Origin: Lysinibacillus pakistanensis
Lineage (GTDB): Bacteria > Bacillota > Bacilli > Bacillales_A > Planococcaceae
Assembly (NCBI RefSeq): GCF_030123245.1
Contig: NZ_CP126101.1
Location: 866,501-930,500 of the forward strand
Length of the DNA: 64,000 bases
Reading direction: 5' to 3'
Of the stretch, positions 1-64,000 are shown piece after piece. Under the pieces are notes generated by a model, which was not told where the DNA came from, searched no databases, and saw nothing but the letters and a program-made list of their open reading frames with translations. Made by a program: the position numbers and the translations under genes. Within the stretch, counting starts at the first letter, position 1. Every line of letters starts with the position of its first letter.

Positions 1-10
1 AGCAAGTCAA

Positions 11-1771
11 ATGAACAAACGCTTTAAAAATCTGTATGAATTGATTATTAATAGAGAAAATATTTTACTGGCATATCGAAACATCAAGAAAAACAAGGGT
101 TCTTTCACCAAAGGTATTAATGAATCTACAATCGTTACTATCGGAGAAAAAGACCCGAACGCATTAATTGATTATATCAGAAAAAGACTTGAAAACTTCA
201 TACCACACAAAATAAGAAGAAAAGAAATACCAAAAGCTAATGGAGGGATTCGACCACTCGGCATTCCGACAATCGAAGACCGAATCATTCAACAATGTAT
301 TAAACAAATTCTAGAGCCAATATGCGAAGCGAAATTCCATAATCACAGTTACGGTTTTCGACCGAACAGAGGAACTTTACATGCATATTCTAGAGCAGTA
401 ACATTAGCAAACATCAACAAACTGCACTATGTGGTTGATATTGACATCAAAGGTTTCTTCGATAACGTCAATCATGGCAAACTTCTTAAACAAATGTGGT
501 CAATGGGTATCCAGGATAAAAAGGTTCTCTCAATCATAAGTAAACTACTGAAAGCAGAAATTGCAGGAGTAGGAACACCTAATAAAGGGACTCCTCAAGG
601 TGGTATTTTATCACCCCTATTATCTAATATTGTGCTAAACGAATTAGATTGGTGGATAAGCAATCAGTGGGAAACGTTTGAAACACAGAAAAACTATGAG
701 CGTAAAAGAATTATTGGTGGCAAGGTTAGACTTGATAGGTCAGTGAAATATAGTACCTTAAAAAGAGCCACAAGCTTGAAAGAAATGTTCATTGTGCGAT
801 ATGCAGATGATTTTAAAATCTTTTGTAGAGACCATAAAAGTGCCTTCAAGATTTTCGAAGGTGTGAAAAAATGGTTAAAAGAAAGATTACATCTCGACAT
901 TAGTAAAGAAAAATCAAAGGTCATTAATTTAAGGAAAAACTTCTCGGAATTTCTAGGCTTTAAAATGAAAGTGGCTAGAAATAAAAAGAAGCATACCGTA
1001 AAATCATTCATGACAAATAAGGCGAAGAAAAACGCAATTAGCAAAATCAAAGAAAACATCAAACGAATTAAAAAGAAATCTAATGCTTCAGAAGTGTCCA
1101 AGCTCAATGCAACAATTCTAGGACTTCATAACTTCTATCAGCAAGCAACGATGGTAACGAAAGATTTTAGTGAAATTGCATTTTCAGTCAAACGAACCTT
1201 ATATAACAGCTTGAAGAAAGTTTCATCGGATAAAGGTGAGCCAAGTACGTACTACAAGAAACATTTCAAAGATTATCTTGGCAAGAAAAAGATATTCGTT
1301 GCGAAAGTAGCGATATTCCCTATTGATGGAATCAAACACAAAAGTCCAACAAACTTTACGCAAGAAATCAATAATTATACAGTTGAAGGTAGAAGTCTGA
1401 TTCATAAAAAGCAAAAATCAGTATCAGAAGAAGTTGTGAAGTATCTCATGAAAAATCCTGTAATCAATCGTAGTATTGAATACAACGACAATCGTATTTC
1501 TAAATACATTGCTCAAAAAGGGGTTTGCTTTATCACAGGAGAAGCACTCATTCTGAAAAATATGGAATTACATCACATCGTTCCAAAGGCAAAAGGTGGT
1601 AACGATAAGTATGACAACTTAGTTTTTATAACGAAAGAAGCCCATAAACTGATTCATGCCACAACAGAAGACATCATTAATAAATACCTTCAAATGTTAG
1701 AGTTAACAAAACCAAGTTTGGACAAAGTAAATAAACTTCGTGTGAAAGCTGGAAATAAAGTATTAGTATAA
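11..1771 (+). CDS. ltrA: Group II intron-encoded reverse transcriptase/maturase with C-terminal HNH domain
   Basis: 586-residue multifunctional intron protein. It binds its own intron RNA for splicing and makes cDNA for retrohoming. The RT domain covers roughly residues 50-330, with the catalytic YADD box at residues 267-270 and conserved GTPQGGILSPLL and KGFFDNV segments. A basic X/maturase region follows, to about residue 450. An HNH endonuclease module lies at about 498-555 (LHHIVPKAKGGN, then DNLVFI and HKLIH). HNH-bearing proteins of this kind can cut the second target strand. The ATG at 11 gives a full-length N terminus, but a start before the window cannot be excluded. The frame shows no break, so the protein looks active. 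Confidence 0.93.
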   Translation: MNKRFKNLYELIINRENILLAYRNIKKNKGSFTKGINESTIVTIGEKDPNALIDYIRKRLENFIPHKIRRKEIPKANGGIRPLGIPTIEDRIIQQCIKQILEPICEAKFHNHSYGFRPNRGTLHAYSRAVTLANINKLHYVVDIDIKGFFDNVNHGKLLKQMWSMGIQDKKVLSIISKLLKAEIAGVGTPNKGTPQGGILSPLLSNIVLNELDWWISNQWETFETQKNYERKRIIGGKVRLDRSVKYSTLKRATSLKEMFIVRYADDFKIFCRDHKSAFKIFEGVKKWLKERLHLDISKEKSKVINLRKNFSEFLGFKMKVARNKKKHTVKSFMTNKAKKNAISKIKENIKRIKKKSNASEVSKLNATILGLHNFYQQATMVTKDFSEIAFSVKRTLYNSLKKVSSDKGEPSTYYKKHFKDYLGKKKIFVAKVAIFPIDGIKHKSPTNFTQEINNYTVEGRSLIHKKQKSVSEEVVKYLMKNPVINRSIEYNDNRISKYIAQKGVCFITGEALILKNMELHHIVPKAKGGNDKYDNLVFITKEAHKLIHATTEDIINKYLQMLELTKPSLDKVNKLRVKAGNKVLV

Positions 1772-1785
1772 AGATTCATAATTGA

Positions 1786-1866
1786 TGGAACGCCGTATGA
1801 GGGGAAACCCTCACGTACGGTGTGAATGGGGGGAAAAGCAGGAGATTACTTCAAATGCTTACCTAT
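1786..1866 (+). ncRNA. Group II intron RNA domains V and VI
   Basis: Fifteen bases after the maturase stop, a hairpin of the domain V type is visible: CGCCGTATGAGGGGAAACCC pairing with the following CTCACGTACGG, with a CGC catalytic triad and a GAAA tetraloop. A second stem follows (AAGCAGGAG... with CTTC...TGCTT) and has unpaired A residues at 1853-1855, as expected for the branch-point A of domain VI. ACCTAT then leads into addA. The fold was judged by eye. Confidence 0.8.
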
Positions 1867-4331
1867 CCATATCAAATATGCTGCAGGAAACAATTTTACA
1901 GCTTGTAAAAACAGGTGAAGAACTAGATGGAAATCTTTTTATGGTGGGAGACGTCAAGCAAAGTATATATCGCTTCCGTTTAGCAGAGCCAAAGCTCTTT
2001 ATGCGTAAATATGGGGAGTTTTTGGAGACTCCTGATACGACTGGTATGCGCATTGATTTAAATGCAAACTTCAGAAGTCGGAAAGAGGTATTAAACGCTA
2101 CAAACTATATTTTTGCACAGATTATGGGTGAGCGTGTTGGAGAAATTTTATATGATGAAAAGGCCTCATTAAAACCAGCGGCACCTTATGATGATCGGGA
2201 GATGCCGGTAGAGCTTGTTATAATGCATCCCCCTCTGGAGGAGGAGCTGGATGAAAAGTCAGAGGATACTACAACAGAAGAAGCCACAGAGCTTGAGGAA
2301 TTAAAAAATTCACAGTATGAGGCTCGATTTATTATTGATCGAATTCGGCAGATGATGGAGGATGGAACGACTGTTTACGATACCAAAACTAAGACTGAGC
2401 GTCCATTAAAATATAGTGATATTGTGATTTTAATGCGTTCCATGACTTGGTCAACCGACTTGGTGGAGGAATTTAAGCTTGCTGGAATTCCGCTGTATGC
2501 AGAGTCCTCTAAAGGTTATTTTGATGCGTTAGAGGTAATGATTATGCTAAATGTACTGAAGGTCGTCGATAATCCCTATCAGGATATTCCTTTAGCCTCT
2601 GTACTCCGTGCCCCCTTTGTTGGCTTAACGGAAAATGAACTGGCGAAAATTCGGTTAGCGGATACTAAGGCTCCATTCTATGATGCATTAAGGCAATTTA
2701 TTCGCAGTGAAGGGCATAGTGTACAAGCTGTCACATTTGAGAAGCTTCAACGTTTTATGCTGGCATTTGAAAACTGGCGAGATTTAGCACGCCGCGGTTC
2801 ATTATCCGATCTAATTTGGAAGATTTACTTAGATACGCATTATTATGAGATGGTTGGTGCTATGCCAAATGGCAAACAGCGTCAGGCTAATCTACGAATT
2901 TTACATGATCGAGCTTTAATGTATGAGCAAACTTCTTTTAGAGGGCTATTTCGTTTTTTACGCTTTATTGATCGAATGCGTACACGTGGCGATGACCTAG
3001 GAACAGCCAAATCAATCGGAGAAAAAGATGATGTTGTGCGTCTTGTTACGATTCACTCTTCAAAGGGATTAGAGTATCCAGTAGTATTTGTTGCTGGGAT
3101 GGGTAGACCATTTAATAAAATGGATTTCCATCTACCTTATTTATTCGATCAAGATTTTGGTCTTGCTGTAAAAGCAATTGATCCAGACAATCGTATTATG
3201 TATACATCCTTACCATTTTTAGCATTGAAGGAGAAAAAGGAGCTTGAAATGCGTGCGGAGGAAATGCGTGTATTATACGTAGCAATGACACGTGCAAAGG
3301 AGCGATTAATCTTAATAGGCTCAGTGAAAAATTGGAGTAAAACACGAGACAATTGGCAGGATGCACAAAGTCTATCCTTGGATGCCCCGCTGCAGGAGTA
3401 TTTACGCGCAAGGGCAAATAGCTACTTTGATTGGATAGGTCCTGCAGTTGCAAGACATGCTGATTTTACAGCGATTGCGACAACACCATATCAACCATTG
3501 GAAGATGCCTCGCATTGGTGGATTCGTCCGATTAAAACTAGCCATTATATGTACGATATACATGCGCTAGAAAATGAGGTACAACAATTACTTGAAACGC
3601 CAGAAGATAAAGCCATGCTGACAACAATTACGACACGCTTTCAAGCACAGTATCCTTTTCAAAAATCCACAAGGAAGCGTTCGAAAACATCTGTCAGTGA
3701 AATAAAACGTTTGGAAAATTTACAAAGGCAAAATGAGCCTGAATACTATTTTACTTCACCTTCTAGGCAGCGATCGACATCTATTGCACCTAGACCATCC
3801 TTTTTACAGCATCAGCAGCTCACAGGTGCAGAAATAGGAACCGCCATTCATACGGTTATGCAGCATGTACCTCAAAATGGTTTTCTGAATATCCAAGAGG
3901 TACAAAGGTTTGTTGCTGATTTAGTAACAAGGCAGCTGCTGACAGAGTCTGAGGGACAAGTAGTTTCTGCAGAGAAAATTTTTAATTTCTTTACAACAGA
4001 GATTGGACAGCGCTTTAAAAAAGCACGACAACTAAGAAGAGAAATGCCGTTCACCATTAGTAGAGTTGATGAAGATGGTGATGCTCAAATTGTACAAGGT
4101 ATAATTGATTGCTTATTTGAGGATGAAAATGGGAATTGGGTTTTATTAGATTATAAGACAGACCGAATTCAAGCACATTTTGCAAAGGAGCCTGCGTTAT
4201 CGAAGGAAATATTAGATCGATATGGCGTTCAGCTAAAGGTTTATAGTGAAGCGATTGAATCCATTCTTCAGATTCAAATTAGTGATAAAGTATTGTATTT
4301 ATTTGATATTGAACGATCCATACATGCATAA
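1867..4331 (+). CDS. addA: ATP-dependent helicase/nuclease subunit A, 3' exon (interrupted by group II intron)
   Basis: About 820 C-terminal residues of the roughly 1230-residue AddA, which with AddB resects double-strand breaks and responds to Chi. Visible in order: SF1 motif III (GDVKQSIYRFRL), motif IV region, motif V (VTIHSSKGLEYPVVFVAG), motif VI (LYVAMTRAKERL), and the RecB-type nuclease domain with GIIDCLFED and LLDYKTD followed by YGVQLKVYSEAI. Exon 1, with Walker A and motif II, is outside the window. An ATG at 1782 opens the same frame, but its first 28 or so codons are intron RNA (domains V/VI) and not AddA. Function depends on intron splicing. B. subtilis carries addBA near yisK, so the context fits. 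Confidence 0.9.
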
Positions 4332-4416
4332 ACATGGCCATTGCAGTGAACAGAGCTTTCCAAGTAGGAAGTGGCTCTGCTCCACTACAGGGCAAAAAGA
4401 AAGAGGAGGTTATGTG

Positions 4417-5583
4417 GTGGATTTCAAACCGACAATGTTGCAGGAGCGTATTGCAACATTAGATATTTTACGAGGTATTAGCTTGTTAGGAATCCTACTC
4501 GTTAATATGTTTGCTTTTTATTTACCGATGCCTTATATTGACCTGGCATCATGGTTTACAACACCATCAGATATCGTTTGGCAGCAAAATTTAGATATAT
4601 ATGTGCAAAGTAGCTTTTATCCCCTATTTGCAATGCTATTTGGCTATGGGCTCGCTATGCAATGGCAAAAAGCACTGAGTCGTCAGCAAAACTTTTATAA
4701 GATAGGGCTACGACGACTAATAGTACTATTTGTATTTGGATTGCTGCATGCTTTGTTAATTTGGTGGGGCGATATTTTAATGATGTACGCTTTTTGTGGC
4801 GTGTTTTTATTACTATTATTACGTCTTCAGTCAGTTTGGTTAGTAACAATCAGTGCGATCATTTTTGGTGTTTTCCAAGCCTTTATGTTACTCGTTGTAG
4901 GATTTATTCATTTTGATACAAAGGTGGATGAATATTTAGATATTACATCCGTTGAGAAGGCAATAACGGCTTATGGTACAGGGAATTGGGCAGATGCCTT
5001 TATGCAGCGTTTAACTGATTTATCGATCCAAATGAGTATTGGAATGTGGTTTGTCTCTTTATTTACAATCTTACCATACATGCTATTAGGTGCAGCAGCG
5101 TCCAAATGGCGTTTAGTGGAAAGAGCAAGAGAACTTAAGTGGCTATGGATAGCGTTAGCGATAGGTGGGTTGGTAATTGGTATTTTTGTGAAGAGTTTAC
5201 CTGTTATGTTTACGCGTACGTATCTTTTTGATTACTTAAAGGTTTACATAGGTGGCCCGATTTTATCTATTGGTTATATAGGGCTTATTGTATTACTTTG
5301 CTTACTCCCTGTTGTTCCAAAGCTTCTAAGTCCCTTCGCAAAAATCGGACGAATGTCGTTAACAATGTACATACTTCAATCCATTATTGGAACGATTTTA
5401 TTTTATCAGTTTGGATTTGGGTGGTATGGGAAAGTAAGTGTTGCAACGGGTGTGTTCATTGCACTAGGCATAATAATTGTGCAAATGATACTAGCAGAAA
5501 TTTGGCTAACAAAATGGAGGCAAGGCCCTTTAGAAGCGATTTGGCGTAAATTAACATATAAAATAAAATTGAATGAAAGTTAA
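4417..5583 (+). CDS. DUF418 family integral membrane protein (YeiB-like)
   Basis: 388 residues, many hydrophobic segments. The N terminus has the family signature (ATLDILRGISLLGILLVN), and the C terminus shows GRMSLTMYILQSIIGT and the typical final W..GPLE..WR motif. The role of the family is not established; transport has been suggested. The start is set at GTG 4417, seven bases after AGGAGG (4404-4409). The open frame reaches back into addA, but no better ribosome-binding site lies there. A paralogue is at 50071-51108. The addA stop lies about 85 bp upstream, so co-transcription is possible. Confidence 0.85.
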   Translation: MDFKPTMLQERIATLDILRGISLLGILLVNMFAFYLPMPYIDLASWFTTPSDIVWQQNLDIYVQSSFYPLFAMLFGYGLAMQWQKALSRQQNFYKIGLRRLIVLFVFGLLHALLIWWGDILMMYAFCGVFLLLLLRLQSVWLVTISAIIFGVFQAFMLLVVGFIHFDTKVDEYLDITSVEKAITAYGTGNWADAFMQRLTDLSIQMSIGMWFVSLFTILPYMLLGAAASKWRLVERARELKWLWIALAIGGLVIGIFVKSLPVMFTRTYLFDYLKVYIGGPILSIGYIGLIVLLCLLPVVPKLLSPFAKIGRMSLTMYILQSIIGTILFYQFGFGWYGKVSVATGVFIALGIIIVQMILAEIWLTKWRQGPLEAIWRKLTYKIKLNES

Positions 5584-5708
5584 GTATTTTCTACTTCAAT
5601 AGCATAAAGTATGTAGAATTAACAACAATAAAAATTGTTATCGCAAAAGTAAGGCAATTTCTATCATATTGTTGTATTATGTAGAAAAAAGAAGGAGCTC
5701 TTTAAATC

Positions 5709-6611
5709 ATGAAAATTTTATCGTTTAAATTAGGTGGACATGTTAGTTTTGGACCGAAAGTAAAAAAAGAAGAAGCGGTATGGGATGTACTCGCTATTCA
5801 AAATGAACTTCAAGTTCTCCCTTCTTTTTCAAGTTCAATCGTGGATGGTATTGCGTTAGGCTTTGATTTTGTTGAACAGATTCGTAAATTAGTAGAAGCG
5901 GCTGAAAAATCAGACCGTGCAGATAGCTTTAAACGTGAATTCACAGTGATAGAATGGTTATCACCAATTCCGCGTACGCCGAAAAATATTATGTGTGTTG
6001 GTAAAAACTATGATGAACATGCAAAAGAAATGGGGGCAGAGGCAGCTCCGACAGATTTAATGGTATTTACAAAATCTCCAACAGCAATTGCAGCTGATGG
6101 TCAAACAATTTCGATACATGCAGGCCTTTCTTCAAAACTAGATTATGAAGGTGAGCTTGCTGTCGTTATTGGTAAACGTGGTAAAAATATACCGAAAAAC
6201 TTAGCATATGATTATGTATTTGGCTACACAATTGCTAACGATATTACAGCTCGTGATTTACAAGAAAAACATAAGCAATTTTTCTTAGGAAAAAGCTTAG
6301 ATGGAACTTGCCCACTTGGACCATACCTTGTGACGAAAGATGAAATTCCAAATCCACAAGATTTAACAATTGTCACAAAAGTAAACGATGAAGTGCGTCA
6401 AAATGGCTCTACTAAGGATATGATGTTCACTGTAGAATCGCTCGTATCTATTTTATCTCAACATGTAATTTTAGAGCCAGGTGATGTAATTTTAACAGGT
6501 ACGCCAGCTGGTGTTGGCAAAGGCATGAATCCGCCTCAATTTTTACAAGCAGGAGATACTGTAAAAGTATCGATTCAGGGTATTGGTACATTAGTAAATC
6601 ATTTTGAATAA
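5709..6611 (+). CDS. yisK: Fumarylacetoacetate hydrolase family protein, YisK type
   Basis: 300 residues, the same length as B. subtilis YisK. A variable N-terminal third precedes the FAH catalytic fold: CVGKNYDEHAKEMG, MVFTKSPTAI, LDYEGELAVVIGK (metal-binding E..E), NDITARDLQ and GDVILTGTPAGVGKG. Family members are metal-dependent hydrolases or decarboxylases of 2-oxo acids; YisK homologues have been linked to oxaloacetate decarboxylation. GAAGGAGCTC precedes the ATG. The gene is followed by a strong terminator, so it appears to be transcribed alone. Its pairing with yisL matches B. subtilis. Confidence 0.92.
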   Translation: MKILSFKLGGHVSFGPKVKKEEAVWDVLAIQNELQVLPSFSSSIVDGIALGFDFVEQIRKLVEAAEKSDRADSFKREFTVIEWLSPIPRTPKNIMCVGKNYDEHAKEMGAEAAPTDLMVFTKSPTAIAADGQTISIHAGLSSKLDYEGELAVVIGKRGKNIPKNLAYDYVFGYTIANDITARDLQEKHKQFFLGKSLDGTCPLGPYLVTKDEIPNPQDLTIVTKVNDEVRQNGSTKDMMFTVESLVSILSQHVILEPGDVILTGTPAGVGKGMNPPQFLQAGDTVKVSIQGIGTLVNHFE

Positions 6612-6618
6612 TTTTTTC

Positions 6619-6652
6619 GATCCGCGTGAGTTTTTGCTCCGCGGATTTTTAA
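6619..6652 (+). terminator. Rho-independent terminator after yisK
   Basis: GATCCGCG and CGCGGAT arms around a T-rich loop are followed by TTTTTAA. Confidence 0.85.
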
Positions 6653-6745
6653 GTATATTATGTGAACACTATTGTAATGTTTGAAACCCTTTCCATCCCA
6701 TGATAGGATAGAATTTGATAGAAAAAAAATATGAGGTGAAAGAAA

Positions 6746-7111
6746 ATGAGTTTTTTAATAAGAACAGATTTGCATATTACAACTTGGGTGGTTGCTATTG
6801 TCATTTTTTTAATTGCTTCATTTATGGGCAATAAGTCAAAGGGCTTACATATGACATTACGTTTATTCTACATTTTAATTATCATTACTGGTCTCATACT
6901 ATTTAATGAGGGAAGAAGTTATGGCATGGGTATGCTTTACGGCTTTAAATTCCTAGGCGGTATTTTAGTTATCGGTATGATGGAAATGGTATTAGTTCGC
7001 CAAAAGAAAAACAAATCAACAGTTATGTTCTGGATCTTATTTGCATTATTCCTATTCATCACATTGTTCCTAGGCTTCAAGCTGCCAATGGGTCAAGATT
7101 TCTTAGCATAA
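6746..7111 (+). CDS. yisL: UPF0344 membrane protein YisL
   Basis: 121 residues with four predicted membrane helices. The signature LHITTWVVA near the N terminus, LRLFYILIIITGL, and the GMMEMVLVRQKK segment followed by a last helix match the YisL/UPF0344 family. The function of the family is unknown. ATGAGGTGAAAGAAA gives a clear ribosome-binding site before ATG 6746. The gene stands between two terminators, next to yisK as in B. subtilis. Confidence 0.9.
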   Translation: MSFLIRTDLHITTWVVAIVIFLIASFMGNKSKGLHMTLRLFYILIIITGLILFNEGRSYGMGMLYGFKFLGGILVIGMMEMVLVRQKKNKSTVMFWILFALFLFITLFLGFKLPMGQDFLA

Positions 7112-7121
7112 TCTTTGTAAG

Positions 7122-7154
7122 AGTCGTGAAGTTTTCGCTTCCCGACTTTTATTT
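7122..7154 (+). terminator. Rho-independent terminator after yisL
   Basis: AGTCG-GAAG pairs with CTTC-CGACT around TTTTCG, followed by TTTATTTTTT. Confidence 0.8.
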
Positions 7155-7179
7155 TTTGTAAAAGTCATAGAAATTGTAG

Positions 7180-7310
7180 CTGAAAAAACGCTCGAGTAGA
7201 CTGTAAAACTGCTTAGGTATACCCAAGAAGCGCTCGGATAGAGTAAAGAACAGCGCTCTGATAAGCCAAAAATTTGCTCCGCTAGGAAGAAAACTGCTCA
7301 GCTCCTCAAT
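7180..7310. repeat. Degenerate ~21-bp intergenic tandem repeat (six copies)
   Basis: The 5' half of the yisL-amylase gap is built of units with a GCTC/GCTT core at 7190, 7211, 7232, 7255, 7276 and 7296, a spacing of 21, 21, 23, 21 and 20 bp. The units share A-rich starts and a GGATA/AGTAGA-like tail but are only about 50-60% alike. No reading frame with a start and ribosome-binding site covers the array. Confidence 0.55.
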
Positions 7311-7444
7311 AAAGGACCTCATAAGGGAAAGTTGACACCTTTTTGTCGTAATTCATTTTGCATTTTCAGAAAATATTTTGAAATGATAGCTACGTGACTG
7401 TTTTATTTGGTAAAATGACGATGGATTGGTTTGAAAGAGAGGGA

Positions 7445-8914
7445 ATGAAAGTGAAATTCAAGAAGTGGATAAGTGCAACAGCTGCAACGCTTTTACTAGC
7501 AACTTCATTTATAAGTGCGATACCAGTGGCACATGCTGATGAAGTGTCAACAAGAACCATTGCAGAAGAAAGCATCTATGATTTACTCGTTGACCGTTTC
7601 TTTAATGGTTCGGGCACTAACGATTTTGATACAAATACGCAAGACCCTTCGAAGTTTGCAGGGGGCGATTTTACAGGTCTACAAGATAAGCTGAATTTCA
7701 TAGGCGAAATGGGCTATACAATTGTTTCTATTGGTCCTATTTTTTCTACAGAGAAATATGATGGTTCAATGCCAACAAGCTATTCAACAATCGAACGACA
7801 TTTTGGAACTTCGGAAGAATTTCAAAGTGTTGTAGAAGCCTATAAAGCCAAAAATATGGCCATCATGGTTGATTTTCCACTCAATAATGTAAGTCCTAAT
7901 CATGAGTGGGCAAAAGATTCTACGAAACAAAATTGGATTGCTTCCACAAATAATGGGCAAGTACAGTGGGACTTAACGAACAAAGAGGTGCAAGAAGCGC
8001 TTATTAAATCAGCAACAGACTTTGTTTCTACATATGATATTGGTGGAATTCGTTTAACAAATATTGCGGGTGCTGATACAGCATTCGTTGATAAAGTTAT
8101 AGCAGCATTAAAAGATGTAAAAAAGTCTCTCTATATCATTTCAAATGAAGCAAGTGATGCCAATTTTGATGCAAGTTTTTCACCTGAAACAGCCGATATT
8201 TATCGTAATATTTTCAAAAATGTTGATATGGATTCGTCCAAGCTATTGGAGCCTTTTACAGGTGATAAACCAACACAAATAATGGTGGATTCTTTAGAAA
8301 CACATCGTTTTACATTTGATTCTGCAAATGAAAATATGTTCCCGCCAACTCGATTAAAAATGGCAATGGGTACTTTATTTATGCTACCAGGAACTCCCAT
8401 TGTGCAATACGGTACAGAAATTGCAATGAATGGTGAAGCGAAGCCAGATACGCATCAAATCTTCAACTTTAAAACAGATGAAGAACTTATCAAATATATT
8501 AAAAATGTCCAATCATTGCGCAATAAATCTGCCACATTACGTAAAGGTGATTTTGAAGTCATCACAAATGAAAATGGTTTACTTGTGTTTACACGTACAT
8601 CTGATGAAGAGAAGTGGGTCATCATGGTCAACAATACGGGGAAAACACAGCGTGTGGATTTAACACCAACCCAGCTAGGCGAAGGTAAAATGCTAAATGG
8701 TATTTTACATGAGGAAAAAGTCCGCATTAATGAAAAGGATGTTTATCCAGTTATTTTAGATCGTGAAATGGTTGAGATTTATCAGGTTAAAAATGATGAA
8801 GGATTCAATATACCCTATATGATAGCACTTGGATTAGTATGGGTAATATTTATAGGGTTTGTCTTTGTAATCATTAAACGAGGTAAAGTCCGTCGTCAGG
8901 AGCAGGATGCATAA
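7445..8914 (+). CDS. Secreted, membrane-anchored GH13 (alpha-amylase-like) protein with degenerate active site
   Basis: About 490 residues. A Sec signal peptide (KFKKWISATAATLLL, cleavage after AHA) precedes a GH13 (beta/alpha)8 barrel, a small beta domain, and a C-terminal membrane helix with a basic tail (IALGLVWVIFIGFVFVIIKR). The fold is recognisable (SIYDLLVDRFFNG; GTPIVQYGTEIAMNG), but all four catalytic regions depart from consensus. Region I reads DFPLNNVSPNH where D...NH is usual. Region II reads GGIRLTN, with Thr in place of the nucleophile Asp of RLD. Region III keeps a Glu (IISNEA). Region IV reads DSLETHRF in place of DNHDTxRF. A binding or scaffolding role seems likelier than hydrolysis. 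The start is ATG 7445 or GTG 7451; GTG 7451 has the better distance to GAGAGGG. Confidence 0.85.
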   Translation: MKVKFKKWISATAATLLLATSFISAIPVAHADEVSTRTIAEESIYDLLVDRFFNGSGTNDFDTNTQDPSKFAGGDFTGLQDKLNFIGEMGYTIVSIGPIFSTEKYDGSMPTSYSTIERHFGTSEEFQSVVEAYKAKNMAIMVDFPLNNVSPNHEWAKDSTKQNWIASTNNGQVQWDLTNKEVQEALIKSATDFVSTYDIGGIRLTNIAGADTAFVDKVIAALKDVKKSLYIISNEASDANFDASFSPETADIYRNIFKNVDMDSSKLLEPFTGDKPTQIMVDSLETHRFTFDSANENMFPPTRLKMAMGTLFMLPGTPIVQYGTEIAMNGEAKPDTHQIFNFKTDEELIKYIKNVQSLRNKSATLRKGDFEVITNENGLLVFTRTSDEEKWVIMVNNTGKTQRVDLTPTQLGEGKMLNGILHEEKVRINEKDVYPVILDREMVEIYQVKNDEGFNIPYMIALGLVWVIFIGFVFVIIKRGKVRRQEQDA

Positions 8915-8918
8915 TATT

Positions 8919-8960
8919 AAAGACCCCTCTACACAACTTTTCGGTGTAGAGGGGTTTTTG
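8919..8960. terminator. Bidirectional terminator between the GH13 gene and yitS
   Basis: GACCCCTCTACAC and GTGTAGAGGGGTTTTTGTC form a long stem between two converging genes, with A and T tracts on both sides. Confidence 0.9.
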
Positions 8961-8962
8961 TC

Positions 8963-9823
8963 TTAAGCATGATAGCTTTTATTCGTAAAGAAGATAGCGA
9001 TTGTACCTGGTCCTACATGGGAACCGATAGCTGAACCAATCATTGTTACTTGTATTTCTTTAGGAGAAAATCTTTCTTGGATGGCGGCTTTTACATCGCT
9101 TGCAAAGGCAGCATCATCACTATGGCTAATACCAACAACTTTCTCAGAGAAATTCCCACCGCGCTCTTGCATTAATTCTAACATGCGAGCAATTGCTTTT
9201 TTGCGCCCACGCGATTTTTCAATAGGAACAAGCTTACCATCTTCTACATTTAAAATAGGCTTAATACTTAGAAGTCCACCTAAAAAAGCACTTGCCTTTG
9301 ATACACGCCCACCCTTGGCAAGATAGTCTAAATCCTCAACTGTAAAAAGGTGCTCTATTTGAGGGGCTAGGGCAGTAATTCTAGCTTCGATGTCCTCTAA
9401 TGAAGCTCCTAGGTCTCGAAGACGAACCGCTTCTTCGACCACTAGCCCATGACCTAATGAGGCACATTTAGAGTCAATAATCGCCAATTTAAGTGATGGG
9501 TATTGCTCTTGTACTTGATTGCGAATCATGACAGCAGTACTATAGGTGCCAGATAATTCTGATGAAAAGGCGATATAAATACCTTCCTCCTCATTTTTTG
9601 CTAGATTTTCAAAGTGCTTCAGAAAAAGCTCTGGTGATACTTGAGATGTTTTTGGGCGAGCACCTTGACGAATAGCATTGTAAATCTCTTTTGAATCAAT
9701 CGACATGACATCATCATATTCATTGTTGTTCAAATGCACTCGTAATGGTAGTAGAACGATATCTTTTTCTTTGTAGTAAGACTTTGGTAGATCACATCCG
9801 CTATCAGTAAAAATCTTCATCAT
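8963..9823 (-). CDS. yitS: DegV family fatty-acid-binding protein (YitS-like)
   Basis: 286 residues, standard DegV length. The N terminus IFTDSGCDLPKSYY and KTSQVSP, a central IDSKCASLGHGL, and YLAKGGRVSKASAFLGGLLSIKPIL are the family hallmarks. DegV proteins carry a fatty acid, in several Firmicutes as the acyl donor protein (FakB) for the fatty acid kinase FakA. No fakA homologue is in the window. The gene order yitS-yitU-yitV-yitW matches B. subtilis, which supports the assignment to YitS over another DegV paralogue. Confidence 0.9.
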   Translation of the reverse strand: MMKIFTDSGCDLPKSYYKEKDIVLLPLRVHLNNNEYDDVMSIDSKEIYNAIRQGARPKTSQVSPELFLKHFENLAKNEEEGIYIAFSSELSGTYSTAVMIRNQVQEQYPSLKLAIIDSKCASLGHGLVVEEAVRLRDLGASLEDIEARITALAPQIEHLFTVEDLDYLAKGGRVSKASAFLGGLLSIKPILNVEDGKLVPIEKSRGRKKAIARMLELMQERGGNFSEKVVGISHSDDAAFASDVKAAIQERFSPKEIQVTMIGSAIGSHVGPGTIAIFFTNKSYHA

Positions 9824-9938
9824 TTTGTCCCCCTACATACATTTTTTTACTTTAATAAGAGTAACACTAGCATTTTAATAAATAGACTAACATTGCCCAA
9901 ATAAATGAGGTCTATACAGTACATGCTTTTGTGAATAA

Positions 9939-10748
9939 CTATGATAATTTTAAGCGTTCAATGAGTATTTTAGCAATACCGTCATCATTATTGGATGTTG
10001 TAATTTCATTAGCGATATGTTTTAAGGACGCAATCCCATTCCCCATTGCGACACCTAATCCAGCATATTCAATCATTTCTAAGTCATTATCTTCATCACC
10101 GAATGCGATAATCCGATCACGTGGAATCCCTAAATCCTTGGCGACATGTGCAATTCCTACTGCTTTATTTAAGCCACGTCGAACAATCTCAATAATATGA
10201 AGTGGTGCACCCCAGCGACGGTGCTCAATAACCTCTGCATGTACAGCCTGCAAATGATCACGTATAATCATTGAGTTTACCTCATTTGCTTGAATCAGAA
10301 GGCTTGTTGGATTATCTAATAAGTGTGTATAAAGATCGCCAAGCGTAATTTTTGGATTCCCCATATTAAATATATTTAATATCCGCTCATCCTCTGTATG
10401 CACGTAAATATCATCTTTTACTTCAGCAATAATATTTTCGTATTCATAGGTATTGATTGAATCGACGACATCATGTACAACCCCTAAATCGATTGGTGTA
10501 TGCACAGTCTGCCATGCAGCATTTTTTGGATGATGAACGTAAGCACCATTAAAATTTACGATAGGTGTTGTAAGGCCAAGCTCATGATAGTAAATATCAC
10601 TTGCACGATATGGTCGACCAGTAGCAATCATAACCTGGTGACCCTGTTCCTTAGCCTGGAATAATGTTTTTTTTGTTTTTGCTGAAATTTGCTGTTGATC
10701 GGTTAATAAAGTACCATCTAAATCTAAAACGATTAAATGAGGTTTCAT
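9939..10748 (-). CDS. yitU: HAD superfamily (Cof-type) phosphatase, YitU-like
   Basis: 269 residues. HAD motif I DLDGTLL (nucleophile Asp), motif II region IATGRP, and motifs III/IV in KAVGIAHVAKDLG and IIAFGDEDNDLEMIEYAG identify a Cof-type phosphatase with a C2B cap. Members dephosphorylate sugar phosphates or flavin precursors; B. subtilis YitU is one of the 5-amino-6-ribitylamino-uracil phosphate phosphatases. It is divergent from yitV, as in B. subtilis. The exact substrate is inferred from family and synteny. Confidence 0.88.
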   Translation of the reverse strand: MKPHLIVLDLDGTLLTDQQQISAKTKKTLFQAKEQGHQVMIATGRPYRASDIYYHELGLTTPIVNFNGAYVHHPKNAAWQTVHTPIDLGVVHDVVDSINTYEYENIIAEVKDDIYVHTEDERILNIFNMGNPKITLGDLYTHLLDNPTSLLIQANEVNSMIIRDHLQAVHAEVIEHRRWGAPLHIIEIVRRGLNKAVGIAHVAKDLGIPRDRIIAFGDEDNDLEMIEYAGLGVAMGNGIASLKHIANEITTSNNDDGIAKILIERLKLS

Positions 10749-10809
10749 AGCTCGTTGCCCCTTTCCTATAGTTTGAATAGTATCTCTTTGTTATCCATTC
10801 GTCAAAATT

Positions 10810-10838
10810 TTGTCACAGTGAAAAAAGTTTGCTAACAT
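10810..10838 (+). promoter_or_regulatory. Predicted SigA promoter of yitV
   Basis: TTGTCA (10810-10815), 17-bp spacer, TAACAT (10833-10838), about 30 bp upstream of the coding start. Confidence 0.6.
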
Positions 10839-10869
10839 AAAGAGGAGACAAAAGTTGGGAGTGACAAAA

Positions 10870-11634
10870 ATGATTGTAGAAAAAGAAGTGTGGGGAAATA
10901 TTCCGTTATTGCATATACATAATGATGATATGAATGAAGAAACCCCCGTTGTAATTTTCTTACATGGCTTTATGAGCGCGAAAGAACATAACTTACATTA
11001 TGCATATCAATTAGTCGAAAAAGGGGTGCGTGTCCTATTACCGGATGCAAAATTCCATGGTGATCGTAGTGAGGGTCTAAGTGAGATGCAAATGAACATA
11101 CATTTCTGGGATATTGTTTTAAATTCTATTCATGAGATTGAACAATTATATAATGGATTAAAGAATAAACATTTATTAGTGCATGATAAAATTGGTATTG
11201 CTGGAACATCAATGGGAGGGATTGTCACTTCTGGTTGCTTAAAGCGCTATGAATGGATACAAACCGCGGCAGTATGTATGGGAGCACCCGGCTTTGTAAA
11301 ATTAGGTGAATACCAGTTACAGCAGTTTGCTAAAAACGGGGTTCAATGGCCAATGTCAGAGGAAGAAATACAGCAGGCGAATGAACTTCTTGCCACTTAT
11401 GATGTCACTCTAACACCAGAAAAATTTGCGCATCGCCCAGTGCTATTTTGGCATGGAGAAATGGATAAAACAGTTCCTTTTAGAGAAACGTATGATTTTT
11501 ATTTAACTTTATGTAAATACTATGAGACAAGCCCTGAAGACCTAAAATTTATTACAGATAAAAAAGCAGGACATGCTGTGTCACGAGAGGGCATGTTAGC
11601 AGCAACTGAATGGCTTGCGAAGCATTTGGCATAA
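10870..11634 (+). CDS. yitV: Alpha/beta-hydrolase esterase, YitV-like
   Basis: 254 residues, matching YitV length from the chosen ATG. VVIFLHGFMSAKEHN carries the oxyanion-hole HG. GIAGTSMGGIVTSG is the nucleophile elbow with Ser. PVLFWHGEMDKTVPF holds the acid Asp, and the AGHAV segment near the end supplies the His. A TTG at 10855 opens the same frame, but GGGAG stands 8 nt before ATG 10870. The physiological substrate is unknown. The gene probably forms one transcript with yitW, 52 bp downstream, ending at the terminator at 12003. Confidence 0.88.
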   Translation: MIVEKEVWGNIPLLHIHNDDMNEETPVVIFLHGFMSAKEHNLHYAYQLVEKGVRVLLPDAKFHGDRSEGLSEMQMNIHFWDIVLNSIHEIEQLYNGLKNKHLLVHDKIGIAGTSMGGIVTSGCLKRYEWIQTAAVCMGAPGFVKLGEYQLQQFAKNGVQWPMSEEEIQQANELLATYDVTLTPEKFAHRPVLFWHGEMDKTVPFRETYDFYLTLCKYYETSPEDLKFITDKKAGHAVSREGMLAATEWLAKHLA

Positions 11635-11686
11635 TAAGATGCATCTGCTATGATAAGGTTAACACTACGCTGAAAGGAGAAATAAA

Positions 11687-11995
11687 ATGGATCAAGATAT
11701 GAAAGATAGCATGTTAGGTGCATTAGAGAATGTAATTGACCCTGAGCTTGGTATTGATATTGTCAACTTAGGTTTAGTATATGATGTGGAATTAGATGAT
11801 GAGGGTATGGCAACTGTTACAATGACATTAACATCTATGGGGTGCCCGCTCGGACCAGTCATTGTGGACCAAGTTAATACAGCTCTAGGTGAACTTCCAG
11901 AAGTAAAATCAACAAATGTCAACATTGTATGGAATCCACCATGGTCAAAGGATAAAATGTCACGCTATGCCAAAATGGCTTTGGGTGTTCGATAA
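11687..11995 (+). CDS. yitW: MIP18/DUF59 family iron-sulfur assembly factor YitW
   Basis: 102 residues. The DUF59 core is complete: VIDPELGIDIVNLGLVYDV, then VTMTLTSMGCPLGPVI with the conserved Cys, and VWNPPWSKDKMS. Proteins of this family (SufT, PaaD, MIP18) help mature Fe-S proteins. AAAGGAGAAATAAA gives a strong ribosome-binding site. The neighbouring gene downstream encodes a [4Fe-4S] regulator (Fnr); a functional link is only suggested by position. Confidence 0.93.
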   Translation: MDQDMKDSMLGALENVIDPELGIDIVNLGLVYDVELDDEGMATVTMTLTSMGCPLGPVIVDQVNTALGELPEVKSTNVNIVWNPPWSKDKMSRYAKMALGVR

Positions 11996-12002
11996 TACAA
12001 AT

Positions 12003-12035
12003 AAAACCCCGCTTATAACGGTAAGCGGGGATTTA
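12003..12035. terminator. Terminator between yitW and fnr (convergent)
   Basis: AAACCCCGCTTA and TAAGCGGGGATTTA arms form a strong stem between the two stop codons. Confidence 0.8.
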
Positions 12036-12047
12036 ACTTATAACGAA

Positions 12048-12743
12048 TTAATCGATACGGCATATTTGCAATGGACAATTCTCACAGGCAATTTCATCCT
12101 TTAAAAATTGTAAATCGTGAATGGTAATATAGCCTTTATCAAAAGATAAAATATGATGCTTTTTTAAATCATTGAGCATGCGATTAATCATTTCTCGGCT
12201 CGTTCCACACAAATTTGCAATTTCTGTATTGGTTAAAGGGCAATCGATAAAAATAGTGTTATTTTCTAAAGGTTTGCCATAGGTATTTGAAAGTCGAATT
12301 AGGGTTGAAAATAAAGCACCTTTTTTACCATTTAACACTAAATCGCGTAAACGACTTTGATGCTTTAAATTTTCTGCCTGTAGCCACTTCATATACTCCA
12401 CCATAAGAGTAGGATGTTCTACTAATAAGAGCTCTAACGATTTCCGGCTTAAAACATATAGCGTAGAAGGCTCTAAAACCTTTGCAGTCATAGAATTATA
12501 AGATAGATTACAAAATAATGAACCCTCTCCAATAATGCTGTCTGGACCACATATCCGAATGGTTAATTCCTTACCGCTCTCCGTTTCTTGGCTAATTGAC
12601 ACAACTCCCGTTTTAATATAGTAGATTTCCTTTGCCCGTTCACCCTCTAAAAAAATTTTATTCCCTTTATTTACTTTAATAAATATTCCGTGCTTTTGAA
12701 AAAGATCATGAATTTTCTCATGCATATTATCCATTAATACCAT
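12048..12743 (-). CDS. fnr: Oxygen-responsive Crp/Fnr-family regulator Fnr, Bacillus type
   Basis: 231 residues. A cyclic-nucleotide-type beta roll (about 20-130) is followed by a dimer helix and a winged helix with recognition helix TNTEIANLCGTSREMINRMLNDL. The C terminus ends CENCPLQIC: C220, C223 and C228. In B. subtilis Fnr the cluster is held by C227, C230, C235 and D141. Here D134 (RLRDLVLNGKKGA) lies 86 residues before the first Cys, exactly the same spacing. This supports a C-terminal [4Fe-4S] oxygen sensor controlling nitrate/anaerobic genes. No such target genes lie in the window. Starts at 12743 or at the ATG three codons later are both possible. Confidence 0.9.
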   Translation of the reverse strand: MVLMDNMHEKIHDLFQKHGIFIKVNKGNKIFLEGERAKEIYYIKTGVVSISQETESGKELTIRICGPDSIIGEGSLFCNLSYNSMTAKVLEPSTLYVLSRKSLELLLVEHPTLMVEYMKWLQAENLKHQSRLRDLVLNGKKGALFSTLIRLSNTYGKPLENNTIFIDCPLTNTEIANLCGTSREMINRMLNDLKKHHILSFDKGYITIHDLQFLKDEIACENCPLQICRID

Positions 12744-12883
12744 ATCTTCAACACATCGCTTTCTTTTTGTAATAATTGGCTATTATCACAAAAGAATGGT
12801 GGATTTCGATATAAAAACTAAGAAACATACTATTATTATAACGTAATTTCAATTTTTTAGTGTAAATTTTTAGTGCTTTTTCT

Positions 12884-12912
12884 TTGTCATATTTTATAGG
12901 TTCATGTAAAAT
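12884..12912 (+). promoter_or_regulatory. SigA promoter of clpB
   Basis: TTGTCA (12884-12889), exactly 17 bp, TAAAAT (12907-12912). The transcription start would fall at about 12919, at the edge of the CtsR box. Confidence 0.8.
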
Positions 12913-12918
12913 AAAGTT

Positions 12919-12935
12919 AGTCAAAAAAGGTCAAA
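12919..12935 (+). promoter_or_regulatory. CtsR operator
   Basis: AGTCAAAAAAGGTCAAA is a perfect match to the CtsR heptad direct repeat (RGTCAAANANRGTCAAA). It lies on the predicted transcription start, so CtsR would block initiation until heat or protein stress. No CIRCE element was seen. Confidence 0.9.
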
Positions 12936-12994
12936 CATTTTTAAAGTTAAAGTAGAGAAATTATGCTAAACATTATTGAAAAGGAGTGCTAATT

Positions 12995-15121
12995 ATGCAG
13001 TTTCAACAAACAGATAACCAAAAGCCCTTAGAGCAATTTGGACGAAATTTAGTTGAAGAAGTTAAAAATGGCAAAATGGACCCTGTTATTGGGCGTGATG
13101 AGGAAATTCGCAATGTTATTCGTATTTTAACACGTAAAACAAAAAATAATCCTGTGTTAATCGGAGAACCTGGTGTCGGTAAGACAGCTATTGTTGAGGG
13201 ATTAGCACAACGTATTGTAAAAGGGGATGTCCCTGAGGGTTTAAAAGAATGCGTCTTGTATGAGCTTGATATGAGTGCTCTCATTGCTGGAGCAAGTTAT
13301 CGTGGTCAATTTGAAGAGCGCTTAAAGGGCGTTTTGAAGGAAGTAAAGGAATCTGAAGGACGGATTATTTTATTTATTGATGAAATTCATACCATTGTAG
13401 GTGCAGGAAAAACAGATGGAGCAATGGATGCTGGAAATATGCTGAAACCAATGCTTGCACGTGGGGAGCTTCATTGTATTGGTGCCACAACATTAGATGA
13501 ATATCGAATGTATATTGAAAAAGATCCAGCTTTAGAGCGTCGCTTCCAACAAGTACTTGTGCGTGAGCCTTCAATAGAAGATACAGTTTCTATTTTACGT
13601 GGCCTTAAGGAGCGCTTTGAGCTACATCATGCGGTACGTATCCATGATCGTGCCATTGTAGCGGCGGCGGAACTTTCAAACCGTTATATCACAGAGCGTT
13701 TTCTACCAGATAAAGCTATTGATTTAATTGATGAAGCCTGTGCTATGATTCGAACTGAAATAGATTCTATGCCTCAGGAATTGGATGCTGTGACACGTCG
13801 TATTATGCAGCTAGAAATTGAGGAGCAGGCACTGCGTAAAGAAAAAGATGAGGCAAGTAAAAAACGTTTAGAGCAGTTGCGCGGGGAGTTAACAAAGCTC
13901 AAGGAATCCTCAGAAGGCATGCGCAAACAATGGGAAGCAGAAAAAGAAGCTTTACATGGTATTCAAAAGAAGCGTGAAACACTAGACAAATATCGCCGTG
14001 ATTTAGATGAGGCGGAAAGCAAATATGATTTAAATAAAGCTGCTGAATTACGTCATGGGAAAATACCTACTTTGGAAAAGGAAATTCAGGAAATGGAGAA
14101 ACAATTAGAGAGTGGTACGGAATCACGCATCTTGCGCGAAGAAGTAACTGCTGAAGAAATTGCTTCCATTGTTTCTCGTTGGACAGGGATACCCGTAACG
14201 AAATTAGTGGAGGGTGAGCGTGAAAAGTTATTGCGCTTAAAGGACACATTGCATGAGCGTGTCGTTGGACAAGATAATGCTGTTCAGCTTGTTACAGAAG
14301 CGGTATGGCGTGCAAGAGCAGGTATCAAGGATCCGCATCGTCCAATTGGTAGCTTTTTATTCCTTGGACCAACAGGTGTTGGTAAAACTGAGCTTGCCAA
14401 AGCTTTAGCAGCTCAGTTGTTTGATTCAGAGGATCACTTTATTCGTATTGATATGAGTGAATACATGGAGAAACATAGCGTATCACGTCTTGTAGGTGCA
14501 CCCCCAGGTTATGTTGGCTATGAGGAAGGGGGACAATTAACAGAGGCTGTTCGTCGTAACCCGTATTCTGTTGTCCTTCTAGATGAAATTGAAAAAGCAC
14601 ACCCAGATGTAGCAAATATTTTATTGCAAATTTTAGATGATGGTCGCATTACAGATAGCCAGGGCCGTATGGTTAACTTTACAAACACTGTAGTGATTTT
14701 AACATCTAATATTGGCTCTAGTTATTTAATGGAGGCGCAAGAAGGAGATGCTGCAGTTGAAGATTTAGTGATGGCAGCATTGCGTCAGCACTTTAAACCA
14801 GAGCTGTTGAATCGTATGGATGATATCATTATGTTCCACGCACTATCAGATGAACATTTCACTGCCATTGCTTGGAAATATGTTGAACAGCTGGTCAAAC
14901 GAGTGGCAGAACAGGAGATTACTCTACAGGTGAATCAAGAAGTAATTGATTGGGTTGTCCAACAGGGGGCAGATGCACAATTTGGTGCAAGACCATTAAA
15001 ACGTTTCGTTCAACGTTATATCGAAACGGCCGTAGCGAAGGAATTACTACGTGGTGAGGTATTACCAGGAGAAACATTGCATGTTAGAATGCATGATGGC
15101 CAATGTGTCGTTGAAAAATAA
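12995..15121 (+). CDS. clpB: ClpB-type AAA+ disaggregase lacking the N-terminal domain
   Basis: 708 residues from ATG 12995, against about 860 for full ClpB. The protein begins almost directly with the D1 module: Walker A GEPGVGKT at 57-64, Walker B ILFIDEIH, and sensor/Arg-finger region ALERRFQ. A long coiled-coil middle domain (about 255-385, [19 protein letters not shown]) is typical of ClpB and too long for ClpC/ClpE. D2 follows, with Walker A GPTGVGKT at 458-465 and [17 protein letters not shown]. The two Clp_N repeats are absent, and there is no zinc finger (ClpE). No LGF/IGF-type ClpP loop was recognised. AAGGAG eight bases before the ATG fixes the start. Expected role: refolding aggregates with DnaK under CtsR control. 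Confidence 0.9.
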
Positions 15122-15124
15122 TCA

Positions 15125-15168
15125 AGAAAAAACCTGTTTCACGTAAATGAAACAGGTTTTTTCTTGTT
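15125..15168. terminator. Bidirectional terminator clpB/yjzD
   Basis: AAAAAACCTGTTTCA and TGAAACAGGTTTTTT arms around CGTAAA, with A and T tracts serving both converging genes. Confidence 0.9.
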
Positions 15169-15171
15169 AAA

Positions 15172-15366
15172 TTAATGATGGTCTGTCGCTTCTGGTGTTG
15201 GCTCGTTTGGTAAAATTGCACCAATAATAAAAATTAAAATGGAGAATACAACAGAAACGATTGCGCCTGTTTTAAAATCAAATGGTGCACCAAGTACAGA
15301 GCTTACTACGTAGTTTAACATTGATACTAGTATAAATGACCATATGAATGTTATGATATATTGCAT
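15172..15366 (-). CDS. yjzD: Small DUF2929 membrane protein, YjzD-like
   Basis: 64 residues, two membrane helices and a short hydrophilic tail (NEPTPEATDHH). The sequence TFIWSFILVSMLNYVVSS and its position near fabH fit the YjzD/DUF2929 family. Function unknown. The start at 15366 is preceded by TTGAGGTGA at a good distance. Confidence 0.75.
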   Translation of the reverse strand: MQYIITFIWSFILVSMLNYVVSSVLGAPFDFKTGAIVSVVFSILIFIIGAILPNEPTPEATDHH

Positions 15367-15375
15367 TAATTTCAC

Positions 15376-15782
15376 CTCAACCGAACTTTTTATATTATAA
15401 AGTTTTACTACATATTCATTATCATATCATAACATAAATCGAAAAAAAAAGAATCTTTTCTGTGAAACATGGCGAAATTGTCACAACAAGTGTTTAGTGT
15501 TTTTTTAATAGTATTGATTGTTCAGCTTGCATAGTGTGGTAAGTTACATCATCACATATTTCGTATGCTCAGAAGTGCTAAAAAAAAGAGGAGGTCCCAT
15601 TTAAATAGAGTGGAGTGGAGCTAATAAAGAGGATTCACTGTTCAAAGCCATAAGGAAGCTACTCAATAAGATGGAGACGACCCACATAATAAAAGAGAGC
15701 CACTACAATCAGGACATCCCATTCCAACACCTTCCAGCCCCTTCATTCATATTAGGGCAATGGGCATTAATTTTAATTCATC
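15376..15782. other. Gene-free interval between yjzD and fabH
   Basis: No start with a usable ribosome-binding site opens a long frame here. Around 15595-15715 there is a loose repetition of TAAxAGG-like blocks about 16-26 bp apart, similar in character to the array at 7180 but less regular. The rest is AT-rich and featureless apart from the fabH promoter that follows. Confidence 0.4.
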
Positions 15783-15841
15783 TTGCACCTCTCCTTCATT
15801 ATGAGTTATAATTATGACCAGTTACTAATAATTGATAGTAA
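15783..15841 (+). promoter_or_regulatory. fabH promoter with overlapping inverted repeat (possible FapR site)
   Basis: TTGCAC (15783-15788), 18-bp spacer, TATAAT (15807-15812). Just downstream, TTACTA (15822-15827) and TAGTAA (15836-15841) form an inverted repeat across the expected start site. FapR operators of fab genes sit at this place and are built from TTAGTA/TACTAA arms; here the inner bases differ. The promoter is good; the FapR assignment is an inference from position. Confidence 0.55.
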
Positions 15842-15861
15842 GAAAGCAGAGGGGTTGCTAA

Positions 15862-16800
15862 ATGAACGCTGGTATTATAGGAATAGGCAAATACGTTCCA
15901 GAGAAGGTTATGACAAATTTTGATTTAGAAAAAATTATGGATACTTCTGATGAATGGATTCGAACTCGAACAGGGATCGAAGAGCGTCATTTTGCCGCAG
16001 ACAATCAGGAAACTTCAGATTTAGCAGTTGCTGCAGCAAAAGAGGCTATTGCAAATGCAGGTATTACACCTGAAGAAATCGGTTTAATCCTAGTAGCCAC
16101 AGTAACACAAGATCAAACATTTCCAAGTGTAGCATGTATGGTTCAGGAGCAGATTGGTGCAGTGAATGCAGCAGCGATGGACCAGGCAGCAGCTTGTGCA
16201 GGATTTATATATAGTTTAGTGACAGCAAAGCATTTTGTAGAAGCAAATGCTTATAAATATGTCTTAGTAGTAGGTGTTGAAAAACTATCAAAGGTTATTG
16301 ACTGGAATGATCGTAATACGGCTGTGTTATTCGGTGACGGAGCGAGTGCAGCAATAGTTGGGCCCGTATCGGAAGGCAGAGGCATATTATCTTTTGAGCT
16401 CGGTGCAGATGGTACAGGAGGAAAGAATCTGTATTTAACACAGCAAGATACTATTGCCATGAATGGTCGCGAAGTGTTTAAATTTGCTGTACGCCAGATG
16501 GGTGAATCCGCCGTTAATGTACTAGATAAAGCAGGTTTAACAAAAGAAGATGTGGACTTCTTAGTGCCACATCAGGCAAATATCCGAATTATGGAGTCTG
16601 CTCGAGAACGACTGGAGCTACCACCTGAAAAAATGTCAAAAACCATTCATAAATATGGTAATACATCAGCAGCATCTATTGGCATTTCCTTGGTAGAAGA
16701 GCTTGAAGCAGGTAAGATTAAAGATGATGATTTATTAGTACTTGTTGGATTTGGCGGCGGCTTAACATGGGGCGCTGTTGCAATGCGATGGGGAAAATAA
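15862..16800 (+). CDS. fabH: Beta-ketoacyl-ACP synthase III
   Basis: 312 residues. Condenses acyl-CoA with malonyl-ACP to start fatty acid synthesis; in bacilli it prefers branched primers. The Cys-His-Asn triad is intact: C112 in AAACAGF, H237 in PHQAN, N267 in GNTSAAS. The glycine-rich end [10 protein letters not shown] is present. GAGGGG precedes ATG 15862. fabF follows after 30 bp, forming the conserved fabH-fabF operon. Confidence 0.97.
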
Positions 16801-16830
16801 TAACGAAAAATGCTTGAGGGGAGTAAGACA

Positions 16831-18072
16831 ATGAGTAAACGACGAGTAGTAATTACAGGAATTGGCGCAGTTACACCACTAGGAAATAGCATCGAGGAAA
16901 CTTGGACTAACATTAAAGCTGGAAAATCTGGTATTGGCGAATTAACACGTTTAAATAAGGATCTATTCGCAGCAAAAATTGCCGCTGAAGTGAAAGACTT
17001 TGATATTGAAAAATATATTGACCGTAAAGAAGCTCGTAAAATGGACCGCTTTACACATTATGCCCTTGCAGCGTCTATCATGGCAATGGAAGATGCACAA
17101 TTAACAATCGATGAGGAGCTAGCACCACGTGCAGGTGTTTGGATTGGCTCTGGTATCGGTGGTATGGAGACATATGAACAACAATTTTTAACGTTCCAAG
17201 AGCGTGGTGCAAGACGTGTAAGCCCATTCTTTATTCCAATGATGATTCCAGATATGGCTTCAGGTCAAGTGTCGATTCATTTAGGTGCAAAGGGTATTAA
17301 CTCTTGCTCAGTGACTGCATGTGCTTCTGGTACAAACTCAATTGGTGATGCATTTAAAGTAATTGAACGTGGTGACGCAGATGTAATGATTTCAGGTGGA
17401 GCCGAATCACCAATCGTGACGATGGCAGTTGCAGGCTTCTGTGCCAATACTGCACTATCTTTAAATACAGATCCAAAAGCAGCTTGCCGTCCATTCGATA
17501 AAAATCGAGATGGTTTTATTATTGGTGAGGGTGCAGGCATTGTTATTCTAGAGGAATACGAGCATGCCAAAGCACGCGGTGCAAAAATCTATGCAGAAGT
17601 ACTTGGCTACGGTGCAACAGGAGATGCTCATCATATTACGGCTCCTGCACCAGAAGGAGAGGGTGCTGCACGTGCGATGCTACAAGCGTTAGCGGATGGA
17701 GGCGTGGAACCTTCACAGGTTGATTATATTAATGCACATGGAACAAGCACACCTTATAATGATTTGTTTGAAACACAGGCAGTAAAAACAGCCTTTGGTG
17801 AGCATGCGTATCAACTAGCAATGAGTTCTACAAAATCGATGACAGGTCACTTATTAGGTGCTGCCGGTGGTATTGAAGCTATTTTTACAGCGTTAGCACT
17901 GAAAGAAGGTATTTTACCACCAACAATTAATTTACATGAGCCAGATCCAGAATGTGATTTAGACTATGTTCCAAATGAAGCTCGAGAAGCAAACATTGTG
18001 TATGCAATGAGTAATTCACTTGGCTTTGGTGGGCATAATGCTAGTCTTCTATTTAAAAAATACGAGGGATAA
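16831..18072 (+). CDS. fabF: Beta-ketoacyl-ACP synthase II
   Basis: 413 residues from ATG 16831, behind GAGGGGAG. Elongating condensing enzyme of type II fatty acid synthesis. The active-site Cys is C164 (TACASGTN). The two catalytic His are H303 (NAHGTSTP) and H340 ([10 protein letters not shown]), with Lys in STKSMTGH. The C terminus NSLGFGGHN is conserved. Second gene of the fabHF operon, ending at a strong terminator. Confidence 0.97.
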
Positions 18073-18084
18073 TTACTAAATTTA

Positions 18085-18124
18085 AAAAACGTCAGCCTAA
18101 TTTACGAGGCTGACGTCTTTTTTT
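18085..18124 (+). terminator. Terminator of fabHF
   Basis: ACGTCAGCCT and AGGCTGACGT arms around AATTTACG, followed by a long T run. Confidence 0.93.
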
Positions 18125-18177
18125 CTTTTTTTTCGAATAGATGATAATGAGAAATAAATTGAAAGGATGCTGTGACC

Positions 18178-18408
18178 ATGTTCCGTCTCTTTTTATTTTT
18201 AATGAGCTACGGGTTAATAATTCTCTCAGTAGGGAATCTTATACTGTATTTAAATTATCGTACACTTGGGTACCCCTGGATCGTTGTCTTTAAATTTATG
18301 ATGCATACAACAGAATTTTATATAGCTCTAGGATCAGCTATTGTGCTGGGAGCTATTGTCCTTGATCTCCGTTTTGAAAAAACTTCTAGCCAAGAAGATA
18401 AAGTATGA
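18178..18408 (+). CDS. Small two-helix membrane protein of unknown function
   Basis: 76 residues with two clear membrane helices (LFLFLMSYGLIILSVGNLILYL and IALGSAIVLGAIVLDL) and a hydrophilic tail. AAAGGATG precedes the ATG; GTG 18172 is an alternative. It lies between fabF and convergent trpS, where B. subtilis carries other genes. I do not recognise the family. Confidence 0.65.
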   Translation: MFRLFLFLMSYGLIILSVGNLILYLNYRTLGYPWIVVFKFMMHTTEFYIALGSAIVLGAIVLDLRFEKTSSQEDKV

Positions 18409-18453
18409 ACTTTAGTATACCTTAAATTTGGTCAAGCATTAAATCCATTTTTA

Positions 18454-19458
<1,005 letters not shown>

Positions 19459-19509
19459 TCATTACCTCAGAGTGTTGTCTATTACATAATTACTTAGCTG
19501 AGGCTCCTT

Positions 19510-19830
19510 TTTTATTCAATAAAAAAACATCATGCGTCCTCATTAGATTACTAATGAAGGGACGAATGATGTTTGAATCCGCGGTACCACCCAGCTTGCC
19601 AATTAAAGGCCACTCTACTTCGTAACGTGAAGGGACGAGCATTGCTAATAAACATACTTAGTCGTTCGCAAAGCTAACTCGGAAGTCCATTCCAGATGCT
19701 TACACGATCTGTTTACAGCAACCACAGACTCTCTAAACGTGTAAAATGCATATGTACTACTCTTCGTCAAAGTTTTTACTTCATTCAAAATCAGTCTTTC
19801 ACTCTCTAAAGACTTATTTGATGTATTTCA
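19510..19830 (-). promoter_or_regulatory. T-box riboswitch (Trp) upstream of trpS
   Basis: Read on the minus strand, the T-box TGGGTGGTACCGCG lies at about 19579-19592. It is followed by the terminator/antiterminator region: AACATCAT..CGTCC..TTCATTAGT pairing with ATGAGGACG.ATGATGTT, then a T run (19521-19575). Stem I lies upstream, and the specifier loop reads AATGGAC: TGG (19687-19689, Trp codon) followed by the usual purine. A possible promoter is TTGCAA (19859-19864), 18 bp, TATAAT (19835-19840). No structure prediction was run. Confidence 0.92.
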
Positions 19831-19840
19831 AAAAATTATA

Positions 19841-20291
19841 TTATAAAGACTTAGTGAATTGCAAGTATGTAAAGTCAGACTTTTGGCGGTGTTTTTTTGC
19901 AGAAAAAAATTATATGCTTACTAAGCATGTTTTTTATTAGAAAATGCAACCAAAATTATGCAATAAACGTCTAATTTGTACACACTGAATTGACAATATT
20001 CTCGTTTGAAAATTTTAAATGAGAACAAAAACAAGGGAAAATGGAAGGTTTAAAATGCTTTGTAAATGGGAATATTAATAGTAGTTCGTTAGACATGTAA
20101 AGAAGAAGTTCTTATAATGAAAGCTGTATAAATAAACAGAATATTTCGAGATAAAGGTTTGTCTTTTTTTTATTGGAACTATATTCAAACACCATAGAGT
20201 ACTGTATAATGGTTATGTAGTTTTACATTACATTAATTCTAATTTAACACACTGGTTTATAGATAACGATTAAAAGGAAGGATGTGTCAGT
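19841..20291. other. AT-rich gap upstream of spx
   Basis: No credible gene. A TATAAT-like box occurs near 20206 (CTGTATAATGG), about 85 bp before spx, without a convincing -35. The spx gene of B. subtilis has several promoters, so regulatory sites are expected but I cannot assign them. Confidence 0.4.
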
Positions 20292-20690
20292 ATGATTGTA
20301 ACTTTATTTACTTCACCAAGTTGTACGTCTTGTCGAAAAGCGAAAGCATGGTTAGAGGAGCATGAAATTCCATATACAGAACGGAATATATTTTCTGAGC
20401 CGTTAAGCATTAGTGAAATTAAAAAAATTTTACGGATGACAGAGGATGGTACAGATGAAATTATTTCAACGCGTTCGAAGATTTTCCAAAAATTAAATGT
20501 AGATGTTGAAAGCTTACCATTGCAACGTTTATATGAATTAATTCAAGAATATCCAGGCCTATTACGCCGTCCCATTATTTTAGATGAAAAACGTTTACAG
20601 GTTGGCTATAATGAGGATGAAATTCGACGCTTCTTACCTCGTAAGGTTCGTGCTTATCAATTACAAGAAGCACAGCGCATGGTGAACTAA
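20292..20690 (+). CDS. spx: Redox-sensing transcriptional regulator Spx
   Basis: 132 residues, ArsC-like fold. The redox switch CTSC (C10, C13) is intact at the N terminus. [11 protein letters not shown] and [18 protein letters not shown] (the alpha-CTD interface) are conserved. Spx binds the RNA polymerase alpha C-terminal domain and switches on the thiol-stress regulon. It is degraded by ClpXP with the adaptor YjbH, whose gene lies 4.6 kb downstream. AAAAGGAAGGATGTG precedes the ATG. Confidence 0.96.
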
Positions 20691-20718
20691 TTTTTCCCTT
20701 TACTGCATAGAATAAATA

Positions 20719-20757
20719 GTAGATGTTACAAATCCTATTGTGACATCTATTTTTTTG
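20719..20757 (+). terminator. Terminator after spx
   Basis: AGATGTTACAA and TTGTGACATCT arms followed by ATTTTTTT. Confidence 0.85.
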
Positions 20758-21120
20758 TGTTTTACTTATGTAAAATCCTCTATATAAAGTATAATAAATA
20801 GTAGGGAAAAGTCATATATTTCCGTTAAAGTATGTTAAACTTGATTTAAGATAAATAGTTTACTACAATTTCAATAATTCAAATATCTTCTGTGAAACGG
20901 TGTATATCCTTTTCATTTTATGACGGAACAGCATACAATAGAATTAGAGACAACTGTGAAATAAAAATTGCTCGATTCATCGGTTGCTCAACAGTTTTAC
21001 TGTAGTGTAGTCAAAGGTTGAAAAACAAATGGAGTATGAAGGTTAAAAAAGATGAATAAAAGCATACTAATGAAACAAAACTGTTTTTCGACAAATGACA
21101 GTGAAGGGAGATGAGGTCTA
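20758..21120. other. Gap between spx and mecA
   Basis: About 360 bp, AT-rich, no reading frame with a start and ribosome-binding site. It should hold the mecA promoter, but I see no convincing -35/-10 pair. Confidence 0.4.
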
Positions 21121-21789
21121 GTGGACATCGAACGTGTAAATGAAAATACACTCAAGCTCTTTATTACGTACAATGATATAGAGGATCGCGGCTATAGTCG
21201 TGAAGAAATTTGGTACAATCGAGCAAAGGGTGAACAACTTTTTTGGGATATGATTGATGAAGTAAATACGGATGATTATTTTGATGTTGAAGGTCCGATT
21301 TGGATTCATATCAATGCGTCTGAAGTAGGCTTGGAAATCATTGTCACACGTGCACACATATTAAAAGACGGTGAAACATTAGATGGTCATTCGCATTTTG
21401 ATGAACAAAAAGATATGTATGCCCCTTTTGATGAAGTTGGAGAGGATCTTCTTAGCCAGCTAACTCAATTTGGTGACATAGATGAGTCAGAATTATTTAC
21501 GGATACAGATATTTATGTTTATAAATTTAAAGATATTGATGAGTTAATCCCTGTAGCGAAACGTATGACAGACGAATTAGTGGATTCCTCATTGTTCAAA
21601 TATGAAGGTTGGTACTATTTAGTAGTTGATTTTGCAAATGCGGACGAAGATTTAAATCGTCACGACAGAAATGCTGTTATCAAAGAATTTTTAAGTCCAT
21701 CAAATTTCACAATTCATCGCTTAGAGGAATATGGTGAAAAAATTATGGAATTTAATTGCTTTGAAACAGTGCGCAAATACTTTCATTAA
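21121..21789 (+). CDS. mecA: ClpC adaptor protein MecA
   Basis: 222 residues. The N-terminal substrate-binding domain begins MDIERVNENTLKLFITYNDIEDRGYSREEIWYN in pieces typical of MecA. An acidic linker and a C-terminal ClpC-binding domain follow (YVYKFKDIDELIPVAKRM, LYKYEGWYYL-like). It targets ComK and other substrates to ClpCP and promotes ClpC hexamer assembly. The start is GTG 21121 after GGGAGATGAGG. Its place next to coiA keeps the competence neighbourhood of B. subtilis. Confidence 0.95.
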   Translation: MDIERVNENTLKLFITYNDIEDRGYSREEIWYNRAKGEQLFWDMIDEVNTDDYFDVEGPIWIHINASEVGLEIIVTRAHILKDGETLDGHSHFDEQKDMYAPFDEVGEDLLSQLTQFGDIDESELFTDTDIYVYKFKDIDELIPVAKRMTDELVDSSLFKYEGWYYLVVDFANADEDLNRHDRNAVIKEFLSPSNFTIHRLEEYGEKIMEFNCFETVRKYFH

Positions 21790-21800
21790 ATAATTTATTA

Positions 21801-21846
21801 GGCTGTAAACTCTTGAATCAATCAAGTTGTTTACAGTCTTTTTTGA
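21801..21846 (+). terminator. Terminator after mecA
   Basis: GCTGTAAAC...CTTGA and TCAAG...GTTTACAGT arms followed by CTTTTTTG. Confidence 0.88.
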
Positions 21847-21934
21847 GTCAATTTTTAAATTTCAAGAAAAAGCCGTTAAATAGTTGTTGCTAGATAAGTA
21901 CTTCCTTACAATTAGGCAAAAAGGAGACGATTTT

Positions 21935-23056
21935 ATGTTAATTGCCTATAATGAGGAGCGTCAGCTTTTTCTCCCATATCAATATACGAGGGAAGATTTA
22001 CAAAGATATAGGCGATTGATGAAATTTTATTGCCCACAATGTCAGCATCCTGTTCACCTAAAAATCGGTCAATATAATATCCCTCATTTTGCTCATCAAT
22101 CCAAAAATAACTGTGCCCAGTTATTTGCCGAGGGTGAGTCACAACTTCACTTGCAAGGAAAACTGCAATTATTCGAATGGTTAAAAAAGATAGGGCATAC
22201 AGTAATGCTAGAGCCTTATTTAAAAGAGCTTTCGCAGCGGCCAGATTTACTTGTAACGAGTGATCGAAGGCAGGTTGCCATCGAATTTCAATGTAGTACA
22301 ATCACTCATGAAAAATGGTTATCACGTACATTGGGATATAAGAAAAATGCTATCCAGGTATTATGGCTTTTCCAGACATCTCTAAAAAATTCATCCCTAC
22401 AAGGCATTCAAAAGCTCAACATTTCCCCTATTTTGCAAAAAGTCATTGCGTATACAGCGCAAGACCAGCCCTATTTAATAACCTATGATGCAAAGACTGC
22501 CAGATTTATTTATTGGACGAATCTTTTGCCTGTTTATGGACATACTTTTATAGGAAAAGTTCAAGAAATGACTACTAATATGCAGCACTTTCCATTTTAT
22601 GAGCCTGTAGTGATAACAATAGAAGAATTCAGGCTATATTGGCAGCTTTATAAAAGATACTGTCGGCAATTTGCCTATCAGCGGCTACTACATAATCATA
22701 AGGGTGTACAGGATGCATTTTTACGTAGTTGCTATGAATTAGGTTTTACTCTTACTGCTATGCCTGATTACGTAGGTATACCTGTAAAAGCTAGTGAAGC
22801 AATTCCAATGTTCTCTCTCGAATGGCAAACCATTTTACATTATTTTTGCCAAGGTATTCAGCAATTGCCTCATGAACTAAATAAAAGCGAGATTCGATTT
22901 TTTTTAAGTGAACAAAATATAGATATTACAGATCAAGCAGTGAAGGCTATTCAAAATTATGGAGCCATATTTGCGAAAAATTATCAAAACCATTATATTC
23001 CAGATATATGTGGACATGTGTATGCACATTTATTTGCAATTGCCACAATATACTGA
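21935..23056 (+). CDS. coiA: Competence protein CoiA
   Basis: 373 residues from ATG 21935 (AAAAGGAGACG upstream). The N terminus has a CxxC zinc knuckle (FYCPQCQHPVHLKIG) with HFAH. A PD-(D/E)XK nuclease-like core follows (SQRPDLLVTSDRRQVAIEFQCS). CoiA acts during transformation on incoming single-stranded DNA. The gene follows mecA and precedes pepF, the usual order. Confidence 0.92.
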   Translation: MLIAYNEERQLFLPYQYTREDLQRYRRLMKFYCPQCQHPVHLKIGQYNIPHFAHQSKNNCAQLFAEGESQLHLQGKLQLFEWLKKIGHTVMLEPYLKELSQRPDLLVTSDRRQVAIEFQCSTITHEKWLSRTLGYKKNAIQVLWLFQTSLKNSSLQGIQKLNISPILQKVIAYTAQDQPYLITYDAKTARFIYWTNLLPVYGHTFIGKVQEMTTNMQHFPFYEPVVITIEEFRLYWQLYKRYCRQFAYQRLLHNHKGVQDAFLRSCYELGFTLTAMPDYVGIPVKASEAIPMFSLEWQTILHYFCQGIQQLPHELNKSEIRFFLSEQNIDITDQAVKAIQNYGAIFAKNYQNHYIPDICGHVYAHLFAIATIY

Positions 23057-23104
23057 GAAAATATGAGAGTATAGGAAAAACTCACATAATAAGGGGGCTG
23101 GCAC

Positions 23105-24916
23105 ATGGCTAGTAACAAAGTTTTAGTAAGAAATGAAGTTCCAGAAAAGCTAACTTGGCGTTTGGAAGACATATTTGCAACTGACGCTCTTTGGGAAGAA
23201 GAGTATAAGGAAGTCTCCGAAATTGCCAAGAAAGCATCTAGCTATGCAGGGACGTTAAAAAATGGAGCAGATGCTTTATTAGCAGTATTATCTTATCATG
23301 ACCAGATTTATGAACGAGCAATGAAGCTTTACACTTATGCCCATATGCGTTATGACCAAGACACAACAAACAGCGTCTATCAAGATATGAATAGTCGTAT
23401 TCAAACTCTAGCGACTAGTATCTCAGCTGCCCTGTCGTTTTTAACACCTGAGATTTTATCATTAAGTGAAGAGACGATAGAACAATATCTAAAGGAAAAT
23501 AAAGACCTACAACTATATAAACAATCCTTAAAAGAGATAACGATGGCTCGCCCTCATATTTTGCCGGCGGAACAGGAAGCATTACTGGCACAAATGTCTG
23601 AGGTAACAGGTACAGCTTCAAATACATTTGGGATGTTAAACAATGCTGATTTAGTTTTCCCTAAAGTGAAAAATGAAGAGGGAGAAGAGGTTCAGCTTAC
23701 ACATGGAAATTATATTAAGTTTTTAGAAAGTAAAGATCGCTCTGTCCGAGAAAATGCTTTTAAAGCAATGTACGAAACGTATGGTAATTTTAAAAATACA
23801 TTTTCTGCTACATTAACAGGGAATGTGAAAAAACACAATGTCAATGCACGTATTCGAAATTATGATTCTGCTCGCCAGGCAGCAATGTCCAATAACTTCA
23901 TTCCAGAAAATGTTTATGATCAATTGGTAGAAACAATCCATAAACATTTACCAGCTATGCAACGTTATATTTCATTACGTAAAAAGCTATTAGGCGTTGA
24001 TGAGTTGCATATGTGGGATTTATTTGTACCTCTTGTTAAGGAAGTAGAGATGAAGGTCACTTATGATGAAGCCAAGGATATTTTAGTGAAAGCTTTAGCA
24101 CCACTTGGTGAGGAGTATCAAAGCATTGTACAGAGTGGTTTTGATAATCGCTGGGTAGATGTTTTAGAAAACAAAGGGAAACGTAGTGGTGCCTACTCAT
24201 CGGGTGCATATGGAACAAACCCATATATATTAATGAATTGGCAGGACAATGTGAATAACCTCTTTACCCTAGCTCATGAATTTGGTCATAGTGTACACAG
24301 TTATTATTCACGTAACAATCAACCGTTTGTCTATGGAGATTATTCCATTTTCGTGGCAGAAGTTGCTTCAACATGTAATGAAGAGTTATTGAATGATTAT
24401 TTACTGAAGACTATTGAAGATCCTCAACAAAAAATATATTTATTAAATCATTGGTTAGATGGCTTTAGAAGTACTGTCTTCAGACAGACAATGTTTGCAG
24501 AGTTTGAACACCGCATTCATCAAATGGATAAGAATGGTGAATCTTTAACCGCAGACCGTTTAACAGAGGTTTACTATGATTTAAATAAACAATACTTTGG
24601 TGAGGATATTGCTTTAGATGAGGAAATCGGCTTAGAATGGGCTCGTATCCCACATTTTTACTACAATTATTATGTTTATCAATATGCTACAGGAAAATCA
24701 GCAGCAACGGCATTAAGCAAACAAATTTTAGAAGAAGGGGCACCTGCTGTCGAACGTTATATTAATAACTTCTTAAAAGCAGGTTGCTCTGACTTCCCAA
24801 TTGAGGTATTAAAGGCGGCAGGTGTTGATATGAACGTAGCAAAACCAATTGATGATGCATGTAAAGTATTTGAAGAACGTTTAGATGAGTTGGAAAAATT
24901 ATTGTTGAATAATTAA
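23105..24916 (+). CDS. pepF: Oligoendopeptidase F
   Basis: 603 residues, M3 family zinc metallopeptidase acting on short peptides in the cytoplasm. The zinc site LAHEFGHSVHS has H391 and H395, with the third ligand Glu in the following FVAEVASTCNEELL. ITMARPHIL and the C-terminal Tyr-rich PHFYYNYYVYQYATG segment are conserved. It lies 48 bp after coiA and ends at a strong terminator. Overexpressed PepF affects sporulation signalling in B. subtilis. Confidence 0.95.
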   Translation: MASNKVLVRNEVPEKLTWRLEDIFATDALWEEEYKEVSEIAKKASSYAGTLKNGADALLAVLSYHDQIYERAMKLYTYAHMRYDQDTTNSVYQDMNSRIQTLATSISAALSFLTPEILSLSEETIEQYLKENKDLQLYKQSLKEITMARPHILPAEQEALLAQMSEVTGTASNTFGMLNNADLVFPKVKNEEGEEVQLTHGNYIKFLESKDRSVRENAFKAMYETYGNFKNTFSATLTGNVKKHNVNARIRNYDSARQAAMSNNFIPENVYDQLVETIHKHLPAMQRYISLRKKLLGVDELHMWDLFVPLVKEVEMKVTYDEAKDILVKALAPLGEEYQSIVQSGFDNRWVDVLENKGKRSGAYSSGAYGTNPYILMNWQDNVNNLFTLAHEFGHSVHSYYSRNNQPFVYGDYSIFVAEVASTCNEELLNDYLLKTIEDPQQKIYLLNHWLDGFRSTVFRQTMFAEFEHRIHQMDKNGESLTADRLTEVYYDLNKQYFGEDIALDEEIGLEWARIPHFYYNYYVYQYATGKSAATALSKQILEEGAPAVERYINNFLKAGCSDFPIEVLKAAGVDMNVAKPIDDACKVFEERLDELEKLLLNN

Positions 24917-24919
24917 TTA

Positions 24920-24956
24920 GAGAGGCTGTAGGAAAATTTCTACAGCCTTTTTTTAA
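24920..24956 (+). terminator. Terminator after pepF
   Basis: GAGGCTGTAGGAAA and TTTCTACAGCCTTTTTTT arms. Confidence 0.88.
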
Positions 24957-25327
24957 TCATCCACCTACCAATAAAAAAGAAGAGAATAATGATTTTTTTT
25001 GATTTCTATATGTTTGAAAGTGCACATCTTGGAAAAATACTGTCTGTAATCGCTTTCTATTTGACAAATTTGTGAATCTACTATCGGTATCATTGCTAAA
25101 TTTATTATTCCATGATAAAGTAAATCTTGTGAAATAAATCACAAAACAAACATACACCCCTTTGTTTGAACGTGAACATTTCTCCCATCCCCTTTGTGAA
25201 AAAGAGGCGTCTCTATCTGTCGAGGATAGAGGCGCTTCTTTATTTATATTTAAAAATATTCATTAAAAAATAGGGACCCAACAAAAAATGTCGAGTCCCT
25301 ATTCTTTATGATAATAGTATAATTGCA
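24957..25327. other. Convergent gap pepF / yjbH with two hairpins
   Basis: No gene. A hairpin at 25205-25240 (AGAGGCG.CTCTATC with GATAGAGGCGC) is followed by TTCTTTATTT. The second, at 25265-25305, reads on the minus strand as AATAGGGAC...GTCCCTATTTTTTA and is the likely terminator of the yjbI-yjbH transcript. The first 200 bp hold nothing I recognise. Confidence 0.6.
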
Positions 25328-26137
25328 TTATTTAATACGCCAAAGTGTAGCGTGATCTGTCTGAATTCGTTCAATCTTTTGTTGCAGCATACGTTTCTTT
25401 AATTCACGTTCAGCTGCTTGCTCAGTTAATGAGTAGATAAAAGCTACTTCATTTGTTGAGATTGTATGAAATTTCGAAAATAACTCTTCTATTGTTGGTA
25501 ATGGTTGACGTACAAGTTGTTCATCTAGCATCTCTTGTAAAATATGTTCATAAACTTCATAGGAATAGCTACCGCTAACTTTAAGACCCTCATCTTCAAT
25601 GCATTCATTAAAAAATACAATACTCGGCACTTCATCTACTTCCATTTCGCGTTTTATATATAAATCGCATTGGAAGGCACGTGCAGCTTCCTTTGAACCA
25701 AAATCTGCAGTGAATTCATTCATATCTAATTGAACATCCTCTGCAATTTTTAACAGTGTAGCATAGGAATTTACATCTTCATGGCTTAGTAATACATATT
25801 CTTGTAATTTCGACAAATAGCGTGCACCTGAACGTTTGCCCTGTAATTCAGCTGCTTTAATAGCGATAGAAGGCAAAACAGGGTGATTTATGTCGAGTTC
25901 AATACCTGAAATACATCCCTTTACACGCTTACTGAGACAATTTAATGATGAAAGCTCTGTGCTTAGGACAAAGCGCCATGTAAAGTAATGGTTGTATTCA
26001 AGTTGTAATTTACGAAGAATAGCATGCATACTGTAAGCTTCAGGACAAAGTGGATCTACGAAAATATACAATTCAATAGGCTTATTAGCAGTCGTAATCA
26101 CTGGAGTTGGCTCTTGCAGCATTTGAATATTATTCAC
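25328..26137 (-). CDS. yjbH: ClpXP adaptor for Spx, YjbH/SpxH type
   Basis: 269 residues from GTG 26137, nine bases after AGGGGG. DsbA/thioredoxin-like fold: IELYIFVDPLCPEAYSM, with SIAIKAAELQGKRSGARYLSKLQE and EGLKVSGSYSYEVYEHIL conserved. The adaptor delivers Spx to ClpXP. Two differences from B. subtilis are visible: the His-rich zinc-binding N terminus is missing, and the CPEC active-site motif reads CPEA. The gene overlaps yjbI by 8 bp, so both are co-transcribed. Confidence 0.9.
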   Translation of the reverse strand: MNNIQMLQEPTPVITTANKPIELYIFVDPLCPEAYSMHAILRKLQLEYNHYFTWRFVLSTELSSLNCLSKRVKGCISGIELDINHPVLPSIAIKAAELQGKRSGARYLSKLQEYVLLSHEDVNSYATLLKIAEDVQLDMNEFTADFGSKEAARAFQCDLYIKREMEVDEVPSIVFFNECIEDEGLKVSGSYSYEVYEHILQEMLDEQLVRQPLPTIEELFSKFHTISTNEVAFIYSLTEQAAERELKKRMLQQKIERIQTDHATLWRIK

Positions 26138-26537
26138 GTAACAATTCCCCCTCATCGTCATTTGGCGTATTAATCATGTGATGAGCTGTTAATACTAAAC
26201 GTTGATAATAAGTTTCGCGGAACTTCCCTTCCAAGCCAACTTCATCCATTGCTTCGGACATACATTCAAGCCATGCTTGAGCACGATCAGGTGTAATAGC
26301 AAAATTCATATGTCGTGCACGCATCATTGGATGTCCATGCTCCTCAGTAAAAAGATTTGGACCACCTAAATACTGTGTTTGAAATTGAATTTGTTTGCGG
26401 GCTGTCTCTGTCAAATCTTTCGGAAAGATTGGAATAAGATCAGGATGCTGTGCAACTCTTTTATAGAACGCATGAATGAGTTCTGACAGTTTTTCAGCTC
26501 CCAGCTCCTCATAAGGAACAGTGTATTTTCGAGTCAT
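26130..26537 (-). CDS. yjbI: Truncated haemoglobin, group II
   Basis: 135 residues, two-on-two globin. The N-terminal pair PYEELGAEKLSELIHAFY, the B/E region FPKDLTETARKQIQFQTQYLGGP, and HPMMRARHMNFAI with the proximal His (RARH) and AQAWLECM are group II hallmarks. Conserved partner of yjbH in Bacillaceae. Likely role in oxygen/NO chemistry tied to thiol stress. Upstream gene of a two-gene operon. Confidence 0.93.
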   Translation of the reverse strand: MTRKYTVPYEELGAEKLSELIHAFYKRVAQHPDLIPIFPKDLTETARKQIQFQTQYLGGPNLFTEEHGHPMMRARHMNFAITPDRAQAWLECMSEAMDEVGLEGKFRETYYQRLVLTAHHMINTPNDDEGELLRE

Positions 26538-26768
26538 AAGTTAAATGCTCCTTTAATTCTTTATATCGTAAAGTACAATTTTTGTATCTTCATTCACTAG
26601 AAGACTCTCAACTCTAAAGGTGATGAGATGAAAGTTTGAACGCAACGTATTATCGCCAAGGAAACTTTGTCATCAGGAAAATATGAAATTCTTGTGACTA
26701 CCTTCATTCTATCAACGTCTTTTCGTTAACACAAACAAAGCGCTCTTTCGAATGGCTTTTTGCTAGAA

Positions 26769-26804
26769 AAGCACAAATTTCACCAGCATGGGTGAAATTT
26801 GTTG
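26769..26804 (-). terminator. Hairpin between yjbJ and yjbI, probable yjbJ terminator
   Basis: ACAAATTTCACC and GGGTGAAATTTGT form a near-perfect 12-bp stem around AGCAT. On the minus strand it is followed by GCTTTTCT, a weak T tract. Confidence 0.6.
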
Positions 26805-26834
26805 AAAAAGACCGTAATAACAGTGATTATGCTA

Positions 26835-27599
26835 TTAAACTGTAAAGTAATTCATTACTTTTTTGACATAATTCTGTGTTTCTTTGAAAGGTGGAATACC
26901 ACCATATTTTGTGACACGTGATGCTCCAGCATTATAAGCAGCTAAAGCAAGCGTTGGATCATTATCAAATTTATCTAGCATTTGGCGTAAATATTTTGCT
27001 CCAGCCATAATATTTTGCTCAGGATCAAAGGCATTTGAAACCCCTAAATACTGAGCTGTTTTTGGCATTAATTGCATCAAGCCTTGTGCTCCAGCATGAC
27101 TTAGCGCTAAAGGATTAAAATTAGACTCTTGTTTGATAACAGCAGCAATAAGCTTTTCAGGTACATTATACGTTGCTGCTGCCTTCTCAATGATTGAAGA
27201 ATATTGATTTGCTCCTGATAATGAATTAGCATACGCTGTTGAACCGATAACATCATCTGAAACATATGAATCAAGCTTTGTACTAGATTGTGAGCTTGCT
27301 AATGCCGCTTGCACATAGGGAGGTACGAAAACGGCATTAGAGCCCTTATATAATAAGGCTTGTGCGTTTTCAGATAAGTCATTTGGAAGTGCAGAGGAAC
27401 CATTTAATCCAAGTAGACTAGAAAGTTTTGCATTACTAGCCGTCGTAGCATCTCCAAGCAATTCCCCAATCATATTAGAGAACATTGAGCTACTGTCTGT
27501 TACAGTGTTGGAAGATGTGTTTTCTGTCGCTCCTAGTGTTTGCAATGCTTGAATTTCAAGTAACGTTTTAATTGATTGGATATCCAAGAAATTGGTCAC
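26835..27599 (-). CDS. yjbJ: Lytic transglycosylase (SLT domain), YjbJ/CwlQ type
   Basis: 254 residues. A low-complexity Ser/Thr-rich N-terminal half is followed by a compact goose-lysozyme/SLT domain (about 140-254): IAAVIKQESNFNPLALSHAGAQGLMQLM has the catalytic Glu, then LALAAYNAG and YVKKVMNYF. Cleaves the glycan strands of peptidoglycan; B. subtilis CwlQ has lytic transglycosylase and muramidase activity. No classical signal peptide is visible. Belongs to the conserved yjbIJK block. Confidence 0.88.
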   Translation of the reverse strand: MTNFLDIQSIKTLLEIQALQTLGATENTSSNTVTDSSSMFSNMIGELLGDATTASNAKLSSLLGLNGSSALPNDLSENAQALLYKGSNAVFVPPYVQAALASSQSSTKLDSYVSDDVIGSTAYANSLSGANQYSSIIEKAAATYNVPEKLIAAVIKQESNFNPLALSHAGAQGLMQLMPKTAQYLGVSNAFDPEQNIMAGAKYLRQMLDKFDNDPTLALAAYNAGASRVTKYGGIPPFKETQNYVKKVMNYFTV

Positions 27600-27619
27600 C
27601 CTTTCTTATTGATATTGGT

Positions 27620-28219
27620 TTAGCTATTCGTATTATTTATTTCTGCTTGTAAAGCCTTCATAAAGCGTGCGATTTTCTTATCTGTAGCTTTTTTTTTGAT
27701 TTGATATTGCTGTAGAAATTCGTCGAAAATCACATTTCCTTTTGTTGCATCTTTTGATTCATATTCTACCTCATAATCGTCACACTGCAAATAGAAAGAA
27801 TGATCAAAAACTAGAAGACCGTCTTTATACGGTATTTCAACACGATCAGTTGTCAATGATCCAAAAACGGCTAGTTCATCAAGGGAAATATGATATCGAG
27901 CAAGTCTTTTTGCTACTTCGTGTGCATAAAAACCTTTACCCTCTATCATTAGTTGGGCTTGCTCAGCAGTTAACACATCCGTTGTTTCTATGTGTGTGTG
28001 TGCCGCACTTTTTTCTTTTAACGTACACTCATAATAATTGTCAATTTGTCTAATTCGTAGCCCGCTTTGTCTATTTTTTATCGCTTGAGAGGGCGTGTCG
28101 AAATAATGATTTGTTTGACGATGAATAGCATTTTCTTGAATGTGAAATTCTTGTAGTAAATACTCATATTGTTGCTTTGTCAAAAGGTTTTTAAATTCAA
28201 TTTCAAGTTGTTGTGCCAT
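27620..28219 (-). CDS. yjbK: CYTH domain triphosphatase YjbK
   Basis: 199 residues. The N-terminal ExExK signature appears as LEIEFKNLL, followed by the beta-strand tunnel with charged residues (LRIRQIDNYYECTLKEK, VEYESKDATKG, KKKATDKKIARFMKAL). CYTH enzymes hydrolyse the gamma phosphate of triphosphates; B. subtilis YjbK acts on inorganic triphosphate. It lies beside the small alarmone synthetase gene relQ, read the other way. Probable operon with yjbJ (20-bp gap). Confidence 0.9.
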   Translation of the reverse strand: MAQQLEIEFKNLLTKQQYEYLLQEFHIQENAIHRQTNHYFDTPSQAIKNRQSGLRIRQIDNYYECTLKEKSAAHTHIETTDVLTAEQAQLMIEGKGFYAHEVAKRLARYHISLDELAVFGSLTTDRVEIPYKDGLLVFDHSFYLQCDDYEVEYESKDATKGNVIFDEFLQQYQIKKKATDKKIARFMKALQAEINNTNS

Positions 28220-28406
28220 TTTTGTTCACCTATCTATTTTTATTTTTCTAGTTTTGTTCATAGGGCAATTTAAATTGAATCAAATTGCTGATTAACATAG
28301 CTATTTTGAATAAAGTATTATTTCTTGATTTAACATTTACACACTGCAACTATTTACCCTGTATGATAAAATAAGAGGAAGAGTACGACGAAAAGGGGAA
28401 CCGCAT

Positions 28407-28790
28407 GTGCGTAAAATTTATACAATTGAAACATTGAATTTTGAAAACGATCAGCTTCATTTTAGTTTAAACGACAATGAAGAAAATTTACAGTTAAAAC
28501 CTGCTGCACAATTGATAGCAGATTCTGATGACTTTGCATTTATTTATTTACTTGATGCAGGAGAGGACTATCATTACTTGCGTTTTCCACCGAGTAGTTG
28601 GGAGAATCTTGTACATATTTTACAAAAAAAGCAAAATCCAAAGCTACAGCTAGGTGAAAAAGTGATTGAGCTTACAAATTTCTACGATGAATTAGAAATG
28701 CTCGTGTATAATATTGAAGGAAATTACAATTATGGAGCAGAATTTGTCCAAGCAGTGGAGCAACACTTTAAGACAATTCTCGCTGAATAA
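28407..28790 (+). CDS. yjbL: UPF0738 family protein YjbL
   Basis: 127 residues, acidic, no membrane segment. The sequence and its position before the alarmone synthetase match YjbL/UPF0738, of unknown function. GTG 28407 follows AAAAGGGGA at a good distance. First gene of a run that continues with relQ, nadK and the pseudouridine synthase gene. Confidence 0.85.
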   Translation: MRKIYTIETLNFENDQLHFSLNDNEENLQLKPAAQLIADSDDFAFIYLLDAGEDYHYLRFPPSSWENLVHILQKKQNPKLQLGEKVIELTNFYDELEMLVYNIEGNYNYGAEFVQAVEQHFKTILAE

Positions 28791-28852
28791 AAAGACAAAA
28801 CGAACAGACGGTGTTGGTTTTGTTCGATACCGAATGTCGGGAGGTTTTTGCG

Positions 28853-29524
28853 ATGGGACAATGGGAAATATTTTTAAGTCCTTATAAACAAGCAGTAGAT
28901 GAATTAAAAGTGAAGTTAAAGGGTATGCGTTCCCAGTTTGGCATTGTCAATGCAAATTCACCAATTGAATTTGTCACTGGACGTGTAAAGCCTTTAGCTA
29001 GTATATATGACAAAACATTAGAAAAAGGACTAGCCTTTGAGCCCTCTAAACAATTAGGCGATGAGCTAGGAGATATTGCTGGCCTTCGAATTATGTGTCA
29101 ATTTGTAGATGATATTTCGACAGTGACAGAACTTATACGCCAACGTAAAGATATGCGTGTAGTAGAAGAGCGTGACTATATTACACATAATAAACCAAGT
29201 GGGTATCGTTCCTATCATATGATTGTAGAGTATCCTGTAGAGACGATTCAGGGGAAAAAAGTAGTTTTGGCTGAAATTCAAATACGAACACTAGCCATGA
29301 ATTTCTGGGCATCTATTGAGCATTCATTAAATTATAAATATAAAGGGATGTTCCCAGAGGAGATAAAAAATCGTCTTCAAAGTGCTGCAGAGGCCGCTTT
29401 CCGTTTAGATGAGGAAATGTCATCCATCCGCAGTGAGATTCAGGAAGCACAGGCTTACTTTAGTGAATACAAAGAAGCATCGAATCCTAATTTACTATCT
29501 GAGAAGGAGCGTGACACACAATGA
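28853..29524 (+). CDS. relQ: Small alarmone synthetase RelQ (YjbM/SasB)
   Basis: 223 residues, synthetase domain only, without HD hydrolase or [45 protein letters not shown] and [24 protein letters not shown] are RelA-synthetase motifs. Makes (p)ppGpp and pGpp from GTP/GDP and ATP, and is allosterically controlled. The start at 28853 follows GGGAGG; an open frame to 28811 lacks a site. It overlaps nadK by 4 bp (ATGA), showing translational coupling. Confidence 0.94.
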
Positions 29525-30315
29525 AATTTTCCATTCAATCACGTAGAGATGCACAATCGAACGAATTAATGGAGCTAGCCAAAACTTATTTACAGGATTT
29601 TGGCCTAACTTATGAGGAGGAATCACCAGAAATTGTTGTTTCTATAGGTGGGGACGGTACGTTATTACATGCTTTTCACCGCTACTCACATTTATTAGAT
29701 CAAGTTGCATTTGTGGGTATCCATACAGGGCATTTAGGTTTTTATGCTGACTGGAAGCCATCTGAATTAGAAAAGCTTGTTCTCTCTATTGCCAAAAAGG
29801 ATTTTAATGTAGTGGAGTACCCTTTATTAGAAGTAAAAGTAGAGCATCATACTGCGGAATCCAATACGTATTTAGCATTGAATGAAGCAACAGTAAAATC
29901 ACCTGATGTCACATTGGTAATGGATGTAGAGTTAAATGGTAATCAATTTGAACGTTTCCGTGGAGATGGCCTTTGTGTGTCAACGCCTTCTGGTAGTACT
30001 GCCTATAATAAAGCCCTTGGAGGAGCCATTATCCACCCAACACTAGCGGCACTTCAAATCACAGAAATTGCATCCATTAATAATCGTGTTTTCCGTACAG
30101 TTGGTTCACCGTTAATCCTACCAGCGCATCATCACTGTATATTACGTCCTGTTAATGATCAAAACTTTAATATGACTGTGGATCATTTGCAAGTCACACA
30201 AGGCGATGTGAAATCAATAGCCTTTAATGTAGCAAATGAACGTGTCCGCTTTGCCCGTTTTCGTCCATTCCCATTCTGGGAGCGAGTGCACGAATCATTT
30301 GTCGCAAATGAATAA
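29521..30315 (+). CDS. nadK: NAD kinase
   Basis: 264 residues. GGDGT at 43-47 is the catalytic/phosphate-binding motif. [12 protein letters not shown] and [21 protein letters not shown] are the NAD-binding NE/D and glycine-rich motifs. Makes NADP from NAD and ATP. Overlaps relQ by 4 bp and the next gene by 8 bp, so the three are tightly coupled. B. subtilis has the same arrangement (yjbM-yjbN-yjbO). Confidence 0.96.
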
Positions 30316-31240
30316 GATGGATACAAGATTTACGCTACGCTTTATTGCAGAAAAGGAAGGGCAAATATTGCGGGAAGCCTTACAAGAGTGGCGAATCTCA
30401 AAGCGAGCGTTAACAGCCATTAAATTTGATGGTGGCTTATTAACTGTCAATAAAGTGGAATGCAATGTCAGACATATCTTACACATTGGCGATCAGGTTG
30501 AGGTGAAGTTTCCTCCTGAAGAGAAAAGTGAAGGTCTTGCTGTTGAATATGGTAATCTTTCCATTGTTTATGAGGATGATGCTATTTTAGTACTTAATAA
30601 ACCAGCCTATCAAAGTACCATTCCCTCAAGGGAGCATCCTTCTAATAGCATAGCCAATCTAGTATGTGGTCACTTTCAACAACAAGGTCTAGCATCTACT
30701 GCTCATATTGTGACGAGGCTTGACCGTGACACCTCTGGTTTACTATGCATTGCTAAACATGCTCATATTCATCATTTAACAGGACTTGCACAGCGCAGTG
30801 GGGAAATTTCCCGTCAATATGAAGCAATTGTGCATGGACATGTTGGTCAGGATAAACAATCCATTATTATGCCTATCGGACGGAAGGATACAAGTATCAT
30901 TGAACGAGAGGTTCGTGAGGATGGTCAATTTGCTCATACAGATGTGACCGTTTTACAGCGTTTTAATTTTAATAATATGCCCATGACTCATATAAGATTA
31001 AAGCTTCACACGGGTCGTACACATCAAATAAGGGTGCATATGGCCTATCTAGGACATCCACTTATTGGGGACGAACTTTATGGTGGTAGTCGAGAACAGT
31101 TAAATAGACAAGCTCTACACTGTGTCTCCTTAGCTATGCTCCACCCGTTGACAGGAGAAAGTCTTCACTTTACAAGTGCATTAAATGAAGATATGCAACG
31201 ATTAATTCGTGACTCCTTGGTTGACCATAATCAGTCATAG
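30308..31240 (+). CDS. yjbO: RluA/RluD family pseudouridine synthase (YjbO)
   Basis: 310 residues. An N-terminal S4-like RNA-binding region is followed by the catalytic domain with [14 protein letters not shown] (catalytic Asp), [28 protein letters not shown] and [15 protein letters not shown]. Modifies uridines in rRNA or tRNA; the exact site cannot be read from sequence. The start is taken at ATG 30308, overlapping the nadK stop, where AACGTG upstream gives only a weak site and coupling is likely. Confidence 0.93.
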
Positions 31241-31288
31241 TATCAGTTATTTTCAGTGAAAACTATTGCTGAAACATGTTAAATAATC

Positions 31289-31323
31289 AAGGAGATGTTC
31301 GCGCAAACGGGCATCTCCTTATC
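31289..31323 (+). terminator. Terminator after the yjbL-yjbO operon
   Basis: AAGGAGATG and CATCTCCTT arms around TTCGCGCAAACGGG, followed by ATCGTTTT. Confidence 0.75.
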
Positions 31324-31586
31324 GTTTTACTGTAGCGAGTAGTGACGTTGGCTGATGATACAGTGAATAGTATTTTTAACGTTATGTTTACAGAAATTAT
31401 AATCATTGTAGGGTATAGTAAGATAGAATCTTCTATAAACCAGAATTGAAGTTTTCGCTTGAGATTAGTTTCAATTGTTTGAAATAAAAAAAGGGTTTGC
31501 AGAAAAGGCATCATACACTCTATTATATAGAAGGTAGATTTGCGGCAACCTATTAAAGATTAAATGCTCGGAAGGAGGGGACAAGC
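31324..31586. other. Leader region of mgtE
   Basis: About 260 bp, AT-rich. I looked for the conserved M-box core of magnesium-controlled genes and did not find it. A TATAAT-like box occurs in GAAATTATAATCATT near 31397. Confidence 0.35.
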
Positions 31587-32963
31587 ATGATAGAGGAAAG
31601 AAATGAAAAGGATGATGTGCAATTCGACGAAGCACATTTACGAGAAATGCTGGAAGCACATGATATTGACGCATTCCGTGAAGAGTTTTTAGAGCTTCAT
31701 CCATATGATCAGGCAACGTTTTATGAGAAGGTGGAACCTGATATAAGGAAGATTATCTATTCATTCTTGGCTCCGACTGAAATGGCTGATATTTTTGAGG
31801 CAATTGAAATAGATGATGATGAATATACTGCATATCTAGCTGAGATGGAACCTTCTTACGGTGCTGAAATGCTTTCACATATGTATGCAGATGATGCAGC
31901 AGACGTATTAAATGAGTTAGATACAGAGCAACGTGAAAGCTATTTAGGCATGATGGATGAGGAAACGGCTGAAGAAATTAATGAGCTTCTTAGCTATGAT
32001 GAATATACAGCCGGTTCAATCATGACAACAGAGTATGTTGCAATTCCAGAAAACTCGACAGTTCGTTCAGCTATGACCATTCTACGGAAAGAGGCGCCGG
32101 ATGCAGAGACTATTTATTATATATTTGTTGTCGATGAGGCGCATCGTTTAACAGGCGTTATTTCCCTTCGTGACTTAATTATTGCAGATGAGGATACGTT
32201 AATACGTTCTATTATGAATGAACGTGTCGTGATGGTGCATGCGGGAGATGACCAGGAAGAAGTTGCTCAAATTATGAAGGATTATAATTTCTTAGCAACG
32301 CCAGTTATTGATGATAAGGGCGTATTACTTGGCATTATTACAGTCGATGATATTATTGATGTTATCGATGAAGAAGCTTCAGAGGATTACTCGAAATTAG
32401 CGGGTATTTCCGATATGGATAAATTCGATACGACTTCCTTACAGGCTGCAAAGAAACGCTTGCCATGGCTTGTGATACTACTTTTCTTAGGTATGCTTAC
32501 AGCAAACTTAATGGGGCAATTTGAAGCAACATTAGAAAAGGTTGCGTTACTTGCAGTGTTTATTCCACTTATTTCAGGTACTTCTGGAAATAGTGGTACA
32601 CAGGCTTTAGCAGTAGCGATACGAGGAATCGCAACAGGTGATGTAGAAGAACATAGTAAGCTAAAATTGTTAGCACGTGAGGCAGGTACAGGCTTAATGT
32701 CTGGGGTCGTATGCGGTTTGATTGTTATTGGCATTATCTATATTTGGAAGCAAGAGCTCTTATTAGGAATGTTGGTAGGGGCAGCGTTATGTGGTTCAAT
32801 TTTAGTAGCAACACTTGCGGGCTCTTTTATTCCACTTCTAATGCATCGCTTGAAAATTGATCCAGCCGTTGCATCAGGTCCTTTTATTACAACATTAAAT
32901 GATATTACAAGTATTTTAATTTACTTAGGTTTGGCAACAGCATTATTAAGTCAAATAGGCTAA
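31587..32963 (+). CDS. mgtE: Magnesium transporter MgtE
   Basis: 458 residues, complete. The cytosolic N domain (about 15-130) contains helical repeats. A CBS pair follows at about 135-255 (TTEYVAIPENSTVRSAM, TPVIDDKGVLLGIITVDD). A plug helix leads into five membrane helices (about 285-458), with LISGTSGNSGTQALAVAIRG and the TLNDITSILIY signature that lines the pore. Gated by intracellular Mg2+. GGAAGGAGGGGAC gives a strong ribosome-binding site. The gene separates the yjb block from the spore-coat genes. Confidence 0.96.
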   Translation: MIEERNEKDDVQFDEAHLREMLEAHDIDAFREEFLELHPYDQATFYEKVEPDIRKIIYSFLAPTEMADIFEAIEIDDDEYTAYLAEMEPSYGAEMLSHMYADDAADVLNELDTEQRESYLGMMDEETAEEINELLSYDEYTAGSIMTTEYVAIPENSTVRSAMTILRKEAPDAETIYYIFVVDEAHRLTGVISLRDLIIADEDTLIRSIMNERVVMVHAGDDQEEVAQIMKDYNFLATPVIDDKGVLLGIITVDDIIDVIDEEASEDYSKLAGISDMDKFDTTSLQAAKKRLPWLVILLFLGMLTANLMGQFEATLEKVALLAVFIPLISGTSGNSGTQALAVAIRGIATGDVEEHSKLKLLAREAGTGLMSGVVCGLIVIGIIYIWKQELLLGMLVGAALCGSILVATLAGSFIPLLMHRLKIDPAVASGPFITTLNDITSILIYLGLATALLSQIG

Positions 32964-33015
32964 GAACCAAATCACTCACCTTTGCATATTGTATGAAAAA
33001 AGGGAAGTGAGTAAT

Positions 33016-33417
33016 GTGGATCGTGAACCACGCTTATTTATAAAATCACCATCATATTTCCTAAATATTTCTAAGGTGTTGCATGAACTCGATTTGGAAG
33101 AAAGTACATCTGTGTATGTAAGGGATGGCTATTTTAGTGTGCAGCCTGTGGAAGAAAAAGAAGAAGTGATTGAAGAAGTCCAAATAGATCCCTATTTACT
33201 AAAGCAACTTCAATTTTTAGAAAAACCATTTCGACAAAAAGCGTATCAGCCATTATTAATTTGTTTAAAAGATGGTAGAAAATTAAGCGGTTCAGCGTCA
33301 GAGGTACAGATCGATTCATTGAAGCTTACTTCTTTAGAATTGAAGACACAAGAAATTATTTATTTTGAGGATATTGATCAAATATTTTGGCGAGGAAGAA
33401 AATTGCCAACCCTATGA
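33016..33417 (+). CDS. cotO: Spore coat protein, CotO-like (by sequence character and context)
   Basis: 133 residues from GTG 33016, ten bases after AGGGA. It has a hydrophilic, acidic middle (EEKEEVIEEVQIDP) and a C-terminal domain in which PLLICLKDGRKLSGSASEVQIDSLKL and EIIYFEDIDQIFW suggest a small beta barrel. CotO (YjbX) lies next to cotZ/cotY in B. subtilis, and a cotY/Z gene follows here convergently. The assignment is mainly positional. The GTG lies near an inverted repeat (ACTCAC at 32972, GTGAGT at 33007) that could cover the ribosome-binding site. Confidence 0.6.
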   Translation: MDREPRLFIKSPSYFLNISKVLHELDLEESTSVYVRDGYFSVQPVEEKEEVIEEVQIDPYLLKQLQFLEKPFRQKAYQPLLICLKDGRKLSGSASEVQIDSLKLTSLELKTQEIIYFEDIDQIFWRGRKLPTL

Positions 33418-33455
33418 AAAAAGTGTACAGCAGAGGATGCTGTACACTTTTTTTA
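33418..33455. terminator. Bidirectional terminator cotO-like / cotY-Z
   Basis: AAAAAGTGTACAGC and GCTGTACACTTTTTTT arms around AGAGGAT. Confidence 0.93.
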
Positions 33456-33482
33456 TGTGTAGTGTGTCAAAGGAGAAAAGAT

Positions 33483-34007
33483 TTAGTCACATATCCCTAA
33501 GTCAACATCAGCGATACATTGTACTGCGCAGAAGCAAGATAAATCTACAGTAATACAGCTCTCAGTAGAATTCCAATCATCTACTTTACAGATTTTTTTC
33601 ATGTTGACACAGCAGCCATCACGGCTTAATAAATCTACTGTACTTTCACTAGAGTCAAAAGAACATAAAGGCTCTAACACACGTAATGTAGCACAGCACT
33701 CATCAAACATATCTTCTACACGGAAGAAGACAGATGTACAAATACATGGATCTGCTGTTGGAGAATTAAAGAATGCTTTAAAAGGAGTACCATCTTTTGT
33801 AATTAACATGAATACACGTGTATCTGCATGAGAGCGTGCAGGACTTACAATGCCTCCAAGTGGTTCTAAGAAGCAGTTAGCTGTACATGGTTGACACTCT
33901 TCTCTCACCGCTTGATTTTGAATATCTAATATAGCGCGAACTACGTCACAAACGCAGCCTGCTGTATGGATTGGTCCAATAGGATTTGTTGGCTTACCAC
34001 AACCCAT
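33483..34007 (-). CDS. cotZ: Cysteine-rich spore coat protein CotY/CotZ
   Basis: 174 residues with about 20 Cys, spread through the chain (AGCVCDVVRAILDIQ, EECQPCTANCF, PCICTSVFFRVEDMFDECC, DGCCVNMKKICKVDDW, LSCFCAVQC). CVCDVVRAI with CQPC near the N terminus is diagnostic of CotY/CotZ. These proteins form the disulfide-linked crust of the spore. AAAGGAGGTGACA lies before the ATG. CotY and CotZ cannot be told apart here, and only one copy is present. Confidence 0.92.
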   Translation of the reverse strand: MGCGKPTNPIGPIHTAGCVCDVVRAILDIQNQAVREECQPCTANCFLEPLGGIVSPARSHADTRVFMLITKDGTPFKAFFNSPTADPCICTSVFFRVEDMFDECCATLRVLEPLCSFDSSESTVDLLSRDGCCVNMKKICKVDDWNSTESCITVDLSCFCAVQCIADVDLGICD

Positions 34008-34140
34008 ATTGTCACCTCCTTTCCTCGTTACTACTTCTACAATATGTCCTTATGGAAAATGGACACGGGCTTTTGTATGTATCGGCAAATGAATAGTTTT
34101 TTTATGTATGGAGAAACTTTAATCAAAAGGAGGGAGAGAC

Positions 34141-34542
34141 TTGAAGCTACTCGGATTAATGTTACCTCTATTAGTCAGTTTGTCACTATTAAGTGGTTGT
34201 GGTGAAAAGGAAAAATTCGTTATCTACGGTTCGTCTGAAAAGGACAAAGAAGTTGAATCCATTTTAAAAGAGGACTATGTGGACAAAACAACGGTTATTC
34301 AATATGACGATAGTATGCTTGTAGCAGTTCAAATTAAACCATGGGATAAGTGGAGAAAGACTAAATTAGAGAAAAAATTACAAAAGAAATTTGATGAAAA
34401 ATTCCCAAATAAAGAAGTTTTCGTTTCAGCTGATTATAAAATTTATTATGAAGCCAATAAAATAAAAAAGGATAAAGTTGAAAATAATATACTTAGCGAT
34501 AAAATCACTGAACTGAAAAAACTTGCAAAGGAGGAGACATAA
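34141..34542 (+). CDS. YhcN/YlaJ-like sporulation lipoprotein
   Basis: 133 residues from TTG 34141, behind AAAAGGAGGGAGAGAC. Lipoprotein signal with lipobox LSGC. The body contains MLVAVQIKPWDKWRKTKLEKKLQKKF and KEVFVSADYKIYYEANK, the strand pattern of YhcN/YlaJ proteins of the spore membrane. It directly precedes spoVAC (stop TAA, then GTG), so it belongs to the spoVA transcript. A YhcN/YlaJ gene before spoVAC-AD-AEb is also found in the spoVA2mob operons linked to spore heat resistance. Confidence 0.75.
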   Translation: MKLLGLMLPLLVSLSLLSGCGEKEKFVIYGSSEKDKEVESILKEDYVDKTTVIQYDDSMLVAVQIKPWDKWRKTKLEKKLQKKFDEKFPNKEVFVSADYKIYYEANKIKKDKVENNILSDKITELKKLAKEET

Positions 34543-34998
34543 GTGGAAAAAGAGCAATATAAGCAACTTGAACAAAATGTTACACCAAAGCCACCCATTT
34601 TAAAGAATGTTGTTAAGGCATTTTTTATCGGAGGTCTCATTTGTACAATTGGGCAAGCTGTGTCATTGTTTTACATCATTTTCTTTAATTTTACGGAAGC
34701 AACAGCAGGAAATCCTACAGTTGCTACAATGGTCTTTTTTGCCATGATTTTAACAGGGGTTGGCTTATATAAAAGAATTGGTCAATTTGCTGGTGCAGGA
34801 TCTGCTGTGCCTGTCACAGGTTTTGGTAATGCTGTTATATCGGCAGCTATTGAGCATCGATCCGAAGGGTTAGTACTTGGTGTTGGTGGGAATATATTTA
34901 AATTGGCTGGCTCTGTCGTGTTATTTGGTGTAGTATCTGCCTTTTTTGTTGCACTTATTAAATATATTTTAGTGACGATAGGAGTGGTTTCATGGTAA
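34543..34998 (+). CDS. spoVAC: Stage V sporulation protein AC
   Basis: 151 residues, four to five membrane helices. Conserved: AFFIGGLICTIGQAV, GLYKRIGQFAGAGSAVPVTGFGNAV and GLVLGVGGNIFKLAGSVVLFG. SpoVAC is a mechanosensitive-type channel for dipicolinic acid in the spore inner membrane. GTG start abutting the lipoprotein gene; overlaps spoVAD by 7 bp. Confidence 0.95.
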   Translation: MEKEQYKQLEQNVTPKPPILKNVVKAFFIGGLICTIGQAVSLFYIIFFNFTEATAGNPTVATMVFFAMILTGVGLYKRIGQFAGAGSAVPVTGFGNAVISAAIEHRSEGLVLGVGGNIFKLAGSVVLFGVVSAFFVALIKYILVTIGVVSW

Positions 34999-35987
34999 TT
35001 GTTTTTCAGTCGAAGCCATCCTTAATAACAGGTGGTGTTGTAGCCGGTCCACTTGAAAAACGAAGCATATTTAGTCAATATTTTGATGCAGTTTATGATG
35101 ATGAACGATGGCAAATGAAAACCAATGAACAGGGACACCGAAAAATGGTGGAGGAGGCCTGTGAATTTGCCATAAAAAAAGCAGGGGTACAGAATCCAGA
35201 TATTGATTATTTAATGGGGGGTGATTTAGTCAATCAAATGACACCAACTAATTTTGCGGCTAGAGATTTAGCCATCCCCTTTATTGGGTTATTTTCTGCA
35301 TGTGCGACCTCCATTTCTTCAGTTATTGTAGCAAGTCTTTTAACAGAGGTCGGTGCTGCCAATTTATCATTAGCAGGTGCATCCAGTCAGCATAATGCTA
35401 TAGAGAGGCAATTCCGTTATCCCATTAATTATGGCTCCCAAAAACCTCAAACTGCACAATGGACAGTAACTGCTGCAGGGTATGCATTAATTGGTAAGCA
35501 CCGTGAGGAGTACCCTTCTATAGAGGCAGCAACTGTTGGAAAATCTATTGACTATGGTATGGACGATCCTTTTCATATGGGTGCAGCTATGGCGCCAGCT
35601 GCTTTCCAAACAATCCAATCTCATTTAGAGCAGCGAAATCAAAAAATTTATAATTATGATCTAATTTTAACAGGCGATTTAGGTCAGCTTGGCTTGAAAC
35701 TACTTAAGGGAATGCTTGTAGATAGTGGCATAAAAAATGAAGAACTAACGATATTGCGTGATGCAGGTGCAGAGTTTTACGGACAGGATGAATCATTCCA
35801 ATCTGGTGCAAGTGGTGCAGGCTGTTCGGCAGCTGTTTTTTTTAGTTATGTTATCCAACAAATGCGAGCGGGTACCTATAAGCGAGTGCTTCTTGTCGCA
35901 ACAGGGGCATTACTATCTCCACTTTCATTTCAGCAGGGTGAAACAATTCCATGTACGGCACATGCAGTTGAAATTACAATGAAATGA
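34992..35987 (+). CDS. spoVAD: Stage V sporulation protein AD
   Basis: 331 residues, thiolase-like fold without the thiolase catalytic set. [36 protein letters not shown] and [18 protein letters not shown] are conserved. SpoVAD binds dipicolinic acid and acts with SpoVAC and SpoVAE in its uptake and release. Coupled to spoVAC by overlap. Confidence 0.96.
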
Positions 35988-35997
35988 GGCAAAAACT

Positions 35998-36363
35998 ATG
36001 GTAATGACATTTGTGTTTGCATTTATTGTCGGAGGTATTATTTGTGCTATTGGACAATTAATGATGGATGTTGGTAAATTAACACCTGCCCATACGTTAA
36101 GTACATTAGTTGTGGTGGGCGCTATACTAGACGGTATGGGATTGTATGAACCCCTTATTGATTTTGCTGGAGCTGGAGCTACTGTGCCAATTACATCCTT
36201 TGGAAACTCATTAACACATGGAGCAATTGCAGAGGCAGAAAAACATGGGCTTGTAGGTGTATTAACGGGTATGTTTGAAGTAACCAGTTCGGGTATCAGT
36301 GCAGCTATCGTCTTTGGCTTTATTGGAGCATTAATTTTTAAACCAAAAGGAAATATCGACTAG
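35998..36363 (+). CDS. spoVAE: Stage V sporulation protein AE (AEb type)
   Basis: 121 residues, small membrane protein related to Spo[30 protein letters not shown] and [27 protein letters not shown] are the family motifs. Ten bases after spoVAD. No spoVAA, AB, AEa or AF gene accompanies the set, so this is the short spoVAC-AD-AEb form and not the full spoVA operon. Confidence 0.95.
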
Positions 36364-36369
36364 ACGAAT

Positions 36370-36422
36370 AACCCTCCCATTTCTACACCGAAAACATATT
36401 ATAGGTTGTAGAAGGGAGGGTT
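36370..36422 (+). promoter_or_regulatory. Long hairpin covering the ribosome-binding site of the yjcZ-like gene
   Basis: AACCCTCCC..TTCTACA (36370-36388) pairs with TGTAGAAGGGAGGGTT (36407-36422), about 16 pairs with a 2-nt bulge. The right arm contains AGGGAGGG (36413-36420), the ribosome-binding site of ATG 36429. There is no T run, only GCTTTT, so this is a poor terminator. It could mask translation on read-through spoVA transcripts. Confidence 0.65.
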
Positions 36423-36428
36423 GCTTTT

Positions 36429-36620
36429 ATGGGATATCAAGGCTGGTGCACTCAACCATATGGAGGTAATGTTGGTAGCTGGAACAATAATTATTGCGGA
36501 GGCAATGACTATGGTGGCTATTGCTATGGAGGCTATGGCGGTGGCAATAGTTCAACATTTGTTCTAATTGTTGTTCTTTTCATCCTGTTAATTATCGTAG
36601 GCGCTACTTTCGTAAATTAA
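36429..36620 (+). CDS. YjcZ-type Gly/Tyr-rich sporulation mini-protein
   Basis: 63 residues. A Gly/Tyr/Asn-rich head ([17 protein letters not shown]) is followed by one C-terminal membrane helix, [20 protein letters not shown], which is the YjcZ-family signature. Such proteins are made in the mother cell or forespore; their function is unknown. The start is set by AGGGAGGG eight bases upstream, which lies inside a hairpin. Confidence 0.85.
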
Positions 36621-36636
36621 TGTAGCAATTAGAAAA

Positions 36637-36685
36637 AGGGCTTTAACTTTTCTTTGGAATTTCTAAAATAAGTTAAAGCCTTCAC
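36637..36685 (+). terminator. Terminator after the yjcZ-like gene
   Basis: GGCTTTAACTT and AAGTTAAAGCC arms with a 20-nt loop, followed by TTCACT. Weak T run. Confidence 0.6.
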
Positions 36686-36747
36686 TAGTTGCTTTGACAT
36701 GCATACAATAGTAAAACTAAACTGATTTTAATGATAGGAGGGGAAAC

Positions 36748-36996
36748 ATGAATCGCTCGTTTTTTAATTCAATTGAACAAAAAACAGGAGTATCAATGGA
36801 GGAAATCTTCGCATTAGCAAACGCTATTCAACATGCTGATTTTAAAAGTGAAAAACAAGTAAGAAAAATCGTACGACGTGTAGCTAAGGTGTCCAATAGA
36901 CAAATAACTCAAGAGCTAGAGGATAAATTAGTACAATCTATTATTCAAGATGGAGCTTCACTAGATTTAGATAAAATTACTAGAATGATGAAATAA
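36748..36996 (+). CDS. spoVIF: Stage VI sporulation protein F
   Basis: 82 residues, soluble, helical. FFNSIEQKTGVSMEEIFALANAIQHADFKSE in pieces and RRVAKVSNRQITQELEDKLVQSI match SpoVIF (YjcC), which supports GerE-dependent coat assembly. GGAGGGGAAAC lies before the ATG. Confidence 0.92.
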   Translation: MNRSFFNSIEQKTGVSMEEIFALANAIQHADFKSEKQVRKIVRRVAKVSNRQITQELEDKLVQSIIQDGASLDLDKITRMMK

Positions 36997-37037
36997 TATG
37001 AATGTACTATTAATCAAAGAAATATTTGTAGACAAAT

Positions 37038-37081
37038 AAGGGTGTTACGATATGCCACGGCATTATCGTAACACCCATTTG
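37038..37081. terminator. Bidirectional terminator spoVIF / yjcF
   Basis: GGGTGTTACGATA and TATCGTAACACCC arms, with A-rich and T-rich flanks. Confidence 0.88.
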
Positions 37082-37510
37082 TTAAATCTCTTTTTCCATA
37101 GCACGATGCGGAATGCCAGCATCCATAAATTCAGGTGAAATGACTGTGTAGCCAAGCTTCTCATAAAAAGGGATAGCATAGCTTTGGGCATGAAGCTTTA
37201 ATTTTTGTTTATTCATGGAAATGGCGTGTTTCTCCATTTCCTTCATAATTAAAGCACCAAGTTTTTTTCCACGTTGGTCTTGCAAAATGCAAACACGTTC
37301 AATTTTAGCAGCTTCATTTTCAATACTACGTAAACGTGCAGCACCAACAGGGTTGTTGCCCTCATACATAATGAAATGCGTTGCAGTTGCATCCTCCGCA
37401 TCACATTCAAGATGAAGCGGAACACCTTGTTCTTCTACAAAAACTTTTTTGCGCACTGCAAACGCATCATCATGTTCTTCCTTAGTCTCCACTATCTTAA
37501 CGTTGTACAA
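37082..37510 (-). CDS. yjcF: GNAT family N-acetyltransferase YjcF
   Basis: 142 residues. FAVRKKVFVEEQGVP, GAARLR, ERVCILQDQRGKKLGALIMKEME (acetyl-CoA loop) and YAIPFYEKLGYTV with a final DAGIPH are typical of the YjcF subgroup. Substrate unknown. Three bases after yjcG on the same strand, so clearly co-transcribed. Confidence 0.92.
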   Translation of the reverse strand: MYNVKIVETKEEHDDAFAVRKKVFVEEQGVPLHLECDAEDATATHFIMYEGNNPVGAARLRSIENEAAKIERVCILQDQRGKKLGALIMKEMEKHAISMNKQKLKLHAQSYAIPFYEKLGYTVISPEFMDAGIPHRAMEKEI

Positions 37511-37513
37511 AAC

Positions 37514-38029
37514 TTACTCAGCTCCAGTCAAACGGAATGTTTCATAAGTTGTCCATGAGCCGTCTTCTAATTGGTAAAGTAAATGAATGCGGTCAATCGT
37601 ATCTTTTTCATCAACGCCTGTCATACGTAATTGTCCAAAAATATCATCGTGCTCAGAGTCCGTCATTTTTTGTGCAATTGTAATATGTGGTACAAAGACA
37701 TGCTTTGGTTCACCAAATGGTACTTTTTCTTGTATTGCTTGGTTGAATGCTACTAATTGTTCAGTTGGTTCAATGCGGAAATAAATCGCATTGGTTGTTG
37801 GGAAAAACGAACTTATGCGTGATGCATGAATGTTTAAGGGTGCATAATTGGCAGTAAGCTCATCTAATTGCTTTACGATGGATTGAATATCTTCTTCCGT
37901 AGCATCAAAGCTGTCTTTTAATGTCATATGCGGAGTAATTTGCGCATAATGAGGATCGTAACGTTTGCGATAAGTGTTCGCTAAATCTTGCAATTTTTTT
38001 GATGGAAATGCCACAATACCGTACTTCAT
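37514..38029 (-). CDS. yjcG: YjcG, 2H phosphoesterase family (2'-5' RNA ligase-like)
   Basis: 171 residues with the two HxT/S motifs of the 2H superfamily (TPHMTLKD and VPHITIAQ) at the expected distance. MKYGIVAFPSKKLQDLANTY is the usual start. Likely acts on cyclic or 2'-5' phosphodiester bonds in RNA-derived molecules; substrate not known. First of the yjcG-yjcF pair. Confidence 0.92.
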   Translation of the reverse strand: MKYGIVAFPSKKLQDLANTYRKRYDPHYAQITPHMTLKDSFDATEEDIQSIVKQLDELTANYAPLNIHASRISSFFPTTNAIYFRIEPTEQLVAFNQAIQEKVPFGEPKHVFVPHITIAQKMTDSEHDDIFGQLRMTGVDEKDTIDRIHLLYQLEDGSWTTYETFRLTGAE

Positions 38030-38112
38030 AGTCCATTACCTCCCGAAAATAAACAATTTTTCTATTTAAGTATAACAGAAATTTTCCTTTTCGTAATTTG
38101 AATCGCCTAAGA

Positions 38113-38832
38113 TTAATTGAAATTTTCTATCAATGCACGTCTTAAATCAGGCTTCCAGTATTTCCACGTATGATTGCCTTCAAATTCATCATAAAATGTA
38201 GAAAACCCTTTGCTAAGCAAGAGGTTATGCAGTTGACGATTAGGTGTTAAAAAATCTTTTATAGTTTTGTCCATCGTTACAACCTTATCTTCTCCCTTAC
38301 CAATAATGTGATAGATAGAGATTGCCCCAGGATCTTTAAAATTCTCTACCGCCTTAAGAACATCCTCATCTACATAGGGTGATTGCATGATGACCTTGCC
38401 AAAAATACTTGGATATTTTAATGCCGCCATTAAGGAAGCGGTTGCAGCCAGCGAATCACCAATTACTGCACGACTCATTCCCATCTGGTAGGTTGCATAT
38501 TCAGCATCTAAATATGGCACAAGCTCATGGGCTAAAAAACGTAGATAGGCTTCGTGCTGTTCTCCACTTGGAATATATTTGTGGCGTCGATCCTTAATAT
38601 CTTTATAAGGAACGAATGCAATAATTAAATTTTCGATTTCATAGTCATCAATCAGTTCATCCGCAAGTTTTGTAATACCTCCAAGCTGGAAGTAATCCTT
38701 GCCGTCAGATGCAATCAAAATGTTATATTTATAAAGTGGTGAATAATTAGCAGGAATATAAATATAAAGCTGTAATTCCTCCTGCAATGCTTCACTATAG
38801 AACTTTAAATCCTCTACAGTTCCCTTATCCAA
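38113..38832 (-). CDS. yjcH: Putative esterase YjcH (esterase D-like)
   Basis: 239 residues from TTG 38832, eight bases after AAGGAG. Alpha/beta-hydrolase of the Esterase-D type: YKYNILIASDGKDYFQLGG, VIGDSLAATASLMAALKYP (Ser nucleophile) and FEGNHTWKYWKPDL with the catalytic His. Substrate unknown. The adjacency yjcF-yjcG-yjcH matches B. subtilis. Confidence 0.88.
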   Translation of the reverse strand: MDKGTVEDLKFYSEALQEELQLYIYIPANYSPLYKYNILIASDGKDYFQLGGITKLADELIDDYEIENLIIAFVPYKDIKDRRHKYIPSGEQHEAYLRFLAHELVPYLDAEYATYQMGMSRAVIGDSLAATASLMAALKYPSIFGKVIMQSPYVDEDVLKAVENFKDPGAISIYHIIGKGEDKVVTMDKTIKDFLTPNRQLHNLLLSKGFSTFYDEFEGNHTWKYWKPDLRRALIENFN

Positions 38833-38944
38833 TGGTGACACTCCTTCTTGTGTTTGTAACAAAATTGTACCATATTACCAAAGTAAAGGTATAATAGGTT
38901 GGGCTAGACCTATACTAGCAATAAAAACGAAATGAGGGTTAGTT

Positions 38945-39526
38945 ATGCATGATAAAAGTATTCGAATACACTCTGATGAGGTAGCGAAGGCAGCTCAAGC
39001 TGCACTCATTCGTCGCGGTGTATCACTGGAGGATATTGCAGAGATTGTTTATGAAATGCAAAAATCCTATAATGAAGGCTTAACATTAGAGCATTGTGTT
39101 CATTCTGTCGAGCGGGTTTTACGTAAGCGTGAAGTTCAACACGCCTTATTAGTGGGCATTGAATTAGATGAACTTGCTGAGAAAAAATTATTATCAGCAC
39201 CATTACAGCAAATAATTGAATCTGATGAGGGCTTATTTGGTGTAGATGAAACAATTGCACTCGGATCTGTTTTTACATATGGTAGCATCGCAGTAACAAC
39301 ATTCGGACACCTAGACAAGCAGAAAGTTGGTATTATCAAAAAACTAGACACGGAGCCTGGGCACCATGTCAATACGTTTTTAGATGATTTGGTTGGGAGC
39401 ATCGCAGCATCTGCCGCATCCCGTATTGCACATCGTATGCGTGATTTAGAAGAAGAGGGCGAGACGTTTGCAGACATTGAACCCGAGGAACTAGGACCAA
39501 AACCAAAATCACATAATGAAATTTAA
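38945..39526 (+). CDS. yutG: Phosphatidylglycerophosphatase A family protein (YutG-like)
   Basis: 193 residues. RRGVSLEDIAEIVYEMQKSY, EREVQHALLVGIELDEL-like text and TFLDDLVGSIAASAASRIAH fit the Gram-positive PgpA/YutG form, which has one C-terminal helix bundle with few membrane segments. Expected to dephosphorylate phosphatidylglycerol phosphate, though the enzymatic role in bacilli is not firm. AATGAGGGTTAGTT precedes the ATG. Transcribed alone. Confidence 0.85.
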   Translation: MHDKSIRIHSDEVAKAAQAALIRRGVSLEDIAEIVYEMQKSYNEGLTLEHCVHSVERVLRKREVQHALLVGIELDELAEKKLLSAPLQQIIESDEGLFGVDETIALGSVFTYGSIAVTTFGHLDKQKVGIIKKLDTEPGHHVNTFLDDLVGSIAASAASRIAHRMRDLEEEGETFADIEPEELGPKPKSHNEI

Positions 39527-39545
39527 CATAGTGTTTACGAAATAA

Positions 39546-39586
39546 TAAGGAGCCTTCTCAAATTTAATTGAGGAGGCTCTGTTTTA
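39546..39586 (+). terminator. Terminator after yutG
   Basis: AGGAGCCTTCTCAA and TTGAGGAGGCTC arms followed by TGTTTTA. Confidence 0.8.
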
Positions 39587-39838
39587 GTATGGTTAAAATT
39601 TCACGTTGTATGTTTATTTAAAGGAATAAAAAATTTGTTTTAAGAACGCAAGATATTCTGTTCAACAATTGGCTATGTTTTTTAGAAAGAGTAAGAACTA
39701 GTAGCAGTAAAATGAAACTCTCAAATAGTCAATTAAAAGGAGCTGTTGAATAAAATGGAACTATTTCATAGGTTATTCGTAATATAGATAGCGGTTTATC
39801 AGAAAAATAGTTGTTTCGTAAAAGAGGAGGGCTTCAAT

Positions 39839-40045
39839 TTGAAACATTCTACGAAAATAACGGAATGTCCAAAATGTGGTGGGAAGGAGATGGGGAAAGG
39901 CAAGCATAGTGGATATGGAACTATGTACCCAGATGGTAAGATGAGTTTAGGGTCAGATATTGAATATATTATTTGCACAGAATGTGGTTTTATAATCGAG
40001 GGCTATGTCAAAAAGCCAGAGAAATTCAAGGGTACACTTTTTTAA
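39839..40045 (+). CDS. Small zinc-ribbon protein of unknown function
   Basis: 68 residues from TTG 39839, behind AGAGGAGGG. Two CxxC knuckles, CPKCGGK at the N terminus and CTECGF in the C-terminal half, would hold one zinc ion. Between them is a Gly/Tyr-rich loop (GKHSGYGTMYPDGKMS). I do not recognise a named family. The 300 bp upstream hold the yutG terminator and no other gene. Confidence 0.6.
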   Translation: MKHSTKITECPKCGGKEMGKGKHSGYGTMYPDGKMSLGSDIEYIICTECGFIIEGYVKKPEKFKGTLF

Positions 40046-40187
40046 GGGAATATCGGAAATAACATAACAAAAATATCGTTGTAAAAAATATTCCCATATC
40101 ATTCTAAACATAAAGGAATATCCTTAATGGGATTAATAAAGTAAAGAATGCTATTTTTGATAATCTCCAAAGTTAAAGAACTATATT

Positions 40188-40222
40188 TGAAACCCCGTTC
40201 TAAATTTTGAACGGGGTTTGTT
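40188..40222. terminator. Hairpin/terminator at left edge of the 40.2-40.9 kb island
   Basis: AAACCCCGTTC and GAACGGGGTTT arms around TAAATTTT. Almost the same hairpin is found at 40873-40905. Confidence 0.75.
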
Positions 40223-40295
40223 GTTGTTGAAATACTATTATGTCAATGAAATCAAGATGACAAATTAAAAAGTATAGCCCTTTTTCAAAACGAGG

Positions 40296-40400
40296 GGTTG
40301 ATTTCCGTTCCGACTGAGTGCTTTCCTGGGGGCGTCCGATGAGCCGCTTCACTCGCGTTGTGATCCCCAAGGAGTCACTCCGTCTACACTCCAATCAACC
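40296..40400. repeat. Intergenic repeat, copy A
   Basis: About 105 bp, more GC-rich than its surroundings, with perfect 8-bp ends GGTTGATT/AATCAACC. Contains TTTCCGTTCC, GCTTTCCTGGGGGC and GATGAGCCGCTTC. An inverted relative lies at 40684-40810. Resembles the intergenic repeats with CGCTTTCC..GGC cores widespread in Bacillaceae. Confidence 0.7.
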
Positions 40401-40683
40401 ATTGCTCATAGTATTTTCATTGGCATTTCACATAAATGTATAGTGATAAATTGAAGTCTTAACCATCACTATTTTGCGCAAAAATGAAGCTTTGATAACA
40501 TTTTTCTATACGACAGCAGTAAGTGGCTTTATGTTTAGTTACAAAGTAGTTTTATGCACAAAATGTAGGTTGACAGCTATAGAATTGTACTACTATTCTA
40601 TCCATTTAATGATGGTGAGTAATATGCTTTTACTTTACTTTACTTTTGAAGGAAGAAAATATTTAAAGTTCTACACTATTGCA

Positions 40684-40810
40684 GATTGGAGTGCAAGGCT
40701 ACTCGACTCCCGTGGGATAGCGAGACAGACGAGACCCTGCACGGAGCGTCAGCGTAGGAAGCGGCTCGTCGCTCGCCCACTGGAAAGCGAGTAGCCTGGA
40801 ACGGAAATCA
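40684..40810. repeat. Intergenic repeat, copy B (inverted relative of copy A)
   Basis: Its reverse complement starts TGATTTCCGTTCC, continues with CGCTTTCC.GTGGGC and GACGAGCCGCTTCC, and ends ACTCCAATC, matching copy A in the same order. An open frame at 40474-40794 crosses it and is not a credible gene. Confidence 0.7.
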
Positions 40811-40872
40811 CCTTCATTTGACTTAGTAGTGTTTACAAAGAGTCCCTTGACCATTTAGTTTTTCAACACTAT

Positions 40873-40906
40873 GAAACCCCGTCCTAAATTTAGAACGGGG
40901 TTTGAG
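40873..40906 (-). terminator. Terminator of the ABC importer operon; right edge of the island
   Basis: AAACCCCGTCC and GAACGGGGTTT arms; lies 38 bp beyond the stop of the binding-protein gene. Sequence nearly equal to the hairpin at 40188. Confidence 0.75.
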
Positions 40907-40943
40907 CTAATTAAATGGCTTATTTAGTTGATAGCTGAAAAAT

Positions 40944-42743
40944 CTACTTTGCATCTTTATATGCTTTTAAAAATTCTTTTACTTTTTCGCTGTCAGCCTT
41001 AAGCTCTAATCCAGTGTTAACTAATGTTGAAACAGTGGATACAGCGGGCTTTTTATTGCCTTGATAATAGCTTATAAATTCATCCTGGTTGATCGAGTAA
41101 AGTATCGCTTTACGTAAGTCCACTGAATCCGACAAGGCACGTCCTGATGTATTCATTTGTAAATATGCTACAGCGTTACTATCAGCGGTATTTAAAGTTA
41201 ATTTATTATCAGACTTTACTATATCCAGTTTTGTTTCTGGTACTGTCTGGAGGATATGGATTTCCCCATTACGTAATGCAGATAGGGCACTATCATTATC
41301 CGCGATGAAACGAACATTGATTTTCTCAATTTTTGGTTCATATTCACTACCAACACGGTATGCAGGATTTTTCACAAATTGTGCTTCATAATCATTTTTC
41401 TTCACAAGAATATAAGGTCCGCTTGCATATAAATGATTGTTATATGTTGCTGTACCCTCTGTTACTGTTGCTTGATCACCATATGCGATATCCTTGTCTG
41501 GATCATAGCTAGCTACATCATAAGTATTGATGCTTGTTACTTGTTTCTCAGATACAATACCGCCAGATTGGTGTGCTAAATAATTTAGCACCTGTGGGAA
41601 TGGTGTCGGTGTTGTAACTTTTACAACCTGATAACTACCTGCTGCATTTTTAACAGCACCTTTATCTTTTGCTAATTTTGTTACAGAAGCAGGTAGGTTT
41701 TGAGAAAGTACATCTAAAATAGATTGATCTGATCCTGCCACTTTTTTATTTTGTAATTCAGCTAAGTCTGAAACGATTTCTACAGATTCAATATTTTCAT
41801 GGATACTATAAGTACGGTGATCTGGTACTGATGTTGAATCTTTTGCACGATTTAATGAGAATACAACATCTTCCCCAGACACCAATTCACCTGTATCAAC
41901 GGCAGCACCATCCTTAACAGCTGCAAAGTGAATATCATCACGTAAAATGAAGTAATATTCTTGGTTACCTTCAGCAATTGCATGGTTATAAGATAGTGAA
42001 CCATCTGACACGACTTCATCTGTATCCGTTAAGTTAACAAGTCGAGCATACATATTAGTATTCAATGTATTAATGGAGCCATCATTACCTTTAATTGGAT
42101 CAAGTGATGTTAAAGAATCTAGTGTTTGGTGTAAAATCAACGGTTCTTTGGCATTTTTAGATGCATCATTAAATGCAATTCTTTCCCAAACCTGTGCACG
42201 TGATTTCGGCAAAAGAACAGTTTTTGGATTTACTAATTCTGAATAAATTCCTTGATACTTATTGGAAATATATAAAGGCGCAATATATGCCTGATCGAAA
42301 ACTAATAGCTGTTCTAATTCTTTATATTTTGCTGCAGCTTCATCACCTGTTAATGTACTTGCTTCATCAATTAAAGCATCTAATTTCGAGTCAGCAACAA
42401 CACTGTAATCGCCACCCGTTTTAAATAAACCACGTACAGCATAATCAGGATTTCCTGTAACTGTTGTCCAGCTAGAAAGTGCTAAATCGTAATTGCCCGC
42501 CTCTTTTTGGGCAGAAAATGAACCATAATCAGGCTGAATGTTGAGTTTTACATCAAAGCCATTTTTCACTAATTGATCTCGCACAATATTCATATCCTCT
42601 TCAGAAGCGGACATGCCTAAAAGTTCAATTGAAGTACTGCCTTTCCCTTTTGAATCTTTATTGCCTTCTACGTCCTTTTTTGTTTGAACACAGCCGGATA
42701 GTGCTAATACTGCTATGAATAACAATATAAGTAATCTCTTCAT
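40944..42743 (-). CDS. Oligopeptide-type ABC importer binding lipoprotein with circularly permuted SBP_bac_5 domain
   Basis: 599 residues, lipoprotein signal with LSGC (Cys18). Residues 36-191 correspond to the usual C-terminal part of family 5 binding proteins: VRDQLVKNGFDVKL, YDLALSSWTTVTGNPDYAVRGLF, DALIDEAST, QLLVFDQAYIAPLYISNKYQGI. Residues from about 200 onward are the usual N-terminal and middle parts: SLTSLDPIKGNDGSINTLNTNMYARLV, SGEDVVFSLNRAKD, YASGPYILVKKN and LRKAILYSINQDEFISYYQG. The chain then ends at SEKVKEFLKAYKDAK, the point where a normal protein would go on into the segment now at the N terminus. The domain is therefore a circular permutation, with new ends in a surface loop of lobe I/II. 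Last gene of the operon. Confidence 0.88.
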   Translation of the reverse strand: MKRLLILLFIAVLALSGCVQTKKDVEGNKDSKGKGSTSIELLGMSASEEDMNIVRDQLVKNGFDVKLNIQPDYGSFSAQKEAGNYDLALSSWTTVTGNPDYAVRGLFKTGGDYSVVADSKLDALIDEASTLTGDEAAAKYKELEQLLVFDQAYIAPLYISNKYQGIYSELVNPKTVLLPKSRAQVWERIAFNDASKNAKEPLILHQTLDSLTSLDPIKGNDGSINTLNTNMYARLVNLTDTDEVVSDGSLSYNHAIAEGNQEYYFILRDDIHFAAVKDGAAVDTGELVSGEDVVFSLNRAKDSTSVPDHRTYSIHENIESVEIVSDLAELQNKKVAGSDQSILDVLSQNLPASVTKLAKDKGAVKNAAGSYQVVKVTTPTPFPQVLNYLAHQSGGIVSEKQVTSINTYDVASYDPDKDIAYGDQATVTEGTATYNNHLYASGPYILVKKNDYEAQFVKNPAYRVGSEYEPKIEKINVRFIADNDSALSALRNGEIHILQTVPETKLDIVKSDNKLTLNTADSNAVAYLQMNTSGRALSDSVDLRKAILYSINQDEFISYYQGNKKPAVSTVSTLVNTGLELKADSEKVKEFLKAYKDAK

Positions 42744-42758
42744 GTAAGAACCTCCATC

Positions 42759-44255
42759 TTAATTTGTTTTTGGATCTAAAGCATCCCGTAATCCATCCCC
42801 TAAGAAATTAAAGGAGAGAACGAGCAGCATAATACAAAGACCTGGGAAAATCGCAACATAGGAATGTGTTTCCAGGTACGTACTACCAACCTTTAAAATA
42901 TTGCCCCATTCAGGAATATGTGGTTCAATGCCAAGCCCTAAAAAGCTTAGACTACTTGTTGAAATAACAGCTCCACCAATTGTTAGTGTTGCTTTAACAA
43001 TCATTGGTGCTAATGAATTAGGGACGATATGCTTAAAGATGATTGCAGCATCAGAAGCACCTAATGCTCTAGCTGATTCTACAAATTCAAAATTAGTGAG
43101 TTGCATAACATTCGCCCGCATCGTACGAGCGTATGTAGGAATAGCTCCAACACTAAGAGCAATGATTAAATTAACCGTATTGGCTCCAAACGCAGCAATT
43201 ATTGCAATAGCTAGTAAAATACCAGGAATCGCATATAAAATATCAAGGCTACGCATGATGATGTTGTCTGTGGCTTTGCCATAAAAGCCTGAAAACGCTC
43301 CAAGCACTCCTCCAATAAGTGCTGGAATAATGGTTGAGAAAAAGCCAACAATCAACGATATTTGTGCACCGAAAATAATACGAGAAAATAAATCTCTACC
43401 ATAATTATCTGTGCCTAGTGGGTATTCCAGTGACGGTGTTTGTAACAAAGCTCCGTAGTTATTTTCGGTAGCCAAATCATAGTCGAATGTCCACGAGCTT
43501 GTGACAGATAATGAAAACATTAAAACTATGAAAAATAACCCGAAAACAGCCATTGTATTACGCAAAATCTTTTCCCAAATGTTTTGCCATTTTTCTATCG
43601 ATGATGGATTTGTCTTTCGTGCCTTTTGAATAAGGCAATAACCTAGTAATGTGGCAAAAAGATTGCCAGTAAAAGTCGCACATAATAGCAATATACCAGG
43701 CAACAGCATCCATTTTGGGGCAGATTTTTGTGTAACAAATTTGGTACATAAAATTAGCATTACAATATAAAAGAGTGCAAGGCATAGGAAAAGCCCCATT
43801 GCTAGTAAAAAGGTATCTGTCACATACGGCTTAAACAGATTTAGTGCTGAAATACCTATGATGAATAGTTGTGTAATAAATGCATACGCAGCAAAGGTAT
43901 ATTCAGCTGTCTTTTTCTTAGACACAAGCATAAAAGCAAATGACGCTGAGAAAATATTGCCCGTAGCTACTGTTAAAAATAATGGATATCCAAGAAGACG
44001 AGTGCTTTTTGGGATATCTCCTAGCTTTGCTAAATTCTGTTTGATTCGAACAGTAAGAAAACCGACATAAGCGGTGGTAATCGCATAAATTATAAAAATG
44101 GCACACACAATTGGGCGCAAGCTTTGGCTAGAGAAATCATAGCTATAAGCTAGAAACAATAAAGAGAACAGGAAGGAAAAGACAAATGTAAAATGAGCAT
44201 TGACATATTCCTGTGTAATCTTCAAAAGTAGTTTGACATGTAAAATGTTTTTCAA
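42759..44255 (-). CDS. ABC importer permease, DppC/OppC type, with ~225-residue membrane N-terminal extension
   Basis: 498 residues against about 300 for DppC. The N-terminal 225 residues hold about six predicted helices (FVFSFLFSLLFLAYSY, LFLTVATGNIFSASFAFML, WMLLPGILLLCATFTGNLFATLLG) and are not part of the BPD_transp_1 fold. The permease core follows: YPLGTDNYGRDLFSRIIFGAQISL, an EAA loop ESARALGASDAAIIFKHIVPNSLAP, and SSLSFLGLGIEPHIPEWG. Lies between the other permease gene (13-bp gap) and the binding-protein gene (15-bp gap). Confidence 0.9.
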   Translation of the reverse strand: MKNILHVKLLLKITQEYVNAHFTFVFSFLFSLLFLAYSYDFSSQSLRPIVCAIFIIYAITTAYVGFLTVRIKQNLAKLGDIPKSTRLLGYPLFLTVATGNIFSASFAFMLVSKKKTAEYTFAAYAFITQLFIIGISALNLFKPYVTDTFLLAMGLFLCLALFYIVMLILCTKFVTQKSAPKWMLLPGILLLCATFTGNLFATLLGYCLIQKARKTNPSSIEKWQNIWEKILRNTMAVFGLFFIVLMFSLSVTSSWTFDYDLATENNYGALLQTPSLEYPLGTDNYGRDLFSRIIFGAQISLIVGFFSTIIPALIGGVLGAFSGFYGKATDNIIMRSLDILYAIPGILLAIAIIAAFGANTVNLIIALSVGAIPTYARTMRANVMQLTNFEFVESARALGASDAAIIFKHIVPNSLAPMIVKATLTIGGAVISTSSLSFLGLGIEPHIPEWGNILKVGSTYLETHSYVAIFPGLCIMLLVLSFNFLGDGLRDALDPKTN

Positions 44256-44268
44256 AGATGCTCCCCCT

Positions 44269-45699
44269 TTAAGACTTCTTCATTTTTGAGCGGATGCGTG
44301 GATCGAAAAATGCATACAAAATATCGATAAAAAGGTTAACAATCGAAATTGTAATAGCAATGTATACGACCCCACCTAGAATCGCTGGGATATCGGGGAT
44401 AAACTGTTTGTCAACGATATAGCTACCAATACCACTAATATTAAAAACCTTTTCTGTAACAGATGCCCCTCCCAACATGCCGCCAAAGAGAAGCCCGATC
44501 ACTGTAATAATAGGAATCATGGCATTACGAATCGCATGCTTTGAAATGACTTTAAATTCATTTAAACCTTTAGCCCTTGCTGTAATAATGTAATCCTCAT
44601 GTATAACCTCAAGCATGCTCGATCTGGTCATACGGGCAATTGAAGCAGTAATAGATGTACCCAAAACAATTACTGGCATAATGAGAGATAACCAATTTTG
44701 GGGATTATATGTAGCTGGTAACCACTGAAGCTTTAACGCGAACGTTAAAATAAAGATTAATCCCTGCCAGAAGCTCGGTATGGATAGTCCGATTAAAGCG
44801 ATGAACATAAATGTATAATCCAAATAGGAATTTGGACGTACCGCTGAAATAATGCCAACTGGAATAGCTATGGCAATAGCCATTAATAATGATAGGACGG
44901 CAATTTCAAGTGTGATAGGAAATTTATTTGCAATACTATGAGTAATGTCTTCTTTCCCTGCAAAGGATGTACCTAAATCGAAGGTGAATAGGCCAGATAA
45001 GGCATTCCACAACTGAGAGAAATAGGGTTGATCTAAGCTGTGAATGCGATTGAAATTGGCAATTTGCTCAGCCGTTGCCTCGACCCCTAATAGATTTCTT
45101 GCAGGATCAAAAGGAGACAAATACAAAATTGTAAAAACTAGTGTAGCCACTCCTACAATAACAATGAAGCTTTGTAGTATTCGCTCAATGATGAATTGTA
45201 GAAATGGATTCGCAAATAAAAGCAGTACTACATAAAATAAAGCAGCAGGTAAAAACGTTAAAGTCAGAAATTTTCTGTTTTTTAGTTGCTCACTAAAATA
45301 CTCTAAATAGGAGAGTTCCTTTATGCCTTCCTTTAATAAATCCTGCTCAATAAATTGCTGAATTTTTGCTTGAGCCAATCTAGAAGCTGTTTCCTGTATT
45401 TTCTTTTCAGATACAGTTTCGTGAAAAAAGGTAGCCTTTGCTAATTCTTGTTCTGCAAATGCTGATTGCCATTTTGCCAACAAACCTTTTTCCTCGTAGT
45501 ACAGCCACCGTTGTTCAAAAGCATGTTTGTAATGTTGTGATTGTTTTCCTTTTCGATAGAAATAGTATGTAATTGGATGCACCAAAATACTTAAAAGAAA
45601 GAGCAATACATTGTAGAGTTTTTGAGTTTTGAGCTTTTGAAAAACCGTAAAAAAGAATACATGTTCCGTAGTTGCTGAATGATTATTTGATATATCCAT
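44269..45699 (-). CDS. ABC importer permease, DppB/OppB type, with ~165-residue N-terminal extension
   Basis: 476 residues against about 310 for DppB. The extension has one hydrophobic segment (LYNVLLFLLSILVHPITYYFY), a charged helical stretch (residues about 55-140, EEKGLLAKWQSAFAEQELAKATF) and a second hydrophobic segment. The DppB core then begins with ERILQSFIVIVGVATLVFTILYLSP and DPARNLLG, and carries the EAA loop TARAKGLNEFKVISKHAIRNAMIP. First gene of the minus-strand operon, divergent from the fused ATPase gene. AAACGTTTGGAGGAAATGC gives a clear ribosome-binding site. Confidence 0.9.
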   Translation of the reverse strand: MDISNNHSATTEHVFFFTVFQKLKTQKLYNVLLFLLSILVHPITYYFYRKGKQSQHYKHAFEQRWLYYEEKGLLAKWQSAFAEQELAKATFFHETVSEKKIQETASRLAQAKIQQFIEQDLLKEGIKELSYLEYFSEQLKNRKFLTLTFLPAALFYVVLLLFANPFLQFIIERILQSFIVIVGVATLVFTILYLSPFDPARNLLGVEATAEQIANFNRIHSLDQPYFSQLWNALSGLFTFDLGTSFAGKEDITHSIANKFPITLEIAVLSLLMAIAIAIPVGIISAVRPNSYLDYTFMFIALIGLSIPSFWQGLIFILTFALKLQWLPATYNPQNWLSLIMPVIVLGTSITASIARMTRSSMLEVIHEDYIITARAKGLNEFKVISKHAIRNAMIPIITVIGLLFGGMLGGASVTEKVFNISGIGSYIVDKQFIPDIPAILGGVVYIAITISIVNLFIDILYAFFDPRIRSKMKKS

Positions 45700-45923
45700 G
45701 CATTTCCTCCAAACGTAAGTTAAGTAAGGTTAAAGCAATTAAGTCTTCATTACTGATCAGTTTATGCAATATCTTGCTGACTCGTTATTAGAATTGAATT
45801 GATCTGCTGACTAATTACGGGATGACATGTTTTGTACAATACTGTATAATTCCTATCAGTATTGTAAAGTATGGATTATACTTGTACTTAAGTCAATCAC
45901 AAAATTTAAAAAGGGTGGATGGA
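45700..45923. other. Divergent regulatory region of the importer
   Basis: 224 bp between the two divergent transcripts. On the plus strand TGTATAATTCC (near 45842) and GGATTATACTTG (near 45871) are -10-like. No T-box, S-box or other riboswitch was recognised. Confidence 0.35.
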
Positions 45924-47663
45924 ATGAGTGAAAAGCTTCTAGAAATCAACAATCTTCGTGTGTCCTTTCTGACAGGGGAGACAGAATTTGAAGCAGTTAA
46001 GGATGTTAGCTTTCATCTAAATAAAGGTGAAACGCTCGGAATAGTAGGAGAGTCAGGTAGTGGAAAAAGTGTTACGGCTCGTTCAATTATGCGTTTATTA
46101 CCAACCCCCCCTTCATTTTTGAAGTCAGGCAGTATTTTATTTAAAGGACAAGAAATAACCACTTTAAGTGAAAAGCAAATGGAAGCAATCCGCGGACAAG
46201 ATATTAGTATGATATTTCAAGATCCTATGTCATCCACAAATCCAACTATTCGAATTGGGGAACAAGTAGCTGAAAGTTTAATCAAGCATCAGTCAATGTC
46301 CAAAGCTGAGGCCTATAGACAAACAATTGAGCTATTAAAGCTTGTAGGTATAAGGGAGCCTGAAGAACGCTATAAGCAATATCCACATGAATTTTCGGGA
46401 GGGATGAGGCAACGTGTCATGATTGCTATGGCATTAGCCTGTAATCCGTCTTTACTCATAGCAGATGAACCGACAACTGCACTTGATGTAACGATTCAAG
46501 CGCAAATTTTAAAATTAATGCGCAATATGCAAAAGAAAATGGGTACCTCGATTATTTTGATAACACATGATTTAGGCGTTGTGGCTGGTATGTGTGATCG
46601 ACTGATTGTCATGAAAGAGGGGGAGATTGTTGAGCAGGGAACAACAGAGGAAATTTTTTCTAATGCTCAACATCCATATACAAAAAAGCTATTGAATGCT
46701 CTACCAAAACTCCATGAGAAAAAGCAGCCAAAACCGCATGTAAATTGGCAAACTAGTAGCAATCAACATAAACCATTAATTGAAGTTACACATCTTTCAA
46801 AGGAATTTGAATTAGGTCGTGGTCAAACAGTAAAGGCTGTTAATGATTTATCATTTCATATATACCCTGGAGAAACATTGGGATTAGTGGGCGAGTCAGG
46901 CTCAGGCAAATCTACGACAGGACGAACGATTTTACAGCTCCATCAGCCTACATATGGAGAAGTCTTATATCAAGGAATACCCATTACAAGGTTAACGAAG
47001 AAACAGCTAAAGGCAATGCGTCGTCATATGCAAATTATATTCCAAGATCCATATTCCTCGTTAAACCCCCGAAAAAAAGTCGTTGATATTATTGGGGAGG
47101 CATTAGATATTCATAAGCTGGTCAAAACAAATGCAGAACGACAACATCGTGTCGAGGAATTACTTGAGCTTGTAGGCTTAAACAAAGAACATGCAATGCG
47201 TTATCCACATGAATTTTCAGGTGGACAACGACAACGTATTGGCATTGCAAGAGCTCTAGCAGTGGAGCCTAACTTTATCGTTTGTGATGAACCACTATCA
47301 GCTCTGGATGTTTCTATACAAAAGCAAATTGTTGATTTGTTAAAGGATTTACAGCAGCGACTGGGCTTAACATACTTATTTATTGCCCATGATTTGTCTA
47401 TGGTGAAGCATATTAGTGATCGTGTAGCGGTCATGTATGGTGGTAAAATTGTCGAGCTTGCAGAAAGTGAAGAGCTCTATGCAAATCCTCGACATCCTTA
47501 TACACAAGCTTTATTGCGCTCCATCCCAATTCCTGACCCAGCAATCGAAAAGCAAAAATATGTGGACACTGAAAATGAAGAAACACAACCAAGCTATGAG
47601 ATTGAAAATAGTCAGCTTGTTGAGGTATCTCCAAATCATTGGGTTGCCGTTGCAGCTACATAG
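45924..47663 (+). CDS. Fused double ATP-binding protein (DppD-DppF/OppD-OppF fusion) of the importer
   Basis: 579 residues from ATG 45924 (AAAGGGTGGATGGA upstream). Two complete ABC domains: the first has [12 protein letters not shown] (Walker A), [15 protein letters not shown] (signature) and [12 protein letters not shown] (Walker B); the second has [27 protein letters not shown] and [12 protein letters not shown]. Each ends with the oligopeptide/dipeptide C-terminal extension ([26 protein letters not shown]). Similar fusions are known (GsiA, YejF). Together with the divergent genes it completes an importer: one ATPase chain, two permeases, one lipoprotein. Confidence 0.94.
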
Positions 47664-47821
47664 CTTGAATGTAGAAGCTTGATATTTTACAATAGAAGCA
47701 ACGTGAGACTTTTAATTGATAGGGTTTATGTTTTCCTAGAGATAATGAGTGGAGCTAGTTGTACTTTAGGGAGGTTCCTTAAAGTGTAATGTAAGATGAA
47801 TAGTTGTGAGGGACCTATAAC

Positions 47822-48037
47822 ATGAAGATGCAGGATATAAAAACGTTAATAACGAGTGGTACCATCATTTTAGCTGTTGCACTATATATGATTTTTGGTA
47901 GATCACCAGCTGAAGAAAAGGATGCAACATCGACAGACCAAAACGGCATCATTTCCATTGAACAGGTTGAAGAAAAAACCGGAAATAAACGTTTTACAGT
48001 CGACTTTATTAAAGCATACGATGGCTTATCACTATAA
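47822..48037 (+). CDS. Small single-helix membrane protein
   Basis: 71 residues. MKMQDIKTLITSGTIILAVALYMIFG is a membrane helix with a short polar N terminus. The rest is hydrophilic, rich in Glu/Asp/Lys. The first 26 residues are nearly repeated by the 26-residue frame at 48428. The ribosome-binding site GTGAGGG is weak but present. Function unknown. Confidence 0.6.
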   Translation: MKMQDIKTLITSGTIILAVALYMIFGRSPAEEKDATSTDQNGIISIEQVEEKTGNKRFTVDFIKAYDGLSL

Positions 48038-48427
48038 AACTGTACATTAAAATTTTGTACACATTAAAATCATAAAGTGTTGATATAACTATGGTTTCAT
48101 GTGAGTCTCCAAAATATACTTGTACACATTATTATTTAGTTAAATATAGATTTTACCCATATCTTGATTAATTATATATGTACGAAAGTGTACATATTAA
48201 CTGATGTAGAATAATAATGGACCAAGTGTGATATGTAAATATTGCTTAATTATATAGTTATTATGATCTTCGGTTATTGCAACTGAAGATTTTTTAATGA
48301 GTAGGGTAATACTTTAATCACTATTGAAAAATTCTTCAGTTGAAAACAAATTAAATTTATTTTGATAGTAGTAGACTATAATATATTTAAATAAAGTATT
48401 AATAAATGTTAGAAAAGAGGTATAAAA
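48038..48427. other. AT-rich gap with TGTACA repeats and a terminator
   Basis: TTGTACACATTA occurs at about 48055 and 48119, and TGTACA-type cores also near 48043 and 48200. The hairpin TCTTCGGTT...AACTGAAGA with a T run (48269-48298) ends the upstream transcript. No gene. Confidence 0.45.
48269..48298 (+). terminator. Terminator after the 71-residue membrane protein
   Basis: TCTTCGGTT and AACTGAAGA arms around ATTGC, followed by TTTTTTAA. Confidence 0.75.
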
Positions 48428-48508
48428 ATGAGTGACAAAGATATTAAGACGTTAATCACTAGTGGAACAATTATTTTGGCTATTGTGTTGTATTTAGTTT
48501 TTAGATAA
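48428..48508 (+). CDS. 26-residue membrane micro-protein, paralogue of the 47822 product
   Basis: Reads MSDKDIKTLITSGTIILAIV and continues LYLVFR, stop TAA at 48506. It repeats the first 26 residues of the 71-residue protein with a few changes. AGAAAAGAGGTATAAAA provides a ribosome-binding site. A second, weaker hairpin with T run follows (48513-48548). The conserved protein sequence against diverged DNA supports a real micro-protein of one membrane helix. Confidence 0.55.
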   Translation: MSDKDIKTLITSGTIILAIVLYLVFR

Positions 48509-48598
48509 ATTTTATGGTCTTCAGTTTATAATTTGACTGGGGATTTTTGATTTTATGAATAGGTAGGATCAGAAATTATATTATTAATAGGGAAGACA

Positions 48599-48718
48599 AT
48601 GTTGAAACTTATAAAGTGGTTGGAAGAAATTACTAAAATGTTTGAAGTATTAAAGGTATTAGATTGGTTTATTACGGAGGCATTGTCTAACTTGGAATCA
48701 TATTATTTAAATTCCTAG
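48599..48718 (+). CDS. Possible 39-residue amphipathic peptide
   Basis: ATG at 48599 follows AATAGGGAAGAC at a good distance. The frame reads MLKLIKWLEEITKMFEVLKV, then 19 more residues (ending SYYLNS) to TAG. The sequence is helical and amphipathic. It could be a toxin-like or regulatory peptide, or chance; no relative is known to me. Confidence 0.35.
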   Translation: MLKLIKWLEEITKMFEVLKVLDWFITEALSNLESYYLNS

Positions 48719-48777
48719 AAAAGGGTGTATAGGAATTTAAATAGTATATTTTATCTTTAAGAAAGTAGGATACTGAT

Positions 48778-49593
48778 TTGAAAAAATTCTTTTTAGCTTT
48801 GTTCTTTTCCACATTGCTTTTAAGTGCATGTACGGAAGAAACTAACACAGATATTATCAAAACTGAAGATATACAAGGAATTGTAGCTTCAACGAAGGAA
48901 ACTGCTGAAAAGCACGATGTGAGTAAATTTGAAGAATACGAACTACAAGACATAATTGACGGTGACACAATAAGAATAAAATATAAGGGTAGTTCAGAAA
49001 AAATACGTTTTCTTCTTGTGGATACCCCTGAGACTAATCACGAAACGTTAGGAGAGCAACCTTATGGGCCAGAAGCTAAAGAATTTGCAAAGCAGCTACT
49101 AGCTGGTCAAGATAAGGTTTATTTAGAATTTGACGTTTCATATCGTGATAAATATAAAAGGTTACTAGCATATGTTTATACTAAAGATGGTATTAGTATT
49201 CAAGAGCAACTATTGAAAAATGGATTAGCTCGCGTGGCATATATTTATAATCCAAATACGAAGCATGTAGATTGGTTTAAATCTATTCAAAAAACTGCGC
49301 AAAAAGCTGCTATTGGCATTTGGTCAGTTGAAGACTATGTAACGAATCGTGGATACGATAAAGATGTATATTATGCTGCAATAAAAGAAGGAAAGCAGTC
49401 AAAAATACATGAGGATAAATCGAATACCAATAACAACAAGGGCAGTTGCGAAATCAAAGGAAATATTAACTCCAAAGGTAACAAAATTTTTCATATGCCA
49501 GGACAACGTGACTATGAGAATACAGTAGCAGAGGAGATGTTCTGTACGAAAGAAGAAGCAGAAGCTGCTGGGTTTATTCCAGCGAAGCAATAA
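48778..49593 (+). CDS. Lipoprotein with staphylococcal-nuclease domain and C-terminal sunset-type domain
   Basis: 271 residues from TTG 48778 (AGTAGGAT upstream). Lipobox LLSAC. The SNase fold covers about 55-190: DIIDGDTIRI, KIRFLLVDTPETNH (catalytic Arg/Asp region), EAKEFAKQLL, YGPEAKEF and RDKYKRLLAYVYTKDG. The C-terminal 45 residues (CEIKGNINSKGNKIFHMPGQ and MFCTKEEAEAAGF) form the small domain often joined to SNases. Likely degrades extracellular nucleic acid at the cell surface. Confidence 0.88.
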   Translation: MKKFFLALFFSTLLLSACTEETNTDIIKTEDIQGIVASTKETAEKHDVSKFEEYELQDIIDGDTIRIKYKGSSEKIRFLLVDTPETNHETLGEQPYGPEAKEFAKQLLAGQDKVYLEFDVSYRDKYKRLLAYVYTKDGISIQEQLLKNGLARVAYIYNPNTKHVDWFKSIQKTAQKAAIGIWSVEDYVTNRGYDKDVYYAAIKEGKQSKIHEDKSNTNNNKGSCEIKGNINSKGNKIFHMPGQRDYENTVAEEMFCTKEEAEAAGFIPAKQ

Positions 49594-49668
49594 ATTAGTT
49601 TAATTATTTATAATTATTATAGAAAGTTTACCACAAAAAAGTAGTTGTATAATTGTATATTTAAAAAT

Positions 49669-49704
49669 AAGAAACCACCAATCATATTGATTGGTGGTTT
49701 CTTA
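49669..49704 (+). terminator. Terminator after the nuclease gene
   Basis: AAGAAACCACCAAT and ATTGGTGGTTTCTT arms around CATATTG. Confidence 0.9.
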
Positions 49705-49842
49705 GATGTATATTACTATATTTCTGTGATTTTAAGTATATCTGTAGTTTTATAAAAAAGTTGGATCTGTAGATTTGAAATAAAGTAACGATGTTTATAA
49801 AAAATATGCGAAGTTTAAAAAAAAGTTGCGACATTTATAAAA

Positions 49843-49871
49843 AAGTTTGATTAAAAATCCTGTGTTGATAT
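49843..49871. repeat. 29-bp repeat R1, copy 1
   Basis: Starts AAGTTTGATTAAAAATCC and ends GTTGATAT. An identical 29-bp copy is at 51516-51544. Shorter forms (AAAGTTTGATTA) are at 54295, 54417 and 54482, and an inverted one is at about 51452-51469. Confidence 0.8.
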
Positions 49872-50070
49872 ATGCAGGATTTTTTCTTGTTCTACAAACA
49901 GGTCAGATCGTTTGGTGATATTTTTGCTTATAGAAGGGGATTAAAAACTATTGTAAGTGAAAAAACTATTCTATAAATGTAAGGTTGCTGTAAGCTTTTC
50001 AAAAAACTCCTGTAAGGATGAGAGGTTATGATAGCCATAGCTCAGTATGAAAGATAAGGAGTTTTTAAGA

Positions 50071-51108
50071 ATGAATTCATCCGTACCTCAAAAAGAAAGA
50101 ATCGTTTCCTTAGATATTATTCGAGGGCTAGCGTTATTTGGCATTCTGTTTATAAATGTAGCAGCCTACAAGATATTAGTAGAGGGAGGTCCGATGCCTG
50201 ACTATAGTGGAATTAATGGTATTATTAGTACGCTTATTGGTATTTTTATTGAGAAGAAATTCTTTTCGATTTTTTCATTCCTCTTTGGTGTAGGTTTTTA
50301 TATTTTTGCTTCGCGTGCAGAAGCTCGTGGCGATAAGCCAAGATGGCGTTTTGCAAGACGTTTACTAGCTTTATTGTTAATTGGCATTGTTCATTATTTT
50401 GTTTTCTGGGGATCAATCCTTGCTATTTATGCAGTAATAGGTTTCTTACTGATACCTTTTTATCATGCAAAGATTTCAACAATTAGTAAATGGCTATTTG
50501 CTATCATTACCGTTCATGTCCTTAGCATTCTTGGGCAACTATTTATGTCAGATCAAGGAGCATTATCAACTGTTTTTGGGATATTAGGAAATGATGCAGT
50601 GACGATTTTCATCATGTTTTTAACTGGTTTTTTAGCGGCAAAAGCTGATTGGATTAGTCGTATTAGTGAATACTCAAAACAAATAAAGTGGCTACAATTT
50701 GTGACGTTCCCACTTTTTGTTGGCATTTCAATATGGATTTGGTTTGCAGCTCAAGGTGGATACGAAAATCTAAATTCTGTTATTAGTTTAGGGGTAATTC
50801 CGACAACGTATTTTTACTTAGCTTGTCTATTTGTTTTGTTAGAAAATAAGAAAATTGCGAAGCTGCTTAAGCCAATTGGACGAGTTGGGCAAATGGCATT
50901 TACAAACTATTTAGCTCAAAGCTTTATTGGCTTAGCTATTATTTCTGCAATGGGACTTGAAGTTGTTTCTCCTTCTGATGCAGTGATCATTGCACCCCTC
51001 ACTTATGTCATTCAAATTATCTTTAGTGTCATCTGGTTCAAATTCTTTAAAATGGGGCCATTTGAAAAGGTGTGGCGTTTTATGACATATGGAAGAAAGA
51101 CAGTGTGA
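50071..51108 (+). CDS. DUF418 family membrane protein, second copy
   Basis: 345 residues from ATG 50071, nine bases after AAGGAG. The N-terminal signature IVSLDIIRGLALFGILFINVAA and C-terminal GRVGQMAFTNYLAQSFIGLAI and GPFEKVWRFMTYG define DUF418. It has about ten membrane segments. Only moderately similar to the copy at 4417, so an old duplication or separate acquisition. Function not known. Confidence 0.85.
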   Translation: MNSSVPQKERIVSLDIIRGLALFGILFINVAAYKILVEGGPMPDYSGINGIISTLIGIFIEKKFFSIFSFLFGVGFYIFASRAEARGDKPRWRFARRLLALLLIGIVHYFVFWGSILAIYAVIGFLLIPFYHAKISTISKWLFAIITVHVLSILGQLFMSDQGALSTVFGILGNDAVTIFIMFLTGFLAAKADWISRISEYSKQIKWLQFVTFPLFVGISIWIWFAAQGGYENLNSVISLGVIPTTYFYLACLFVLLENKKIAKLLKPIGRVGQMAFTNYLAQSFIGLAIISAMGLEVVSPSDAVIIAPLTYVIQIIFSVIWFKFFKMGPFEKVWRFMTYGRKTV

Positions 51109-51369
51109 AATAAATAAACAATTTTGTGCGAACTCCCTGATGGTAAGATGATTTCAATCTGTCAGTGAGTTTTATGCTAGTATGAAATGTATGTAATTGG
51201 CTCTTCACCATAACTCGTGGTTGATTTTCTATTAATTCAATAATTTTACTAAGAAAAAAAGCGAAATCTCACGTATCGTAATTGTTGTCCAGACAAACAA
51301 TCGGGCGTTTTAATTGAGCAAGGGTCACAAAAATTATCAAACTTTTTTATAAAAGGATGATTCAATTGA

Positions 51370-51424
51370 ATTTAGAAAAAGCATATTTTGATCAAAATTT
51401 TTTCAAAACATGCTTTTTCTTTTT
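51370..51424. repeat. GCAT-TTTTGATC hairpin repeat, copy 1
   Basis: AGAAAAAGCAT and ATGCTTTTTCT arms enclose TTTTGATCAAAA and TTTTTTCAAAAC. The reverse complement of 54340-54392 is nearly the same sequence, and both have the R1-type AAGTTTGATTAA beside them. Confidence 0.7.
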
Positions 51425-51515
51425 GTTCGTTTATCAATATTATAAGTAGTTATTTAATCAAACTTTATTTCAAAGCAACAGGATCATTTAAAACAAAGTT
51501 CGATCATTTATAATA

Positions 51516-51544
51516 AAGTTTGATTAAAAATCCTGTGTTGATAT
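51516..51544. repeat. 29-bp repeat R1, copy 2
   Basis: Identical to 49843-49871. Followed at 51561 by TTCCACAATCGGGCCATTTA, an R2 element. Confidence 0.8.
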
Positions 51545-51649
51545 GTAGGCTTGATTCTTATTCCACAATCGGGCCATTTAATTGAATAACACTTCTAAAT
51601 TAAAAATAAGATTTTATGTTAAGCTTGATGTGAGTTGTGAAACAATGTA

Positions 51650-51678
51650 CTTAAGCTAACGGAGCAGTTTAGTTGAAG
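51650..51678. repeat. REP-like palindrome R3
   Basis: CTTAAGCTAAC, loop GGAGCA, GTTTAGTTGAAG: an imperfect stem-loop. Related copies are at 61649-61675 and, split by IS110 elements, at 59477-59489/61107-61125 and 62577-62596. Confidence 0.75.
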
Positions 51679-51866
51679 AAGTGGAAGATTATTTTAAGCA
51701 GGTATACCAAAGTGGAATTTTAAATTTCATCTCTATATTGAATGAATTTTTGATAAAAAATGTGCAGTAAAGATATTTCCTAGAAACTCAGTCATATTGA
51801 AAAATCCCCAGTTTTATACTGGGGAACTAATTATTTGACGGTTTAATCAGGCTTAATAAATACTTA

Positions 51867-51992
51867 TTATTTTTCTGGATGATCTACATGTAATGGCGGG
51901 GGTACTAGCCGCCAACCTTTATTTTTATTAAGGCGTAATAGTTTGGCGCCAAGCTGTTGCGGATTAAATTGAAGAAAAGCTGCAGCTGTCAA
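51867..51992 (-). pseudogene. Relic of the 3' end of an unknown gene
   Basis: On the minus strand, 41 codons run from a preceding stop to TAA: they begin LTAAAFLQFNPQQLGAKLLR and end with VDHPEK. The composition is protein-like, but there is no start or ribosome-binding site. I do not recognise the parent family. Confidence 0.35.
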
Positions 51993-52061
51993 CTAGCGCC
52001 GCAGCTAAGTGCGTGCGATACACTCAATATTAATATGTGCAATTTAAGGTTATCTATACAT

Positions 52062-52217
52062 AAAAAAGCCGCAGCGAGGGAAGTAGCTGAAGCATAGATA
52101 TTAACTGAACAATATGAGGAAATTAATAAATATGGTAATCCTCTACCTATTACGAATAACCAAGAATTTGTGAAGAATCATACTTTAACTAACGGAGAGC
52201 GATTGCCCAATAAATAG
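52062..52217 (+). pseudogene. Coding relic with in-frame stop
   Basis: One frame reads KKAAAREVAEA, stop TAG, then ILTEQYEEINKYGNPLPITN and continues to LTNGERLPNK, stop. The protein-like text on both sides of the stop suggests a decayed gene, truncated at its 5' end. Family unknown. Confidence 0.4.
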
Positions 52218-52828
52218 TGGTTGATGATCTCTACGAAATAGTGTTAAGAATCCCCAACACTCATCTTTGTAATTCTTAATTAGTATAGGTTTCGGGAAAG
52301 TTACGCAGTTAATCAATAACATGAAGAAAACGGCAACCAGCTCAAAAGAGTTTGGTTTTTTGTCTAAACCTATAAAGCCTTTCTCACATTTTGTGGAAGC
52401 GGCTTGATGCTTGACCCCTGGAACATGATTTTTTTAAACCGATGACCGTCAGAGATAGTAAGATAACATGTAATATGCTGATTTTCCCTATGCCTTTTAT
52501 ACGAAAACCCTCTACATTTTTAGATAACATAAGGACTAACAATATCGCGGTAATTTATAAGTCTCCACTTTTGAATAGTCGTCGTCCTACTGTTTGAAAG
52601 TATGTAAAGTAACCACTGTGAAACGTTCAAAAGCGGAGAAAAGTAAATGTATCACTTTTCTCCGTTTTATTTCCGTATAATTTCTGTTGCTTTATAAATT
52701 AAATATATTATTTTCCGTCTTTTCCCGTACTCACATGAAATGAAACTTAATCAGTGGGGCATTCTTCATCACCCATTGATTATTTAAGGAACTTTGGTAC
52801 GCGGGATAAAAAGACACTTTACTTAAAT

Positions 52829-53062
52829 TTATGAGTTACCATTTTTTCGAGCAGCCGCTTCATCTAAAATCTCTTCTCGAAAACCACTCATACTTTCTTC
52901 CCTACGTGCATTTTTTTGCTTAAGTGCCTTTCGTTCGTTTTCATCAACGTAAGCCATCATTTCTTCTGCAGCTTCCATATTTTCCTTAGTATTTTTCATC
53001 ATATCTTGAAGCTTTTCAACATTATCTGATCGATCATCTGGCTTTGGGGTATTTTTCTCCAT
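52829..53062 (-). CDS. tlp: Small acid-soluble spore protein Tlp
   Basis: 77 residues from the ATG at 53062, behind AAAAAAGGAGGAAGT. PKPDDRSDNVEKLQDMMKNT, KEKNARRE-like KQKNARREESMSGFREEI and DEAAARKNG are diagnostic of Tlp (thioredoxin-like SASP), a spore-core protein made under SigG. It stands alone in a relic-rich region. Confidence 0.94.
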   Translation of the reverse strand: MEKNTPKPDDRSDNVEKLQDMMKNTKENMEAAEEMMAYVDENERKALKQKNARREESMSGFREEILDEAAARKNGNS

Positions 53063-53286
53063 TTTACTTCCTCCTTTTTTAAATAAAGTCACAAGATTTA
53101 TCGTCCCCGATTTAACTAAAAATATTCAGTGCAATAAGTGGAATTTTCTTCAAAAACAAATCTTTGTAAGTAATAGGTCCTCACGTTAAGTTGTAAAGAA
53201 TATAATTCACGATAAATGGATATAATCAGCATGAATAAACGGAAAAAAATTATGACTAGATAAAAAGAAAATGAGGCGGTAGTGAC

Positions 53287-53931
53287 ATGTCTATGGAATG
53301 GTTTAACAGAGTAACTGGTGAGCTTCAAGATCATTTGAAATCGATTTGCGAAGAATATGACCAAATCGGTCATATGAATATCAATCGAGGTTCAAAACAT
53401 CCCCGAATTGAATTTTTTATCTCGACAGAAGATGACGACAGGGTTTACTTTTGCACCCTCCTCTTTGATCCGTATAATGAAGAATTTTACTTAGAAAGCT
53501 TTGATATGACGCTTCAACAACCTACAAGAATTATTTTGGATGATATTACTGATGTGGTTGAAGCTGTTCATGAAAGTTTTCATGAATTTATTGACGAAGA
53601 TAGTGAAGTCTTTTATGTAGATGATGAAGAAGAATATGAAGTTCTAGATGATGAAATTACTCTTGAAGAAATTGATGTGGAATGGGAAACTCCGGAAGTC
53701 ACGGCTTATCAAATTGAAGATAATCTTGAAGTAACCTATCAGTTTGGGGTAGATAGAGCTAATGGAGATGGCGTTCTGCGAAGAGTCAATCGGATCTGGA
53801 CAGAAGACGGGGAACTATTCGAAGATGAAAGTACCTTGTCATTTAAAAAAGAAGAGGCAAGTACCATTATCGCCATGATTGCGAGCCATATGGATACTAT
53901 GACTGGGTATGAAGAAATTATAAACGAATAA
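53287..53931 (+). CDS. Acidic protein of unknown function
   Basis: 214 residues, no signal peptide or membrane helix, very acidic in the middle (DEDSEVFYVDDEEEYEVLDDEITLEEIDVEWE, given here in part as EFIDEDSEV and DDEEEYEVLDD). Two beta-rich halves with similar character (RIEFFISTEDDDRVYFCTLL; LEVTYQFGVDRANGDGVLRR). GAAAATGAGGCGGTAGTGAC precedes the ATG. I cannot name a family. Ends at a clear terminator. Confidence 0.75.
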   Translation: MSMEWFNRVTGELQDHLKSICEEYDQIGHMNINRGSKHPRIEFFISTEDDDRVYFCTLLFDPYNEEFYLESFDMTLQQPTRIILDDITDVVEAVHESFHEFIDEDSEVFYVDDEEEYEVLDDEITLEEIDVEWETPEVTAYQIEDNLEVTYQFGVDRANGDGVLRRVNRIWTEDGELFEDESTLSFKKEEASTIIAMIASHMDTMTGYEEIINE

Positions 53932-53936
53932 GAATA

Positions 53937-53968
53937 ACTGGGCAAAAAGTTGCCCGGTCTTTTTTTGT
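53937..53968 (+). terminator. Terminator after the acidic protein gene
   Basis: ACTGGGCAA and TTGCCCGGT arms around AAAG, followed by CTTTTTTT. Confidence 0.9.
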
Positions 53969-54210
53969 CTATTTGACTTCAGAGCTTCATCGTTTAAAGA
54001 CTTAAGGAAAATAGGTCAACAAGGGAAATTGGATAGCTCTTGGACAAGACAATAAGATATATCTTTACTCACCGAATGAAGAAGTAAATAATTTTGAAAC
54101 TACACATTTTATCACTTATCTGAAGTTGAGATAGTTATTGGAAACATAGACATGAAAGAACGTAATGATCTTTCATTTTCTGTGGTGTAGTGTTGATTTT
54201 ACGCGACATG

Positions 54211-54307
54211 TGGCGCTTTCCTGGAATAAGGAAAGTGCTTTTTTTCATTAAAGGGCCATTTAATTGAATAAAATACAATTGTAGGTTTGTAATAAAGTTT
54301 GATTAAA
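54211..54307. repeat. Composite R2 element: terminator-like hairpin plus conserved tail
   Basis: GGCGCTTTCCT...AGGAAAGTGC with a T run (hairpin), then AAAGGGCCATTTAATTGAAT and AAAATACAAT, then an R1-type AATAAAGTTTGATTAA. Relatives: 51561-51589 (tail), 56682-56746 (hairpin part), 59386-59450 (hairpin plus tail), 61950-61965 (start). Confidence 0.65.
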
Positions 54308-54339
54308 TTAATGGATATCAACCTTGATATGAGAATAGA

Positions 54340-54392
54340 TCTAAAAGAGCATGTTTTGAAAAAAATTGATCAAAACATGCTCTTATTTAATA
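54340..54392. repeat. GCAT-TTTTGATC hairpin repeat, copy 2 (inverted)
   Basis: AAGAGCATGTTTTGA and TGATCAAAACATGCTCTT arms; the reverse complement matches copy 1 at 51370 except for a few bases. Confidence 0.7.
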
Positions 54393-54599
54393 TGACAGAT
54401 TAAATTCTTTATAAAAAGTTTGATTATTTTTTAAACCCTAGTTGTACTATAGGCCCATTTGTTTAAGTGCTGGCTTGTAATGAAGTTTGATTAAAAGCCC
54501 CTCATGCCACCACTCAAATTCATATTCCAGAAACAACCATTGAATTAGATGTACTCAAGCGATATTTTGCCAACCTCAGCCGCCTAGGATTTGTTATTA

Positions 54600-55637
54600 C
54601 TACCATGGTGTTTCAGTTTTATGTTCAATAACTTGTAATACTTTCGGTTCAACAGCTTTTATCATTTGTTCACTTGAAGAAACATCGTCATTATTTTCAC
54701 CTTGAATTTGTCCTTCAGCCTGTGTTTTTGCAATCACATCAATCACTTGTTGTTTAGAGACATTTTTAGATGCTGCAATCTCGACAACCGATTTACCTTT
54801 TGCTAATTCTTGTTTTAATTCTGTTGGGCTAATTTTTAGTAAAGAAAACAGTTTTTCATCGTTTAAAAAGGAATCAGCAGTATAATCAGGCTTACCATTA
54901 GTAGAGAAAAAACCTTCTACTTTAATGTTTGAAGGTGTAGTCTCACCTCCGATTAGAGAAACACTGATTGTATTTTCTTGAACAAATACCTGGTAGAAAG
55001 GTGTTTTTGATCCCTTTTTGGCGTAATTCAACATAAACGTTTTTTGATCCGGGTTCTCCATTTGCTCCATAGCAAACTCGTACTCTTCGATGTTGCCAAA
55101 CATTTTATCAATTAGATAATCTACCTTCGACTTGATTTCCTGATCGGTTAAGGCAGTGAGTGGTTTCTCCTTTGGTTCCCAATTCTCCTGATTCACGTGT
55201 TCAATCGCACCCGTAATACTGTTTGTATGAAGGGAAATCTTTTTGCCAATTCCTCCTTTTTCCTGCAGTATGATGCTTGTTTGGACACCTTGAACCTTGC
55301 TTGCATTGATAATCTCAAACAATTTTGTTTCGGGAAATGCGTTATACAGCTTCTCAAGTGTTGCTTTGCCAACCTCATCCACCTGGACTTGTTCAACAGT
55401 CATTGATGTTCTAGTAAGCATTTCAATTAGGTTAGGGGCCGCAAATGCTGCGGTTGGAATCAAAATCGCAGTAGCAACTAATCCACTCATTAATCGTTTT
55501 TTCATGTTTATTTCGCTCCTTTTTCGTTGGAAATATTGAGAATAGGATTGTTCTATTCGTTTGGAAATGGCCGGAGGGCACTCCATAGATTCTGCCTCTT
55601 TGTGCAGATATTCACGGATTTTGCGTTCAATTGGCAT
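54600..55637 (-). CDS. Membrane-anchored putative anti-sigma factor
   Basis: 345 residues. A short cytoplasmic N terminus (about 1-45) is followed by one membrane helix (MSGLVATAILIPTAAFAA) and a large extracellular part of about 275 residues. The C terminus has a small helical motif (SPTELKQELAKGKSVVEIAASKNVSKQQVIDVI). No HxxxCxxC zinc anti-sigma motif is seen. The start overlaps the end of the ECF sigma gene by 11 bp, so the pair is translationally coupled. That context is the basis for the call. Confidence 0.75.
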   Translation of the reverse strand: MPIERKIREYLHKEAESMECPPAISKRIEQSYSQYFQRKRSEINMKKRLMSGLVATAILIPTAAFAAPNLIEMLTRTSMTVEQVQVDEVGKATLEKLYNAFPETKLFEIINASKVQGVQTSIILQEKGGIGKKISLHTNSITGAIEHVNQENWEPKEKPLTALTDQEIKSKVDYLIDKMFGNIEEYEFAMEQMENPDQKTFMLNYAKKGSKTPFYQVFVQENTISVSLIGGETTPSNIKVEGFFSTNGKPDYTADSFLNDEKLFSLLKISPTELKQELAKGKSVVEIAASKNVSKQQVIDVIAKTQAEGQIQGENNDDVSSSEQMIKAVEPKVLQVIEHKTETPW

Positions 55638-56202
55638 TGATTTCTTCCATCCTTTCTGGGGGGAGATTACTTAAGTTTTTTCGAAGCACCTGAAGGCCAG
55701 CATGATACCTGGACTTGACCGTACCCAGCGGAATTTCGAGCAATGTCGCTATTTCCTCAAGTTTATAGTCGTGAAAAAAGCGGAGGACAATCACCGATCG
55801 TTGTTTATCGGTCAGTTTTTGGATTGCCTGTGTTATCATTTGCTTCGTCCCATCCATTAACACAGAAGGTTGATCCCAATGAGGCTCTTCCTGAGAAAAG
55901 GCACGGATGCGTTCAAAAATTCGGAATCTCCGCCAGCTCTTGACCCGAAATCTCTGCACTTGACGGATTACCAAGCCGTTTAGCCAGAAGTGGAAAGGTC
56001 TGTTCGTATCATAGTTAGCAAGTGAGGTCCACATTTGCATATATATCTCATTCATGACATCTTCCCGATCCTGCTGATGATCCACCAGAAAGGAGACTGT
56101 CCGATAGACGTCCTGATAGGTGGCATCATACATCGTACGAAACGCCTGTTGATCACCTTCTTTCATTTTTTGGAGTAATTGGTACATATATTCATTTTGC
56201 AT
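55627..56202 (-). CDS. ECF-type RNA polymerase sigma factor
   Basis: 191 residues. Region 2 (AFRTMYDATYQDVYRTVSFLV, DVMNEIYMQMWTSL) and region 4 (LTDKQRSVIVLRFFHDYKLEEIATLLEIPLGTVKSRYHAGLQVLRK) are both present, with a long linker. Followed by its presumed anti-sigma factor. AGGAGGACCCTCTGA precedes the start. The regulon is unknown; I saw no target promoter of matching type, and the operon's own promoter was not identified. Confidence 0.92.
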   Translation of the reverse strand: MQNEYMYQLLQKMKEGDQQAFRTMYDATYQDVYRTVSFLVDHQQDREDVMNEIYMQMWTSLANYDTNRPFHFWLNGLVIRQVQRFRVKSWRRFRIFERIRAFSQEEPHWDQPSVLMDGTKQMITQAIQKLTDKQRSVIVLRFFHDYKLEEIATLLEIPLGTVKSRYHAGLQVLRKNLSNLPPERMEEINAN

Positions 56203-56291
56203 TCAGAGGGTCCTCCTAAGTAAGCTTACACACTATATTGTCTCTCTATCAAAAAAAGGTTCGGTTCTTTGTTTTTTTTGCAAGCGGCTGA

Positions 56292-56588
56292 GTGTCGGCG
56301 GTCATCGATCAGGAAGACAATCAGGAGTACAACGACCCGTATGCCAGCCGAGGTTCATTTGCTAGTAAGCAATCAGGGGATAAACCTGGTAATTGGATCG
56401 TCGATGGCTATTTCTGTGAGGGGGAAAGAAAAGAGCCTTGGATTGACCAAATAGTGGTGAAGTATCATCGTACAATCGAACATTATTTTATAGCATTTAA
56501 ACAAGTTGGTTTTTCAGTTCTAGATTTACGTGAAGGTACACCGCGTGAACATTTTAGTAGTGAAGAAGAATTTATTAGAAGACAATGA
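56292..56588 (+). pseudogene. Truncated SAM-dependent methyltransferase relic
   Basis: 98 codons that match the C-terminal half of small class I methyltransferases: GNWIVDGYFCEGERKEPWI, VVKYHRTIEHYFIAFKQVGF and SVLDLREGTPREHF, ending RRQ and a stop where the family goes on for about 15 residues. The SAM-binding N-terminal half is absent, and no ribosome-binding site precedes the ATG. Both ends are lost. Confidence 0.7.
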
Positions 56589-56681
56589 ATTCCGATTTTA
56601 CTGGCTTTTTCTTGTGTGAAGTAAATAAATTTCCTAATATTGATTCTTGAACTAATAGGGGCTTTAGTCGAATAACGATCT

Positions 56682-56746
56682 TCCACAATCGGGCGCTTTT
56701 CTGAAATAAGGAAAGTGTCTTTCTTCATGAAAAGGGCCCTATTATC
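56682..56746. repeat. R2-family repeat, hairpin part
   Basis: TTCCACAATCGGGCGCTTTT followed by CTGAAATAAGGAAAGTGTCT and AAAAGGGCCC; matches the first part of the composite at 54211. Confidence 0.6.
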
Positions 56747-56925
56747 AAAAAACATTTTTTAACGAAAGGCTCCAAAACGACGCTTGGGGACGTTCCACTA
56801 CACTTGTTAGGTGTTTTTAATAAATCTAAAAGGCTATACATAAAAAAATTCCTTTTTTCTTCCCTTTTATCATGAGTTATATGAGTAAAGGAAGTTCTAT
56901 TTTGAAACGTAATCGCTGCAAATGT

Positions 56926-57795
56926 TCACTTAAAAACATTTTTTGCCACATGGAGAAATTCCTTAACTGCAGGAGAAGCATTTGCAATAGAATGACAGGC
57001 AAGTGCTACTTCACGGCTGTTTTCAATATTTAGTTTGCTGATTTTTATGTTTTGCTGTGTCTTTAAATATAATTCTGGACCTATCGTAATGCCAAGTCCT
57101 TCCTGTACCATATTAGCGATGGTTGTACAGTCGTGTACTTCAAAAAGAATAGATGGTTTAATTTGCGCTTCTGCAAATAATTCCTCAACATGTGATTGGT
57201 ACATCCCTGTTGGCATAATAAAGGATTCATCCATTAAATCATTCATTTCTACTGTTTCTTTAAAATGGAATTGATGATCAGGGTGATAAGCGACTACCAT
57301 CTTGTCTTTAATCAAAGGAACTAAATCGAAATTTGGATTTGATTTTCCTTTTACTACAAATCCAATGTCAATAATGCCTGAACCCAACCATTCTGTAATT
57401 TCCTCATAGGTTCCTTCGTAAAATTTAAAATCTATTTTAGGATGTTTTTTCCGGAATTTCACAAGTAATTTAGGCAATAAGCAAGAAGAAGCACTTGCAA
57501 AAGTGCCGATACGAATAATACCTGTTTCCAAGCTTGTCATAAGTGCAATTTCTTGATTAATGACTTCCACTCTTTTCAATATTTCTCTAATATTCGGCAG
57601 AATTTTTTGCCCTATTTCTGTAAGTGTTATTCCTTTTTTTCGATCACGAATTAATAAAGAAACTCCCCATTCAGATTCTAAACTCGCAACTGCATGACTC
57701 ACGGCTGATTGAGTCATATTTAATGTTTCAGCAGTTTCTGTAAAACTTCCTAGCTCGACTACTTTTGCAATGATTTCGTAGCGCACAATAGTCAT
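56926..57795 (-). CDS. LysR-family transcriptional regulator
   Basis: 289 residues. The winged HTH (about 1-60: AKVVELGSFTETAETLNMTQSAVSHAVASLE) is followed by a LysR effector domain (IRIGTFASASSCLLPKLLVKFRKKHP, GLGITIGPELYL). Divergent from the MFS exporter gene with a 100-bp intergenic region, the usual LysR arrangement. It probably controls that gene in response to an unknown effector. No palindromic T-N11-A site was pinned down. Confidence 0.92.
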   Translation of the reverse strand: MTIVRYEIIAKVVELGSFTETAETLNMTQSAVSHAVASLESEWGVSLLIRDRKKGITLTEIGQKILPNIREILKRVEVINQEIALMTSLETGIIRIGTFASASSCLLPKLLVKFRKKHPKIDFKFYEGTYEEITEWLGSGIIDIGFVVKGKSNPNFDLVPLIKDKMVVAYHPDHQFHFKETVEMNDLMDESFIMPTGMYQSHVEELFAEAQIKPSILFEVHDCTTIANMVQEGLGITIGPELYLKTQQNIKISKLNIENSREVALACHSIANASPAVKEFLHVAKNVFK

Positions 57796-57895
57796 GAGTA
57801 ATTACTCATCTCCTTTATTAAAAACATCAATTTTACTTATATTAACATGGGACCTAAAATAAAAACAGCAGTTCAAATATAAGGAGATGTACAAA

Positions 57896-59074
57896 TTGAA
57901 AAATAATATAAATCAACTAATCATCATACTTTTAGCTTTAGGAGCTTTTGTAACAGGAACAGCAGAGTTTGTTGTTTCTGGAATTTTAGAACTGATTTCT
58001 TTTGAATTAGATGTTTCAATTTCAATAGCTGGCCAGTTGATTACGATTTATTCTTTATCTTATGCCATTGGAGCTTTGATTTTGGTCATACTAACGTCTA
58101 AATTGGACCGTAAAAAAGTGCTTTTATATGCTATCTCTATATTTATTCTAGGAAATCTAGTTGCATTTTTTAGCTATAATTTTGTCTTTCTTATGTTATC
58201 CAGAGTCATTATGGCGATGAGTGGAGGATTATACATTGTTGTTGCCACCAATTATGCTGCGCAAATTGCAGTTCCAGAAAAAAGAGGTAGTGCTATGGCA
58301 ACAGTCATTACTGGTTTCACTGTTTCATTAGTACTTGGAGTGCCTATCGGTACATTTTTAGCTGGACATTTTGATTGGCACTATATTTTCTTAATCATTG
58401 CGTTTGGCACAGTTTTTTTATTGATAGGACTATACAAATTATTACCATATATAGAAGGAAACCAACCGCTGCCATTTAAACAACAGTTGCAAATAATTAA
58501 AGATAAACGAGTCCTTACAGGTTTAATGACAACGATCTTTTGGATTTTAGGATATACTATGGTGTTTGCCTACATTGCTCCATTATTAAGTCATACTGCT
58601 GGCTTTTCTATTGAAATGACAAGTATCGCTTTATTTGTTTTAGGCACTTTTGCTTTTATTGGTTCACGCTTTGGAGGATATGCGGTAGACAGATGGGGAC
58701 CTAATCGAACAATATCATTAAGTTTATGTGTTCATATCATCTCTTTATTTGTACTAGCATTTACACAGTATAGGGCAGTGGGTGTATTTGTCACACTAGC
58801 TTTTTGGGGAGTAGCAACTTGGACAACGACACCAGCAAAGCAGTTTTATCTGATTTCACTAAAACCACAATCCTCTGAAACAGTACTCAGTTTTAATACC
58901 GCCTTAATGAATGTGGGAATGATGCTGGGCTCTGCATTAGGAGGAATCATTATTCAATATACTAATATAGAAAATTTAAGCTGGATTGGTGGATTATTCG
59001 TTATACTCGCACTTATTTTTATCAGATGTTCTTTCTACCTAAATAAAAAAGTTATGAATCACCATCGACTTTAA
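57896..59074 (+). CDS. MFS transporter, DHA1/AraJ-type efflux protein
   Basis: 392 residues from TTG 57896, nine bases after AAGGAG (57881-57886). ATG 57887 lies too close to that site. Twelve membrane segments. Motif A variant LTSKLDRKKVLL between helices 2 and 3, and the motif C-like GFTVSLVLGVPIGTFLAG in helix 5, mark drug/sugar H+ antiporters. Substrate unknown. Paired with the divergent LysR regulator. Followed by a terminator. Confidence 0.9.
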   Translation: MKNNINQLIIILLALGAFVTGTAEFVVSGILELISFELDVSISIAGQLITIYSLSYAIGALILVILTSKLDRKKVLLYAISIFILGNLVAFFSYNFVFLMLSRVIMAMSGGLYIVVATNYAAQIAVPEKRGSAMATVITGFTVSLVLGVPIGTFLAGHFDWHYIFLIIAFGTVFLLIGLYKLLPYIEGNQPLPFKQQLQIIKDKRVLTGLMTTIFWILGYTMVFAYIAPLLSHTAGFSIEMTSIALFVLGTFAFIGSRFGGYAVDRWGPNRTISLSLCVHIISLFVLAFTQYRAVGVFVTLAFWGVATWTTTPAKQFYLISLKPQSSETVLSFNTALMNVGMMLGSALGGIIIQYTNIENLSWIGGLFVILALIFIRCSFYLNKKVMNHHRL

Positions 59075-59097
59075 TGAATTAAAAAGTAATTTCTAAA

Positions 59098-59132
59098 CTC
59101 AACTGCCTTGATATTCAGTTGGGTTTTTATTT
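59098..59132 (+). terminator. Terminator after the MFS gene
   Basis: CTCAACTG and CAGTTGGG arms around CCTTGATATT, followed by TTTTTATTTTTTT. Confidence 0.8.
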
Positions 59133-59385
59133 TTTTAATACTCTTCGATATTTGGCATTTTATAAAAAATCTTGTTGAAGGTTATGGAAGGGGGAAATCA
59201 TCACCCACATTTGCAGTTGCGAAGGGAGAGGAAATGCATGTTAGAACGAACGTACCGAATGGCAAGTTCGCTGTGCATTTTAACGCCTTTTGTAAACGAG
59301 TATTGAAGAAGTTAACAAGGAACTTTCATTAGAGTATGACTAATGAGTATAGGATTTAATAAACATCTTAGTTATTCCATTAAAG

Positions 59386-59450
59386 GGCGCGTTTATTTAG
59401 GAACGCGTCTTTTTCTTTTAAAGGGCCATTTAATAGAATAAAATACAATA
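59386..59450. repeat. R2-family composite repeat
   Basis: GGGCGCGTTTATTTAGGAAC hairpin, then CTTTTAAAGGGCCATTTAAT and AGAATAAAATACAAT. Same layout as 54211. Confidence 0.6.
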
Positions 59451-59622
59451 ATTAATGGACGCGAGGATTGTGAAGAGTACTTAAACTAAACCAGCTAATA
59501 GTTTGTCAATAATTTTCTGTTAAAAGTTTAATAGGAGAGTGCTATACTAAAAAGTGCATGACAAATAACCTTCCTAAAGTTTGTTTTTGGAAGGTTTTGT
59601 TCGATTTAGCTGTACTTACTTA

Positions 59623-60858
59623 TCAAGCTAAATCTTGGTACGCAGTTCTGTTTTTTAGTAAGGCAAAAATCCAATGTATAAGTTTATTAACACAAGCTAT
59701 AATCGCTACTTTAAAAGGTTTTCCTTCGTCACGTTTTTTATCATAGAATTCACGTAATTTCTTGTTTCGAGGAATGATTGTATCGTCTGTTTTAGTTTTT
59801 CTGCAATCTCGTATTGCACAACGAACAGCCATAAACAAGGCATGACGAAGTCTACTTGAACCTCGTTTTGTAATTCGATTCTTGGTCGCTGAAAATTTAC
59901 CTGATTCGAAAACACTTGGGTCAACTCCAGCGAAAGCCACAAGCTTTTTAGGGTTGTTAAATCGATCTATTTCACCAATCTCAGAAATAATCGTTGCAGC
60001 GATTTTTTCACCGATGCCTGGGATAGATTTGATAATACTATATTCTTCAATTTCTTTAGCGAGGGCATCTATTTCTGACTCTAACTTTGATAGGTGCTCT
60101 TTGTACTGAAGAAGGATCTTTATATACATATCCAGACTTAAAATATGACTTTGATAAACTGTTTTTTCAAAAGGATTACGAGCTGCAGCGGCTTTAAGCT
60201 GTAAAGCTTTTTCATTTGCCCATCTAATGGACCTACTCTTACATAGTTCATATATTTTGTCTGTAATGGATTCCTCACTTGCTTTCAAAATATCTTCTGA
60301 AGAAGGGAACTCGGAAAGAGTTAATAGTGAAACCATAGAATATAAGTCTCCGAAAACCCCTTTATATTCAGGAAATATCTGTTCAAGGACTGCCTGAAAT
60401 TGCAACTTAGTTTGAATCATTACGCCAGTTATATTTTCATGTTGTCTAGTAAGATTACGAAGGTTTAATAATTGCACACCACGTTTTTTATATGGCTCCA
60501 GTTCCTCTTTATAGAACAATTCACAAAGAAGATAGGCATCAATGGCATCCGTTTTTACTTTTCTCAAACTGGAACCTCTTGCCTTATATGAAATTAACGG
60601 ATTAATGATAATCAATAAATATCCTCGTTCTTCTAAATAATGTATGACAGGGGCACCATAATGTCCTGTAGCTTCTAAAATGATCGTAGGCTTCATACCA
60701 GCCTCGTTTTTTACATCCTCTAAAAATATAACTAAGTCATTCAGACCTTCTAAAGTATGCGTTACCTTAAAACTTTTACGATATGGTTTGCCTTTATCTA
60801 AAAATGCTTGTACCTGGCTTTCTCCTTTTGAAATATCCAGACCAACGACTGGATTCAT
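59623..60858 (-). CDS. IS110-family transposase (element A)
   Basis: 411 residues, full length. The N-terminal DEDD RuvC-like domain has VVGLDISKGES, ILEATGHYGAP and VKTDAIDAYLL. A coiled middle follows. The C-terminal Tnp_20 domain has IIKSIPGIGEKIAATIISEIG (helix-hairpin-helix-like), AFAGVDPSVFESGKFSATKN with the conserved Ser, and ITKRGSSRLRHAL. The frame is intact. GGAGGAGATTA precedes the ATG. Confidence 0.95.
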   Translation of the reverse strand: MNPVVGLDISKGESQVQAFLDKGKPYRKSFKVTHTLEGLNDLVIFLEDVKNEAGMKPTIILEATGHYGAPVIHYLEERGYLLIIINPLISYKARGSSLRKVKTDAIDAYLLCELFYKEELEPYKKRGVQLLNLRNLTRQHENITGVMIQTKLQFQAVLEQIFPEYKGVFGDLYSMVSLLTLSEFPSSEDILKASEESITDKIYELCKSRSIRWANEKALQLKAAAARNPFEKTVYQSHILSLDMYIKILLQYKEHLSKLESEIDALAKEIEEYSIIKSIPGIGEKIAATIISEIGEIDRFNNPKKLVAFAGVDPSVFESGKFSATKNRITKRGSSRLRHALFMAVRCAIRDCRKTKTDDTIIPRNKKLREFYDKKRDEGKPFKVAIIACVNKLIHWIFALLKNRTAYQDLA

Positions 60859-61106
60859 TATTAATCTCCTCCTAGAATCATAATTTGCCAGTTACCCCTA
60901 ATCCTCCATGCAGTGTCATAGCTTCGCTTGTTATACGAGGTCTAAGTCCCAACCAGCTTCAATCATGTTTCTGCAAGTAGGGGGCGAACGGTTTAGTTGA
61001 CGGGGTCAAGCCCCACGTGCAGATACGTTCTACCCTGGCTACTGCTATAATAAAACTATATAAAAAATGGTCAACCAGAAATATCTGGCTGACCTTATAA
61101 TACGAA
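60859..61106 (-). ncRNA. Noncoding left end of IS110 element A, candidate bridge RNA
   Basis: About 248 bp before the transposase ATG, strongly conserved with element B (62597-62843) although noncoding. Read in the transposase direction: TTCGTATTATA, hairpin CAGCCAG..CTGGTTG with T run, CAGTAGCCAGGGTAGAACGT, a variable loop, CCCCCTACTTG, GCTGGTTGGGACTTAGA, CTCGTATAACAAGCGAAGCT. Contains TCAACTAAAC (complement of 60991-61000), which can pair with GTTTAGTTGA of the R3 palindrome. IS110 elements make their guide RNA from this end. Confidence 0.65.
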
Positions 61107-61183
61107 CGGTGCAGGTTAGTTTAAGAAGACAACCCTGTACTATTTATATAAAATTAAAATAAAAACGAATCGGGGATAACGAC

Positions 61184-61579
61184 TTGGAACTTGAATATTT
61201 TAAATTTAATGAAAAACCAATTAAAGCAATCGAACTTATGAAACTTTATAAAGATGCAGGTTGGTGGGAGGAAAGAAAAGAACAAGATATTGAAGAAATG
61301 TTAAAAAGGGAAATTTCAATTGGTGTATGGAAAGAGGGTACTCTTATTGGGTTTGCAAGGGCTATAACGGACGGAAATTTTAGGGCTTATATAGAAGACG
61401 TTGTTATACATCAAGCATATCAAAAGTCAGGCATTGGAAAGAATCTTGTATCAAAATTGTTAGACGAACTATCTCATATTGATGTTATTAGCTTGTTTTG
61501 TGAAGAACATTTAATTCCTTTTTACAAAAAAAACAACTTTAAATACAGTAAATCACAATTTGTATTACATAGAAAATGA
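61184..61579 (+). CDS. GNAT family N-acetyltransferase
   Basis: 131 residues from TTG 61184 (GGGGATAAC upstream). LYKDAGWWEER is the typical start of this subgroup. The core has IGFARAITDGNFRAYIEDVVIHQAYQKSGIGKNLVSKLL (acetyl-CoA loop Q..G.G) and EEHLIPFYKKNNFKYSKSQF. Substrate unknown. Cargo-like position between two IS110 elements. Confidence 0.88.
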   Translation: MELEYFKFNEKPIKAIELMKLYKDAGWWEERKEQDIEEMLKREISIGVWKEGTLIGFARAITDGNFRAYIEDVVIHQAYQKSGIGKNLVSKLLDELSHIDVISLFCEEHLIPFYKKNNFKYSKSQFVLHRK

Positions 61580-61648
61580 TAACATCTTATAAAGCTAATG
61601 GGGTGCAAGAGTTAAACAAGGTGTTGCAAAGGAGCATCTTTTTTCTTG

Positions 61649-61675
61649 TTGAGCTAACGAAGCAGGTTAGTTGAA
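61649..61675. repeat. REP-like palindrome R3, uninterrupted copy
   Basis: TTGAGCTAAC, loop GAAGCAG, GTTAGTTGAA. Lies between the two IS110 elements and is not occupied. Confidence 0.7.
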
Positions 61676-61762
61676 GAGTGATGTTTAACTTGTGTTCAAC
61701 TATAGTGCCAGATTGTTAGAGGATATAAAATTACAGTTACACGAAGGGGAGAAACATTAGGT

Positions 61763-61945
61763 GTGAAAAATAAAGATCTAATAAATAGTTTAATACCACT
61801 AGGGATGATTTTTGGTTCTGCTATTGGTGTAATTCTTGGCATATTTTTCGAACCAATTTCTCAAGGATTTTCAATTGTTATAGGAGCTGGAATTGGGTTA
61901 TTACTGGGTTCTATCGCTTATGGATTTTATAGTAAGAAAGGGTAG
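61763..61945 (+). CDS. Small glycine-zipper membrane protein
   Basis: 60 residues from GTG 61763 (GAAGGGGAGAAAC upstream). Two helices with GxxxG repeats: LIPLGMIFGSAIGVILGIFF and FSIVIGAGIGLLLGSIAYGF. Function unknown. Confidence 0.65.
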   Translation: MKNKDLINSLIPLGMIFGSAIGVILGIFFEPISQGFSIVIGAGIGLLLGSIAYGFYSKKG

Positions 61946-62060
61946 AATACAACAATTGGGCGCGATTGCGGGGTAGCTTTACTATAAAAGTGTTAGTCAG
62001 TAATAAAAGTGCTAAAATACAAAGTGACTTAATCATTCTGTAACAATAGGAGAGACAATA

Positions 62061-62483
62061 ATGATTCAATCAATAGTTCATATCGCATTAGTAGTAAAAG
62101 ACTACGATGAAGCAATAGAGTTCTATACAAAGAAACTAAATTTTGAATTAGTCGAAGATATTTATCAACCAGAACAAAACAAACGCTGGGTAGTGGTGTC
62201 CCCTCCTGGTTCAGTAGGTACCACAATATTATTAGCTAAAGCATCTAAACCTGAGCAGGAACCCTTTATAGGTAATCAGTCGGGTGGTAGAGTTTTTCTT
62301 TTCTTAAATACTGACGATTTTTGGAGAGATTATAACTATATGAAATCAAAAGGAATTGAATTTGAGAGAGAACCAAAAGAGCAATCATATGGAATAGTTG
62401 CAGTGTTTAAGGATTTATACGGGAATTTATGGGATTTGTTGCAACTAAATGTTGATCATCCCATTGCTCAAAGAATTAAGTAG
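62061..62483 (+). CDS. VOC (glyoxalase/bleomycin resistance) family protein
   Basis: 140 residues. Two beta-alpha-beta-beta-beta modules: IVHIALVVKDYDEAIEFYTKKLNFEL and GRVFLFLNTDDFWRDYNYMKSKGIEFEREP. Metal-site candidates are His at the start of module 1 (IVHIALVV) and Glu in LNFELVED; YGIVAVFKDLYGNLWDLLQ ends module 2. Substrate unknown. AATAGGAGAGAC precedes the ATG. Confidence 0.88.
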   Translation: MIQSIVHIALVVKDYDEAIEFYTKKLNFELVEDIYQPEQNKRWVVVSPPGSVGTTILLAKASKPEQEPFIGNQSGGRVFLFLNTDDFWRDYNYMKSKGIEFEREPKEQSYGIVAVFKDLYGNLWDLLQLNVDHPIAQRIK

Positions 62484-62596
62484 GATAAACTGGAAATTTC
62501 CAATAATTAGGAAAGCTCTTTTTCTATGAATGATAGTGGTGCAACCGTAAAAAGAACTGTTTTTTGTGAAAAAATGTACTTAAACAAACGGGGGCT

Positions 62597-62843
62597 TTCG
62601 TATTATATAGTTCAGCCAGAACTTTCTGGTTGAACTTTTTTTATTTAGATTTAATCTATCAGTAGCCAGGGTAGAACGTACGGGTGCGAGGGACATTGAT
62701 CCCGTCAACTAAACTGTTCACCCCCTACTTGTAGAAATATGTTTGAGGCTGGTTGGGACTTAGATCTCGTATAACAAGCGAAGCTATAATACTACTTGGA
62801 GGTAATAGGGGTTACTGGTGAATACGTTGTAGGAGGAGAAAAA
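62597..62843 (+). ncRNA. Noncoding left end of IS110 element B, candidate bridge RNA
   Basis: Matches the left end of element A block by block: CAGCCAG..CTGGTTG hairpin with T run (about 62613-62640), CAGTAGCCAGGGTAGAACGT (62660-62679), CCCCCTACTTG, CTGGTTGGGACTTAGA, CTCGTATAACAAGCGAAGCT. The segment between (62681-62700) differs from A, as expected of a guide loop or its stem. TCAACTAAAC lies at 62705-62714. Confidence 0.65.
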
Positions 62844-64000
62844 ATGAACCCAGTAGTGGGTATTGATGTAGCTAAAGATGAAAGTGAAGTACAAGCTTTT
62901 TTAGAAAAAGGAAAGCCATATGGGGAAAATTTTTCAATTAAGCATAATCGTGAAGAGTTAGACAAGTTTATAGGATTTTTAGGAGAGATTAGATCGATAG
63001 CAGGGAGTAAGCCTGTTGTCATTTTGGAATCAACAGGTCATTATCATACACCGATTATTCAATGTTTAGAAGAAAATGAAATACTTTATATTTTGTTAAA
63101 TCCGATCATCTCTTATCAAGCAAAGAAGTCAAGTTTAAGAAAGGTAAAGACAGATGCCTTCGATGCCTATCAATTATGTGTTCTCTATTACAAAGAGGAA
63201 TTCGAACCTTATAGAATGAGAGGGATTCAGCTTCTAAACCTTCGTAATCTATCGAGACAACAGGAGATTATAACGAATATGTATGTGGAAGCTAAGTTGC
63301 AATTTCATACTATTTTAGATCAGGTTTTCCCTGAATATAGAAAAGTTTTTGGAGATCTTTTTTCTAAAGTTTCTTTGTTGATATTGAAAGAATATCCAAC
63401 GTCAGAAAAAATTCTAGAATCTAACGAGGATGATTTATCAAATAGTATACGTGAATATTGTCCGAGTCGCTCTGCCCTATGGGCAAGAGAAAAGGCAAGA
63501 AAACTGATAGATTCAGCCAATCAAAATCCTTTTCAGAAGGTGATGTATCAAAGTCACTTATTTAATCTGAATATGTATATTGATATCCTATTTCATTACC
63601 AAGGACACCTTTCGGAATTAGAGGGCCAAATGTTATCCCTGGCAAGTGAAATAGAAGAATATAAGATTATCCAATCAATCCCTGGAATCGGTGAAAAGAT
63701 CGCTGCAACGATCATTTCTGAAATTGGGGAAATTGATCGGTTTAATCATCCTAAAAAATTGGTTGCCTACGCCGGAATTGATCCGAGTGTTTATTCGTCA
63801 GGAAAATTCACAGCGACAACGAATCGGATTACTAAACGTGGTTCTAGTAGGCTAAGGCACAGTTTATATTTAGCTGTTTTGTGTGGAATAAGAAGCTCTA
63901 GAAATAAAAAACTCAAAGAGTTTTATGACAAGAAACGGTCAGAAGGAAAACCTTCAAAAGTTGCGTTAGTTGCTTGTATTAATAAACTTCTTCAATGGAT
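62844..64000 (+). CDS. IS110-family transposase (element B), 3' end beyond the window
   Basis: 385 codons open to the window end from ATG 62844 (GTAGGAGGAGAAAAA upstream). MNPVVGIDVAKDES, ILESTGHYHTP and VKTDAFDAYQL form the DEDD domain; SIPGIGEKIAATIISEIGEI, AYAGIDPSVYSSGKFTATTN and ITKRGSSRLRHSL form the Tnp_20 domain. Roughly 60% identical to the element A protein by eye. About 13 residues between the RHSL helix and RNKKL are missing relative to A, a possible small deletion or natural variant. Confidence 0.92.
   Translation, partial: MNPVVGIDVAKDESEVQAFLEKGKPYGENFSIKHNREELDKFIGFLGEIRSIAGSKPVVILESTGHYHTPIIQCLEENEILYILLNPIISYQAKKSSLRKVKTDAFDAYQLCVLYYKEEFEPYRMRGIQLLNLRNLSRQQEIITNMYVEAKLQFHTILDQVFPEYRKVFGDLFSKVSLLILKEYPTSEKILESNEDDLSNSIREYCPSRSALWAREKARKLIDSANQNPFQKVMYQSHLFNLNMYIDILFHYQGHLSELEGQMLSLASEIEEYKIIQSIPGIGEKIAATIISEIGEIDRFNHPKKLVAYAGIDPSVYSSGKFTATTNRITKRGSSRLRHSLYLAVLCGIRSSRNKKLKEFYDKKRSEGKPSKVALVACINKLLQW

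Follow-up and report, generated by a model that had tools for sequence, protein, structure and literature searches.

Gene content of the locus

The window analysed here, a 64,000-nucleotide stretch of the Lysinibacillus pakistanensis genome (NZ_CP126101.1, positions 866,501 to 930,500), contains an operon for a transporter whose binding protein has its segments in an unusual order (Table 1). Two BPD_transp_1 permeases and an oligopeptide-type ATPase lie beside the gene for the binding protein, which identifies an importer of the Opp/Dpp type. The true start of the fused ATPase may be located inside the listed open reading frame. No Pfam match above the curated cut-off was found for the N-terminal extensions of the two permeases (window positions 43590-44255 and 45202-45699), and promoter and terminator scans did no better than scans of shuffled sequences.

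Table 1 Features of the transporter locus, in coordinates of the window
Feature	Position	Strand	Basis
Circularly permuted SBP_bac_5 lipoprotein, 599 aa	40944..42743	minus (reads 42743 to 40944)	Pfam, rotation scan
Signal peptide and lipobox, ending at Cys18 (LSGC)	42690..42743	minus	pattern, alignment
Residues 36-199, the usual C-terminal third, now first	42147..42638	minus	Pfam profile 279-366, PDB matches, DppA from about 370 onward
Residues 200-599, the usual N-terminal and middle parts	40947..42146	minus	Pfam profile 12-274, rotation scan
Permease C (PermC), 498 aa; OppC_N from residue 223, hence an N-terminal extension of about 220 aa	42759..44255	minus	Pfam
Permease B (PermB), 476 aa; BPD_transp_1_N from residue 167, hence an N-terminal extension of about 165 aa	44269..45699	minus	Pfam
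Fused two-domain ATPase, OppD-OppF type	45822..47663	plus, divergent	two ABC_tran and two oligo_HPY stretches

Order of segments in the binding protein

The window protein is a member of Pfam family SBP_bac_5 (PF00496), with 137.7 bits against a gathering score of 32.4, but it does not have the usual N-to-C order of segments. On the 368 positions of the profile, residues 256-593 fall on 12-274, while the N-terminal 191 amino acids searched alone place residues 29-112 on 279-366 (E 3.1e-7; 30.3 bits, slightly below the gathering score of 32.4). An earlier note on this DNA had proposed searching residues 36-191 and 200-599 separately. Matches to PDB sequences have the same swap, with residues 52-157 aligned to 380-489 of 5u4o and residues 436-569 to 196-326 of the same entry. 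The earlier note had read residues 36-191 as what is normally the C-terminal third in family 5 binding proteins, followed by the N-terminal and middle parts, and both assignments are upheld by these searches. A short polar linker separates the lipobox from the swapped parts, and the segment of residues 200-599 stops after the helix that precedes position ~369 of Escherichia coli DppA.

The swap was examined further with a profile of 490 positions built from 32 canonical-order proteins, against which the chain of the window protein was scored after rotation in steps of ten residues. Its native order gives 134.3 bits over profile positions 8-324, the N-part only, whereas rotation to residue 188 gives 193.8 bits in one collinear match over positions 9-472 of 490. 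Only 59 of 100 shuffled controls scored at all (best, 1.3 bits), and three canonical controls, each omitted from the profile in turn, peak unrotated. The native match ends at position 324, and the rotation scan finds no second C-terminal segment in the window protein; each segment is present once, which rules out duplication and agrees with the earlier description of a clean permutation. The window protein is thereby confirmed as a circularly permuted family 5 (cluster C) binding lipoprotein with a single copy of each segment.

The structure model is modest. The best AlphaFold2 model, made from 16 sequences, has a mean pLDDT of 67.9 and a pTM of 0.61, and the other four models have values of 45-50. 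Foldseek returned 74 PDB matches at E <= 0.001, of which the best 50 are peptide, nickel, and opine-type binding proteins, a set that we take to be cluster C. A bilobed fold with a ligand cleft may be indicated by matches of this kind, which have low query TM-scores (0.21-0.36 among the best 50 of the 74). Since Foldseek aligns sequentially and prints no aligned ranges, and since a permuted chain and a poor model would both lower the TM-scores, these scores are no test of the permutation and no independent proof of it.

Distribution and conservation

A scan of GTDB contigs found 24 close loci on separate contigs that encode a relative. Fifteen relatives aligned with it have the identical segment order at 57-90% identity, and Cys18 of the lipobox is invariant in all 16 proteins of this alignment. 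With swapped order on so many separate contigs and in sampled genomes as well, open frames, many invariant columns, and nothing found in its favor, an artefact of assembly or annotation, or a fusion in decay, is refuted as an explanation and has practically no chance of being correct.

To describe the relatives, 110 distinct frames were classed by the order of their halves, giving 49 of type P1 (the group of the window protein), 20 of type P2 (within L039-L044 and L078-L096), and 41 canonical frames; frames matching one half only, among them L029, L031, L033, L101, and L102, were left unclassed. The names P1 and P2 were given once the chain order was known and some tree-like information had been seen. 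Junction profile A2, which must match on both sides of the swap, does so over its full span in 10 of the 398 genomes sampled from the phylum (4 P1 and 6 P2). Of the 299 genomes sampled from the class, 27 have such a match, all of them P1; the other 4 of the 31 matches in the class are one-sided. A broader profile, A3, was run on 299 genomes of Tissierella's phylum, a sample that overlaps the 398 genomes. Among the matches listed it has at least 21 full-span places (2 P1 and 19 P2), and at least 100 of the 299 genomes have some match, many to one half only. The P1 form is also present in Tissierella. Beyond the phylum, the search extended to plasmids, to viral contigs, and to genome contigs scanned once for close relatives. 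The scan of viral contigs found no relative, and plasmid records gave four matches, two of which cover >= 80% of the query.

A simple lipobox pattern is present in 49 of 49 P1 rows and in six of seven canonical sisters, L099 being missed by the pattern. By the same pattern, 10 of 19 assessable P2 proteins have no lipobox, and the positives L089, L093, and L094 are doubtful; L083, with its cut frame, was not judged, so that the count is 10 of 19 and not 11 of 20.

One paralogue in the window genome (L033, G000:C1:348162-348563) encodes 545 aa that match SBP_bac_5 only over residues 2-157 and has a start resembling a DNA-binding regulator, presumably SgrR-like.

Two permuted groups at a common cut site

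The chain of the window protein is cut at about E. coli DppA 369|370 (precursor numbering), between the helix ending in KALLKEAG and the next strand, and the P2 protein L041 is cut at approximately the same site. Breaks in the Pfam matches agree, at 274|279 in P1 and at 278-280 in the P2 proteins L041 and L084. For four P1 proteins the most similar P2 rows have 19-24% identity and the most similar canonical rows 22-27%, and three P2 proteins reach at best 55-58% identity to an ordinary-order sister (L097, L099).

In a 57-row tree (sequences thinned at 80% identity, permuted chains rotated to canonical order, and the short L083 omitted), the 14 P1 rows form one branch (100/100) on a stem of 1.98. 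The 11 P2 rows form another (100/96), nested among canonical proteins on starred branches, and the ordinary-order L097 is their sister (99/97). Forcing P1 and P2 into one clade costs 60.7 log-likelihood units and is rejected (p-AU 0.00053). Under the tree model used, P1 and P2 were permuted independently at approximately the same site. The evidence for two origins is strong but not final, because the P1 stem is long and the tree program flags long branches as well as unusual composition in some rows.

The alternative is one ancient permutation that gave rise to both groups, with the ordinary-order sisters of P2 as reversions. A cut site that is nearly the same in P1 and P2 would fit such a history, as would the finding that a junction profile built from P1 only detects P2 proteins at E 1.9e-8 to 1.5e-6. 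It is contradicted by the likelihood comparison, though with a stem of this length not beyond doubt, and by the nesting of P2 among ordinary-order proteins, and a reversion would need a second exact permutation. We therefore consider a single origin very improbable and retain two independent permutations as the preferred history.

Several frames were considered as intermediates of permutation, and none was found among L101, L102, and L083. As split forms, L101 and L102 were set aside since both reach the edge of the available sequence, and L083 since it contains one in-frame TAG. The last of these (L117:5180-6916, genome G917) is a permuted P2 gene in two open pieces parted by this single TAG, which may reflect a sequencing error, decay, or recoding. 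An 853-aa frame in G786 was rejected as a duplication intermediate, as its ordinary-order domain follows an apparent methyl-accepting-type signalling domain. It belongs to a tandem pair (L158:3550-6108 and 6116-8653, G786:C54) with frames of 853 and 846 aa, each with the apparent methyl-accepting-type signalling domain, recognized by eye, in front of a complete SBP_bac_5-like domain in ordinary order, which scores 376.7 and 348.6 bits, respectively, on the canonical profile. Neither has an obvious signal peptide at its start, and the products may be soluble peptide sensors.

Position of the anchor and ligand residues

The domain map published for EppA assigns residues 27-256 to Domain I, 257-302 to IIa, 303-530 to III, and 531-563 (of 563) to IIb (PMC7312458). 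Transferred by rough position, not by superposition, this map indicates that the cut should fall inside Domain III, the C-lobe. In that case the lipid anchor would have shifted from the N-lobe to the C-lobe, and we consider it probable that the anchor has moved to the other lobe. The earlier suggestion that the tether now sits on another face of the protein is favored to this extent, through the cut at about DppA 369|370 and the EppA map.

E. coli DppA and the window protein belong to the same family by Pfam and PDB matches, and differ in the order of the segments swapped at about 369|370 and in two ligand residues. In DppA, R383 and D436 are described as holding the ends of the dipeptide, D436 binding the amino group (PMC12136057). 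Both positions fall in the moved segment. Neither DppA-type residue is present in P1, where D436 is replaced by Val and R383 is opposite a gap in 14 of 14 rows, suggesting that ligand binding is unlike that of DppA. In P2, D436 is Ala (10 rows) or Ser (one row) in 11 of 11 rows, and R383 is again a gap. This loss is not tied to the permutation, because many ordinary-order rows lack the residues as well (D436 is retained in 17 of 32 and R383 in 12 of 32).

Permeases and the docking question

All eight intact P1 loci examined contain the ATPase, PermB, PermC, and the binding protein; in the P1 loci of Tissierella and Negativibacillus there are two separate ATPases rather than a fused one. In the 299-genome class sample, the PermB extension is detected in 25 of the 27 P1 genomes and in none of the remaining 272 genomes. 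The two P1 genomes in which it is not detected are the staphylococcal ones, and their PermB is still long (446-448 aa). Frames for PermB are 459-502 aa in P1 (8 loci), 343-375 aa in P2 (7 loci), and 340-374 aa in the canonical sister operons (4 loci). One P2 PermB has 57-60% identity to its counterparts in four canonical sister operons and 54-62% to its counterparts in six further P2 operons. Given this similarity in both length and identity, one kind of permease serves binding proteins of either chain order.

The earlier note had further proposed that a moved tether may change docking to the permeases. An explanation along these lines would have the anchor on the C-lobe altering the docking of the binding protein, with the P1 permease extensions as the matching change in a distinct mode of coupling. 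It draws on the detection of the PermB extension in nearly all P1 genomes and in no others of the sample, on the lipobox in all 49 P1 rows, and on a cut that probably lies within Domain III. The P2 group weighs against it. P2 has approximately the same cut site as the group of the window protein and differs from it in origin, in its ordinary permeases, and in the lack of a lipobox in 10 of 19 proteins. Permutation alone therefore need not alter docking, and a moved anchor is not a common cause. Furthermore, the PermB extension evolves fast (16-30% identity to that of the window) and was undetected in the two staphylococcal P1 genomes, and its linkage to P1 could be due to shared ancestry alone, which would give the same pattern. 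The proposal is thus opposed by P2 and favored by an extension confined to the window's own group, and we regard altered docking as rather unlikely. A related and broader view, which we hold to be similarly doubtful, is that the loop at DppA 369|370 is a hot spot for permutation in cluster C, used at least twice, that the P1 extensions form a new docking platform for a C-lobe-anchored protein and thus a previously undescribed coupling of binding protein and importer, and that the S. aureus glutathione importer is an unrecognized case.

Our preferred reading holds that the window gene encodes a permuted cluster C binding lipoprotein of an Opp/Dpp-type importer with its own permeases and fused ATPase, that this lipoprotein is anchored by its C-lobe, that P1 is homologous to GisABCD (see below), and that P2 was permuted independently; we consider this reading likely. 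In the proposed scheme the usual N and C termini would have become linked, and new ends would have arisen in the C-lobe, in the loop that leads from the 'AKxLLxEAG' helix to the strand after it. The protein would still fold correctly, would most likely bind its ligand in the space between the lobes, in the manner of other members of the family, and would pass it to the permeases for transport while anchored through the C-lobe.

Relationship to the glutathione importer GisABCD-Ggt

GisABCD of Staphylococcus aureus has been described as importing oxidized glutathione (GSSG) and supporting growth on GSH and GSSG, and GisABCD-Ggt corresponds to SAUSA300_0200-0204 (PMC10355420). The main text of that paper contains no word beginning with 'permut'. 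Two P1 loci, L108 and L109, have a gamma-glutamyltranspeptidase (GGT) gene directly after the binding protein (E 4.3e-155 and 8.3e-158). In their genus the permuted junction is present in 7 of 41 sampled genomes, and in 7 of these 7 a long GGT starts 1.1-1.2 kb past the matched junction, as the next gene on that strand of that contig. By resemblance to S. aureus the genus is taken to be staphylococcal. To pieces of an S. aureus record (L106), the L108 binding protein has 78% identity across 171 residues and the fused ATPase of L108 has 67% identity across 528 residues. L108 and L109 share with GisABCD-Ggt the gene order, homologous binding-protein, permease, and fused-ATPase genes, and the adjacent long GGT; they are taken as Gis by this layout and by likeness to the S. 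aureus pieces, not by alignment to SAUSA300_0200-0203.

The S. aureus record L106 (NZ_CP077929, 'plasmid unnamed2') carries the transporter genes twice, in opposite orientation and with several of them broken. It includes the permuted gene in this duplicated, partly broken stretch, which is probably an assembly artefact of a chromosomal piece. No ggt is present in the part examined. In a tblastn search of plasmids with the L108 GGT, NZ_CP077929 is absent from the best 8 of 760 records, and it may still be among the others.

The layout of the staphylococcal P1 loci and the pieces of L106 suggest that GisD is very probably permuted, judging from genomes of the same layout rather than from the SAUSA300_0203 sequence itself. 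The relationship to the window protein is more distant, as the staphylococcal protein L067 has 37-38% identity to parts of it. The window genome also differs from GisABCD-Ggt in having no GGT, beside the transporter or elsewhere (0 of 1, in a search that finds GGT in 8 of 14 genomes). The glutathione reading is therefore not simply transferable to L. pakistanensis, and the substrate may differ.

Because P1 is homologous to GisABCD, our best guess is that the importer of the window species takes up a glutathione-like compound or another small peptide with cysteine, a guess that could go either way. An importer of something other than glutathione-like thiol peptides is equally plausible, and here the evidence is divided. 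The missing GGT and the replacement of DppA D436 by Val point to another substrate, as does the scarcity of telling neighbors. Among 15 loci, no flanking gene that could name a substrate recurs beyond pairs or trios of near relatives, ggt being common to the two staphylococcal loci. The homology to the staphylococcal system speaks for a thiol peptide, and so does a serine-dehydratase-alpha-type gene directly downstream of the P1 operon in Tissierella (L022:7925-9214; Pfam SDH_alpha, E 6e-56). We assume that the latter gene is perhaps a cysteine desulfidase, which would fit a sulphur substrate.

Comparison with known permuted binding proteins and significance

The closest parallel in the literature found is Tp0684 (TpMglB-2) of Treponema pallidum, described as a cluster B binding protein with a permuted chain, which binds glucose and undergoes a conformational change (PMC4990184). 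Its authors proposed the name 'Cluster Bc' and considered that tethering might be a reason for the permutation (PMC4990184). Like the window protein, Tp0684 is a membrane-tethered ABC binding protein with a naturally occurring circular permutation, and it differs in its cluster B (sugar) fold and in the position of its cut, a distinction drawn from its published description and not from sequence comparison. The window protein does not have the cluster B fold by its own matches, as its Pfam and PDB sequence hits are to family 5 (cluster C). A full-text literature search with permutation terms, with most subscription journals outside its scope, found no report of a permuted cluster C protein among the matches listed.

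For natural permutation in the binding proteins of ABC importers, the literature found thus shows one case, in cluster B. To this the large and well-studied cluster C adds two permutations at approximately the same site, and the recurrent cut, together with the natural controls, is the surprising part. Swapped order affects both homology searches, since Pfam splits such proteins into two stretches, and structural models. Earlier readings of GisD, which belongs to an S. aureus nutrient importer that has been studied, have probably overlooked that its domains are swapped. As natural controls there are the ordinary-order sisters of P2, at up to 58% identity, with which an old question becomes testable, namely whether the position of the chain ends and of the anchor matters for folding, docking, or transport.
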